DNA from: Liolophura sinensis
Taxonomy: Eukaryota > Mollusca > Polyplacophora > Chitonida > Chitonidae
Length of the DNA stretch: 64,000 bases
Assembly (NCBI RefSeq): GCF_032854445.1
Contig: NC_088301.1
Span: forward strand, 24,846,402 to 24,910,401
Direction of reading: 5' to 3'
Shown: one piece after another, positions 1 to 64,000 of the stretch
Layout of the letters: every line of letters starts with the position of its first letter
Position numbering within the stretch: position 1 is the stretch's first letter
Program-made: the position numbers and the translations under genes
The notes under the pieces: generated by a model
The model's database searches: none
Told to the model about the DNA's origin: nothing
Seen by the model: only the letters and a program-made list of their open reading frames with translations

Positions 1-1423
1 AGAAAACATCTAGCACAGTTATAGTCCTCCTGAGATCCGCATACAGAGCCACAGATTCACCTATAGCCTGCCTGTAATCACTGCCCTCTACTAATCAGCA
101 CCCCCAACAAATCTATTATGTATTTCTACCATTTATTATCATCGATGGTCTGGCTAGGTTCATGTAGCCTACACAGACGAGGTTTCCAAGGGGGGGTGCA
201 TGCCATCACCACTGACAGTGGTGTCCCTAGTACAGTCTCTGATAATTTATACAGAAATTTCGGGGTTTAAAAGAACCAATTCATTCATGCGTGACAATAT
301 GGATGCTACGGCGAAATTTCATATACATGATAGGTTTATCGAGGTATAATCTGGACCCCCCCCCCTGTTGAACCTCACCATCCCACTATACATTATGAAA
401 ATGCTTCTTTGTCCAGTGTGAGAGCACAGCTGATTGGCTGCAGGACCCTTTGTGCAGACAGCCAACTGCTGCTGCTTTTGTATGGCTTTACCTGCATAAT
501 TGACAGGCAGCCAGACAGATGGTAGTCTCAAAACAGTTAAAGCAAAGTCTGGCCAAAGACACAAAAGCATAATCTGCACAAGTTACAACCCCACCAACAA
601 ATTTTAAAAAAAGTGAAATGGCAAAATTTAATCAAAGCCTATAATCAAACACATTTCAGATGTACTTGTAGCAGGGGGCTATTTAATGAACTGTTTGCAA
701 TTTGACCACTTCGCATGGATCCAGCTACATGGCATGAAGAAGAACGCCATTTGCTGTACAAATACAGAGCTTTAGCTACCACTCATATTGATCAGTCTGA
801 GAGTAAGTGGTCCTAGTCCCTTCTGTACAGCCCAGTGCACCGCTATCAAAATAAAGGCTCAGAACAGTGCAATGGCAGCACTTAAACCATAGGTACTGTT
901 CATGTACAGTACTAACAATGATTTTTTTAACACCAAAGGTTCACAATTCACAAGTGAACTGCATTTGTCCTGATAGACTCAGCATTCTTCAAACTTAAGG
1001 GAAAGGGAGTCACCTATACAGACAGCATCCAATTAATACTCGCTATTTCATCATTGAAAGTCAAACCTGACAATAATAATGCCTTCGAACACAGACACAG
1101 AATAGATAATGCCTTCGAACACAGACAGAAAAAATCATGGAAATAAAATTCAAGTAATGGTGCCTTTAAGCTAAGATTAAAAAATGTTCATCCTTTTATC
1201 AGCCTACAGGAAAAAAAAACATGTCATGAAGTGTGCTCCCTCAAAGACATTCTCTCTGAGTGACACTTAAAACAGTTTATAAGACTCAAGAGGATGAAAA
1301 TACAATAAATCGAACAAACACTGTAAATTAAGGATAACAACTGTAATTCAAAATAATCAAATCTGTATTAGTACTAAAACCTAAACACATATCATATGCT
1401 ATTTAAACATTCTACTTCTCAGA
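1..1423. other. Intergenic or intronic stretch, no gene recognised
   Basis: AT-rich sequence with short scattered reading frames only. I see a short direct duplication near 1079-1126 (two copies of a 20-base piece starting AATGCCTTCG) and an A-rich run near 1210. If the minus-strand gene that starts at 6867 runs this far, part of this may be intron or 3' UTR, but I found no convincing exon. Confidence 0.4.
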
Positions 1424-1765
1424 TCGGCCCCGATAGTACAGTTGGTAGAGCGCCCGCTTCCGAAATATCCAGGGTCAATCCTGGGTCGGGTCACACTTAA
1501 GTCCTTAAAAGAGTGACTGGGTGTTTGGGGTTTAACATCATACTTAATTTTTCAGTCTTATGACGATGAAGGAATCCTTAGAGTGCTTGTAATGTGCCTC
1601 CACATTGCAGGATGGATTTCCATTAAGTCGTCTCTGAGAAGCAGCACTAGATAAAAGAGCAAAGGAAATCCATCCTGCAATGTGGAGGCACATTACAAGC
1701 ACTCTAAGGACTCCTTCGTCGTCATATGACTGAAAAATTGTTAAGTACGTTAAACCCCATTCACT
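1424..1765 (+). repeat. SINE-B copy rearranged into a long hairpin
   Basis: The head is tRNA-like (GTTGGTAGAGCG is the A box, and GGGTCAATCC lies at the B-box position), followed by the family's tail. Inside, bases about 1527-1621 are nearly the exact reverse complement of about 1664-1758, with a loop of about 42 bases; I count about three mismatches in the inner 67 bp. Normal copies, such as the one at 43832-44190, have no such inverted pair. This copy therefore looks like a head plus two tails in opposite orientation, either a nested insertion or a fold-back during reverse transcription. Confidence 0.75.
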
Positions 1766-2133
1766 CACTCTGTTGCTCTGAATGTTCATTAAGCTCATCT
1801 ATCCTTCCCTTCCTTACATTGTTAGCTTGCAGAGAATAACCCCCTTAAAATTTCAATTACCCTAAGACAATCCTGAACAGTCTAGTGGCCAATTCTCCCT
1901 TCAGGTTACGTCACATATGTTTCAATGTGTCCTATTTGCTCACAGCTTATGGTCAAGGTTTCTCCAATATCTAGCTGGTATGCTCTTGTTCCTTCACCTA
2001 CACCTACAAAACTAAAGGCCTTCAAAGATTTACAAGAAATATGCATGAATACCAAAATACAAATAACAGCTAATTATCTTCTGTACTTACCTTAAAAATT
2101 ATCAGAGGTAAATAAAGGCCACAAAATATCACC

Positions 2134-2172
2134 TCTGTTACTAAAACTTTCACCTCTGTTACTAAAACTTTA
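2134..2172. repeat. Short direct repeat, two 21-bp units
   Basis: CACCTCTGTTACTAAAACTTT occurs twice in a row, just upstream of a SINE. Confidence 0.8.
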
Positions 2173-2195
2173 TACATCCAGTGGGATATCTCATC

Positions 2196-2445
2196 CTACC
2201 TTCTCCGCTAGCGCAGCGTAAGGACTCAGGAGCCTCTCACCAATGCAATTGCTGTGAGTTCAAGTCCAGCTCATGCTGGTTTCCTCTCCAGCCGTACGAG
2301 GGAAGGTCTGTCAGCAACCTGCAGATGGTTGTGGGTTCCCCTGGGCTCTACCCAGTTTCCTCCCACCATAATGCTGGCTGCAGTGGTGTAAGTGGAATAT
2401 TCTTGAGTACGGCGTAAAACACCAATCAAATACATAAATAAATCC
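2196..2445 (+). repeat. SINE-A copy, plus strand
   Basis: It starts inside the tRNA-like head (CGCTAGCGCAGCGTAA), keeps the B box GAGTTCAAGTCC and the central GCCGTACG block, and ends with ATATTCTTGAGTACGGCGTA and an A-rich tail. The left end of the head is missing or replaced. Confidence 0.85.
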
Positions 2446-2493
2446 TACCTTCTCAGCAAACCAGGGGCCTTCATAGGAGATACCAGTGAATCA

Positions 2494-2745
2494 CAATTAC
2501 CCAGGAGCCTCTCACCAATGTGGTCGCTCTGAGTTGAAGTCCAGCTCTTGCTGGCTTCCTCTCTAGTGCTGGCTTTCTCTCTAGTCATACGTGGGAAGGT
2601 CTGAAAAGCTACCTGACAATGGTCGTGGGTTTCCCCCATGCCCTGCTCGGTTTCCTTCCACTATAATGCTGGCCGCTGTCGTATAAGTAAAATATTCTTG
2701 AGTACAGCATAAAACGCCAATCAAACAAATAAATAAATAAAAAAA
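2494..2745 (+). repeat. SINE-A copy, plus strand, second of a tandem pair
   Basis: It begins at the CCAGGAGCCTCTCACC motif and ends in AATAAATAAAT. A short internal duplication (CTGGCTTTCTCTCTAGT after CTGGCTTCCTCTCTAGT) sets it apart from other copies. It lies some 50 bp after the previous copy in the same orientation. Confidence 0.8.
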
Positions 2746-3865
2746 TAAGTCTTAACAAGGCACGGAACACAATTCTAAGACCAATTCTTAGTATTCAGCA
2801 AAATGAGTCAACTTTGACATATGGGTGATGTTTTAAGTGATTTATATTCTACACGAGTACATAGGCTCCTGCATAATTATCATACATGCACTGTAGATAA
2901 GTACCTTACAAGTATTCATGGTCAACATCTAAGGTCAATACTGTAGTTTTTCAATTTGAGTCTACACCAAACGGACTGCAAGAGGGACGTGAACCTGCAT
3001 ACAGCGACACAGGTGTTTCTAGCATTTGGACTGATCAATCTGCTATCAAGCCATACCTGCTATCCTCCCTCATCTCAAATCAGCAGCCAGCTCTGCTGTG
3101 ATTGTCTTTTAATACGCCTCCCTCTGCTGCACACAGTTTCCATGGTAACGGTATGGCAGTGGGCAATTCCATGAGCATTGCTGCAGCTCCAGCAATATGA
3201 CTGCTGCTAATTTCAATAACGAGTTTTCATACCTGGCCATGAGAGCTCAGGTAGGGTGCTGTCAACATTTCATACATCTCTTATAACAGTTAGATGCCTG
3301 CAGGAGGAGTATAATACAATACATAAACAGTGTCAGTATGTCCTGGTGCACACAACAAAATATACAGACATGTACATGTAGGTATGGTAGAACCATATCT
3401 GCTAACATCATTCAGCATTTAAATTGGAATTTCATTCATCTTTTTTTCAAATTACACTTCAATTAAATTTGGAAAAAAAAATTGACACTGTCACAGATGT
3501 ATACAGAATCCATGAAATCAGCCAATCTGAATTTTTACGAAGGCTCTGAAATATCCTGTATCCATATGGTACAAGAACACTGTTAACAATTTTTCCCTCC
3601 ACATGTTACCTCTGAAAGTATAATTCAGTCACACTTATCACTTAGATATACACACAGTGTCCTGCACAGGGCCTTCATTCATCCCTCAAAAGGGCTCCTG
3701 TAAAATTTCACATAAAATAAAGCTAAAAAAAAAAAAAAAACAAAAAAAAAAAAATCCAGTGAAAATTTGATTTCTGGCATCAAGTTTGAATTTCATTTTA
3801 CATTTTTTTCCTGTACGATTCCATGGTAATGTATATAGTCTTTTGGCTGTTCATTTAATTGCTGT
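2746..3865. other. No gene recognised; low-complexity and one RFX-like site
   Basis: The stretch holds an A-rich tract (3724-3753) and, near 3136-3150, a GTTTCCATGGTAAC sequence close to the X-box bound by RFX factors. A plausible 44-residue open frame on the minus strand near 3230-3100 has no recognisable similarity. Confidence 0.35.
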
Positions 3866-4060
3866 TGGACAAAGTGCCCAAGAATATTTCACTTATACCA
3901 CAGCAGCCAGCATCATGGCGAGAGAAAACCAGGCTCTGCCTGGTGGAAACTCACAACCATCCGCACGTTACTGACAGACCTTCCCATGTACCGCCAGAGA
4001 GGAAGCCAGCAACAGCTGGACTTGAACTCACAGCGACTGCGTTGGTGAGAGGTCCCTGAG
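3866..4060 (-). repeat. SINE-A copy, minus strand
   Basis: Read on the minus strand it runs from the CTCTCACC motif to the AATATTCTTG tail. It is diverged, and both the tRNA head and the A-rich tail are incomplete. Confidence 0.8.
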
Positions 4061-5736
4061 TTTATACATTTTTTTGTTTTCCTTTTCTGTCTCCAAAGGA
4101 GTCAAATGAGGGCTCAGCAAAGAACTCTAGATACATACATAACCTGTCAAAAATTGTTTACAGCAAGATGTGTTGCTTATTTCTTATTGTTTCTGGAAAC
4201 ATTAGCACCCTTGTTACATGTACATAAGTCAGTGGTCTACCATAAATATAGGCAAAAATCACTTAGCATCAATGCTGACTACAAAGGCTTTTTATACTGT
4301 GCTTTCATTCTTTGGGGACAACATACCAATCACTTCACCATAAAACACATTTCTCAATTTTGAATAATTTTGATGTACAAGTTCAGATAGCTCCAAGTTA
4401 ACCTACATCCCCCCCGCTTCCCCCAAGTCTTTCATTTAGAACAGTGCATAATGATAATACAAAATACATTTTTCCCTCTTAAGACTTATCATTGCATTGA
4501 GTGTAAAATGGTTTATACTTGATGTCATTACACAAATCTGGGAACTACATCACATGAAAATCACTTGTACTTTAAAGGTTGTGAAGCCCCGATATCAGAA
4601 AAAAACAAAACAAAAGAAAAACAAAAAAATTAACAAATACGAAAAACATGAAAGGTTAACTGACTGGACAAACCTGCTGGTGTCCTGTCTGCTACATTTG
4701 GTACATGCGCCCCTTGTGCTTTACATAATGTAAGTGTCGTCACTGGATCCGCAGTGCACTCAGTGCTACTGTATCTTTATAATACGATGACACCAGGTAC
4801 GTGATAAAAACTCGGCACAGCAACCTACGCACAAAAGTGCAGACACCGTGGCGAATAGCTCATATAATAGATATATATATATATGCAGTCAAAGAGCGCC
4901 TGATTGCAATGTTGGTGTCTGGTAGCGATGCCAGATATACTTCATGTATCCAACTTCTCCACAACACAAGACGGCTTTCAACCGTATTGATTTCTCCGGC
5001 ACTGGTCTCATCCATGCTCTATCTGTACGTATATAAGCTCAGTACCACTGAAGACAGGCCATCCACGAGGGGCTGAGATTTAAATCGGAAATCTCCAAGA
5101 GAATGGAAGATGGGGGAGAAAATCAGAAGGGGGTGGGGTAGCTGAGGGCAGACTGGGGCATTAAAATCAGAATCATTGAACAGTTCGAGCCAACGGGCGC
5201 AAATCAAGGGTGGGTATTATTGATTAGACAGACAGTTCTCCCGGCGAGGTCTTACGTCATGAATATGTAATAATGACCGACAGCGTTAGCATAGAGCCAA
5301 GTTGGAGCTTGAACTGGTGCTAAGTCTACACCACTGTATTTCACAGCAACATCATGTTCATGTCCAACTGTTACAGGTCTTAGTGAAGTGGAGATTATGC
5401 TAACAAGAGATGTGGAGAAAATGGACATTGGAATCAAAACACCTGTGTCCCAGTCCTTTAATAAAATTATATCCACTATAATTCTTGTGGCAGACTGAAT
5501 GAATGATTTTGGTTTGATGCCTGTAGTGGACTGAAATTTGTTGGGAATAGCACAATGAAAGTCAATGTCCAGTTTTCTTGTTTTTACATCTCTGGGCATA
5601 ACTTAAGCTACAGATTATGAATTCTAGACAAAATCTGTTTGCATCACAGTAATGGCCATTTTCTATTGAAGAACACACTTAAGACTATCTCACTTTTGTG
5701 TCTGACAATGGCCAGGTATACAGGTGAAAGCAACTA
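4061..5736. other. No gene recognised
   Basis: AT-rich sequence with a short TA run near 4870. A 115-residue open frame on the minus strand (5252-5599) has no motif I recognise and no clear splice signals, so I do not call it a gene. Confidence 0.35.
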
Positions 5737-5950
5737 CTGTAATTCTTCAACCTTTTCGCATGTTTGCAAGATGTTTATTAAAGCAGATTTTGAAGGCATT
5801 ATTCTGAGTAGGCTGATAAAATTCTACTTTTTATGAAACCCTGAAATTGGCCAATCCAACCAGTTTTGTCTCCAAAATCCAATTAAAAGTGCGCATAAAC
5901 TGCACTGAAAGTTGCTCTTTCATATGCGAAAAGGCTGAGGATTTAGGGTA
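5737..5950. mobile_element. MITE family A, copy 1
   Basis: An element of about 210 bp with imperfect terminal inverted repeats: ATTCTTCAACCTTTTCGCAT on the left, and ATGCGAAAAGGCTGAGGAT on the right, which is its reverse complement with few changes. There is no coding capacity. A second copy lies in opposite orientation at 42705-42914, sharing internal blocks such as GATTTTGGAGACAAAAC and TTGGCCAATTTC in reverse complement. Two copies with shared ends and a shared core support a mobile origin. The superfamily is not determined. Confidence 0.7.
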
Positions 5951-6750
5951 GTAGTAAATGAAGGCAGGGTTTCCAGGGTCAATTTAATACATAAAACCCT
6001 GTTTGGGATTCCAAATTATAGACAATGGACAGCAATAAGTAGATGTACATGTATTGTAGCATATTGCAGCATTATACGGTCATGACCTACATGTACAGTA
6101 CACAGGTGCACATACAAATGTAGATGGTGTGGGATATTTACTGGGGTAAGGACAGCTATATTCGTCACAGACATTTGGACCAGACAAAAAAAGGGCAATA
6201 TCAGTTATTGCTAATATGTTCAGGCCACCTGTGGTTCCATTGAAGCCCACCTGTCTCACCTTAGCAGACATCCTGAGATGTACTAAGCATTGTAAAGATG
6301 GCGTCACTATGAAATCAGCATGCAAAGGAGATTTCACTGAATAATGTTATACAGTATACACGTATACATGTAGAAGCCAAGTGACAACAACACAACCACA
6401 ATCGCTCTAATTACACAGCCACCCTGAAGAAGGATGAACGAAAAATCTTTCAAGTCCTCTTTCAAGATTCCAATCAAGACTCCCTAGCTTAAGAAGCACT
6501 CATTCTGTTAGGCCAAAGAAAATAATATTCTTCCTTAATGTTTAGACTTTGATGTCAGTAATATGTACATCATCCAAGACAAACATGTATGTTGACTGAT
6601 CCACTAGCTCTGGTGTTAAATACATGGGTTAAATACCCATGAAAACACAAGATAAATTATACAGAATAATTTCAAAAAAATACCATATATATACCAACAT
6701 AAAATCTCTATACTGGAATGACATGCTTTTTTAAATATTAAATACACTAC

Positions 6751-6872
6751 CTTAGCGACAATCGCTGCAACATTTTCCTTGGCTGTCGTTCGCAAACTTT
6801 TCCGGGGTGAGAAAACTGGTGTGGAAACATTTTCTTTCAAATCCAGTTTAGACCTCGATGACTTCATCTCTG
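6751..6872 (-). CDS. First coding exon of an unidentified minus-strand gene with KEN and RxxL motifs
   Basis: The exon has an acceptor after a pyrimidine tract (TTTTTTCTTGTTGCAG), then AG and the start codon at 6867, 39 codons, and a donor AAG|GTAGTG at 6751. The 39 residues are basic. They contain two KEN motifs (LKENVS and AKENVAA) and an RxxL (PRKSLR), signals that in other proteins lead to destruction by APC/C. The preceding exon is probably the non-coding one ending at 16288, whose promoter holds an E2F-type site. N-termini with KEN or RxxL signals occur in geminin and similar cell-cycle proteins, but I cannot identify this protein. No later exon was found between 1 and 6750; a weak candidate acceptor near 6524 gives a frame that stops after a few codons. 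Confidence 0.55.
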
Positions 6873-7953
6873 CAACAAGAAAAAAGGCATTTTGGGGTGA
6901 AGACTATGATTGTCCGTCAAATCTTTTTTATATGATTTTATCACCAGCCATTCACTCTTTGTGAATTTGCAGGATGCCACTGTAGCAACTACGATAAATT
7001 TATGCTCACTATTTCTTAATGCAGATACTGCGGTATAGGATGTTTCCCATTAAACAATACAAACTTTGCACTAGTGTCTTCCTGGGGCCTAGCTGTCAGT
7101 TCATAAAAGAAGTAGCCTCTGTCAAAACAGCTGTTAAAATGATTCTCTGGCGGAAGTTGAATGGATGGCCGTTAAGGGCCCCACTAACTTCACATATGAC
7201 GTCATCACATAATTTCAATAGTAAATACATTCATGTATAAATACTGTGTAATCAGTAGTTGCGTTTCAGTTTTGTAAACTATTAAAAAGGGACATACCAC
7301 AAAAAGAAATTCAGAATTTTTGACTTGGTTCAGCCAAATACAAACATGAACCCAAAGTAAACCTCCTCGGCCCATATTTTCCGAAAAATGTCAATTAAGA
7401 CAATTATATGGGAAAATCTGTCACCGGTCTAAATTGTCCAGCCGATGAGAGAACATATAAATAAGACAGCGCAAAGATTCCCACTATGCAACGTATGCTT
7501 GTGCATTGCACATGTAATACAATACGACAGACTGAAAGTGAATTATAAATCCAGTGAACCAAATACGATCTTCCTTTCTACTGATAACTTTTTATAAACT
7601 ATTTGTAATTCCCAACGATTTCTACGGCAGAACTGAAGATGAATGGTAGAGCATATAATTACAACACAATACCCTGTCTGACATTCACTGAACATCTCTC
7701 ATCATCTAGACAAGGGGAGGTAACTGATCCAAGAAAAGAAGGCTTTCCAAATACAGGGACTTGAGTGAGTTGATTGTCGAAGGGAAACCCCGGGTAAAAT
7801 TAAACATTTGATTGTTCAGTCAAAGTCAGATATGTGTCAGTAGACACGTGAAAATCTCAACATACTTAGATGACGTCTAAAATAACAGCACAATTTTTCG
7901 ACGTCGGCAGTATGTCCCTGTAAGTTTAGAAAGGCAGAACAATTAAGAGTGAA
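6873..7953. other. No gene recognised (probable intron 1 of the minus-strand gene)
   Basis: Nothing beyond scattered short frames. If the exon at 6751-6872 is spliced to the one ending at 16288, everything between is intron, including the two DNA transposons described below. Confidence 0.4.
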
Positions 7954-7957
7954 TTAA

Positions 7958-8617
7958 CCCTTTAGCTACTGAGCTCGCAAAAATGCGAGCAAAAACACCT
8001 GTTTAAATTTCGCGCCAAAAATACGCATAGGCGGCTGTAACCCAGAAATAACTCTGTGTATATACGCAGCCCACTACCACAGCCACTGTTTCGTACCTTT
8101 GTCCGCACATGTTTACATTGAATTTTTTGGAGTTTTTGATTAGCGAAACATTCTGAATTTTTGAGAGTTTCCGTCAGAAAGATGACAACGTATTCGCTGA
8201 GGCAAGTGGTGGATATGATACATAATGACGATGATTCGGGAAGTGAGCTGAATTTGTCTGATTTGGACGATGAATTAGATTCTACCGATCTCCCGATCAG
8301 CGGTAATGGCGCTGAAAGTGACTTTGAAACTGACAGTGAAGGTGATTCCCATGCACCGGCAAATCATACTGTAAACCAGGAAGTGGATTTTAGGCGTGGC
8401 AGAGGGCGAGGCAGGGGGCGTGGTAGAGGGCGAGCAAGAGGCGGTGGGGGACGAAATAGGTCAAATTAATTAGTGTCATTTTGAGGTACTAGTAATACCC
8501 AATAAAGTTTACCATTATACCAAGTTTCTACCTCTTGCCACTTTCAACCTTACATCATTCCAAAAATACATGCCTAAAATTCAAGTAATACTGATAAATA
8601 ATTCAGTAGCTAAAGGG
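7958..8617 (+). mobile_element. Short piggyBac-type element with TTAA target duplication
   Basis: The 660-bp element is bounded by a TTAA on each side (7954-7957 and 8618-8621), the target duplication specific to piggyBac. Its ends are perfect 15-bp inverted repeats, CCCTTTAGCTACTGA and TCAGTAGCTAAAGGG. Next to the left end is a subterminal hairpin, GCTCGCAAAAATGCGAGC (7973-7990). Inside is a single 95-residue reading frame that resembles the N-terminal region of piggyBac transposases, but no DDE catalytic domain. The intact ends and target duplication suggest a young insertion, presumably moved by a full-length relative elsewhere. Confidence 0.9.
8182..8469 (+). CDS. 95-residue protein carried by the piggyBac element (N-terminal region only)
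   Basis: The first ATG is at 8182 and the stop at 8467-8469; an AATAAA follows at 8501. The protein starts MTTYSLRQVVDMI, continues with an acidic stretch (DDDSGSELNLSDLDDELDS), and ends in an arginine-glycine run (about residues 71-93: RRGRGRGRGRGRGRARGGGG). Acidic N-termini of the type SELNLSDLDDE are common in piggyBac and PGBD proteins, and RG-rich tails bind nucleic acids in many proteins. The catalytic domain is absent. The frame has start, stop and poly(A) signal inside a non-autonomous element, so it may be expressed; whether it does anything, for example act as a competitor of the full transposase, is unknown. Confidence 0.6.
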   Translation: MTTYSLRQVVDMIHNDDDSGSELNLSDLDDELDSTDLPISGNGAESDFETDSEGDSHAPANHTVNQEVDFRRGRGRGRGRGRGRARGGGGRNRSN

Positions 8618-8621
8618 TTAA

Positions 8622-9025
8622 GCCCACATCATGATATCCTTTGCTTTCTTGCGAAAGTGATTATGTACACGGACTCCCACGAAATATGATGCTGTAGGGC
8701 CAATGATTTTCCAATTCAAAAAATGACAAATTCCATTTCAGATTTCAGGAATTGCGTTTCAGTTCCGTTTCATTGTAGATATCCTAACTCTTCAATACAA
8801 AATCAAATATGTTTGACATCAAACTGCTCAAACACTTTTCAAGGCAATATGATATTAGCATACATATCAAAATTAATTCTTTTTAATGTCTGGATGTTTA
8901 TATGTTGGAAAGAGTTGGAGTAAATTATTATATCTTCTGAATAAATTATGTAACACAAGCACATATGTAAAATGTTGCCTCTTTAATAAAGACAAAAAAT
9001 AATACACTGTACTCCTACTGGGAGC
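8622..9025. other. No gene recognised
   Basis: AT-rich, no motif or repeat recognised. Confidence 0.35.
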
Positions 9026-9029
9026 CATG

Positions 9030-9295
9030 AACAAGTCTGAAATGAAACGAATCACACATCATTGATCAGGTTTAAAGTTTATACCTATCTCAGTAAGTAC
9101 TATGATATATATTGTCACAGTCTACTTCAGACAACATGTTAATGGTGACAAACTAACATGCCACACTCGTTTTGGGAGCGACACCCAAGGCAGTTGAAAT
9201 GGAAAGAACCACTCATCACCGATTAGGTTTAAAGTTTATAACTATATCAGCACATAATATCTGTATTTCTGATACTGTCACCGTCTAGTTAAGTC
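9030..9295. repeat. Diverged direct duplication of about 90 bp
   Basis: The block around 9050-9130, with GGTTTAAAGTTTATACCTAT and then a TGTCACAGTCTA end, recurs at about 9215-9290 as GGTTTAAAGTTTATAACTAT with TGTCACCGTCTA. It borders the hAT remnant and may be part of its 3' region. Confidence 0.65.
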
Positions 9296-9399
9296 AAAAC
9301 ACCACTTAATACATGTACATGTATCTCCATTGAAGTACATCATCATCAGTTGTCTGGTGTTAACAGTCAGGCCCACTCTCCTGTCATTCAGTAAATTTT

Positions 9400-11031
9400 T
9401 ATACTGTGAAAAGAACATTTCCACATCTACACTGGTGACAGGCATTCACAAAGATTTAGTTGCTACAGCTGTCAAACAAGGAAATCTGTGTCCAAGTCCT
9501 TGCCAACAGAGTTTGAGATGCAGTCCATCCTGATGTGATGAGAAAGGAATGTCTTCTGGCTTTGTCTGCGCACATATTTCCCACTCTTCTTGCCGTTCAT
9601 GGGATGGATATTCACATTCAAAATATCTGAGTAGTCTGTGATATCATATGACAGGGTAGGCAAAAGGTGTGGGTCAAACACCCTAGCACTTTCGTAGTAA
9701 TTTTTTGCCTGGCGAGAATGAAGATGTTTTTCCACCTTTTGAAGAGATTTCTTGAAAACACTTTGAATGGACTTTTCAGGTACTTTCATCTATGACCGCA
9801 ATCTGTCAGTTTCTTCTCCATAGCTAGCTTTAGTTGACCCAGCCTTTAAGGACACTCAAGTGTCTTTGACTAAATTGTAGGCTTTACATGCCGGAGGACC
9901 TCTATTCCCTCTAAAGTTGTAAGGGCATAAATGAGACGGCAACAGTTCCCACTTATCAAGTTGAAGCAAGATCTCTCGGTAGATGGTTTTGCGAGACGTA
10001 AATTCAATGATTCATTCCACTGCCATCCCTTGATTTGCTTCAGTCTTGAAGAAACCTTCATACATATGTATTTGGCTGGAATAGTAAATGACAGCCTCAA
10101 ACCAGGAGTTCCATCTTGTAAACACCGGTACAGGGGGCAGTTTTACTTGGGAACCACTCACAAAATGTTTTAAATATGCAAGATAACGACACTTCCTGCC
10201 AGGCTTTTCAAAGAAAGCCGACTTCACAATAGTGATCAGTGTGGCAGTAGGAGAAAACTCTGGACAGTTCACCAACATATCTCCGGCTAGGTTCAGTATT
10301 GGGCGTAACACACTTGAGACATCACTTCTTAAAGGCTTTTCTGCAGTAGGCAGCAGAGTCAGACTCAAATGCAATGACACCCCTGGAATTAATACCCATA
10401 CTTGTCACAGGTTGAATTACATCTTGGCTGAGTCTTGAGTTATTGTATTTTTCAAGTGTTATGACATCAATCAGGTAATAAGAACGTGGAACACCTACAA
10501 TCATGTTCAGAATACTGTGATCCTGAGAGTTTGTTGTCTTGTCTGCAATAAAGCATATAGGCACATGCTTCACAAGTGACTTAAGACAATCAAAATGTCT
10601 GTCAAAAAGATGGGAAACATGAAGTTCTCTGAGCGTGGATGTTTGCTGCCTACCGCCTTGTTTGAAGAGAGATGGCCTCAATCTATCACTTTTTCCCACT
10701 GGAATGTCTACAATTGTATGCATCTTAACAAAGTCAAGGATAAAATCAACCCTGCAGGTCCTTAGATTTTGAGACGGTTGAAAGAGTTCACTCTCTTACA
10801 TGTACTTTGGCTTGCTCCCCTTTTGTTGTGACTAGAACTCGGTTGGTAACATGTTTTGTGATCTTTCACTATATCCACGTGCATAAAATCTATGCAGTGT
10901 TGACAATATGTACAAACCAATATATCTGCATTGCAGTAAAAATTTTCTTCAAACTGTTTGCAACGTTCTGCAGCTGTCACTTTGCAGACTGGTGACAGGT
11001 GACGAAGTCTCGTTTTGGCGACCATTATAGA
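9400..11031 (-). pseudogene. Decayed hAT-type transposase with CGGBP1-like zinc finger
   Basis: Four minus-strand reading frames in order make one former protein. 11025-10762 begins MVAKTRLRHL and carries a CxxC...H zinc finger (CTYCQHCIDFMHVDIVKDH) like that of CGGBP1, itself a hAT derivative. 10723-10322 and 10380-10012 hold hAT-like middle parts: FIADKTTN, which resembles the first catalytic block, and PPVPVFTRWNSWFEAV, which resembles the conserved TRWNSW region. 9789-9472 is the C-terminal part. The pieces sit in different frames with stops between them, so the gene is dead, with at least three breaks. Target duplications and terminal inverted repeats were not found. Confidence 0.75.
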
Positions 11032-11611
11032 AAGCATGCATACACAAACAACAGCCGTATGTAAGCGTAACCCTTATTGGTTGCTGAAGCTCCAAATAGC
11101 CAATCACAACGCATCTCATATTATATATCTAACACAGGAACCGGAACACGACCTGTCACCCTTCCAACAACGAAAGTACATCATGTGCTTACTCAGAAAA
11201 TTAATCTTTTACTCTTATGTACATTTTAATTATCACCATGACAATGCAGGTTCCATGACAAAGTGCCAATTCCCCGTTTCGCATTCCTTATTCTGCAAGT
11301 TCCGTCCGTTTTCCACAATCACAGAAAACCATTGGCCTTGTCTATAATGCGCAAGTTACATGTACCTGTTAAGTTTTGGGTCAATGCCTGAGCTTGAATT
11401 TTCTAACCACTGTTATACACCTACTAAGCAGTTGCATAAATTGATAATAGATCAAAGGTTTTATCCCCGTACAGTCATTTTCAGATACACCTGGATATAA
11501 TCTGTAGGAAAGGAACGCAGTCAGGAATAGAGAATAGCAGACTGGTGGAAAGATGAACACACAGATTTTGAGAAAGCTTAGATTACGACAGTGTATAGTG
11601 TCAGCATGAGA

Positions 11612-11703
11612 TGGACTTGAACTCACAGCGACCGCTTTGGTGAGAGACTCCTGGGTCATTACGCTGCGCTAGCGCGCTAACCGACTGAGCCACGGAGGCC
11701 CCG
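11612..11703 (-). repeat. SINE-A fragment, tRNA-like head only
   Basis: Reading the minus strand gives GGGGCCTCCGTGGCTCAGTC, the A box with TTAGCGCGC, and the B box GAGTTCAAGTCC, ending at CATGCTG. The rest of the SINE is missing. Confidence 0.85.
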
Positions 11704-14135
11704 GGGGGAGGGGGGGTAGTTGTGTTGAATGTACAAGTTGGAAAACGTCCTTGCAGAAAAATGAAATTTTTCGCACCAAATGCAATACTTTATGACATTT
11801 ATTTGGCAAAATATTACATCATTTTACCACAGATTGCATTACTTACATATTTTTCACAAACTACCTGGCCCATACACAATCTTAGATGTTAGTCAAAATT
11901 TCAAACCACTTTACAATTATTATTTCTGATATGACAAAGTCAAAATATTGCTTGGCAATTCTGGTTAAGTTACTGCACAACAAATTTCACACAAAAAAAA
12001 AACAGAAAGGAACATACCATATTTAATGATTAAAATTTTAACTTTATGTCTAAGATCTCAATGGCTACATCACAGTTTTGGGGGACTCCACCGGCTGCCT
12101 GCACAATCAATTCATAGCATATCTGTACATTTATATGTGTGTCACTTTTTATTCACTAAGATATTCATCAATGTACGTGTGCTCAGGATGGCGTGAGATT
12201 TACGGGTGGAGGAAAATGAAGTGCCTGCAGTAACCTACTGCACCTTGCCAGGTACGTGCACCTGACGAACCTCCCCCCCAAAAAATTAGAATAGAGCCTA
12301 AAACCTCAATTAAACTACCTTAATCGTCTATGGTAAGAATATGGCTTTTAGACTGAACAAGAAAGGGTTAATGCTGTATCATTTTCTGGGAAGTGTTGAT
12401 TATATAGATCTCCTTATATGTATGTTTTTATCTGAGGGCATCACTTTTGCTAACATTTTCAAATATTCTATGAAATAATACACCAACATACATATGTACA
12501 ATGGCTCAAACACTTCATGTGCTAGGCAAGACAGTTCACCAGTTTTGTACATGAACATACAGGGTGACTCAAATGTCATGGAACACTATGCCAGGAAAAC
12601 GTGTACGGTGTACCCCAAATATTTGGGGTTCGATCTTATTAAAAGCAATTAGTTTAATGTGATAAAAACATGCTATACTTAATGGGATGTGAAAATCGCA
12701 TGGATCAGATCACTTCACCATAGATTTTCTTGTTACATGAGTCACGTCACACAATTCCAATAGATTATGAGTGTCGAGAACGAGAGTGCCCTGGAGGGGG
12801 GGGGGGGTCAGAGTTATTGAAAGCCTGGTAAGCAGACTGTACAAGTCAAATTTAGCCATTGAATAATTGTGATCATATACAGATAAAATTGCCTTCCAAT
12901 TCATCTGTGCAAGCAGTCTACATGTAACTGAATCGATGGGAAAAAAAGTTGTAGGGTTTACAATCAATTGTATCTGCTACGTCTGTGCAAGACAGCCATG
13001 GAATTTCATCATCTTACAGTTTCTTTTAGATTAGAAGATTCAAGGATTACAGCACATTCATAACGAAATAAGACTCAACTACATGTGGTTCTCCACCAGA
13101 ATTGCAGAGGGAGAAATCCAGATGTTGTACCTACACGTAGAAACACCCTCAGGGATGCACATACCATCACCTGTACACATTAATACTTTATTCGCATTGG
13201 TCCAGATTTGTCTGGTCAAATGCGCCAAAAAAAATAAAAAATAAATAAATAAATACATAAAATAAAAATAAATAGATAAATAAATATATAGATACATAAA
13301 ATAACATACATAAATAAATAACATAAAAGAATAGAGGGGAAAAAATGCTCAAAATCTGCATGTTTTTCGAATCAAACTATGTATGTACTTACTTACAGTG
13401 TTACCAATACATTTGCGCAAGTTCATCTATGGAACCTTTACAACTATGTTGCATAAAGGAGATTTATTGCACTCCATAATAAACAGTTCTTTTGCACAGC
13501 ACATGTAACATACACTCACTGTTAATGTGCAATGAGACTGCTCAGTTCATCATATGAAAGGGTACAAGAGTTATCCCCCATTGTCATGAAAGAAAAAGTC
13601 GGTCATGTTCTCCATCGTGCATGGTTGCAAATGTTATATGTACATGTACATTACCTACATGTCACAATAACAAAATGTGATCCACATATTTTATTTGTCA
13701 CATTAGTGATCCATCACAAGTGACAGAATTTGGAAGTGATTCTGACATTGTAATGTCCACATCAGGGTGTTCAAAAAGGGCAATGTAGTAGGCTGCAGAC
13801 AGCTGTCTACTGCCATCCCCGTCGCCACCTACTTTGAATATTCTTACTATTTAACTCAATAGTAACTGTGACATAATTACTTTCAATTCAGCTGCCTAAT
13901 TTTGAAGTCTGACATCCTTCTCCAATTCTAAATGAAAACCCTGCACATATTGCTTAACAAATACTATCATTCTGTTTAGTTTACAACGCTACATGTTTAA
14001 AATGATCAGGTCATGGACAAACAAACAAATTGCAGAATATTTCGTTGGTCTTTCATGACATCAAAGAAAAGCTCTGCATTAATGAATGATTCAACATTTC
14101 TGCTTTGGCATCTGGCTTTTAAGTTTCCCTTTGAT
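11704..14135. other. No gene recognised; low-complexity DNA
   Basis: It contains a G run at 12797-12807 and an AAAT/AAATA-rich tract at about 13228-13330. Near 12185-12285 (GGTGGAGGAAAATGAAGTGC onward) is a piece resembling a further tRNA-headed SINE family whose relatives may lie at about 31690-31860 and 36950-37130. No exon signals are convincing. Confidence 0.35.
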
Positions 14136-14136
14136 T

Positions 14137-14404
14137 TTTTTTTTTTTTTTTTTTGATTGGTGTTGTACGCTGTACTCAAGAATATTTCACTTATACGACG
14201 GCGGCCAGCATTATGGTGGGCGGAAACCGGGCACAGCCCGGGGGAAACCCACGACCATCCGCAGGTTGCTGACAGACCTTCCCACATACGGCCGGAGAGG
14301 AAGCCAGTATGAGCTGGACTTGAACTCACAGCGACCGCATTGGTGAGAGACTCCTGGGTCATTACGCTGCGCTAGCGCTCTAACCAACTGAGCCACGGAG
14401 GCCC
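14137..14404 (-). repeat. SINE-A copy, full length, minus strand
   Basis: It runs on the minus strand from GGGGCCTCCGTGGCTCAG to GTACAACACCAATC followed by a homogeneous A tract (T run at 14138-14154 on the plus strand). The close match to other copies and the long A tail suggest a fairly recent insertion. Confidence 0.92.
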
Positions 14405-14784
14405 CAGTTTCCCTTTGAATACTGATAATTACAAAAAGAAATGGAGCTGGCATGGTTTAGTGCAGTCATTTATAAGGTACGAAAGTGTAATCCGCTAGCA
14501 TTTATTCTGGGCCCTATGCTTCTATCTCAGGATTGGACAGTGAACTTCTAGATTCCCTGCTCTCAACGTTTGTGGGGCCACGCTAGTAGAGCTGTTTGCC
14601 CAGCCTTACGTTCACTGACGACTCGTCTTCCACAATCATAACGTGCAAGTCTGTATTTCACATGTATGAAAGTTTGACAGTAACATACCTCAGAACTTAA
14701 TTACCCAACCTTCATGTATACGTACATGAAAAACTGAATGCCATCTTGTCATGAAAAATTCTTAAATATGGCATTGAAATATGC

Positions 14785-15050
14785 CATATGAGAGCGTCCA
14801 CTCGTCGAGGGACCTGGGATCAATCCCAAGTCATGTCATAACCAAAGACTTCAAAAATGGCACTTGTTGCTACCTCGCTTGGCGCTTATCTCTGAGAGTT
14901 GAGAGCAAGGGAACAGGACTGGTTGGCCCTGTGTTAGTCTACTGAAACTCTTCTGGGTGTAATGTGTGCTGTCTTTGGCACAGTGTATGTACATACACCT
15001 AACAACAACTCGTCCTCATATGACAAAAAAGTTATTATGTATGATGTAAA
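14785..15050 (+). repeat. Diverged SINE-B-like copy
   Basis: It begins with GAGAGCGTCCACTCGTCGAG and a B-box-like GGGATCAATCCC, and ends with CGTCCTCATATGACAAAAAA and a TATGATGTAAAAC motif as in SINE-B. The centre differs strongly from the other copies, so it may be a subfamily. Confidence 0.55.
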
Positions 15051-15157
15051 ACTTTATGCATACATAAATATGGCTGTTACAAAACAAAATTTTTATTTTC
15101 TGCTATACTAGGCGGAACAAGATCATTTCCACTAGTTGTAATACACACTACAGTACT

Positions 15158-15305
15158 GGGGCCACTTTCACAAAACTTTGTAAATCAATTTTTACTACCG
15201 TTTTTGGCAAAAGAAATCGCCTTATTGCACTATAACCTAGACAACTTTTTTCACACAAAAACTTACACAAAATGTGACTTACGAAGTTTTGTGAAAATGG
15301 CGCCA
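15158..15305. mobile_element. MITE family B, near-complete copy
   Basis: About 147 bp with terminal inverted repeats: GGGGCCACTTTCACAAAACT on the left, and AGTTTTGTGAAAATGGCGCC on the right. There is no coding capacity. Related ends occur at 33112-33190 and near 54958. Confidence 0.7.
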
Positions 15306-16287
15306 AACATTCTGTTTGCAGAATGAAATATGAGTTTCTAATACCTACAAATGATTGCTCATACTGACATACTCTGACGTTGCTCTGATGTTAGGTTTGG
15401 TAAAAAAAACAAAACCCTGCCATTGTCAAATATTCCAAGGTTGGCTGTACAGTGAGTCACGTTCTGCTCTACCAGAGAATACCAAGCCCACCTAGCCATG
15501 TAATGCATGTAACATGCATAATTGCAAATTTATTGCTGTAGCCCTATATGATGGATATTTTTCATCTCAAAAGCTCTGACAAACTGCTATGGCAACTGCA
15601 TCAGATTTTTAAATGGAGTGCGCTCTCACCTTAGTTTGTTGTCAACCTTAGCTGAACAAAATTTTGCCAAAAGCAACCCTTGACATTAGAGCAATCTCAG
15701 ATTTATGCTTACAGTGACAGCTGATGACAACTTGTTCAAGTTTCTGGTCGGCTGATGAACTTTTTATGTGTACTGCCACATGGCAAGATTTATCAACTTT
15801 TCTGCAGTGTTGAAAAACTTCATAAATTCTGCATAAGGTAAGGCATGTGGAGGGCGATCGATATTTTATTACTGGCCCGCATAAAGTGCACGAGGTGTAT
15901 CGAGTCGACATACCGACCAGGCAACAGCTGCCACACACAACTGCTGAAAGAAAACCCAAGCTACTAGCACGAGATTTTAATCCTGCCAAAATCTAACGAC
16001 ACACTAACAAACCCACGCATTGGTAAAAATTCTGCTCAATAAATTTACTTCGTCGGACACATAACAGAACATAGTGTTACTCGTTCGAGCTTCCTTCACC
16101 GACGCTTTGCGATAGCAAACTTGTGCACTTTGTTTATGATGGCCGCTAAGGACTTCTGGAAGAACATGCTCAACTTTGTTGACATCCAAAGTTTGCTGTT
16201 AAAATCGAGTGCCACTACGTAATGTCCTTCGCCATTTCAAGCGTGAACTATTGTAGACGAGTGTGTGTGTTACGCTTGCTTACTTAC
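15306..16287. other. No gene recognised (probable intron next to the promoter)
   Basis: A 113-residue minus-strand frame (15648-15989) and a 61-residue one (16004-16189) are open but show no family likeness. They lie just inside the proposed first intron, so they could be alternative first exons, but nothing supports that. Confidence 0.35.
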
Positions 16288-16490
16288 CGGTCGTAGGGAG
16301 GACAATTCGTCTACTTTCTCCACCCCGAGCTCATGAACTCCGGTCAAACTTATTTACCGCGCTCCGAAGTTCACGCTCACATCTAAAACTTTTCTATCCC
16401 ATAATACTGACAGCAGAGTTCATTGCGCCTGCGCACAGCGCAGGTGTTTGTTTACTTCCGAACACGTGTATATTTCCCGCGCTTTGCAAT
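16288..16490 (-). promoter_or_regulatory. CpG-type promoter and non-coding first exon of the minus-strand gene
   Basis: This is a GC- and CpG-richer island in AT-rich DNA. Sites seen: TTTCCCGC at 16473-16480 (exact E2F core, TTTSSCGC), CACGTG at 16463-16468 (E-box), and TGCGCCTGCGCA at 16424-16435 (one mismatch to the NRF1 palindrome), followed by a second GCGCAGG. On the minus strand a donor ACCG|GTAAGTAAG ends an exon at 16288. The exon has only a short upstream frame (ATGAGC..., stop after seven codons). The next exon in this direction with a start codon is at 6751-6872. The combination suggests a growth- or S-phase-linked housekeeping promoter. Confidence 0.6.
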
Positions 16491-16499
16491 GCTGTTTAA

Positions 16500-17425
16500 A
16501 ATGTTTCCTCAGTACCTGCCGAACATGTACAGGAGCACCACGAAATGATTTTATTAAATGACACTAAAGTGATCATCTTACGAAAGACCAACAAACAAAA
16601 TTAACCAGAAAGCATTGTAAAATTGTTCAGAACAATGTATTCTCTGTCTAAAAACCAACTACCGCTCTTTGATCGGAGAAAAATTATAATTTTTTTTTAA
16701 GAGTTCTCACTCTCATTCTTAATTTTAATATATTTTCCTCACAACTAACCATGCGAAAAAATCAATTTTAAAACTGGAACTAATTATAATATTGTTGACA
16801 GTAACAATCTTCACAATGCTTTTATATCTATCATAGTACTGTATATAAACAGATTAATTATTGCATGGTATTTACACCCTTCACATGAACACCTTTACTG
16901 GGTATTAGCTGAGGTGTGAAAATATACAACAGTATTAAGCGGTCAAGAATTACCCAAATTTCATCTCAAGGTAGCTCGAATCATGGAATGTACGAGCTTG
17001 TGTTGCTCATGCAGACTCCCATCCGTCACATAGTGGTTTAGACAAGTCATCATTACCATATGGTTCTAACATGAAGTTTCACTTATTTGTTTGCTTTAGT
17101 TTTTTTTTTCATGTTCAACTCAAGTGTATTTTACACAACACAAATGATTGGCGGTGTGTGGGTGGGGTGGGGGGGTGGGGGGGGAGCAATAAGAGTCTGG
17201 AGTGTCTTTTGCCAAGTACGCCTATATATGCATGCAGCAATAACTATCTAACAGAACAAATATATTCATCTATAACAAATGGATTAACCTGTAAACAACA
17301 GGCATGACCAGAACTATTTTGCTTTTGGAAGTATGTCAGATTTATTTGTTGGAGGAAGTTATCTGATCAAGTTTGGAAGAAAACAATCATAAGTGCTATA
17401 CAAGCTCTATCGACTTCCAGGCAGG
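16500..17425. other. No gene recognised
   Basis: AT-rich, with a G-rich run GGTGGGGTGGGGGGGTGGG near 17161-17183 that could form a G-quadruplex. No repeat family recognised. Confidence 0.4.
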
Positions 17426-17429
17426 AGGG

Positions 17430-17700
17430 AATTTCTCTTTAGTCTAGTGGTAGAAGCATGGACTTGTTACCCAATGATCGCTGGTTCAAATCTCGAGCTG
17501 GTAAACCCTATTACACTTGCCGCAGCCAGTAGGGTATCTGGGGTGGCTTATATAGTAGGACATGATTCTTTGGTAGGTAGTGGGGGCAGTTATGAGGTGG
17601 AGGGAATTTCCCTTCAGTCTAGTGGTAGAAGCCTGGACTGGTAACCCAGTAGTAGCTGGTTCAAATCCCTAGCTAGTAAGCCCTGTCACACTATAGAGGC
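17430..17700 (+). repeat. SINE-D: two tRNA-like heads in tandem
   Basis: Two blocks share the A-box-like TCTAGTGGTAGAAGC and B-box-like GGTTCAAATC: about 17430-17500 and 17604-17700. The stretch between them repeats AGGAGGGAATTTCTC / GGAGGGAATTTCCC at its ends. A third copy is at about 33320-33420. Base pairing of the anticodon arm is poor, so these are tRNA-derived SINE heads rather than tRNA genes. Confidence 0.6.
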
Positions 17701-17827
17701 AGAATGTCTTGTAGAGTATGCAGGAAACCATTGCACTCATACTCAACTTCAGGACAAAACAAAGAAAAAGGGTTAGCAAGAGCTGGATTTGAACACATGG
17801 CTTTTGGTTAAGGTGGCTAATGTACAT

Positions 17828-17962
17828 TGACCATCCGCAGGTTGCTGCAAGACCTTCCCACTTACGGCCGGAGAGGAAGCCAGCATGAGCTGGACTTGAA
17901 CTCACAGCGACCGCATTGGTGAGAGGCTCCTGGGTTATTAACTGAGCCACCGAGGCCCCCTA
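17828..17962 (-). repeat. SINE-A fragment, minus strand
   Basis: Holds the head GGGGGCCTCGGTGGCTCAGT through to ACCTGCGGATGGTC; the 3' tail part is absent. Confidence 0.85.
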
Positions 17963-18635
17963 ATGTACATTGTACTTCCATACTCCAACAAATGTATCAA
18001 ATTAATGGTAAATAATCATGCGCCTAAATAAACATTGTATCACAAGGACACTGATGTAAAATATGTGTTATGATATGGTATATAATAATTTGTACCTGCT
18101 CTGACAAATGTAGTTATTTTCAGAGCACAACATTTCCCAACAAAAAGAGAATATTTAACCTAAGTGCCTCGATTAACTGTAAATGTATTCATTTTATACA
18201 GTATCAGAGGTGTGTGGTGAATTAGTGGTTTTCTCTGGGCACTAGATTTCCTCCATGATATGTCCATGAAGCTGACCTTCATTGTCAGGGGTCAAAATAC
18301 TAGATATGCGTAACCCTGTCCCAGATTGAGTGACTGGTAAGAACAAAAGTTACCTGTCACATGAAACTGATGCTTTTTAGCTCAGTATTCATGGGAATTT
18401 CTGAAATACTTTGACTCAAAATTCAGCTTGTGAAAAACAGTCTTAGAACTTAACATTTTTTTATGCATTTTTATATTTATTTCAATGGAGAATCCTGTTT
18501 AGCCCCTGAGACAAGTTAATATTTCAACCCTTGGTTGTAAAAGTGACTATCATGTAAGTAAATACATGAAATAAATAAATAAATCAGCACCATAAATGTT
18601 GTGGTATAACTGTCATCATTTTCTCAACTGAAACT

Positions 18636-18733
18636 GAAAGCACAGGCAACTCAATGAAATCACAGGCAACTCAAAGAAAGTACAGGCAACTCACTGAGAG
18701 CACAGGCAACTCACTGAAAGCACAAGCGACTCA
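18636..18733. repeat. Short minisatellite, about five 20-bp units
   Basis: The unit is approximately GAAAGCACAGGCAACTCAAT, repeated about five times with changes (ATCACAGG, AGTACAGG, AGCACAAGCG). Confidence 0.85.
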
Positions 18734-19049
18734 ATTTTTAATTTTATTGCATTATAAAAGGCTACTGCACAGAGAGTAAAACCAGAGCATGTCATAATCA
18801 TCCGATATCAGTATGTAGTAAATATAAAGGAAAAAGGATAATCAAAACTAACTGGGAATGTGATAATAATTTACGACAAATTATGTATAAACGCATATGA
18901 TTTGATAATTAAATTTAAAATACATAGTAAATCCTTGTTCAAAATTTATCATAACATGATATGTTAGGAAATCAGTCATATCTTCTAACAGCCTAGTCGC
19001 CCAATACCTTAGTTCGAATCATCTACAGTTTAAGACAATTATCCTAAGG

Positions 19050-19260
19050 TATGGATAACACAATAATGTTAAAGTACCACACACACACACACACACAAAA
19101 AAAACAAACAAACATTAAACAAAAACACAATAACATTAAAGTAACACACACACACACACAAAAAAAAACAAACAAACAAACATTAAACAAAAACATAATA
19201 ACATTAGAGTAACACACACACACACAAAAACCCCAAACATTAAACATTAAACAAAAACTT
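19050..19260. repeat. Compound tandem repeat, three units of about 65 bp with (AC)n cores
   Basis: Each unit reads CACAATAAYRTTARAGTA, then (CA)6-11, then an A run, AACAAACA and TTAAACAAAAA. The three copies start near 19059, 19126 and 19193. The microsatellite core was therefore amplified together with its flanks. Confidence 0.85.
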
Positions 19261-19671
19261 GACATTTAAAATGTAAGTGCTTCATGCAAAAATACACCAA
19301 GTACTTAGCCTTGACTGGATAACAATGAATATGTCATATAAAAGCAAATGCTGGAAAATGTGTAATGCAAATCATCCAATCCAAATTGGATAAAACTAAT
19401 GCAAATATAATTGCAGTTAAGAGCACAATCAATGACAAAAATGTTTATCATAAATATTTATACATTAACACAGTGTTCAAGAATATGCAAGTCAGATATA
19501 ACATTTAATCCTGATATATAGTCAGCTCATAAAATGTCCATAAACTAGAACTGGGCTGATCTCTTAATTTCATTAGTTAAATTTGATAGTGGAACAGAGC
19601 TATCATGTCAAGCAAATTTTTAAAGAGCATGCAGAAAAGATGTAAGATTGTAAATGTCAGGATTTTATTGA

Positions 19672-19765
19672 TTTATTTATTTACACGATTGGTGTTTTAT
19701 GCAGTGCACCAGAATATTTTATTTATTCAGCGGCAGATAGCAATATGGTGGGAAGAAATATAGCA
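19672..19765 (-). repeat. Old SINE-A tail, minus strand
   Basis: TTTATTTACACGATTGGTGT and GCACCAGAATATTTTATTTA match the tail with many changes. Confidence 0.6.
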
Positions 19766-20075
19766 AATTTAACCCAGGCAAAACAGACCTTGAACAAAAT
19801 TTCAGGCGAAACAAAATTAAATTTAAAGTTTTAGTAGTTAAGAAACTCTTTTTGGAAAAGTAACCAGAGTGTGTTTTCAAATATAACAGTTTTACTCCTC
19901 TTTAGCACCTAAAACTTCTGCAAATATCAGCACTTTACCCATTTAACCCCTGATTATTTATCATCTTCTGCTCCTTGCAAAAAAACTTCACAGCTATGAA
20001 TGAATTACATATGTATAAGCACCAATCCATGCCCTTCGTCTTGCATTAAAATTCGCAGATCAGTGAGTCATTTGA

Positions 20076-23000
20076 TCAAAATCCCACTGTCAATAGCTTC
20101 TGTAAAGTGGTCACTGCCAGAAACTTGTCTTCTCTCTGCTCGTCACCATCCCAAGAACCAGGGGGAAAGTGATTCCTGAAACACAGATTTTCCGCATTTA
20201 ATAATACTTTAATGTTTGATAACTGGAATTCAGTTCCAGGTCAGCTATTATTTGAGTAGGTTTTACATGTGGTTTAAGGGTGTGAACTGTTTGATACACC
20301 ATGTTGTTCTAAAGTCGAAGACAATCTCAATGTCTTTATCTACGTGTAGAAAAACCACACCATTTGTATATATTTGTTATTTTGGGCTAACCTATATTCA
20401 AAACAGGAGATAGCTGATTTGATCTACCTTAATTCCTCAACTGTCATGCAAATGAGAGAGCAACATTCAGTGAAATTTATGCATATTTTCAACATGATTT
20501 TGGAAACAGGCGCTCCTTTGACGTGAGTTGGGGGGCAGTTTCATAGTTGACAGTAATAAGTTTGACAGTTTCGCAGTAATGTGTCCTTTCTAGATAGATA
20601 TTATGCTTTGTTGATCTCAGAACAAAAATTCATCAATATATATAAAACAAGATAAAGCATTGTGTAGTATGAAAAGTGAAGCTACATAAATTTATACATA
20701 GGAAAAGGAACAACACAAACAATAGTGCTGTCCCTGCAACTGTCTCAACCAGCAGGAAAAGTAGGGTAGTGGGAGACGGCCTATTACCCACCCCTTCCTG
20801 CCCCCATGTTGGCTGGAACCCTCTATACACACGTACAGAGAACAAACCAAGTGAGTGGGAGATGGACCATTATCCACCCCTTAATGCTCATGTAAATTTT
20901 AGGCCTAAACATACCACATTTAGATTCTAAACAAGTAAAGTTAAGAGAGATGGGATATTATCTAGATGGTTGATTTAATGAAAGCTTACATGCATACATG
21001 TACATTTCAGTTGTTGTTCGCAGATAACAGTAATTTGAAGTAATGTGATTGAAAGCTTGATAGGGAAGGGGTTTCTTTTATGTGGGTTGGGAGGCAGTTT
21101 CATAGTTTGATGCCTGTATGTGCCAAACTTTCTGTCATAGAATTTGTCCTTGCTAGATAGATATTATGGTGTGCCGATCTCAGAACAATATTGTACTACT
21201 GTTTGTTTGGAGGGAAAAGTTGTTTAATATAGTTTGGACAGAGATTATGTAATGTTTAATAAATGATACAAAGAATTTTAGTCTTGAAAATAAAGTTGTT
21301 TCAGATGGTTTCTTGTAGAACTGAACAAGCAGCTCTTGTCTGTAACTTGGCTATGCGTTTCCTATGTTAAGCTGAACAGTTTCCCCATACAGAATAGCAA
21401 TAATCAAAGTGAGGCAGAACATAAGACTTATAGAAAATATCCCTACAGTGACATGTTAGAAGAGCTCTCTTCCTTTGTAGAATCCCTAACAATTTAGAAA
21501 CCTTTTTACGCAAATTTTTGATTTGTATGTTCCAGGAAAGATGTTCATCAATATAAATACCAAGCAGTTTAGCATTACTGACCCGTTTGAGTTTGTTTCC
21601 ATCAAGCATAACAGAGAAATGAACGTGTTTGATTAACTGCAGCCGTTGCCTGGAGCCCAATATCATGTATTTAGATTTTTGGGTATTAATGAAGATGAGG
21701 TTTTTGTCGCACCAGTCTTTAGTGCAATTAAGGCTTAAGATTGCACTTAGTGTCAGACATATTGCCAGAGGAGCTATATATAGTTGTGTCATCAGTAAAG
21801 TTGTCAGTAGAATTGCCACTGTTTTTTATAAATAAACAGTAAATCATTTATACATTTATACATAGAATAAAGAGTGAAGGTTTTAATATGGAGCTTTGCA
21901 AGACACCGGCCTTACATCAAACTTTTCCAATTTACTCCATTCCTTGAAGCTTTATACATTATTATATACTGTACAGATATTGTATTTTATAACAGTGGGC
22001 TCTCTCATGTCACATAACATCAGCATAAAATTACATGCATTTAATTTTATTAAATTTAACGGAAGCTAGAAGCCCACCCATGAGTTTACCAACTTCTGCC
22101 ACAGCTAACTTTAGGTATTCCCTGCAATAGACAAGGGGACATTACTCTGCATGTCTCGCAATACAGACAAGGGGACATTACTCTGCATGTCTGTCCTATC
22201 TATCAATGGTGAAGAATTAGCTAACAAATTCCTGATCAGTATGACTATCAAAGTTTAATGGATTAACCTGTGAATAAAGTTTCAACCAAATCCCTGCATA
22301 ACTTCAATATTAAGTTAATTTTTTAAGTCGCTGAAACACAGACAGACAGACAAATAAAGAGCAATAAAATGCATGACCTGTTTGGTGGACGTAGCAGTAC
22401 ATATCAACAAATTTTACCAGTGGTTAATATGGTGATATAGCTGATAAAGCTTAGCTCTGTTCTCAAAGCCCTTGGCTTTAGGGATGATTTCATGATAACT
22501 GGAGAAGAAGTCCTTCCAGTACGGGTTATCACACAAACTGGGTAGAGCTAGGTCAAATTCAGAGTGTCCATAGAAACAGCCAGGGTCAAACATCACTGTA
22601 TTGAAAAAAATAAACAGTAAAAGTAAAAAGTTTATCAATTTTTTAATGATAATTTACACTTTATTTGAGAATATTCCAGAGATATGATTATCTGTATTAA
22701 GACAACAGAATACGGTTTACATAATTTTATACATGAATGAGTGGGTGAGTGCTTGGGGTTTAACATCGTACTCAGCAATTTTTCAGTCATATGACGACGA
22801 AGGAATCCTTAAGGTGTATGTAATGTACCTCCTTGTTGCAGGACGGATTTCCACCGCTCTTTTATCTAGTGCTGCTTCACTGAGATGACTTACCACAGAC
22901 AAGTAAGCCGCCCCGCCCGAGCCATTATACTGATATGGGTCAACCAGTCGTTGCACTATCCCCTTCATGCTGAACGCCAAGCGAGGAAATTACAACCTCC

Positions 23001-26000
23001 TCTTTAAAAGTCTTAGGTGTGACTTGACCCGGGATTGATCCTGGATCTACTGCTCCTGAAGCGGACGCTCTACCAACTGTGTTATCTGGGCCAGTCATTT
23101 TATATATGAAAATAACGAAATCTTTGTTTGCATCAAGGGATCAGTCTAGGACCTACTAACAAAGAAAGTATTTGTTTAACAGCCGTGAAAAGTTATGCAT
23201 ATATTAAAAATAAGTAACAATAATAGTGAAATGCAGTTTTTGCGAAATGGCTTCTTGATCACATCCACGTGTAATTATGACAATCTGAACAGCATTTCAA
23301 AGCACAACAACGTGACAACTACACACATAAATCATGATGGTGAGTGAGTGAGCGCTTGTGGTTTGACGTCATACTTAACAATTTTTCAGTCACATGATGA
23401 CGAAGGAGGTCTTAGGGGTGACCCGACCCAGATATCTACCATTCCCGAAGTGGACACTCTTCCAACAGTGCTAAATCATAATAGATGTATTAGATAGAAC
23501 GGTTGTACACACCTACTTCCCCATTTACTTCTCCCAGATTCTCATCCCACAAGTCTGCATGTAACAATGATGGTTTCACTTCTACTTCCTTGAAGAACTT
23601 TGTCAATTTTGGAAGAAGATGATTCCACAATTCAATGACTTCTCGCTCCCCATACTGAAACACACAAGTTTCTGACTTACTCACACCTGGGGCCTCCGTG
23701 GCTCAGTCGGTTAGCGTGCTAGCGCAGTGTAATGACCCAGGAGCCTCTCACCAATGCGGGCCGCTGTTAAGTCCAGCTCATGCTGGCTTCCTCTCCGGCC
23801 ATACGTGGGAAGGTCTACCAGCAACCTGCGTATGGTTATGGGTTTCCCCTGGGCTCTGCCTGGTTTTCACCCACCATAATGCTGGCCGCTGTGGTATAAA
23901 TGAAATATTCTTGAGTACGGCGTAAAACAACAATCAAATAAATCAAATAAATACTTACACATGTAATTAGAAATTACAGGCATAAAGTTGAGCATCACAC
24001 AAAAAAGTGGGCGAAAGAAACCGGAATGCCAATATTTTATACATGTAGCTATCACAAATACTTACGTAGTGCACTGAAAAGAACTTTCAGTTATAAAAAA
24101 TATAACAGATTTGGTAGCAATTAAGGCTGCCTTCAGCTCAATACATTAATTTCTTTAACATTTACTTTAACCAGAGCTCAATACATTGAGAGCTGTACTT
24201 TTTGAGAAGTGGATGGAGGAGACCAGAGGAAACCAAAGTAGGCAAATGAAACCAGAGTAGGCAAAGCAAAGCAGTGTAGGTAGAGCAAACTAGAGTAGGC
24301 AGGGCAAACCAGAGTAGGCAGAACAAACCAGAGTATGCAGGGCAAACCAGAGTAGGCAGAACAAACGAGTGTAGGTAGAGCAAATAAGAGTAGGCATGGC
24401 AAACCAGAGTAGGCAGAACAAACCAGAGTAGGTAAAGCAAACAAGAGCAGGCATGGGAAACTAGAATAGGCAGAGCAAAACAGAGTAGGCAGAGCAAACC
24501 AGAGTAGGCAGAGCAAATCAGAGTAAGCAAAGCAAACCAGAGTGCCAGAAGTTAATCACTGTCCCTTGCCAAATACCTCACAAAGCTCCTGATTTAAAGC
24601 CACAGATAAGCCACTGTTTTATACATGGAGTTTTCACAAATATGGTGGTGCAGTGAAGAAAACTTATGGCATGGATAAAAGCCAAAACAGAATTGGTAGC
24701 AAAGGCTGCCCAAGAGCTCACTTGTAGGAGACACATTAATGCAAATCATCAGTACTTTATCATTTACTGTAACTTGGATTCCACCACACAAAAAGAGACA
24801 ATCATGAATTTTGTGAATGATGGTAATTAACATCAATGATGGAAACACCCACTTCATGTCATAGAGCTTTAGATGTATGCAAAATCTGAGCTCAATACCT
24901 GCTATACGTTTTGAGATACCATCCTTAACATTTACCTTAACACTGCTTTAACTGATATTGGATGCTTGGGGTATGACATAATCTCCATCTGTACAAGCCA
25001 CCTAAAATGATCACCTTTAACTTTAAATGTTGAACGGGATGCTGAGCTAAGCCAAACGACCAAGCTCAAACAAACAAATAGGTCAGATAGGGAACAGTTT
25101 GTCCTCTTGACCTGAAATGACATTATCTTTGAGTCGTTCTAATTTGACTGTGGCTTTACGTTGTGAGGATGTCAGGTAATTAACAAAGGAGTGTTATACA
25201 ACAGTCAAATTAATAAAACCATTTCTGTTTGGGAGGTTATTATGCCATGACGTCAAAAATTTTATATGAACAAAATTGAACACACTTTTTTTAATACATA
25301 CATTTGATTCTAACAGAGATATCTGTGTTTGCATCTTACGTGCCCAATAATCCTGAAAGAGAAACAGGAGAACAAATCTGAATTACACTTACATGTACTT
25401 ACCTTTTTATCTATTTACATATTTATTTATTTACTTGATGTTTTGTGCTGTACTCCAGATTCATTCTCTTAAGGGACATAGCATAGCATTTAATGTACAC
25501 ATATATGAACCTAACTTGTTATAAAATAAATGTTGCAAAAACAGTTAATCAGTCTTGACTATCTGATCACAGTATATTCAAATGTAGACATAAATAAACT
25601 TAATATAATAAACTCATGATAACGCTTTAATCAATTACTATTACATGAGGGTATTACGCCCACAGTCAGATAGGTTAAATCTTGTCCTTGAACATTCAAC
25701 TGGAACAAAATCTGCATGAGCTGGATTTGAACACATCACCTTGGGGCTTAATTGGGCTTTGGATAGTGCTGCATTCATTTATAAAACAGTTGGCCAGGCA
25801 GTGCCAAGTTTATTAACCTTTGTCCCATTATGACATTTCAATAGCAGACCCGATAAGTAATTTGCATGTTTTTATATTTATTTATTTATTTACTTGATAG
25901 GTGTATCTTTAATGTCTTACTCAAGAAATTTCCACTCCCGTGCCAGAGCTCAGATTTTTTTGGTGGAGTGCCAGATATCTGATAAAACCCTGAATGAAAA

Positions 26001-29000
26001 GTCGAAACCCAGCTGGTGAGGACACAAATGGCTGGTGCTGATGTGAAAAATGTTTAAGCTATATGAGGACGAAAGTTAATACATGCATATTCATGGACAT
26101 ATTGTTGAAACTTAATTAGGAAATGTACCAGCCAGTTATCTGTCCATGTTGTGTCTTGCAGAATAAACCCATTGCTGGTCACAATGTCAAACCCAAACTT
26201 GTCCACATACAGCCCTACTCCTGCTGTCTGGTGATGTATACTACCTTCAGTTGCCTCCCCTTTTCTCCCACGTTTTTCATTGGCCAAATGTAATCTACAA
26301 CAGAGATGCTGACAGACTAACACCTAAAAACATTAACATTAACAAACATGATTTATTGATTTTTATTTAACTGACGGTTCACTTACATGATGGAGAGGTG
26401 AGGTTTATGGTCGAAAGCAAATGGATTGCCCAGGGTAATTAACCACTGAACCTTTGACAATTTACCGATGGACATGTCATACAAATATTCACACCATATT
26501 GATGGAAGACAAGTGGCCTTCAAAACTCTACACCCTAGACATCATAAACTTCTACACAAATCTTGTCCATCGTTTACAGTCACAACAGACCAGGAACAGA
26601 GAGCGTAAAATGACAAATATCCCCGAAAAAAGAACATCAATCTGCGGTCATCACAAAAGAGCTAATAAAAAATCACTTTATAAAGTCTGGATTTGTTACG
26701 AATAGCTAGATAGGCATCTCATTAGGCCTTGAGATATGTACAATGAGATACTCTTTATACAGTGTTTTCAAGACCTACTGAATAATTATTGAAACTATAA
26801 CCTGAAAATGTACAGAAAATGGCGTAAAAGTGTATTTCAAGAGAAAATAAATGTTACAAAATATATTTTTTTAGGCTGTGAAACTTGAATTTTCTAGTCA
26901 GATATCATCCTACCTCACAAACAAACCTCAAACCACTTTTCTAATCTCAACTCTCCAAAAATGAGTATTTTTAGCCATGGGTGAAGTTTTACCTTTGGTT
27001 TATTTATTTAATTGGGGGGCCTCCGTGGTTCAGTCGGTTAGCGCGCTAGCACAGCGTAATGACCCAGAAGCCTCTCACCAATGCGGTCGCTGTGAGTTCA
27101 AGTCCAGCTTATGCTGGCTTCCTCTCCGGCCGTAAGTTGGAAGGTCTGCCAGCAACCTGCGGATGGTCGTGGGTTTCCCCCGGGCTCTGCCCGGTTTCCA
27201 CCCACCATAATGCTGACCGCTGTCGTATAAGTGAAATATTCTTGAGTACGGCGTAAAACACCAATCAAATAAATAAATAAATAAATTTATTTGATTTGTG
27301 TTGTACACCGTACTCAAGAATATTTCACTTATAGGAAGGCGGCTAACATTATGGTGGGAGGAAACCAGGCAGAGCCCAGGGGGAAACCCACGACCATCCA
27401 CAGGTTGCTGGAAGGCCTTCCCATGTACAGCCGGAGAGAAAGCCAGCATGAGCTGGACGAACTCACAGTGACATTTACCTTTGATCATAGGTCAGGCATG
27501 CAGACCAGGTTATTATTTAATACAAAATTATACAATACACATTACAAAATATCTAGGTAGTATTCATGTCTTAGAGAATGAAGACATCTTAATATTCTTG
27601 CTACAATTACATATATATTGGCTAATATGAGCAGACCAAGTGTCCCCAAAATTAGAAGAAATAGGGTGAGTTGATTATGGTGTGGGTGGACATTTCAGGT
27701 ATTTGTCACAATCAGTAAAGCCATTTGGTTACAATTTCAATAACAATGTACCTATATATACATACTGGGCCAAGCTGGTTAACAGGCCAGCGCAGCGTAA
27801 TGACCCAGGAGGGCTTCTCACTAATGAGGTCACTGCGAGTTCAAGTCCAGCTCCTGCTGGCTTCCTCTCCAGTTGTACGTGGGAAGGTCTGTCAGCAACC
27901 TGCGGATGATCATAGGTTTTCCTCCCACTATAATGCTGGCCGCCGCTGTATAAGTGAAATATTCTTGAATACGCCATAAAACGCCAATCAAACAAATAAA
28001 TATATAGATACTTACTGAGCGATGCTCAGGCCTAGTTTGGAGAAGCTTTTCTGGTCCTGAAGGGCTGTTAGCTCCAAATACTCCATCAGCAAGGCACATC
28101 CCTTTGTTGGCAAAGCAACAACCTGCACTAGCATAAAAATTTACATGAACATATTGAAAAAATTTTTTTTCTTGAAAATTTAAAATAAATCATTTTGCAT
28201 CGTGCATACTGTAAATGTATACCTACATGAAAGAGAAAAAAATTTCTGAATAAAACAATCTAATATCCTGTACTGCTTACATTAAAACTCCTTCCCGTAT
28301 GCAACAAAATATTGTGATGTACATAATGTATTTATTAATTTCATTTCATGTTTGGAGAGGTACTGAAGAATATTTCACGCTCATTATGTCATTCAGACTG
28401 ACATGTAGGGAAGGTGTAATGAAGGCTGGTGGGGGGGGGGGGGGGAGGTGTCAGGGGGACCTGGCAGCTTACCAAGTAACTAACAAATTACCTGATGTAA
28501 GGCTGCAGCCAAAGTGAATGTAGGATCTTTTTGATGACAGCCGTGTAGATGTGTTACACCTCAACACTGCTTGTGATGAATAAGCATTTTCCAGGCACAC
28601 ACAGAGAACATGTGAAGCACCTTACCTATATTGCATTGGTGTACCGCTTCGGTGGCCTAATTAGTAAAGCAAAGTTGGGAGACCTCGGATCAAACCTGGG
28701 TCAAGTCACACCAAAAAATGTGTTTTTGAAAAATTGCTAAGTACGACGTTAAACCCCAAGCATTCATTTCATTCATTCATTCATTCACTCATTCCACTGA
28801 TGTATAAGATGCTACATTGGTGATGCATGATAATGAGGTTATATACCAATACCTTAATAGGACATGGGACTTTTACAATATCTGCTTTCCTCAGTTCTTC
28901 TAAGCTTGCAAATTCACCATGAAACATCTGTCTGGCCTTCATAGAAAAATGAAAGACAGGAGAAAAAGAATGTGTGTGATTAATTTACATTCAATTATGC

Positions 29001-30126
29001 CAACATCGCATATAATAACATGTACTTGTTAACCTCCGTTAGTATGATCACAAACTGATTCATGCAGATTAAGTAAATAATAATGGGAAAGTTTGTCAGA
29101 AACTTGCAAAGATCAGTTGTATACGCCGGGCACTCCAGTTCAGTGGTTTATGCCGGGCACTCCAGTTCAGTGGTTTATGCCGAGCACTCCAGTTCAGTGG
29201 TTTATGCCGAGCACTCCAGTTCAGTGATTTATGCCGGGCACTCCAGTTCAGTGGTTTATGCCGAGCACTCCAGTTCAGTGGTTTATGCCGGGCACTCCAG
29301 TTCAGTGGTTTATGCCGAGTGCTCCAGTTCAGTGGTTTATGCAGGGCACTCCAGTTCAGTGGTTTATGCCGGGCACTCCAGTTCAGTGGTTTAAGCCGGG
29401 CACTCCAGTGTCCCCTACTCGCGTATGTATCTCACTCTCATAATATAAGCGAAAAATTTTGAGTATTGAGTTAAACCACAATCAAATAAATAACGAAATA
29501 TATTTAAGAATTTTGACCGTGGTTACTTTGTATGTGCCACTATAGGCATAATTAGGGAATTAAACATAGAGTGTGATTACTTCGTCACACTTAAAATTTG
29601 ATATAAAAAATGCTCTTTCAAAAGCATAAAATGACACTTTTGTAAGCAACACAGTTTCTTTATGGATGACAACTTCTGATTTATTTCTTGCAACATTTCG
29701 ATGTACATTCTAACAATGATATAAAGCATGTCACAAAGCTAACGATGTACATCGAATATGCCGCAAAAAATAAATCAGAAGCTGTTATCCATACAGAAAC
29801 TTTGTGTTGTTGCTCTGTCAACTTCTATATGCCTCTCAAAGAGCTTTCAGAGTTGTTCATAAGGTGAAAGAATCAGTCGGAATTAAGTACAATGTGGCAC
29901 TTGAAAAATAATAACCATTAGGTGAAATACAGCACCATAATTGTTTACCTGTGGTCTGTCACTCAGTTTGACAAACACATCACCCTTGTCCGTCTGGTAG
30001 ACACCATTCTGATTGACCATTCCACCTGGACAACTTCTCTTAAACTGGACAGACTCTGTCTCCATGATATCACAGATAGCCTGTTCCACCTCATTCTGTG
30101 TGTCTTCATCAGGCTGGATCTGCATG

Positions 30127-30168
<42 letters not shown>

Positions 30169-30898
30169 TTTTATTACATTAAATTACTGAGGTTCCAATT
30201 CACAGAAGCCTTTCACCAGTGCAATCGTTACCAGCAACATGTGGATGAATGTGGGTTTCCCCCAGACTCTCCCCAGTTTCCTCCCACCATAATGCTGGCT
30301 GCAATTGCATAAATTAAATACTATCTAGTATGGTGTAAAAGTCCAATCAAATAAATAACATACATTAAAATTTTTACTTGGGTATACAGGACATGGATGG
30401 GTGGTAATGTGATGTAAAAATAAGGTAACTGACATCACAGAGATGAAAAGCTTTTAGAAAATGAGGAGTCTATTCTACCCCCATGTTCTACCCCAGTCTA
30501 CTGGTCTGAGCAGGCTTAATGAGTGTGTACCGGTACTGCAAAGAAATGATATTTTGTAAGCCAGATCAGTCTCACCACAGAGATTTACACAGAGATCATG
30601 TATTCACAGACGTAAAAAGTGGTTCAGGATAAACTGAATGGCTCTTCCTTAACTTAATACCCCTCCCCTCACCCAATAAAGTTTGCTTAAATTAAAGATT
30701 AAATCTTTATGATCTAATACATGGTCCTGCTTTCCCTGCACAACGGCATCCAATTCAAACGGGTTACCGAGATCACATGTATGCATGTAGGCTGTATATA
30801 CTAAACTATACATCACGGCGTGTTATGAGTTGTGTACCAGCGAGTGTGGTAAAAACAGCACCAAACAAGGTTGTTTTCCGGTTTACCTGCTCAGCCAT
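20076..30898 (-). CDS. FN3K: Fructosamine/ketosamine-3-kinase, eight exons
   Basis: The enzyme phosphorylates sugar adducts on protein amines at C3, which makes them unstable and so repairs glycation; it is a cytosolic kinase-fold protein. Exons on the minus strand: 30887-30898 (MAEQ), 29949-30119, 28853-28936, 28016-28122, 26099-26294, 23513-23654, 22418-22595, 20076-20175. The total is about 329 residues against about 309 in human FN3K. Visible family blocks: DKGDVFVKL (ATP-binding strand), ARQMFHGEFASLEELR, YVDKFGFDIVTSNGFI, SLLHADLWDEN (catalytic loop; human HGDLW, here A for G), FDPGCFYGHSEFDLAL (metal-binding DP) and LYQLYHHINHWNHF at the C-terminus. Phases agree at all junctions. The exon 5 end (TAT|GTCCAT) is a weak donor and leaves about nine residues fewer than human between KFQQ and YGEREV, so that junction is uncertain and a micro-exon may be missed. 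FN3K and FN3KRP cannot be told apart here. Confidence 0.88.
20510..21200. repeat. Direct repeat pair of about 110 bp (LINE 3' region)
   Basis: About 20525-20625 and about 21085-21190 share GGGAGGCAGTTTCATAGTT, then TTGTCCTTGCTAGATAGATA, TTATG, and GATCTCAGAACAA. The second copy joins the LINE reading frame without a gap, so both probably come from the 3' part of that LINE. Confidence 0.65.
21000..21832 (-). mobile_element. LINE fragment, C-terminal part of a reverse transcriptase
   Basis: A 150-residue minus-strand frame (21819-21367) has the typical end of a LINE reverse transcriptase: DWCDKNLIFINTQKSKYMI, KLLGIYIDEHLSWNIQI, KLLGILQRKRALL and SYVLPHFDYCYSVWGNC. The likeness continues beyond the stop in the same direction (IAKLQTRAA-like). 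It is 5'-truncated, lacking the endonuclease and the YADD core, and lies in the last FN3K intron in the same orientation as the gene. The pattern fits the Jockey/CR1-like clades; I cannot say which. Confidence 0.8.
22112..22192. repeat. Short direct duplication
   Basis: ACAAGGGGACATTACTCTGC plus ATGTCT occurs twice, about 36 bp apart, in the last FN3K intron. Confidence 0.85.
22738..23096 (-). repeat. SINE-B copy, full length, minus strand
   Basis: On the minus strand it runs from GGCCCAGATAACACAGTTGG (tRNA-like head; B-box-like GGATCAATCCCGG) through CACACCTAAGACTTTTAAAG, GCATGAAGGGGATAGTGCAA and ATAATGGCTCGGGCGGGGCG to the tail TATGACTGAAAAATTGCTGA. It lies in an FN3K intron. Confidence 0.9.
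23340..23473 (-). repeat. SINE-B copy with internal deletion, minus strand
   Basis: Head and tail are joined directly: CGGGTCGGGTCACCCCTAAG then CCTTCGTCATCATGTGACTG. It sits about 20 bp from FN3K exon 6. Confidence 0.8.
23688..23958 (+). repeat. SINE-A copy, full length, plus strand
   Basis: GGGGCCTCCGTGGCTCAGTC at the start and GAGTACGGCGTAAAACAACA then AATCAAATAAAT at the end. It starts about 35 bp upstream of the FN3K exon 6 acceptor, on the opposite strand to the gene. Confidence 0.92.
24229..24541. repeat. Minisatellite, about sixteen 19-bp units
   Basis: The consensus is GAGTAGGCAGAGCAAACCA with variants (GGTAGAGCAAAC, GGCATGGCAAAC). Three units (57 bp) make 19 codons, which explains the long overlapping minus-strand frames with LPTLVCSAYSG-like repeats; these are not genes. 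It lies within an FN3K intron. Confidence 0.9.
24550..26098. other. FN3K intron 5, no exon recognised
   Basis: Old SINE-A tails near 25418-25465 and 25874-25945 (ATTTATTTACTTGAT, then GTACTC or TACTCAAGAA). A possible tiny exon-like piece bordered by TTTCTCTTTCAG and GTAAGA near 25343-25356 (minus strand) does not fit the reading phase. Confidence 0.45.
27016..27285 (+). repeat. SINE-A copy, full length, plus strand (left arm of an inverted pair)
   Basis: GGGGCCTCCGTGGTTCAGTC to GGCGTAAAACACCAATC and (AAAT)n. It abuts tail to tail with the minus-strand copy at 27286-27470. Confidence 0.92.
27286..27470 (-). repeat. SINE-A copy, minus strand (right arm of the inverted pair)
   Basis: Starts at the shared A/T-rich tail and runs to the TCGTCCAGCTCATGCTGG block; the tRNA head is missing. 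Confidence 0.9.
27768..28005 (+). repeat. SINE-A copy, plus strand
   Basis: From GGCCAAGCTGGTTAACAGGC to GCCATAAAACGCCAATCAAA; head partly decayed and an internal deletion before TTTTCCTCCCACTATAATGC. Its end is about 10 bp from FN3K exon 4. Confidence 0.85.
28635..28800 (+). repeat. SINE-B copy with internal deletion, plus strand
   Basis: Head-like TCGGTGGCCTAATTAGTAAA with GGATCAAACCTGGGTCAAGT, joined to the tail GAAAAATTGCTAAGTACGAC and GTTAAACCCCAAGCATTCAT, then a (CATT)n run. Confidence 0.75.
29060..29495 (+). repeat. SINE-C copy whose centre has expanded into a 27-bp minisatellite
   Basis: The left flank (GGGAAAGTTTGTCAGAAACT) and right flank (AAATTTTGAGTATTGAGTTA then AATCAAATAAATAA) match SINE-C copies at 40490-40715 and 57110-57530. 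Between them, at about 29118-29410, are eleven units of CCGGGCACTCCAGTTCAGTGG plus TTTATG, where the other copies have a single GTGGTTTACGCCGGATGCTCC-like piece. The array therefore grew inside the SINE. It lies within FN3K intron 2. Confidence 0.85.
29606..29850. mobile_element. Long imperfect palindrome, likely fold-back or MITE element
   Basis: The left arm at about 29606-29708 and right arm at about 29743-29850 are reverse complements with scattered mismatches, for example CTTCTGATTTATTT against AAATAAATCAGAAG and TTCGATGTACAT against ATGTACATCGAA. The loop is about 35 bp. No reading frame; it lies within FN3K intron 2. Confidence 0.75.
30128..30168. repeat. (TA)n microsatellite next to FN3K exon 2
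   Basis: About 18 TA dinucleotides begin about 10 bp from the FN3K exon 2 acceptor, occupying the place of its polypyrimidine tract on the minus strand. Confidence 0.9.
30190..30355 (+). repeat. Old SINE-A copy, plus strand
   Basis: GAAGCCTTTCACCAGTGCAA, GTTTCCTCCCACCATAATGC and GTGTAAAAGTCCAATCAAAT are recognisable; the middle is deleted. Confidence 0.75.
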
Positions 30899-31425
30899 TT
30901 GGTACTGACACGCTCGCCACCAATGACACCCGTGACATCTGACAACTTCCTCACACAGGTGTTAAATTTCCAGAGATAAACAAAACATCGGCCAACAACC
31001 GCCTGTGCCCTTCGCACTCGCGGCCCAAAAAAAAAATTAAATTACCTCCCTTCGGAAGATTATCTCCCCTTATTCCACTTGTCTCCTCTGCTACATTCAT
31101 GTCAACCAGAACTTAGGGGACGAAAACGTTACTCCAAACTATTGAAGACAGATCTTTCTTGTTTGGGTTATAAGATGAATCTGCCTTTGTATTTAGTGGA
31201 AATATAAACCATGTTTGACAAGACTGGGAAAAATCAGGGATCACACTTAACCAAAAACAAAAAAACAAAACATTAACCCAAAACAAAAGAAGTATAGAAC
31301 ACCACCTCACCCAAAAAAAGAAAACAAACACGTAGAGTTGACATCACAAGAAGCTGTGTAAAAAGGGACATTACGTTTACAGGAATAATCCCACATATCT
31401 CCCTTGTTTTATAACATCAGTCAGG
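30899..31425. other. 5' flank and probable promoter of FN3K
   Basis: The FN3K start codon is at 30898. The 150 bp beyond it are richer in CpG (GCCCTTCGCACTCGCGGCCC near 31009-31025). I see no TATA box. The rest is low-complexity A-rich DNA. Confidence 0.45.
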
Positions 31426-31426
31426 T

Positions 31427-31690
31427 TCATTTATTTATTTATTTATTTATTTGATTGGTGTTTTATGCCGTACTCAAGAATATTTCACTTATACGACGAT
31501 TGCCAGCATTATGGTGGGTGGAAACCGGGAACAGCCCGGGGGAAACCCACGACCATCCGCAGGTTGCTGACAGACCTTCCCACGTACGGCCGGAGAGGAA
31601 GCCAGCATGAGCTGGACTTGAACTCACACTGACTGCATTGGTGAAAGACTCCTGAGTCATTACGTTGCACTAGCGCGCTAACCGAGCCAG
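31427..31690 (-). repeat. SINE-A copy, minus strand
   Basis: TTATTTGATTGGTGTTTTAT to GCACTAGCGCGCTAACCGAG; the tail is a clean (ATTT)n run, and the last bases of the head are lost. Confidence 0.92.
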
Positions 31691-32649
31691 GGGGAGTCAG
31701 GTTTGGAAATGGAGGAAAACCAAGGCATGGAGGAAACCAAGGTATACCACAGTTGATCCTTTCCTAGTCGATCTTTGCTAACTCAGGTACCTCTTCACAT
31801 TAAGTTGCAACCAAAGCAGCAAGAGCTGGATTCAAACAAGCAACCTCACTGGTCAAAGGTGTGATATCTTCAGAATTATTTTTTATTCCTTATCTTTTTT
31901 TTCTTCCTGATGTTACTCACTAAATCAAATTAAAAGTCTGATACAACGCATAATTGAAATGATGCAAGGATAGACTTTATTTTGTGTATATCTTGCACAA
32001 AGCATGTTATAATTTAAATGAATTCTGTACACAACTGACATAAATGAACGACGGTAAAATGGAACAATTAGCACTGAATCTGATGAATTCTTATGACAAC
32101 ATACAATTCTTACTTCATACCAATTCAATACAGATTAAAATATGAAAAAGTATGTATTGGTTAATCATACCAACAGATAACAGGCCAATGGAAATTGCAA
32201 ATTTACTTTCTTCTACAGTACATGTACTTCAGACACAGAGTACTGAATGTGACACTGGGCATGACACCACACCCAGTATAATGACTGTGACTCCGGACTG
32301 GCCAGTATAAGTACCAGCCTGTACTCTTACGCCAATCATCCTGAGTCTCCAAGCTACTCATGAGATGGACATTCTAATCACTAGACAATCACAGTGCAGT
32401 CATCATGTTAAAATGTCTACCGGAAAATGTCTACCGGAATGCATGAGGGACAACACTGTACAAGTATTAACAGCAACAATGACAAAGCTTACTTTTATTT
32501 CCTGACTTAAGAGATGTTTCATGTCAAACTAATAAATTTTTATTCGAGTTTTGTGAGTGGAGGAAACCAGACAGCAGAGTAAACTACTGCACTTCACCAG
32601 ATATCTGAGAAACCTGCTGTCTTTTAAACTAAAGCTGACGCAGATAGAG

Positions 32650-32915
32650 TTTTTTTTTTTTTTGATTGGTGTTTTACGCCGTACTCAAGAATATTTCACT
32701 TATACGACGGCGGCCAGCATTATGGTGGGTGGAAACCGGGCAGAGACCGGGGGAAACCCACGACCATCCGCAGGTTGCTGATAGACCTTCCCACGTACGG
32801 CCGGAGAGGAAGGCAGCATGGGCTGGTCTTGAACTTACAGCGACCGCATTGGTGAGAGGCTTCTGGGTCATTACGCTGCGCTAGCGCACTAACCGACTGA
32901 GCCACGGAGGCCCCC
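32650..32915 (-). repeat. SINE-A copy, full length, minus strand
   Basis: The tail is a T run on the plus strand (32651-32662), then TTGATTGGTGTTTTACGCCG, ending with GAGCCACGGAGGCCCCC. AGATAGAGTT is present on both sides (about 32641-32650 and about 32916-32925), a clear target-site duplication of about 10 bp. Confidence 0.93.
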
Positions 32916-33111
32916 AGATAGAGTTGGATTCACTCCTGCAAATTCGGAACTCGGGGCAGAGATTTAAACAATTACGTTTCATGCCATTAAATTTCCATCT
33001 AATAAAATCTTGAAACTTCCATGCGTTACAGAAATTTAACTTTCATAACAGTGCATAACATTTTATGTGACTTTCTATAAAGGACTGAGAACGTAACTTT
33101 GCTCTAAGAAA

Positions 33112-33190
33112 GAACACTTTCACAAAGGCGTCATCGTTGATGAGAAAAGTTGTGAAAAACAGATTTACGATGTTTTGTGAAAGTGGGTCC
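33112..33190. mobile_element. MITE family B, short copy
   Basis: AACACTTTCACAAAGGCGTC at one end and ATGTTTTGTGAAAGTGGGTC at the other are inverted repeats and match the ends of the 15158-15305 element. Confidence 0.55.
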
Positions 33191-33319
33191 AGAGTGGTAT
33201 TTAGGGGATGTCTAGCCTCTAGTTTCCGAGTCCACCAAGGTGGACCAAATGTACAAGTCAATGTACTCAAATCACTGTACTTAGTGACAAAACTTTTTCA
33301 TAGTTTGTCTGATGGGGAA

Positions 33320-33420
33320 ATAAGGCTATTTCCCCTTGGTCTAGAGGTAGAGGCAGAGACAATGATTCCAAGCATCATTGGTTCAAATCTCGACAGGGTT
33401 GCCCCTCTATGTGCAACCAA
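33320..33420 (+). repeat. SINE-D fragment, tRNA-like head
   Basis: TTGGTCTAGAGGTAGAGGC and GGTTCAAATCTCGACAGGG correspond to A and B boxes, as in the two blocks at 17430-17700. Confidence 0.6.
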
Positions 33421-33695
33421 TGCAACAGTTTTGTGTTTCTCTTCATAACATTAAAGAACACAGACTCCAACTGACTGCAACAAGGTAAACAAACAGGTTC
33501 AACCTGAGCCAAAAGAAATTTTTGTTTGGTGTAGTGGCTTTAAAGCCTAAGAGATTATTGGTTCAAATTCAACAGTGTCACTCCATCAGATACAACTGTC
33601 TGCAATCAATCTGTGCACTCAAGATTGATATACGCCTTACTTAAGTTACATCTGCATTCACTCAGGAAGTATGCTGATTCAAACTGAGTGCAAAT

Positions 33696-36600
33696 TCACA
33701 ACAAAATCTTGTATTTTTCCGCTCTTGGCACTCTGTTGATAACAACACGACCGTCGTAACTAAGGGAGACAAACACCCAAGGGTCAGCTGTTGACCATTC
33801 CACTGCGTAAACACTATCTTCATGCTCTTCATATGTTGCTAGGACACTGTCCTCAATTGGTTCCCTTGTTCTGCAAAAGACAGATTTAACCTCAATAGTA
33901 ATTGTAATATTACACTTGTAATCAACACTTGGTTACCTGTACTTAGTAAGATAACATATCAAGCTGATCAAAGGCTGTCTTTTAGGATACTACGTAATAC
34001 ATAAAACACAAAGAAGAATATATACATACACACAACATTATGTCCAACTAGTTCGCACAACAGAAGACTATCGATATTTATGTCATTCAAAATATATTCC
34101 AATTCATGAAAATATTTTGTGAAACTATGCTTGTATAACTCTTAATGAACAAAGAATGCAGAATGCATTTTCCATAAAAGGCATGTGAATCAGGTTGGAA
34201 TCAGGTTTTCAAAACTTTGCGTTCAAACTTTAACTCAGTTTCCATATGTCTGATCAAATCAATCACAACTAAAACTAAGTGTTATTAATAAACTGTTTAA
34301 CTAACCCCTCCTTGACCTCTTCTTCATCCTCACTGTTGTCGTCTTCCTCCACCAGGTGGCCAAACGGCTCGGAAGATAACGTGACCACATTGTTGAGGAC
34401 TACTCGGCTATCACTGCTTGCCGACAGAACCAACTGGTCATGGAAATGGTTGTACCTTACTGACCACACCCTGCAAAATAAAACAAGGGAGATAACCTTT
34501 GACACAATGAGAACGTGAGTGAGCAAGTGAGTGAGTGCTTGGAGTTTAACGTTGTAGTTAACAATTTTTCAGTCGTATGACGACGAAGGAAACCTTAGAG
34601 TGCATTTAATGTGCCTCCTTGTTGCAGGACGGATCTCCACCACTCTTTCATCTAGTGTTGCTTCACTAAGACGCCTTACCGAAGGCAAGTAAGCTGCCCC
34701 ACCTGAGCCATTATACTGATGCTGGTCAACCAGTCATCGCACTATCCCCTTCATGCTGAACACCAGGCGAGGAAGTTACAACTTCCTCTTTTAAGGTCTT
34801 AGGTGTGACTTGATCCAGGATTGACCCTGGATCTACCGCTCCCGCAGTGGACGCTCTACCAACTTTGCTATCAAGGCCAGTCCATTGAGAAAGTGAAGCA
34901 GAAATCCTGGTGCTGCATCTACCATTGGAATTTATCACTTTAAGAGAACCACAGGGAAACCCTTTAAAATTAAAGTAATCAGCACCAGAAAAAAAATCTC
35001 ACTGAAAACAAAATCGAAAAAGAATTTTAATTATATTTATTAAATTCATTTTTATAAATGGGAGAAAAATAACTGGTATTAATATATCAAAGCTTTACAA
35101 ACTATCACATCTAGCGTAAACACCTGAAATTCAGTGGGTACGACATGCTGCAGACTGAAATTTGTGGCCATGTGCCTCTGAGCCAATAACCATGACAACT
35201 GTTTAAGTAACCCTTGGGCCTAACACACTGTTAATCTTCTGACACTAGGAATCATTCAAAAGTATTCTTCCATTTGTTTTTTTTTTTTTGTTTTTTTTTT
35301 TTGGCATACAGCACACTAAGATAAATCAACTGGACTGACAAACAGTTTCTACAACATGTCACATTTTCCAACACAATACAACATTTACCATTTAGCATTG
35401 AATAAGCAAATACGTGTAGATATACATTCAGGAACTTACCCAAAATTAACTTTTTTAACAAGTAATGTGTAAATTAGTCACTTGGACAGACAAAGAGATG
35501 CACAGACAAAAACGTCAGTAATATCCTTTGGGATGAGACAGCTTTGAAAACAGACATGTACGACAGCCACTAACCAGTGTGAGTGATCAGACAGAACTTT
35601 AAGGGGCTCGCTGGGGTTCCTGACATCCCAGAATCTCACTCTGCAGTCATCCCCACAACTGCTCAAGTAATACTGCTTGTTGGGGTTGAAGTCTATATCC
35701 CTCACCAGCTGACCATGGGCGTTCTCTATCGTGTACACCACACTATATAAGGACAGAGAAATATATTTGATTGATTTATTTGATTGGTGTTTTACGCCGT
35801 ACTCAAGAATATTTCACTTTTACAACGGCGGCCAGCATTATGGTGGGAGGAAACCGGGCAGAGCCCGGGGGAAACCCACGACCATCTGCAGGTTGCTGGC
35901 AGACCTTCCCACTTACGGCCGGAAAGGAAGCCAGCATGAGCTGGACTTGAACTCACAGCAACCGCATTGATGGGAGACTCCTGGGTCATTATGCTGTGCT
36001 AGCGCGCTGACCAACTGAGCCACAGAGGCCTCCAGAGAAAATATATTAATATAACAAAATATATTTAAAAAAATATATATACATGTTTAACATAATCAAA
36101 TACACAACTGCATACACGTAGTAATTATATAAACATACCACAGATGCTCATATGCTTCCTTCACTTTTCATGCATAAACCTGAGAGAACAAGTTCAAAAT
36201 TGTTTTAAATAGCAGCAGTTAGCCCACATAAATAAACTTTAACAAACTTCCACAGATTTTGGGTCATAAATTTTTCGATATCATCAAAATAGTTAATTTG
36301 TCCTAATTTGTCCTTTATGAATTAACATCTCATTGCTTTGCCTGGACTGTGGACATGTCAGATTATCAAGACATACTGCATGCTCCTGAGGTCCCAGCCC
36401 CGTATTGTTGTGTCATTGGCCGTTGCGATCTGTGAACAATTATGGTGAGGGTTCCACTTCCCACTGGTCAACTTTGGATGGCCTTTGCCCTCCAGAGATG
36501 CTGAATCTTTTAACTGAGTGAAAGAATGTCAAATTGAATTAATTACAACACTGAATAATTTATACTTGTTTGTTATTTTCAGCAATTTCTAGTGTTTCAC

Positions 36601-39488
36601 TTTAAAATTTTTTTTTTTACATTAACTTTACACAAAGCCTGTGAGCTCAAAAAAGAGCAAAGTACTGTACTCTTTCTTATGGATTCTCAGTTAAATACAA
36701 GCAATACTCAAGAATTTTCCAGAGTTTTACCTTTGCTGTGGCTGAATGAGAGTCCACGTCCCATAATAATATATGACCATCTGCAATTCCTAAAGCTGCT
36801 TTGCTGTCTCCTGTTGGATGCCACAGAATGCTGAAAAAAAAAAACGCAATGCTGATAATCAGCTCTACTGAATGAACTCAAAAATTCACTTATTTAGTTG
36901 ACTGTTGTTGAATGCCATTTTCATTTACACAATGACAGTCAGCCTTGTGGGTGGGGGACACCAGGGTGTCCGGTGAAAATCAACCTTTACCACATTTCGG
37001 ACAAACCCCTTGAGTTAAAACTGTAGTCAGAGCTGGATCTGACCATGTGACCTCAATGGTCAATGGCCTGGTATTCACAGGGAACCAGCAAATCAACCAT
37101 CTGAACCAGGGGCCCCCCACTCTAACTCAAGAAAGAGCTGCTGCTGTCAATGCATTGTTAAATACATCTATTTGAGACTGCGGACACCTTACCCCTTTAC
37201 TCAACTCCCATACAGACTAGCAGTTTATCCAGAGAAAAATAAAATTTGAAAGTATGAGGAAATAAACAACAAAGAATGATATGCTGAGAGCTACACAATA
37301 TTCTGAAGTTATTCACAGTATATTACACAAAACAAGCTTCACAATGTACAAACAACCCTGGAACAATTTTTCAGTATTAGTGAATCAGAAAGTGTACACA
37401 AACACACCTTTTCATATCCCCAAATTCGTCACTGTTGAGGTGACAGACAAGTTCTAAAGGCTGAATGTTGGTAGTAGAGTCATCTGAACTGCTGGTATCA
37501 AAGTCTGATGGCAGACGCCACACAGCAGCCTGAATCTCTGTCTTTGCATCACTTGCTGATAATAAAATTGCAACATATGAAAATAAATTTACTTTTTCTC
37601 AAGTTGATATAATTAAAAACACATTTAAGACTTCTTCATTTTACATGCAGGTAAAAGAATTGAATTTGTGCATGCTAAATTAATTTAAACGTTTACTAAA
37701 ACAAGTTTGGGTAACAACATCAACTGGTTAGGTGATGAGGAAATTTTACAATATATTTTAGTAAAAATTAGATATTAAAAAAAAAACTGAAAAAAAAAAA
37801 AATGTTACAATTAACTTACTTTTATTGTAGCAAGTTGTGAGGAGATTCTTGTCAAAAGTACAAGAGGAGAGATGCCAGATTTCCCCCTCTCTGTGCATAA
37901 ATACATTCTTATTGATTACATTATTCTCATCATCAAAGTCTATATGGTGTACCTGTAACATGAAGACAAGACAAATGAGTGAATCTTATCGCTTTTTTCA
38001 ATGCTGTTAAAATGAATCTATCTTACTGCAATTCTCAGTGTTGTGAGTTTGCAGCCTACTGGTAGAATTGTCTTCACTACAAATCTCAGTTACGTACAAT
38101 TAGCATTTGAAAGCAACTTTCAAAGATTCAGCACTAGTTAGAAGACATATAAAGAAATATCTATTCAATATCATTTATTCAATATCAATGACATCAGTAC
38201 CTGGTTTTCTGCCCTCAATGACTGGGTTCCCACCAGGAATCGTATGCTGTCTGTCTCTGCCACCTGTGCAGATAGAGCCCGTGCCTAAAAAAAAAAACTC
38301 AATCTTCAAGATCAAGAATATGAATCATAGCTCCTAATTTTTTCACTCAGTGTGCTTTAAAAAAAAAATAATAGAAATTTATGTCATTACCATTTGTGAA
38401 AACAAGCAGCATGGAATTTTGTGGTTTTTGAGTGAGTGCTTGGGGTTTAACATCATATGACAACGAAGGAATCCTTAGGGTGTATGTTATGTACCTCTTT
38501 GTTGCAGGTAGGATTTCAAACTCTCTTTTATCTAGTGCTGCTTCACTGACGACTTACCAAAGGCAAGTAAGCCGCCCCGCCCGAGCCATCATACTGATAC
38601 AGGTCAACCAGTCGTTGCACTATCCCCTTCATGCTGAATGCCAAAGCGACGAAGTTACAACTTACTCTTTTAAAGTCTTAGTGACTCGACCAAGGATTGA
38701 TCCTGGATCTACCGCTCCTGATTGTGGTTTGTGAGTTTAATGCGTTCAGCAAAAGTAGCACGGAAAGTAATACGTGTTCACATGTAAAAAGGGCTGTCCC
38801 TTTAATTGTAAAATGCATTACATGTATACATCGGTGTTACGATGTTAAAACAGCTGCTATTCACAGTTTGCAGTGATGTCACAGCTGCTCTGAGCCAATC
38901 ATCAACACACTCTTTGTTCATGTAATTAAAGTACTGGCGGAATATAATAATTCAACAACATTAAATGTACTACCTCCATATTGTATACTTCTGACATTGG
39001 TTTGTTCGTTTGTTTGTTTATTCGTTCGGTTGGTAGACGTCGACTGACAAGGTAAATTTATGTCAGAATGTTAAATAAGGAGGGAGATCATTTAGATCCC
39101 TAAATTAGGAATATCAGAATGTGTGTAGCCTTCAAACATGATAGTTTCAGTGTTGTGTGGCACTCTGAACTTCAGGGATCAGCAAAAATCTCCATTTCGC
39201 CCATTTAGCTCCATGTTAGTTTTTTACCACCTCCTCCTCCCTGCCAGGAAAACGTGTGTTCGAAACCATGAATGTACTGTCACATAAAACAAGTGCCAAA
39301 AACCATTGTAATAATGGAGAAAAACGAAAGACAAATGGCAATAAAGTGGCAAAATAATAAATGCATATGGACCTTGCCAATGTAAATAACATGTAAACAA
39401 TTTAATTTTATCAATCAGGACAGCTTAACTGCCATTTGACATTCACCTGAAACTCAAGTCCATAAATGACAGGTGCTTCGTCCTCCAT
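33696..39488 (-). CDS. EIPR1: EARP-interacting protein 1 (TSSC1), WD-repeat protein, nine coding exons
   Basis: The protein is a WD40 propeller that binds the EARP and GARP tethering complexes and promotes endosomal recycling and dense-core vesicle maturation in other animals. Coding exons on the minus strand: 39447-39488, 38201-38284, 37820-37952, 37408-37555, 36731-36830, 36377-36513, 35575-35742, 34306-34470, 33696-33870. All have GT-AG ends with compatible phases, giving 383 residues (human 387). It begins [14 protein letters not shown] and contains [59 protein letters not shown] and [14 protein letters not shown], ending YKILL, all close to human TSSC1 as I recall it. An acidic loop ([11 protein letters not shown]) sits near residue 320. 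The start is fixed by the family N-terminus. Introns carry two SINE-B copies and one SINE-A copy. Confidence 0.97.
34510..34885 (-). repeat. SINE-B copy in EIPR1 intron 7, same strand as the gene
   Basis: Minus strand: head ACTGGCCTTGATAGCAAAGT, B-box-like GGATCAAGTC, core GCATGAAGGGGATAGTGCGA, tail TACGACTGAAAAATTGTTAA. The outer tail is followed by (TCAC)n-like repeats. Confidence 0.9.
34886..35470. other. EIPR1 intron 7, remainder
   Basis: AT-rich, with a T-rich run at 35278-35303. No exon signals. Confidence 0.5.
35767..36033 (-). repeat. SINE-A copy just upstream of the EIPR1 exon 7 acceptor
   Basis: The copy is full length from GGAGGCCTCTGTGGCTCAGT to GTAAAACACCAATC, in the same orientation as the gene. 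Its A-rich tail ends about 25 bp before the acceptor TTATATAG at 35743, so it supplies the region where the branch point should lie. Confidence 0.92.
36930..37130 (-). repeat. Diverged SINE of a further family
   Basis: On the minus strand it starts near GGTTCAGATGGTTGATTTGC, with AGATCCAGCTCTGACTACAG further on, resembling tRNA-headed pieces at about 31690-31860. The assignment is loose. Confidence 0.35.
38430..38730 (-). repeat. SINE-B copy in EIPR1 intron 1
   Basis: Tail TTCGTTGTCATATGATGTTA, core GCATGAAGGGGATAGTGCAA and GATGGCTCGGGCGGGGCGGC, head truncated near AGGAGCGGTAGATCC. Confidence 0.88.
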
Positions 39489-40785
39489 GTTGTTGGCTGA
39501 TCCGGTTTACGGCTGTCGTAAAAGAATGAGTTTGTGTTCGACTTTAAAATAAAGCATGAAACTATTTTTTTTAACGCATTAAAAACCACAGTCATGTTTT
39601 TATAAGAACAGAGAACCTAACACCTACAAAAGACATGGTTAGGAAGCATTATTAGAATAATGTTATGTCTACCAAAAAGCAAGTTGCAGACGACGGAAGT
39701 TGAGGCGGTGTCATCCACGGAAAGATGTGGGTTTGCTCATGACAATGTTCTTCGCTGATGGGTGACTAGTTTAAGACAGTACGCATAAAAAACGATAATT
39801 ACATGTATTGCTGATGATTATTTTGGTAGAGGCAATTCTCAGTGCAGCATCATCAAGAGCAACAATACCACTGAGGTAATTTGTAGTTGATGCATCATCT
39901 TCAGAGGTCCCCTGCTCTGTCGCAAGTTTGCTCTGAATATGATTATATAGGGCAGAATGTGTAAAAAAAATGTAGGAAACATTGGACATTTCACCAAAAT
40001 ATTGGACAGAACTTTAGATATAGAATGCCCCGCTTCATGGTTATACCTCGCTGAGCTAGCCTCTGACACCTTGCACAATAACGCAGCGCCCAGCTCCCGT
40101 TACATAGACTTACACAAGGACAATTTTACTCAAAATAACAGCTAGAGCCCAACCTTACATTTGGTATGCAGTGATTTGCTGAGTCAATCAAAATGTAGTT
40201 ATGTCACTACTGGCATTGGTAGACCATATCTTTTATTAACAGTAATCCAGCTGTTTAAACTTTTGAATCAAACAAGCCGAACCAACGTCCGCCATGTTTT
40301 GATTTCGAACTTCTGCCATGTCCCAGCTAGGTACACACTGGCCATAAGATGAATTGTTGACAATGAAATCCAAATTCTATAGTACCCATAAAGTAAGGTA
40401 GGGTTCGAGTTGATATTTCTAGTGAATTATTCGTGTGGATTAGATGAAAGCGAAGCTGGGCACTATGATACGAACATACAGCTTAGGAAGGTGTGGGTTC
40501 AAAACTAGCCCTGGACAGGAAGTAAGAGGCTGCTTCTTAATGTCTTCCACCAGTATGGTGTGCATATCTGTATGTCACCCGTGGGAAAGTTTATCAGTAA
40601 CTTGCCAGTGGTAGGTGGTTTAACTTAGGCTCTGGTTTCCTCCACTCATAAAGCTGACAGCCATAGTATAACAAGTTAACAATTAATTAATTAACAATCA
40701 AAAAATATACTTACAAATTTATGTATGTTGCAGGTCCAGCAAAGGAATTAGAAGTCTGATGTAATTTGTGCCTGTCATATTCAGC
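39489..40785. promoter_or_regulatory. Shared intergenic region between the divergent genes EIPR1 and TRAPPC12
   Basis: About 1.3 kb separates the two start codons. Near 40288-40300 the sequence TCCGCCATGTTTTG is, on the other strand, a good match to the YY1 site (AAnATGGCGG), a common feature at start sites of housekeeping genes. TRAPPC12 probably has a non-coding first exon hereabouts: an acceptor TATGTTGCAG at 40733 lies 52 bp before the start codon, and CCAGCTAG|GTACAC near 40332 could be the donor. A SINE-C copy fills 40490-40715. Minus-strand open frames at 39771-40078 are not recognised. Confidence 0.55.
40490..40715 (+). repeat. SINE-C copy, plus strand
   Basis: Contains GTGTGGGTTCAAAACTAGCC (B-box-like), CCACCAGTATGGTGTGCATA, GTGGGAAAGTTTATCAGTAA and TTTCCTCCACTCATAAAGCT, matching 57110-57530 in order. 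It lies in the probable 5' UTR intron of TRAPPC12. Confidence 0.7.
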
Positions 40786-43700
40786 ATGGCAGACTTACCT
40801 CAGCTTGACCCTAACATCTCTATATGTCTGGATGATGCCGGAGAAGAAAGAGCCACCAGCAGTGTCACAAACAAACAGACTTCAGATGAAAATCCCTCTC
40901 CCGATTTTGCGGATGTTGACAGAGCCAGTGCCCTTGTCCATTCTCCGACCACGGACACACTGGATTCAGTAGCGCTTGAACCATCACCCTCGGATGATGA
41001 AGCAAAATTATCTGAAGTTGGAGAGGATGACAGGGAGACCGCAGTGAATTCAGGGGAAAATTCTCAAGATCAGGAAGACTGTCAGCAAAGTGAAGAGACA
41101 TTGCAGGGTTTGACAAATGAAAGTGAGACAGATAAAGAAACTGTTACTGTAGCTGGGAAAACAAGGGAGAGTTTAGGAAGGACAAAAGATGCAGGTAATC
41201 CTGTTGAAAGTGAACAGTATGAAACTCCAAGACTGAGCCATTATTTTGGAGATTCTTTGTCGGGGGATTTCTTTGATGGTTTAACAGGTGAGGAGGGGGA
41301 TCCAACTAGTGCAGCTGCACTGGTTTCTACTGACACTCCAAAGCGGACACGGCACTGCTCCCAGCCAGAACCAGAGCCAGTGAGTTTTGAAGGCGAAGAA
41401 CCGTCGGTGGACAACACAAAGCAAGTAGATGTAGATGAACAAGCTCTGTTAGAGAAAGAAACCGATGCATTTGAATCCTTCACAGCAGAGGGTACCGATA
41501 TTCCAAACGTAGAAAATTTAAGCGTTTCTCCGATTCACCAAACGTTTGGAACACCGAGACACTTTCAGAGTGATTCTTTTCCACCTGTACAAGACACATT
41601 ACATTCACATAATGAAGAGCATGGAGAAGCTCATTTGAGCACTGAGGCCTCAGTTCCCAGTGTGGAAAAAGAAGATGCACAGAAACTCCAACTAATATGT
41701 ACTCGTCCCACTGGAGATCAGTTATCTCCTCTACCTAGTCCCTCTCATAAGACCCCACCTTTACAACCACAACAAACAGGTGGTCCTGCTCCTGCTAGCC
41801 CTGCTCATCAGTCGCAAGCCCCCTTTCAGCAATTCTCAGAGAATTTCTTGACAACAGCGGAAGATCCATTCACAGCGAGCCTACACATGAGTGATGCTGA
41901 CCGAAGAAGAGACGCATGGCTCCCTTCTGAACACACCAGACAAGTCATTGTTTCCATGGTGACTAGTGCTCCAGGGACTTACTACCCAAGTCCAGATGAA
42001 TTGTGCATGCCTGGCTTAGTGTTGGATGATCCTCAGGTAACTAAAGACATTGATTTATCCCATAAATGTTCATTTTTCCACTACTTTTTGTTTTAGTACG
42101 ACAACTTTTTCTTATTGAATCGTCATCTGAGTCTTCACAAGAACACTAGCCGATGCCTAAATTCCACTAAGCCGTTACAACTCTGTTAGACTGTTTCGCT
42201 TGTTCAACCTTCGTTAAGTTAAACTGTCGGTTTTTTTTTTTAAAGTTACACGGCATGTACTCAGCGCACATGAAATTTGTCTATTTTTAGACAGTAATTC
42301 TTTCTGTAGTAAAATGTAATATGCTTATTATAAATATTAACTTATCGAACGAGGTATTGTATAAAGCAAACTTTTGACATGTCTGTGGTATAAAAAAAAG
42401 TCGTTATGTAAATAAATTTTGTCTGTACTATGTTGTACTCCGCCATGTACTTGTCACTTACTGATGACGCTTCACTTGACCTATATATGTGATATGACTA
42501 CGCGGTTAGACGTTGGGGCAGTTTCCGAAAAGTTTAAATCGTAATGATTTTTTCCGCTAGAAATTTACAATAAGGCATTTATGGGTAAATAGGATATGAA
42601 ATTTGTGAGCCTCGATATCAGATTTATTAACCTCGAGTAGTAGTTTTCATTTGTTCAGAGCCTCCGGAACTAATACTCTCGTTTAATAAATTTAATATCT
42701 TCGGGTCACTCATTACCTTTTTGCATATGAAGAGCAACATTTGGTGTGATTTATAGATCTTTTTAATTTGATTTTGGAGACAAAACCACAAGGGTATGGT
42801 TGGCCAATTTCAGTGCTTCACAAAAAGGGTAATCATATCAGTCTTACACAGTAAAACCTTCAGAACATGCTTGACTAAACATCTTGCAAACATGTTGAAG
42901 GATTAAAGTATTACAAAAGTTTGTTTCTTTATTTTGGTTTCCATAGAAAACGACCATCAATTCAGCATCAGAGTATTGATTCTGAGTGGAAATTTAGCTA
43001 ACATGTTTGTTGTACCTGTACATGTGTTGTTGGTTTGCAGCACAAACTCTTTCAAATGAGGTTATGTAATAAATTAAGTTGTGTTAAATAGGCTATTAAA
43101 AAGCTTTGCGGTTCATCTCTGGCGAGAGTGTATCCATGCACATCGCCAGCCAGTTCACACATGCCGACTTTCTATATTGTCTATAGTTATATGGGTGAGA
43201 ACCATCAACCACCCGTGGTGCACTATTCAACTTCTCTGATCAGATTAACCTACAGCCCCTGACCCTGTTTTGTCAAGTGCTTGTGAAAAAGGTCAATGAG
43301 TTATGGTACTCACGATTTTATGTAAATGCTTTAATATAGTGTGAATCAGCAAGTATTATTGTAAACATTACCCACAACAGGCGTCTGATTCTTACTTTTA
43401 ATGGTACGGTAGTCAGTCAGAATTACTTTGCAGACAAAGAGATGTGAGTAACAACTTAATAGGGCTAGAATTAAGTACCAGCCAGTATTCACATTCAATG
43501 CTTTGTAGTTTTTTGAATCATGATTCATTTCACACATGAATGTGTTTGTAAATGCCTCTTTACTTCTGTGTGAAAAATTTTCCACAATGCTTGGAAATCT
43601 GTGGATTTGACATGTATATACGTTAATGCTATTTTTTTTCCCCGTTAATATGAAAATTGATATGGTCATCTCCAGATGCCTCCTTGATCATATTGTTCAC

Positions 43701-46700
43701 TTCTTTACGTGATCGTTGTGGCTCCGGCTGGCATAATTGAGCTACTTTCAGCCCTAAATGACTATGCTCGTAAGACCTCACGTAGCCATGGATTGCTCCT
43801 ATTCATCTCTAAAGGAACCATCGTAAAATTCCAGCCCGAATAGCACCGTTGGTAGAGCATCTGCTTCGGGAGCAGTAGATTCAGGATCAGTCCTGGGTTG
43901 AGTCACACCTAAGACTTTCAAAGAGGAAGTTGTAACTTTCTGGCTTGGCGTTCAGCATGAAGGGGATAGTGCAACGACTGGTTGACCCGTATCAGTATAA
44001 TGGCTCGGGCAGGACGGCTTACTTGCCTTCGGTGAGTTGTCTCAGTGAAGCAGCACTAGATAAAAGAGTGGTGGAAAGCCGTCCTGCAACAAGCTGGCAT
44101 ATTACATACTCCCCAGGGATTCCTTCGTGGTCATATGACTGAAAAATTGTTGAGTACGATGTTAAACCCCTGCACTCACACACTTACCATCGTAAAATTT
44201 CGGAAAACAGTCGATTACTAACCTCCCATGCCTGTCTTTACAATGCTTAGCATCTCAGGGTAACTGACTGTTAAAATCCCGAACTTTCGATCATCCCATA
44301 GGTAAATACCCATCAATATTTCTGAAAGTTCAACTTCTCTGCTCACCTGAACTTCACAAAGTTGAACGGGAGCAATCGATGACTACACGAGGCCCTAAGA
44401 GCATGGTCATCTAAGGCTAAGCTACTTTAAGGTATTAAGCAAGTTTGTCAGGTACATGTATATTGTGAACATAACATGGCAAAGTGTTTTCATTGTTCTG
44501 GTTGGTTTACTCTGCCCATAATACAGCTGAAACCTTCTCAAAACTCATGAACTATAGGCTCATGCATAACTAAATTAAAATTAAAATTTTGGTTTTATTT
44601 CTCTGGCAGGGTGACCCTGTTTTGGAGATGCTGGGTAGGTTTTCTGGGGAGGAACAAGTTGCTGAGAGAAAGACCCTGTCTGCTGATGATGTGTCCCAAG
44701 ATGACCAAGGTGTTCGCAGGTTAATTGTAAGCTATTTGTCAGGTGTACTAGCATATATGTATACATGTATATATATCTATAATTTTAGGCTGTGATTTCT
44801 GTTTTCAAATCTTGGTTTTGTGTGGTTTTGTGAGACAGTCCAGTCCTTACTTTACGTGTACATATCATGCCATATTGAAACATGAACGCTGAGAAAAACT
44901 TGTCACGTGACAAATAATTGACCCTTGACCTTTGCAGTCATGCAGTAGATGTATTTGTTTTCTAGTAACATTGACCTAATTTCAACCTTTGGATGGTTGC
45001 TTGGAACAAACTAAATTTTTAAACATTTTCAGTAGCAAATGTATAACTTGTATTTTCAATTTAAGGCACTGTAGAATGTTTAAATGGGAGACGAGTCAAA
45101 TCCTGTATCTTATCATGTGTAAGACTTCAGACATGGACTTGGTACACAGACTTTCATATTTGGCTCTTCAGCCCAAAAAATGAGCATAATACAAAGCTGG
45201 ATAGCTGTTCCCCATGCGCATTATTGAGATGCGGGACAGTTACACACAGTTCAACAGAATTTTATTCCTCTTGTGACATCTGGGATTTTAGATGAGTTTG
45301 AGCCTGGATGTATATATGGAAGAAGGAACAACTCACCCAATCAGACCAGTGAACTGGACAGACATACCCATTCTGCCTTTCTAATCTGAATGAACGCTCT
45401 CCAGCCTTTCATGTGGCCAACCAGCCTTTCATGTTCAGTGTACGATACCGTGCCTCACAGCGCCTCCGCGGGCCGAGCTCAGGGTGAACTGCCTCAAAGG
45501 AGTCTTATCATGTCCACTTACTTCGAGTAAAAAGTGCCTACTCCAAATTCTGCGCACAGCAAAGGTGTACTGAGGTCGTATTTGTGTGTCTAAGTGGACA
45601 TTTTAATCACATCTATAGGACTATTACGATATTTATTGAGCTGTCGGGAACATATTAGATTCTTTACCATTTTCCTGCGTGCATAGTGAGATAAAATTAT
45701 GATTTCCAGATAGCATCAGTTTGTGCCATGTACTTGGTGCTGACGGTTTATGGGCACCGAAGCTCAATTTTTTTCAAATGATGATTTAAAAATGAGAAAA
45801 TTGCCCATTTCAAATACATGGGCCTTTTTCAAAAATATTCAAAATTGGTCATGTTATGTTTGAGTTACATAAACTCAAATTTCAGCACAATTAACGATGT
45901 ACAGTTTACACAAATAAATTCGGGGAAATATTTAACTGAATGTGCACGTGGCAATTTAGGGCCCCATAAATGGTTTCTTAATTAATGCTTTTAATGTTTC
46001 TCGAAAAGCATTGCTGGTTGACACGTGTGAATGCACAGTCCCCACTGTTTGTGGAGACATATGCGAGGACAGAGTGCTGTTGTGAACCATCATGACATGG
46101 GTTAATAAACTTAAATGTAAGGTGCATTGAAATGGAAAATGGGCAAATCCAACTCCCATGGGACGGGAATGCCCCCCTTGTTTAAACCTCCACACTTACA
46201 ATATGTCATATACATGTAATACATACGCACAGCTTCCAGCTGTTTTTGATATTGGAACCCGCCTGGGGTGAAATATTAGGGAGTATATACACTAATCCCC
46301 AAAAAAGCATGCACAAAAGACACCTTCACTACAAGATCAGTCTAGGGTTAATTGGTGGTATGTTTGTTTATTGTTATTTAAAAATAGCTCTTTATGGTGA
46401 AGTCTAATAAACAGACATTCAAATTAATGACATGAAGTTGAGCTTTCTCTGCATGAGGAACTGTAAGCATTTCCAGGTGAAATGATCAAAGGCCAGAATA
46501 GGTACTCAAGATTAGTGTCAGGCATAGAGAAAAAATGGGGAAAAAACTGCCATAATTTTTTGGAAAATGAAGATGAAATTCGAAAGTGATTTGTAGAGTA
46601 TGTCGGCATGATGAAACAATGCATCACATTTCAATTCACTGTATTGCAGCTCTATGAAACAAATGTCCGGAAAACTTATTCATGTCCATTACCGGAAGGT

Positions 46701-49700
46701 AACTAATGAGTCGATAAAAAAAGCTTTAAAATCGATGAAAAAGTCTTTATATTAGAACTGTTAGTAAATCTGCTTGAAAAACACTTTTCTTTTTGGACTT
46801 TTTCTTGCATTGACAATATGCTTGTATGTAGACATGTAGTACCTTCATTTGCATGGCAAGGATCTTAAAATGTAACATTATCAGAAGTTGTTGTCTTAAT
46901 AACACATACAAACCATACATGTGCAGTCTTTACTACTCATCTACTGGTAGCACGCTTTTTGTATTAGGGTATAATGGTATTAATTTTTAAACAGAATATT
47001 CCCAAGGAAATTGGCCCTGTGGTTTGACTTCCATTCTATTCTTCTGTATTCATTATTGGCCGCCTGAACAGTAGGCCTGTGTTGTGAACAAGTGACACAC
47101 AACTGGGTGCTTTCTGAGTATGGTACCTTTTACACCAGGTGTCGTCTCAAGAGCACATGAGCGAAGACCTCTCACAAGGGAGACAGGTTAATCACTGGGT
47201 AGTCCTGCTTTGTTGGTATCGTACACTGAACACTTTGAAGAACCCAAGTTGTTCCTCTTTCTATATGTACTTCCATGGTTCTGGGTCAGTTTTAGGTCAA
47301 AAATTTAGAAAAATAATTTTAAGGAATTGTATAGGAGTGGAATTCTGCTCTGTCTTAAAGGACTGTAATGCTGTACTGTAGGCATAAGTGATCATGTGTT
47401 TTTGTTTATCCAAATTATGATACGTTATGCACATGCGTACTGAGGCACCACTCGAAACAGCTAACTGGCTTATAGACCAAACAGGTCTGCCAGCAACCTG
47501 TAGATGGTCCTGGGGTTCCCCCGGGCTCTGCCCAGTTCCCACCCACCATAATGCTGGTCTCCGTCATATAGGTGAAATATTCTTGAGTACGGCGTAAAAT
47601 ACCAATGAAATAAATAAACAGATATAGACCAAACAACCCCCCCATCTAGAGTGATGTCCTACTGGAAAAAAATTGAGTGGCAGCACCCAAAGTAATAGCT
47701 TATGACCTTTGTTGGCCTCTAAAAATACACTTTTAGGTCCTTTATGGTGGGATATTTTGTCTGTATCTTTGGTATGGAGCATGGTGGGGCATGACTGTAA
47801 GTGCTTTCACATTTGGACCAGCCTTTTACACATGCAACGTGATACTGCATGGATATCATTGTGCTTAAAAATTAAGCACGAAGCAAGGAAGTAGTTCCCC
47901 AGAGATCTGTAAATACGCTTCGTACTGTTGATGTATTTCAGGCAGCTGATTGTCTGCGAGCAGCTGTGGACCTGGTGGGCAGACTCATCACTTCAGCAGG
48001 CCAGGGGGTGGGGAGAATAGGTCAGGTCACACAACACACCCCTCATACTCTTCAGGTAAGATGTGCCTATCATTCTGTGTACTTTAAGTGTGTGACTGAT
48101 AGCCAGCTCAGAGCTCTTGTGAGAGAAAGTTGGGCCTGAATACTTCCAAAATACATCATCATGTATGTGTTGGTCTATACAAAGTTTATTTATCAAAAAG
48201 AAAATGTCTTTCTATTTTTGCTAGGACACCAGGTGTTTTGGTTCAATTCCAGCTTGGGGCCTCCGTGGCTCAGTTGGTAAGCACGCTAGTGCAGCATGTA
48301 AATGACCTGGGAGCCTCTCACCAGTGCAGTCGCTGTGAGTTCAAGTCCAGCTCATGGTGGCTTCCTCTCTGGCCGTAAGCGGAAAGGTATGCCAGCACCC
48401 TGCGGATAGTTGTGGGTTTCCTCCCACCGTAATGCTGGCCACCATCGTATAAGTGAAATATTCTTGAGTATGGCGTGAAACCTCAGTCAAATAGATAATA
48501 AATAAATCATAAGTAATTTTTGAGACCTGCTTGGAAGTTTTCAAGTGGAACTTGTGTTACTTGAAGGTCCTTTGAGAGCACTTGCCTTCGACTAATATCA
48601 TATATTGAGGCTTAGCAATTTTTGCTGATGAAAATCTGTGTGTGGGAAAATTTGTCAGTTTTATATGGAAGGCCGGTGTTTTTTTCTGGGCCCTCCAAAT
48701 TCCTCCACCCACGAATCTTACAGACATCATATGGGAGAAAAATTCTTCGGTGCGCCTTTAAACGGCAGTGGTTAAATGAAATGAATACATGAAGAGCTTG
48801 ATCAGAATTTTATTGAGCTTCGGACTTTCCAGTCTACCTTTTATCTAACTGTTTCAAGCACCTGACTGCTTTGAAAATACCAATGAACAAATACTTCATC
48901 AAGTAAATGAAGTTTTTACCTTCACAGTTGTGGTTCTTGCGCCTGACCCTGCTCACCAAACTGCGGTTATACAGCCTGGCTGAATCAGAGTCCCAGGCCT
49001 TCAAGAACCTGGACACAGCTGACCTGTACTACGATTACTACCCTCAGTTACATCCAGGCAAACGAGGTGAGAAATGTGAACAGCTGTACATGCACCTCAG
49101 CAGGATTCTTTGTGCTGTCATACATGCAGTTACATTTGAACAGAATTTGATTTATGTACATGTAAATGTTGGTAACACGTTTTACATCATGTAACCAATG
49201 CGGTCGCTGTGAGTTCAAGTCCAGCTCATGCTGGCTTCCTCTCCGGTCATACGTGGGAAGATCTGTCAGCAACCTGCGGAAGGTCGTGGGTTTCCCCCAG
49301 GCTCTGCCCGGTTTCCACCCACTATAATGTTGGCCGCCGTCGTATAAGTGAAATACTCTTGAGTAGGGCAATTGAGTAACACCAATCAAATAAATAAATA
49401 AATAAATTTTACATCATGTATGCACAAAAGCCCTCGATCATACTACTGTATGTGTTTTATATTTATAGAGAAGGACTAGATCCTAAACAAAATTATTTGA
49501 GAAAAAAGGCAGTACTTCATTAGTACTTCAATAGTTTAACACTGATATCTGTGATGTCCTGCGAATCCTGACCAGTGGTTGGTTGGAATTATCCCCAGTG
49601 TGGACAGTTTTCGACCTTGTCCTTCTGTGTATATCTACAGTACCTTTAGATGGATATGATGGCCTGTTCACAAAATCACTATAGTGTGCCTGTAGTCATG

Positions 49701-52700
49701 GATACTGTATACTTTTACGTATATGGTTTGTCAGGCACCAGTGCTCCTTTACTCCAGTTTGGTCCATACTAAACCGGACAGAGAAATCTTGAGTATGCCA
49801 TTAAACATCAGTAAAATAATTAATAATTTACCTAATTTTACCTAATGTTAGGGAAGAGAAGACGTGTGTCATATTTGACAATAGCTGGAAGAAATTTCTC
49901 AAATACTGTGTAGAAAGTAACAAGCAAAATGCCCCCTTTCCCTTTTACAAGCCATAAACTCAGAGTAAAAGGCAGATTGGAGTCTTAGTCTGCTCTGGGC
50001 GTTCTGTTGACCACCCTTCTGGCGAGGGTTAATTAACCTGGAAAGATTGGAAGAAATTTAACAAATTTGTGAATGAAAATCAAATATTATTTGGTAATAT
50101 GTTAATTTAACAGTATGTGATGTAGCGTGCACTCAGCCAATGTACATTTTGAAATTGAAATCCTTACCACGCACTCGGTTTTCATCCACCCTGTAACCTG
50201 CTTACTGTCACATAAGTGAAAAATTCTTACACGTGGTGTCAAACACCAATCAAATAAATAATGAAATTATAAAAAATAATGAAAAAAAATAACAACAGAG
50301 GTAACATAAGTATATTGAATACCTTCCGTTGAGAACTACGGGGAATAGCACTGAAACTCTGACCGGGCACAGTAGCCACCTAAGCCACAGAAGCCCTGCA
50401 AAAAGCTGTATTGCTGTTATGAACTCATGTGATGAATTGTGGATAACGAGATTGTTGTGTTAATTCCGTATCGATGTATGCATCTCTGTGTTTTGGCTAG
50501 GTTCTATGGTTCCGTTTGGGATGCGTATCCTTCACGCCAACTTACCACACTTCTTGGGGAGAACCCAGGATGCGCTGGACAGACTATATTATATCCTGGC
50601 TGTTGTCAAAAAGGTTTGTCACACTGGTTGGTTATGTTTGATGCAATATCCAGCAGATATTCTTGACAAGCCAGGTCATGAGAAGTATGTAGTACCTTAG
50701 ATGGAGATTGTGCATTGGTAGTGGTTGGATTGGTGATCTCCTCAGCGGAAGGTGAAGGTTCAGTTTTCATTGGGTTAGGCAAAAGGTAACAGTTGACATT
50801 CTGGCTAACTGGCGTGGCAATCAGCATAATGAGATAGACGTTGTACTGTGACTTTGATCCCTTATTAGTATACTGTGATGAAGTGGCTGTTCTTGTCTGA
50901 TATCTTTGTCATGTCATTCCTCTAAAGCAGGGATATGAATGTAAAACCGGCCTGCTACAAGGAGACAAACTCAGAGCAAATTAATAACAAGTGGAACATA
51001 ATCACTTGAAGTGAATTTCATGATTGGCATAAATGTGGTTTTAAATAACATTCTTTTCTGCTGTCAGATTCTTTAAAACTTTGGTTGTACAGATGAAGTA
51101 CCAATGAGTACCATTCTCTGCCTATTTACTGTAAATACACTACAGTGTGTGTAAATTCTTAGAAGGTTACAATGGTTACCATGGTGACAGAAAGTTTAAC
51201 ATTATTCTTATGATGAATACTCTTATTGCTAAATTACTGTGTTTGAATTCAATATAAACTGAAGCTGTTTTCAGGAAGATAATCTGGTATGATTTATTCT
51301 GAGGCCATGCTTTTTTTTGTGTGTTGACAGATAGTGTCTAATTTGGAGTCAGGTGGTGCAGAGGATGGGAGTCTACTGGAATTGTCAGCTGAAAGTAGGA
51401 AAGGTAGTAAAAGAAACAAGGATTACATATAAAACTGAGACCTGTTTCATTCTTTCCAGCTTAGCTTTCAGAAATACAGATCAGGGCCCGGGATCTTTAA
51501 ATGTACTTTTAAATGGCTATTTCTTACGTGACAAGGATAACATATTGCTAGGCAACATAAATTCAGGGTAAGTTATTGTAATATAAATTTCAGTGAAAAT
51601 ATTAATGGAAAGGAACATAAGTTTAATGGACTCAACCATTCACCAACCTGGAACTTCTCGATCATCTTTTGCACAATCTGTCAAAAATGTACACTAAAAA
51701 AATCATATTTCTTCATAATCCTACAGTATTTTTTACTTCATATCACCAAGTAATTTGCGAATAGTAAGGACCATAACATCATACTTATCACCTATGTAGT
51801 AGTGTGTTAATGATTATCATTTAATCGTGAACAACTTTTGTTTCTCCCAGCATCCCTGGAGTTATGGAGGAAGAGGGAGCTTCAGGTGTTGTACAGCACT
51901 GGAAACAGCCTACTCTCTGTCAAGGTAAGTTCACTCTGTGCTGGAAACAGTCTACTCTCTGTCAAGGTAAGTTCACTCTGTGCTGGAAACATCCTACTCT
52001 CCGTCAAGGTAAGTTCTCTCTGTGCTGGAAGCAGCCTACTCTCTGTCAAGGTAAGTTCACTCTGTGCTGGAAGCAGCCTACTCTCTGTCAAGGTAAGTTC
52101 TCTCTTTGCTGGAAACAGTCTACTCTCTGTCAAGGTAAGTTCTCTCTGTGCTGGAAACAGCCTACTCTCTGTCAGGGTAAGTTCACTCTGTGCTGGAAAC
52201 AGTGTACTCTCTGTCAAAGTAAGTTCTCTTTGTGCTGGAAACAGCCTACTCTCTGTCAAGGTAAGTTCACTCTGTGCTGGAAACAGCCTACTCTCTGTCA
52301 AGGTAAGTTCTCTCTGTGCTGGAAACAGCCTACTCTCTGTCAGGGTAAGTTCTCTCTGTGCTGGAAACAGTGTACTCTCTGTCAAGGTAAGTTCTCTTTG
52401 TGCTGGAAACAGTGTACTCTCTGTCAAGGTAAGTTCTCTTTGTGCTGGAAACAGTCTACTCGCTGTCAAGGTAAGTTCACTCTGTGCTGGAAACAGCCTA
52501 CTCTCTGTCAAGGTAAGTTCACTCTGTGCTGGAAACAGCCTACTCTCTGCCAAGGTAAGTTCACTCTTTGCTGGAAACAGTCCTGTGTCAGCAATGGTCT
52601 TTGTTGTGATGAATTCGTTATACTAGCATGTAGCATGGGTATATGGCACAATATTTTGTCTCGAAGATCAATTTTTCTACTCGACCCCTCTCTTGAAAAT

Positions 52701-55385
52701 ATTGATTATCTCGACGAAAAATATCAGGCCGTACACCCACGCAACAAGCTGATATAACTTATAATATCTATGTATCCATATGATGTACCTTAAATGACCA
52801 TAAATTTCGTCCATCACAACTTTGCCCGTTTTTGCCGATTCAGAGAGTTCTATTGATTTTAGAAAAGTGTTATAAGGTTTCCTTGTAACATGGGATGGTA
52901 TTCTATTGGAAAGTTGTAAGTTTCAGCACCAAAACTAATATTTTGTGACATATATCTGCCTCTCAAAATGCTCTTTTGTGGACGAAATTTTATGTCCTTT
53001 AGGGTATATATTTTTACTTGATGTGCACCATACTTCTTTATGATTGTAGGATTTTGAAGCTGGACTGGAAGTGTATGAAAGTCTACTAGAGAAAGATAAA
53101 GCCAATCACTCTGAGCTGCTGTGTGCTCTGGGGAGAATTTACCTTCAGGTACCAGCATTCTTTCATCTCAATCTTCGTTTATTGTTTTTTCCTTGAAATA
53201 TCTGGTACCGGACATCAGCAACAATATTGTTCATGCAGTGTGAAATTAAATCTTGCACATAAATCTATATGAACATTTGTGTATTTTTTTTTTGGGAAAT
53301 TTTTAAAAATTTTTCTATTTTTTTTTTTTTTTTGATGAAGCAGGCAGAGTTTAACTGTTTATTAAATAATCATATTTTGTTATTTAAACAAATGAGAGTT
53401 TGTCTTCAGGTCTCATAACTTTTGGTGTGATATTAAGATAGGAGATTTGTCGGTGAGTGACAAAGGCAAAATTTTTTCTCCAAGCTCTGTCTGGTTTCCT
53501 CAACCTTTGAACTTTACAGCCATCAAATAAATAAAATCTTCTTGGGTACGTAAGTTTCAGCACTAAAAGTAATATTTCATAAAATTTGTGTGTCTCTGAA
53601 AGTGCAGTTTTTTGGGGGGCAGAATTTTTTGGTCAACTACCGTAAATTGCTAAAAAAAAAAATAGAAAGGAGCTAGTACAGATATTTACAAGAAGGGTTG
53701 TGTCTTTCTTCTAGACCCCTGGAAGTTTTGTGTTGTACTGTCTTTCATGAGCAGTATTTTCCAATGTTTGAATCATCTCTTGTTATTTCAGATGGGAGAT
53801 ATAGACAAGGCTTCCAGTTACTTCAAGCAGTTTGATGATGAGTGTAGTAACCGTGACAACGTGATGACAGGAAGGATAGCCATCAGCCAGTCAGTCAAAT
53901 TAGACCAGTCCTTTGTTACAGGAAAACAAACCACCAAAATGAACTACTGTATTTCAACTTAGGTTTAGCTTTTTTTCCAATCAACAAATGTTCTGATTGA
54001 TTCATTCACCTTATAGGACCACTTAAAAGCTTGAGGTTATTGAAGATTAATTTTTTGACATCAAAAGCATCATTTTAGGGCGTTTTATGGGCTACTGAAA
54101 GTTCATTTTTACAAGTCAAACTTTAAATTGGAATATATATATATGTTAGACCACTACTTACATATTGTCCAGGAAAATATTTGTTTCCTTTTTTTTTTTT
54201 TAATTTCGTCAACCAGGTTATTTTTGAAAAATTGCAAGTATTATTTAAATGCTCTTGGTAGAAAATGGGTAAAGTTTTAATCTTTTTTACCTGTATGCAT
54301 ATAGGTGTCAGTTGTACGTGGCAATCCATCTGTGTTGATGTAAACTCGATGTTATACTGATCCACGTTACATTTTACTCTTTGCAGCGGCCTTGTTGCAT
54401 TATCAAGAAACAACTTTAATGAGGCGTACCAGTACTTTACAACAGCCAAGAAGGCAGATCCAACAAACCCTATCGTAAGTGAATACTTCACCCACATAAA
54501 TGTTTGAGCTCCAGTGTAAGCAATGACCTACATGTGCATGGAGGAAGCAACAGCTTCTCATGTCAAGTTTGACATTAAACAAGTAAAATACCGCATGGCT
54601 GTGAGAAAAGGTCTATATATTAATATCGCCACAGCCAAGATTTCTAGACTATTAAGCTATTCCTCCTCAAGTAAGTATGGTCAGTCATGTGTGTAATGAT
54701 CTTTAGCCTCTCACCATTGTGATTGTTCTGAGTTCAAGTCCAAATCATGCTGACTTCCTCCCTGGTCATATGCCGGAAGGTCTGCCTGCAATCTACAGAT
54801 GGCCCTGGGTTTCCTCGGACCATGTCTGGTTTCCTCCCACCATAATGTTTGCAGCTGTCGTATAAGTAAAGTAATCTGAGTATGGCATAAAACTTCAATC
54901 AAATAAATAAATAAATAAATAAATAAATAAACCTTCCTGAGATGGATATGCAGCAGGGGCCACTTTCACAGAGGTGTTGTATTTGTACGATATTGCACAT
55001 ATAAGACTGTGGTGTATTAATAGTGACTTACAAAAGATCGTACGACAAATGAAAAATCGACAGTAGCCCGTGAAGTATAACCAGGAACTGGATTTGAACA
55101 CACAACCTCATTATTCATTTAAATATTTGGCTCTTTTGACAGGCTGTCAATAACTTGGCCGTGTGTTACCTGTACATGGGTAAGCTGAAGGAGTCTCTGG
55201 CCACCCTGGAAGGCATGATACAGTCTGACCCCAGTAAAAACCTCCATGAAGGTGTCTTGTTTAACCTGTGTACCCTCTACGAGCTGGAGTCCTCAAGAGC
55301 ATCTCAGAAGAAGGCATCACTGTTAGAGATGGTCAGCAAACATAAAGGGGACAGTTTCCCAGTGGCCAGTCTAAAACTAGCCTAA
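40786..55385 (+). CDS. TRAPPC12: Trafficking protein particle complex subunit 12, eleven coding exons
   Basis: It is a TPR-containing subunit of TRAPPIII, used in ER-to-Golgi and autophagy-linked tethering; the human protein also has a mitotic kinetochore role. Exons: 40786-42036, 44610-44726, 47942-48055, 48928-49066, 50501-50613, 51331-51403, 51851-51924 (first donor), 53050-53148, 53792-53889, 54387-54474, 55143-55385. All junction phases agree. The total is about 802 residues (human 735). The ATG at 40786 is used because the open frame upstream has only GTG. Residues 1-370 are acidic and disordered. A conserved block follows ([25 protein letters not shown]), then [33 protein letters not shown] and [17 protein letters not shown]-like helices run from about 600 to the end ([32 protein letters not shown]). 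Exon 7 borders a 42-bp array of repeated splice donors, so longer in-frame forms are possible. Confidence 0.95.
42705..42914. mobile_element. MITE family A, copy 2 (TRAPPC12 intron 1 after the start exon)
   Basis: Reverse-complement relative of the 5737-5950 element: TTTTTGCATATGAAGAGCAA, GATTTTGGAGACAAAACCA, TTGGCCAATTTC, CTTGCAAACATGTTGAAGGA. The ends are less well preserved. Confidence 0.7.
43832..44190 (+). repeat. SINE-B copy, full length, plus strand
   Basis: Head AGCCCGAATAGCACCGTTGG with TTGGTAGAGCATCTGC and GGATCAGTCCTGGGTTGAGT, core GCATGAAGGGGATAGTGCAA, tail TATGACTGAAAAATTGTTGA then GTACGATGTTAAACCCCTGC. The best reference copy of the family in this window. Confidence 0.92.
44727..47941. 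other. TRAPPC12 intron of 3.2 kb
   Basis: Between exons 2 and 3 (numbering coding exons). It contains a SINE-A 3' piece (below) and otherwise unassigned AT-rich DNA. Open frames at 44989, 45956 (minus) and 46424 (minus) show no family likeness. Confidence 0.6.
47477..47625 (+). repeat. SINE-A copy, 3' half, plus strand
   Basis: ACAGGTCTGCCAGCAACCTG to GGCGTAAAATACCAATGAAA; the tRNA head is absent. Confidence 0.88.
48255..48510 (+). repeat. SINE-A copy, plus strand, in TRAPPC12 intron
   Basis: GGGGCCTCCGTGGCTCAGTT to GGCGTGAAACCTCAGTCAAA; a small deletion removes the CCGGTTTCC block. Confidence 0.9.
48590..48780 (+). repeat. Diverged SINE-C-like piece
   Basis: GTGGGAAAATTTGTCAGTTT, AATTCCTCCACCCACGAATC and GGAGAAAAATTCTTCGGTGC follow the order of SINE-C. 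Confidence 0.45.
49195..49410 (+). repeat. SINE-A copy lacking the 5' head, plus strand
   Basis: Starts at CCAATGCGGTCGCTGTGAGT and ends at GTAACACCAATCAAATAAAT. The host motif TTTTACATCATGTA stands on both sides (about 49181-49194 and 49407-49420), an exact target duplication of about 14 bp. Thus the 5' end was lost before or during insertion. Confidence 0.92.
49725..49830 (+). repeat. SINE-C 3' fragment
   Basis: GGTTTGTCAGGCACCAGTGC and AGAAATCTTGAGTATGCCAT then TAAACATCAGTAAAATAATTAA. Confidence 0.5.
51898..52590 (+). repeat. 42-bp tandem array carrying 16 copies of a TRAPPC12 splice donor
   Basis: The unit is CTGGAAACAGCCTACTCTC plus TGTCAAG (the exon end) followed by GTAAGTTCACTCTGTG (the intron start). 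It is repeated about 16 times with few changes, ending with a broken 17th unit. Donor GTs lie every 42 bp from 51925 to 52555. Most read CAAG|GTAAGT; two read CAGG|GTAAGT-like and one CAAA|GTAAGT. The array has no stops in any of three frames, so long overlapping reading frames on both strands here are by-products. It starts inside the exon, so at least the first unit is partly coding. Confidence 0.95.
52600..53049. other. Remainder of the TRAPPC12 intron after the array
   Basis: The block TTGTAAGTTTCAGCACCAAA with AATATTTTGTGACATATATC (about 52915-52955) recurs diverged at about 53543-53590, suggesting an interspersed repeat. Confidence 0.5.
54690..54932 (+). repeat. Diverged SINE-A copy, plus strand
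   Basis: TAGCCTCTCACCATTGTGAT through TTTCCTCCCACCATAATGTT to GGCATAAAACTTCAATCAAA and (AAAT)n. Confidence 0.85.
54958..55075. mobile_element. Possible MITE family B fragment
   Basis: One end GGGGCCACTTTCACAGAGGT matches the family terminal repeat; the other end is not clear (CTTACAAAAGATCGTACGAC is similar to the sub-terminal part). Confidence 0.4.
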
Positions 55386-55499
55386 TACTGCTAGTTCAGA
55401 GTTGTTTATTTCTGTGTTCAAAGTAAATACTGTTGTAATTTGCTCTGGGAATGAGTTTAGGCATTCATAATGATAAAATATATATACAACCTTATTCTT

Positions 55500-55765
55500 G
55501 GCATACGTGGTTAGCATGCCAGCTCGGCGCAATAACCCAGAGCCTCTCACCATTGGGTTGCTGTGAGTTTGAAGTCCAGCTCATGCTGGCTTTCTCTCCG
55601 GCCGTACGTGGGAAGGTCTGCCATCAACCTGCAGATGGTCATGGGTTTCCCTCGGGCTTTGCCCGGTTTCCGCCCACCATAATGTGGCAGCCATCGTATT
55701 AAGTGAAATATTCTTGAGTACGGCGTAAAACCCTAATCAGATAAATAAATAATAAATAAATATTC
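55500..55765 (+). repeat. SINE-A copy in or just beyond the TRAPPC12 3' UTR
   Basis: GGCATACGTGGTTAGCATGC to GGCGTAAAACCCTAATCAGA with tail AATAAATAATAAATAAAT, about 115 bp after the stop codon, same strand. The stretch between stop and SINE has no AATAAA, whereas the SINE tail contains several, so it could supply the polyadenylation signal. Confidence 0.9.
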
Positions 55766-56413
55766 TTGGCACATAATAAGGCAGTTTGGAAACAAGTAGT
55801 TTTAAAGACCCAGAAAAAAAAATTAAACAGGCATTTCTTAATGATCTCTTGTTTGATCAAGTTTAAAATTTTATGGCATCTGAACATAAATCACTGCGAA
55901 ATACATCTTCAAACTGAAGTATCAGGTGATCACCAGATAGACTACTTAAATATATGTACTGGTTATCTTAAATATTTCAAAAAACTTTCACAAAATGGTA
56001 ATTCATGGTTGTAGAAGTTTGTTTTCAAGTAATTGATTTGAAATGACATAATGAGCTTTGTGTTTTAAATGAGACGGTCAGAAAGTGTTGAACGTGTAGT
56101 AATTTATTCCTGTCATACTCCGTGTTGATATTCTCACAAATTGGATTCATTGTATATCCATTGAGTATGTACACATCTCCCCCATTGTGAGATAAATGCT
56201 TATATGCCGTGGAGAAACTATGTAATCATGTGCTTACCTGGTTTTAATTGTAAGGCAGATTGGTAAAGTTCATAAGCAAGAAGTCTTTGGTTGCTTGCAG
56301 GTGAGATACTAAGTCATAGTTGACGTATGAATCAACAACAACTTGGCAGTGCAATATTAGTGGGGACATGTTCATTGAATCATGCAATGTAATGAGGGAG
56401 AGGTGTATATATA

Positions 56414-56464
<51 letters not shown>

Positions 56465-57109
56465 TTATATACACATATTTCAATACATACAGTGTGGAAG
56501 TGGAATTCACTCTCACAAGCAGGTTACTCTGCAGGTTTAGAAATAAATGTACATGTAACGTCTTCACTGGCATCAGCCGTGTTCTTGTTATGTTCTGAAA
56601 GCTGTGTGATAATCGGATCTATCTCGATATAAAAACCTTGAAATCAGCAATCTTGGTACTTTGCTTGACACTTGGTGCAAAAAGAACATGCCAATCATGA
56701 TGAATCAGTGGCCGAGTTGTTTAAAGTTAGCATAATTAGTGTTGAGTAGCACTTAGCTAAGTGCACTTTATATGTCTACATGGGCTTCCTTAACTAAGTG
56801 CACTTCATGAAATCGAACCCAGGATTCAGTCCAATGTGGGGTTACAGAATGTTATATTGCCACCTCATGATCGGCCATGTCAGTCTTGTATATTCAATAT
56901 ACTCATGTGACATCCTTTCTAAAAGAGAAATGTAGCGGCAGCCTGTGTTCAGATTACTAGTCACAATCATGTGAAGTCTCACTTATAGGATAGTGATCTC
57001 AAAGGGTGTGGCATTATCAGCCAAAAATGTTATGTTTTCCCCTGCACACAATCTGGTTTCCTCCTCCTGTAAACATGACAGCAGCAAGACATCTTTCAGT
57101 GTCTAAGGC
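55766..57109. other. Intergenic, no gene recognised
   Basis: AT-rich, with a (TA)n microsatellite at about 56421-56455. No exon signals recognised. Confidence 0.45.
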
Positions 57110-57530
57110 AAACGAGCTGTGGGGTCAAAACCAGCCAGGACAAGGCAATTGTAAATTTCCATGCTCTTGCCGCTTGTGAGATCTTGGTGACGAATAAGCA
57201 GCTGACAATGCTTGTGCAGTCATTTGCACAGTCTAGCATTTGTTAAAGACTACTTGTCCTCCACAAATATGGTGCGCATATCTGCATGTCACAAAATGTG
57301 AAGAAATACTGCACACTGTAGTAATTATTCACCTGTATAAATTTATTTCAATCATAGGAATGAACCACTTGATTTCACTTTTATAAAAGTTCTTCAGTAG
57401 CATGCCAAAGGTTGGTGGTTTACGCCGGATGCTCCGATTTCCTTCGCCTATAAAAACAGGCTACCTTTCTATACATGAACAATTTTTGAGTAAGGAGTTA
57501 TACAACTATGAAATAAATCAACAAAAAGGA
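57110..57530 (+). repeat. SINE-C copy, plus strand
   Basis: GGGGTCAAAACCAGCCAGGA, CCACAAATATGGTGCGCATA, GGTTGGTGGTTTACGCCGGA, and the tail CAATTTTTGAGTAAGGAGTT. The GTGGTTTACGCCGGATGCTC piece is the ancestor of the 27-bp minisatellite at 29.1 kb. Confidence 0.7.
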
Positions 57531-57664
57531 ACTGCATGGCTAGCTTTACACAATGTATGTATTGAAATATTTACAACAGGAAATTTTCTACCTCATACAG
57601 TTTCATAATTACAATGAATTATGGAAAAAGAAAGAAATACTGCCAGTTTTTTTTATCCCAAAAG

Positions 57665-57760
57665 ATTTTATTTATTTATTTATTTATTTGATTGATGTTT
57701 TAAACCATTCTTAATAATATTTTACTTACAGCAGCTGGCAACATTATGGTGGGAGGAAAT
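57665..57760 (-). repeat. SINE-A tail fragment, minus strand
   Basis: ATTTATTTATTTGATTGATG and GCTGGCAACATTATGGTGGG. Confidence 0.75.
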
Positions 57761-57887
57761 AAAAGATTTTATGTGAAACAATAAGCAAATAGACCACCAG
57801 TGTGTCAGATACAATTCTTCCCAGTCTGATGCTCTGGTACTTGTGGGTAACTCACCTTTCACATTTAATGCTGCTGCTAGTATCTCT

Positions 57888-58018
57888 GCCTGCCAGCAAC
57901 CTGCGGATTGTTGTGGGTTTCCCCCAGGCTCTGCCCGGTTTCCACCCACCATAATGCTGGCTGTCGTCGTAAAAGTGAAATGAGTATGGCGTAAAACACC
58001 AATCAAATAAATAAATAG
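57888..58018 (+). repeat. SINE-A 3' half, plus strand
   Basis: GCCTGCCAGCAACCTGCGGA to GGCGTAAAACACCAATCAAA. With the fragment at 57665-57760 it forms an interrupted inverted pair. Confidence 0.85.
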
Positions 58019-58964
58019 TATGTCTGCCTAAACAAAGTGCATGCTACCTCGGGACCACCCAGCACATTCATTCACATACAGAATAAGATAGAATAACCTT
58101 TTATGTAACCCGGCACTGCCATTATAAAATCAAGAAGTCGCATGCTGACAATCTACTGTCCATCTGTTGACAGCACTTCTGTGTTGACTTCTTCGTCAGT
58201 TGACGCATCAGATGTTTTGGTGGATCCTCATATTAGGTACGTTTGCAAGATGCTTGGATCGGCCCAAATTGTTGACACTTTCCCATTGCCTTCTGCAGGC
58301 ACAATTCAGTACATACAATTGACACAGCTTAGAAAAACAGCTGGGATTTCTTGACGGCACGGCCAAGCCCTTGAGGAATATTCTAGCCGTTCTGTCCATT
58401 TCCTGAATTTTTCAAACCTACAGCAGCGGCTTCATGGTGGATTTTCATCGGGATTTTCAGAAGCAGGCACTTGTAATTTCCACCAGGAAAACCAACGGGA
58501 CTCAAATGACATATCTTTCGACAGCTGAAAAAAGTCAAGAAATGGCTTATAGTTCATTTAACTTCCTGACTGATATTTCACGCTTAAGTCAAGGATTTTC
58601 CGCTTGCTTCTTAAACGACTGCAGTAAGGCTGGAGTGGAAATGGTTGGAGGGAAATAGTGTGCCTGAAGCATACCATGACATTTTGCCAGGTGCCTGGCT
58701 GAGAGGTGCAATCTCATTGGTTAGAGGCAGATGAGCTGGTAGCCAATCTACTCCTGATCTGCACATCAACACATTAATGTAACTTCACAAGCACAAGAGC
58801 TGCACACTGTAAAGAACAGCTCTGTGAATTTCGTCAATGAAAATACCTTCTTTGCCTCTCCTAATGGTAAGTAACTGGACTTGCCTATCTCTCACACCAG
58901 CGAATTACGTAGAAATGATTCGGTATCCTTTTAAGCTTGTGCGAGGAAGAAACCAAGCTAAGTT
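58019..58964. other. Intergenic or intronic; possible promoter
   Basis: Two CCAAT-type elements in opposite orientation (CTCATTGGTT near 58715 and AGCCAATCTA near 58740) and, on the plus strand, a donor-like CTAATG|GTAAGTAA near 58867 preceded by ATGAAAATACCTTC could mark the start of a plus-strand gene. No following exon was found. Confidence 0.3.
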
Positions 58965-59118
58965 GATTTATTTATTTATTTGACTGGTGTTTTACGCCGT
59001 ACTCAAGAATATTTCACTTATACGACGGCGGCCAGCATTATGGTGGGTGGAAACCGGGCAGAGCCTGGAGGTACCCACGACCATCCGCAGGTTGCTGACA
59101 GACCTTCCCACGTACCCA
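58965..59118 (-). repeat. SINE-A tail half, minus strand
   Basis: ATTTATTTGACTGGTGTTTT through to TTCCCACGTAC. The host motif CCAAGCTAAGTTGA flanks it on both sides (58952-58965 and about 59115-59128), a target duplication of about 14 bp, so this 5'-truncated copy inserted as it stands. Confidence 0.92.
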
Positions 59119-59578
59119 AGCTAAGTTGACGAAAAACTACCACACATAACCAGATTCACTTACATGACAAGCTGAATCAGCTCATTTATCATCGCAAAGA
59201 CACTAACGAACAATAAACTAGACATCATAGATCCAAACTACTTGGGAAGAGGTGGGGAAAATTCCTCGGTTATCAATGACTGGTCGCCTTGTGGGCCAGG
59301 GCAATAAATTGATTTCAGAGTTGGAATAGAGTGGAATCCACCAATCTTTGTTAAAAAAATTCTAAGATTGTCAACCCAGTTTCTTGTAACCATACCATTT
59401 GCTTGCATGGAATTTATTTATCTTTCTCTTCATTATTTTAAATATTCCTTCTAAATTTACATTGTTATTACTCTCGACTTCATGAGGCTATCACCATCAT
59501 CATCTTCGCCATCAGTATTATTATTATAATTGTGCGTTTTAGATAAATTGTCCAGACAGGCATCTAGTAGTTACTTAC

Positions 59579-61760
59579 CATGGTATTCTGTCCACACTCT
59601 GATTCAGAATTTGATTCTGACCCAAAAGGCATTCCGTTGGGCAAGTCTTGAGATAAAAACTGAAAAAAACAAAAAAAACCAAAAGCAAATCACCTTTCTC
59701 ATAACATGTATAGACAAATTGATTTAAACATATGAATAAACGAAATAGAAAACTTTCACATAAAACCAGATAACACATCAAACTATGACTAGGCAACATG
59801 CAAAGTTGTTCACACATGACTACACATGACTTTCACAAATGGCTTCGACTAGACAACATACAAGGATGTACATACCTATAACCATGAATAAGTGGTTTAA
59901 CTATGAATACACCACTGGAGAAAATGTTGAATGGCTTCAAGGATGTCTTTGATCTTGTTCACAGATGTGCACTTTTCAAATTTCTTAACTCTCACCTTTT
60001 CTGCTCTGTCCTTTTCATCTAGTGTAAAGTCCATCTTCTCAATTACTTCAGTGATCTGCAATACACATCCCAAATTTCCATTGGTGAAATCACAGTCACT
60101 GTTATCAGTGCAACAAGCACTTATATTTTACTCCACACCAGATTTTACCTTGTTATTTATACACTTCCTTTTCACAACCGGTTTGAAAACTTTTTTGTAG
60201 TCATTGCTCATGTATAAAATGTTCAAGAATTCAAGAAGTTCAAGAAGTCAACCAGATTAATGAATACATGTTTGAAAAATATACATATATATTTATATAT
60301 ATATATATTTATGTGCCTTTATATACACATATATTAATATATGTGTACGACTGGAGAGGAAAACAGTGTGAGATATACTTGAATTCACACTGATCGCATT
60401 GGTGAGAGGCCTCTGGGTCATTGCATGAGCACAGCAAGCACTTGGCCACCTTCAAGGTGTTTCAAAAACTGTCGTAATTTTCAGGGCTTGTCTAGTGGCA
60501 CTTACCTCTTCTGAAAGATTCAGCTGATTAGATTTTACAAATGATCCAGACGTTCTCTGACTGAACTTGAGTAACAATCTGACAAAGAGAACACACATGG
60601 ATATTTAATACTCTAAGATTAGGTTTATCACTTTAAAATTATCACGTCATTATAAAAACAATTACTTCTATATTTATTTATTTATTTATTTGATCAGTGT
60701 TTTACTCTGTACTCAAGAATATTTCACTTATACGACAGCGGCCAGAAATATTGTGGGACTAAACCGGGCATAGCCTGGGAGAAACGACCATCTGCAGGTT
60801 GCTGCCGACCTTCCCACTTACGGCTGGAGAGGAAACCAACATGGACTTGAACTCACAGCGACCGCAATTACCTCTATAAATACGTGTAAGTGGCACACAC
60901 TTTAATTTAAACTTTTATATACAACAACATGTATATATTCCTTTCACAATTTAATTAATTGCATATCGTTTAAGGTATAAGGAAAATTTCTAATTGGTAA
61001 TTAAATTCATTTAATCAATTTTAAAAAAAAAATGATTTTTTCCATTTTAGTAAATCACTTATAACATTCCATCATGTATATGTATGTTTGCAATAATTTA
61101 TCTACTGCATTTTATTCTTTAGAAGTTAACATTAAATGTTTTATATTAATGAAACATAAAATGTCTTGAACACGTATTTAACGTAAAATATGCCCCAGAG
61201 AAAGTGCACTTTTAAAGGCAAATAAAGTGCTCAAATCGTGCAATTGTTGTTTCGACTTGATGTGTGTCGTGGTTAAGAGTTGCAGGCATTTGTCAGTAAA
61301 AGGAAGCATCCAGCATGAAACCAGGTGTCCAACATATGAAAACCATGACCTGACCACAACACCTGTGTAACTGTTAGCTCGGGACAGATACTGTTCATAT
61401 TGAAATCTTATAAAAAGTTTCATAAAACATTAATTTTGGTGCTGAACCTTACATATTTTTCAACAGGACACCATCATACCATTAAATCTGCTTTCTAAGA
61501 TCTATGGATCCATGAGTTATGGACAGATGAAAATTTAGATCACTTTTCAGTCACTTCCATGATTTAGAGCACTGCCCTGCAGTGGACAACTCACTTGGCT
61601 CTCAGGTAACAGGTGAACGTCTTAACATGGTGATCTGCCTCACAAGCAGGCGACAAGTCACCTCTCGCAACCAGTCCCTGGTAGACCGCCCCCATGTGAA
61701 GCCAGTATAAGTGATACTGGGGGTGAAATGTTACCAGTCTCTGAAGTATAGGCAAATCTT
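59579..61760 (-). CDS. C8orf76-like gene, four internal exons (both ends not found)
   Basis: Exons on the minus strand: 61595-61760, 60506-60578, 59996-60055, 59579-59659, all with GT-AG ends and matching phases (starting in phase 2, ending after a whole codon). Residues include EDLPILQRLVTFHPQYHLYW, VKTFTCYLRAK joined to LLLKFSQRTSGSF, and ITEVIEKMDFTLDEKDRAEK. The order resembles human C8orf76, a poorly studied TPR-like protein ([25 protein letters not shown], then CASFIRTRLLLQF, then IEDKMKGFSF). The likeness is from memory and modest. The 5' exons should lie to the right, up to or past the window end; a 3' exon is not found. A minus-strand stretch with a donor-like site at 57800-57890 was considered for the end but is unsupported. 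Confidence 0.6.
60350..60445 (-). repeat. SINE-A head fragment, minus strand
   Basis: GACTGGAGAGGAAAACAG, ATACTTGAATTCACACTGAT and GGTGAGAGGCCTCTGGGTCA on the plus strand. Confidence 0.7.
60668..60875 (-). repeat. SINE-A copy, minus strand, diverged
   Basis: ATTTATTTATTTGATCAGTG through to GGACTTGAACTCACAGCGAC; several small deletions; the intervals GATTACTTCTATA / AATTACCTCTATAAAT at the ends look like a target duplication. Confidence 0.85.
61195..61390. repeat. Unclassified interspersed repeat, copy 1
   Basis: Shares with 62200-62380 the blocks GTGTGTCGTGGTTAAGAGTT (62285: GTGTGCCGTGGTTAGGAGTT), GCAGGCATTTGTCAGTAAAA and CCAGGTGTCCAACA. The minus-strand translations also resemble each other (LPFTDKCLQLLTTTHI and LPYTDKHLQLLTTAHI). 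Confidence 0.65.
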
Positions 61761-62199
61761 CTGATGAATAGAAACAGAAACAAACAGATAGCAATAAGAT
61801 CAGTTCATTTGTGTCCTAATGATGATATCTAATCCCGTGCTCACATGGTGTGATTGTTGTATCATCTCGTCAAATCTGACAAGTGGAATGAAAAAATTAT
61901 CTTACGACAATGCAATTTTGTCAGACAGTCAAATGCTACAAATCGCAGTAAACAGCACATCCTTTTTTCATTTGACTAGTCTAATTTGACCTGTGAACAC
62001 CACAACCCCACTATGTGAATGAGTATTTCTCATGAGAATTCACTGCATGACTATTGTGAATCTGGAGTAAAGCCACCAGTAATTGGCAAGTTACTGATGA
62101 ACTTTCCCATGTATAACATATGGACTTGCATCACAAAAGCTGAAAGAGCAGTGGACCGCAAGACTATGTGCAGTTTGTCATTTACTCTCACCTAGGCCC

Positions 62200-62380
62200 C
62201 TACAAAGGGCAAAATCTACAAGTGGGGAATCTACAAGTTTGCTGTTCAAGGCTGCGATTGAATCATGTCGTATATAGCTTATGTGTGCCGTGGTTAGGAG
62301 TTGCAGGTGTTTGTCAGTATAAGGAAGCCCCCAGCGTAAAATCAGCTGTCCAACACCACCAGCCACTTACCAGGCCTCTA
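62200..62380. repeat. Unclassified interspersed repeat, copy 2
   Basis: Partner of 61195-61390, about 1 kb away, same orientation. Possibly a SINE or a MITE; ends not defined. Confidence 0.65.
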
Positions 62381-63264
62381 ACGGCGAGGAGACCGGTGAA
62401 TATTAACTGGCTTACAGACATTTACCTCCAAGGAAGCCTCATTCTGCACAAAGTTAAACAAGGCCACATTTGGAAACCAATAGCTGCTCAGATTTCACTT
62501 ACCAGCACATCATTATTTTTAAGCAGTGTTTGTTCTTATATAATACGCATGTGTAATGGATCTAGCTGCTACCAAACTGTTCTGTTATCAATTTTGCCTA
62601 TGACAGTGGATCAGTATGGCAAGGTATGTTTCAACCCTTTGCAGTCATTTTTCTTTTATTTTATTTATATATCTGTACTCTAAGATTTTACGAAGGGTAT
62701 CAGTTTTATGGGTGAGGGAAACTGGATTGTCTGGGGTAGACCTCTGACCTTTTGCAAATTACAGTCACCAAGGTCTCATGGGCAGAGAGAGCAGAACGGG
62801 AAATAACACATACCCTGTCCAAGACTGGGTTTGAAAACAAGTTATGAGTTAATTTACCTTACTTATGCACATGTATGTTACAAAGCAAAAGCATAAGTAC
62901 TCAAAAAAATAAACCCCTGAGAAGTCACATATTGGATGTTCCAGTATTTCAACAAAATTTTATTTGTCAGGCAGCATGGTATAGCAATGAGATCAGAGGA
63001 TTAGGGTGGTAAAACATAAAAGTACATGTAGTGTCAAAACAGTGCTACTGGTTTTGTTGACTCATTTTAATGAAAGATCATAACTATATAGATTGTCAGT
63101 GTCTACAGAATGCCTGCTACTGCCAGCCCTCCTTATCCTACACCTCCACCCCCCACCCCCATTCCTCTTCACAAATACCACAGCTTTCTATATCTATTGC
63201 TCTTTTCATTGGCTACATCCATTACACTGTAAATCATTCATCAACCTAAATCTGCTGACGCTGC
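62381..63264. other. No gene recognised
   Basis: A 171-residue plus-strand frame (62168-62683) overlaps the repeat and has no likeness to a protein family. Near 62700-62840 there is a further tRNA-headed SINE remnant (GAGGGAAACTGGATTGTCTG). Confidence 0.4.
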
Positions 63265-63510
63265 TTAATGACCCAGAAGCCTCTCACCAATGCGGTCGCT
63301 GTGAGTTCAAGACAAGGTCATACTGGCTTCCTCTCCGGCCGTAAGTGGGAAGGTCTGTCAGCAACCTGCGGATGGTCGTGGGTTTCCCCCGGGCTCAGCC
63401 AGTTCCCTCCCACCATAGAGCTGGCCGCCGTCGTATAAGTGAAATATTCTTCAGTACGGCGTAAAACACTTCAATCAAATAAATGAATAAATAAATAAAC
63501 AAATAAAAAC
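63265..63510 (+). repeat. SINE-A copy, plus strand
   Basis: TTAATGACCCAGAAGCCTCT to GGCGTAAAACACTTCAATCA and (AAAT)n; the A-box half of the head is missing. Confidence 0.92.
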
Positions 63511-63707
63511 ATCTGCTCAGTCTTCTATTGTTTGTGTGTATAGCTGAGCTGTGTATATATACCATCTACTTGTGTGACTTTTCACCTACCTTGAAGATGA
63601 CAAATAAAATTTTGTGGAATTATTGAAATATTGAAACGTCAAATATGCAACTTTTCCGATTTTTTTTTCGAGTATCTATGCTTTTGCATTATGCTAAGCT
63701 TATTGGT

Positions 63708-63890
63708 GGATTTATTTATTTATTTATTTATTTGATTGGTGTCTTACGCCGTACTCAAGAATATTTCACATATACGACGGCGGCCAGCATTATGGTGGGT
63801 GGAAACCGGGTAGAGTACGGGAGAAACCCACGAACATCCGCAGGTTGCTGGATGATCTTCCCACATACAACCGGAGAGGAAGCCAGCATG
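63708..63890 (-). repeat. SINE-A copy, 3' part, minus strand
   Basis: (ATTT)n TGATTGGTGTCTTACGCCGT through to CCGGAGAGGAAGCCAGCATG. Confidence 0.92.
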
Positions 63891-64000
63891 GCTTAATGAT
63901 GGACCAACATGAGTGTGTTACAAAGCATGAGCAAAATACTTTAGGACTATCAGACTTGATACATGTACTTGTTTCCCATCACCTGGTTGTATGCCATTTT

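Follow-up and report, generated by a model that had tools for sequence, protein, structure and literature searches.

A 42-bp minisatellite spans the exon 7 splice donor of TRAPPC12 in the chiton Liolophura sinensis

Tandem repeats that span a splice donor are a kind of repeat already known, as the precedents of the human genes CBS and UBC indicate. Lievers reportedly described, in 2001, alternative splicing of CBS at its VNTR site. That VNTR, c.1444_1467+7(16_21), has a 31-bp unit composed of 24 exon and 7 intron nucleotides, and is present in 16-21 copies that differ in individual bases (PMC2630376, excerpt). Since 31 nt is not divisible by three, most alternative donors there would shift the reading frame. 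For arrays of the UBC type, splicing is reported to alter the number of repeats without a frameshift (PMC10809524, excerpt). Tandem duplication of a segment containing AGGT has been described as creating new potential splice sites (PMC3443670, excerpt).

We describe here a donor-spanning minisatellite in the TRAPPC12 gene of a chiton, which is real and clean. It resembles the CBS VNTR in that each unit combines an exon end with its donor and the first intron bases (26 + 16 nt, compared with 24 + 7), and in that many copies lie head to tail with a donor in each, the chiton array having 16 donors at 15 equal spacings. Unlike the 31-nt unit of CBS, the 42-nt chiton unit is a multiple of three.

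The gene model and the repeat array

The published genome of L. sinensis was originally named L. japonica, and the name was corrected afterwards (PMC12441733). Its assembly was made from HiFi reads (mean 8,347 bp, 14x), and the RNA-seq of the genome project (PRJNA973839) covered five tissues of a different individual (PMC11068029, excerpt). In the window, the whole stretch of 64,000 nucleotides analysed here, 11 coding exons were built from AG/GT borders. Their spliced product, obtained via the first donor of the array (donor 1), equals NCBI protein P0115, the trafficking protein particle complex subunit 12-like protein of L. sinensis, over its full length (802/802 residues). This identity confirms that the gene is TRAPPC12 and the exon its coding exon 7, as the initial annotation had stated. 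Two stretches of the minus strand, 34278-34568 and 35481-35813, contain pieces that match the Pfam family Beta-prop_EIPR1 (E 3.2e-4 and 7.6e-12, both below the curated cutoff), suggesting that an EIPR1-like gene adjoins TRAPPC12 on the opposite strand.

The hexamer GTAAGT occurs 16 times in the array, at 51925, 51967 and so on to 52555, and all 15 spacings are exactly 42 bp. Tandem Repeats Finder (TRF) reported a period of 42, 16.2 copies, 93% matches, 0% indels and a score of 1147 (Table 1). The repeat unit combines 26 nt from the end of exon 7 with the 16 nt that open intron 7. In the unit consensus the intron start makes up bases 1-16, and the 26 exon bases (51899-51924) are identical to the second part. 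A tandem array explains the even spacing of the donors, and a chance run of motifs is thereby excluded. Both the count of 16 donors placed 42 bp apart from 51925 to 52555 and the origin of the unit in the exon end and intron start had been proposed from the sequence beforehand, and both agree with our counts, the unit table giving 26 + 16 nt. The accompanying claim that nearly all donors read CAAG|GTAAGT holds for 13 of the 16 and fails for three, two of which are CAGG|GTAAGT (52177 and 52345) and one CAAA|GTAAGT (52219). Further copies of the unit were sought elsewhere in the 64-kb window, and none were found above 10-base matches.

Table 1. Coordinates of TRAPPC12 exons, donors and repeat features around the array
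Feature	Position	Strand	Basis
TRAPPC12 coding exon 6	51331..51403	+	AG/GT borders, translation; full model equals P0115
TRAPPC12 coding exon 7, form in the database protein, 74 nt, ending at donor 1, phase 0	51851..51924	+	
42-bp minisatellite, 16.2 copies, from the end of exon 7 into intron 7	51899..52580	+	TRF, unit table
Donor 1 (AAG|GTAAGT), used in the only known species protein	51925..51930	+	U1 duplex -10.6 kcal/mol
Donors 2-16, GTAAGT at 42-bp intervals, starting at 51967 for donor 2 and at 52555 for donor 16	51967..52560	+	
Donors 52177 and 52345, AGG|; donor 52219, weak AAA|		+	
Final partial unit past donor 16, containing the CTGGAAACAG stretch shared with the exon edge	52555..52580	+	
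First in-frame stop, were every array donor skipped	52624..52626	+	
TRAPPC12 coding exon 8, phase 0 start at Asp628 (DFEAGLEVY)	53050..53148	+	

The antisense of the array is also open, over 246 residues (51882-52622, minus strand). Read as protein, the array (51814-52623) scores 45.1 bits against Pfam Galaxin_repeat, above the cutoff of 28 (E 1.2e-11), which probably reflects the periodicity of the array. At 29113-29409 lies another minisatellite whose period is a multiple of three (27 bp x 11.0, 93% matches), with one plus-strand and one minus-strand frame open, and a 19-bp minisatellite at 24224-24543 (16.8 copies, 79% matches) has two minus frames open throughout. An open reading on the minus strand at 29886-30164 resembles what we take to be the start of a fructosamine-3-kinase-like protein. 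One further type of reading recurs in many ORFs, for example 27285-27557, 31342-31629, 58967-59095 and 63698-64000 on the plus strand and 27078-27491 on the minus strand, and is probably an interspersed repeat.

Donor strength was estimated as duplex energy with the U1 5' end. On this basis 13 array donors had a computed pairing of -10.6 kcal/mol and two of -10.0, and the donor at 52219 came to -5.6. Thus, 15 of the 16 are computed to pair strongly with U1. The other nine donors of TRAPPC12 range from -11.0 to -1.5 kcal/mol, with that of exon 3 (-11.0) alone exceeding the array donors. The array is a stack of donors that rank with the best of the gene. The predicted probability that a donor is unpaired varied between 0.0002 and 0.076, without a clear gradient along the array; local values were 0.039 for donor 1, 0.054 for donor 2 and 0.076 for donor 16, the most open. 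With accessibility lacking a gradient and donor 16 the most open, local RNA structure was rejected as the selector of the donor.

Reading frame and predicted effect on the protein

The frame of exon 7 stays open across all units until the stop at 52624. Joined to 53050, each of the 16 donors yields a stop-free protein; the shortest has 802 residues and the longest 1012, every further donor adding 14. These joins uphold the earlier statement that the next exon starts in phase 0, that 42 is divisible by three and that no unit carries a stop. In the +1 frame every unit contains a TAA; the +2 frame is open as well. A control, in which a 26+16 unit was taken from each TRAPPC12 intron and read in tandem in the exon frame, was open in 10 of 10 cases, so that stop-free units are of little information. 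Lack of stops was for that reason rejected as evidence, and frame neutrality is no evidence of donor use. The sole real coincidence is that the length of the unit is divisible by three, about 1 in 3.

The 15 full units carry 12 variant types in a mosaic, and these were examined for signs of selection in three tests of low power, none of which was significant. Five of the 12 variants are synonymous, where 26-30% are expected (P of at least five, 0.18-0.28). No variant type has a stop (P 0.75-0.84 by chance). All 12 lie outside GTAAGT (chance P about 0.16). Selection on the units was rejected, since no test was significant.

An insert made through later donors would, from the sequence, sit between Lys627 and Asp628. 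In an AlphaFold2 model based on a 62-row alignment, these residues occupy a short turn that links helix 598-625 to helix 629-642, and block means around the turn are 96 to 98 pLDDT. Designed TPR proteins align across the same stretch of TRAPPC12. Every 14-residue block ends in the native GNSLLSVK, so the residues beside helix B would be restored whichever donor was used. Modeled from its single sequence, the repeat peptide was predicted by AlphaFold2 as a confident beta-solenoid (mean pLDDT 86.3). Beta-solenoid predictions of this type have been reported as an AF2 artefact (PMC11795689, excerpt), and the fold, being a single-sequence prediction of that type, was set aside.

Choice of donor

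We consider it probable that the array is a frame-neutral passenger behind a dominant donor 1, and we infer the dominance of donor 1 in vivo from protein records, gene structure and published minigenes. The only protein of the species that was found is the donor-1 form, without an added block, in a cluster of one sequence; this record, P0115, may be a computed model. A longer variant was absent from the best 120 of 201 rows of the protein search. We fetched 230 related proteins, of which 212 cover the junction and 18 do not; 205 of the 212 show no change of length within 10 residues on each side, and the seven exceptions have length differences of -1 to +11. Among 62 aligned relatives, none has an insertion exactly between the junction columns. 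A protein search with repeat units, aimed at repeat-bearing proteins of about 98-311 residues, returned zero matches, a weak result in that known relatives were missed too. Short reads ending within the array are ambiguous, and later donors could thus stay hidden from them.

Exon 7 lies between an upstream intron of 447 nt and a downstream one of 495-1125 nt, which makes exon definition the most likely mode of recognition. As the exon would grow from 74 nt via donor 1 to 704 nt via donor 16, cross-exon proximity favours donor 1. In exon-definition minigenes with two identical CAG|guaagu donors and 365-nt introns on both sides, splicing went to the upstream donor only in each of the five constructs tested, a result obtained with two donors rather than 16 and in transfected cells, not in a mollusc (PMC9225289, excerpt). 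In human events taken without a donor-strength filter, the downstream donor was preferred in about 60% (PMC9225289, excerpt). The accessibilities predicted for the chiton array do not favour donor 1 either.

The initial annotation had suggested that several donors are used. Isoforms would then carry 0 to 15 extra 14-residue blocks in the TPR turn, with the number of units in an allele setting the range and alleles of different length shifting the mix of forms. This reading can draw on the computed U1 duplexes of -10.0 to -10.6 kcal/mol at 15 of 16 donors, on the frame being kept by each donor, and on two human precedents: the AG|GT tandem array of UBC gives rise to a ladder of isoforms by RT-PCR (PMC10809524, excerpt), and CBS activity has been reported as lower with more repeats at the exon 13/intron 13 VNTR (PMC5188458, excerpt). 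However, only the donor-1 protein was found, the insert occurs in 0 of 62 relatives, and the minigenes took the upstream of two identical donors; the suggestion is not supported by these results. The insert would also strike the short turn that joins two helices predicted with confidence. We regard the use of several donors as unlikely.

The CAAG|GTAAGT borders could also act as dual-specific or recursive sites, parts of the array being removed between the AG| and |GT of different units before the final splice, which would leave the mRNA mostly unchanged. AG|GT is present at 13 of 16 unit borders, the 17 bases upstream of each border are 65-76% pyrimidine (59-76% at the real acceptors of the gene), and human introns that lie within tandem repeats are reported to show an 8.4-fold enrichment of dual-specific AG|GT sites (PMC10809524, excerpt). 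The endings of the candidate acceptors argue the other way: 13 of 16 are AAG, two AGG and one AAA, whereas all 10 real TRAPPC12 acceptors end in CAG or TAG. A single 42-nt unit is probably too short for an intron, and two or more would have to leave together. We find such recursive removal decidedly improbable.

Still less probable is that the extra donors form an uncut cluster of U1-binding sites that reinforces exon 7 definition or protects the intron. In its favour stand 16 U1-complementary sites within 636 nt directly downstream of the used donor, but the hexamer is not significantly stricter than the rest of the unit over the 12 variant types (P about 0.16). Least probable of all is that the length of the array is an assembly artefact, easily as tandem repeats are miscounted, for a mosaic of 12 variant types is unlike the outcome of a simple copying error and the HiFi reads of the species assembly, whose tie to the window is drawn from the species match, far exceed the array with their mean of 8,347 bp (PMC11068029, excerpt).

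Origin of the array and comparison with known systems

In the reading we favour, of a passenger array behind donor 1, a minisatellite would have formed in the chiton lineage where exon 7 of TRAPPC12 meets intron 7, multiplying an authentic 5' splice site 16-fold. The sequence CTGGAAACAG is found at the start of the array in the exon (51899) and again after the last donor (52571). Its presence at both ends suggests that the array likely started by slippage or unequal exchange between short direct repeats of this kind, 42 bp apart. Later unequal exchange may have copied blocks of units; the identity of unit 6 with unit 10 and of unit 9 with unit 14 is consistent with this. U1 would be able to bind almost any unit, and donor 1, closest to the 3' splice site of exon 7, would win. 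That choice would give the normal 802-residue protein, the array being spliced out as intron. With units of 42 nt and no stops, a slip to donor 2, 3 or a later one would insert 14-residue blocks into the turn of a TPR hairpin and leave the frame intact, so that the array would be tolerable.

The splice position itself is old. In two fish isoforms the match ends at the K627 column and is followed by V, and a cheetah isoform breaks at the same place (P0081, P0085 and P0086). The three isoforms diverge at the same junction, which argues for an old splice position, and the V after K627 in the fish isoforms is as expected from reading into GT. A new intron formed by tandem duplication was ruled out, as these isoforms diverge at the same junction. 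The chiton array thus differs from intron gain by AGGT duplication: no intron was added, and an existing donor was multiplied at its old position.

Exclusive use of donor 1 would make the locus strong natural evidence for cross-exon proximity, and use of several donors would make it a rare frame-safe ladder of protein length. In either case it presents a natural experiment on donor choice, with a single 3' splice site for which up to 16 5' splice sites compete, all nearly identical and neutral in phase. The use of each donor could be read from long cDNA, with the frame intact.

No published repeat in TRAPPC12 was among the literature matches listed, which does not prove absence. As in UBC, the unit of the chiton tandem repeat is divisible by three (PMC10809524, excerpt), and AG|GT stands at 13 of the 16 regularly spaced borders of the chiton array. 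In UBC, however, the repeats are coding monomers, the intervals are 228 nt and the sites serve as both donors and acceptors (PMC10809524, excerpt), whereas the chiton array runs on from an old exon's border and is poor on the acceptor side (AAG), with CAG or TAG endings at none of its 16 borders compared with 10 of 10 real TRAPPC12 acceptors. The CBS VNTR is known to be polymorphic and the chiton array is known from one assembly; by analogy with CBS, it is plausible that copy number varies between individuals here too. The chiton array gives the human CBS VNTR a counterpart among invertebrates, and it departs from the known examples in its frame-neutral unit, in the animal group and in the gene.
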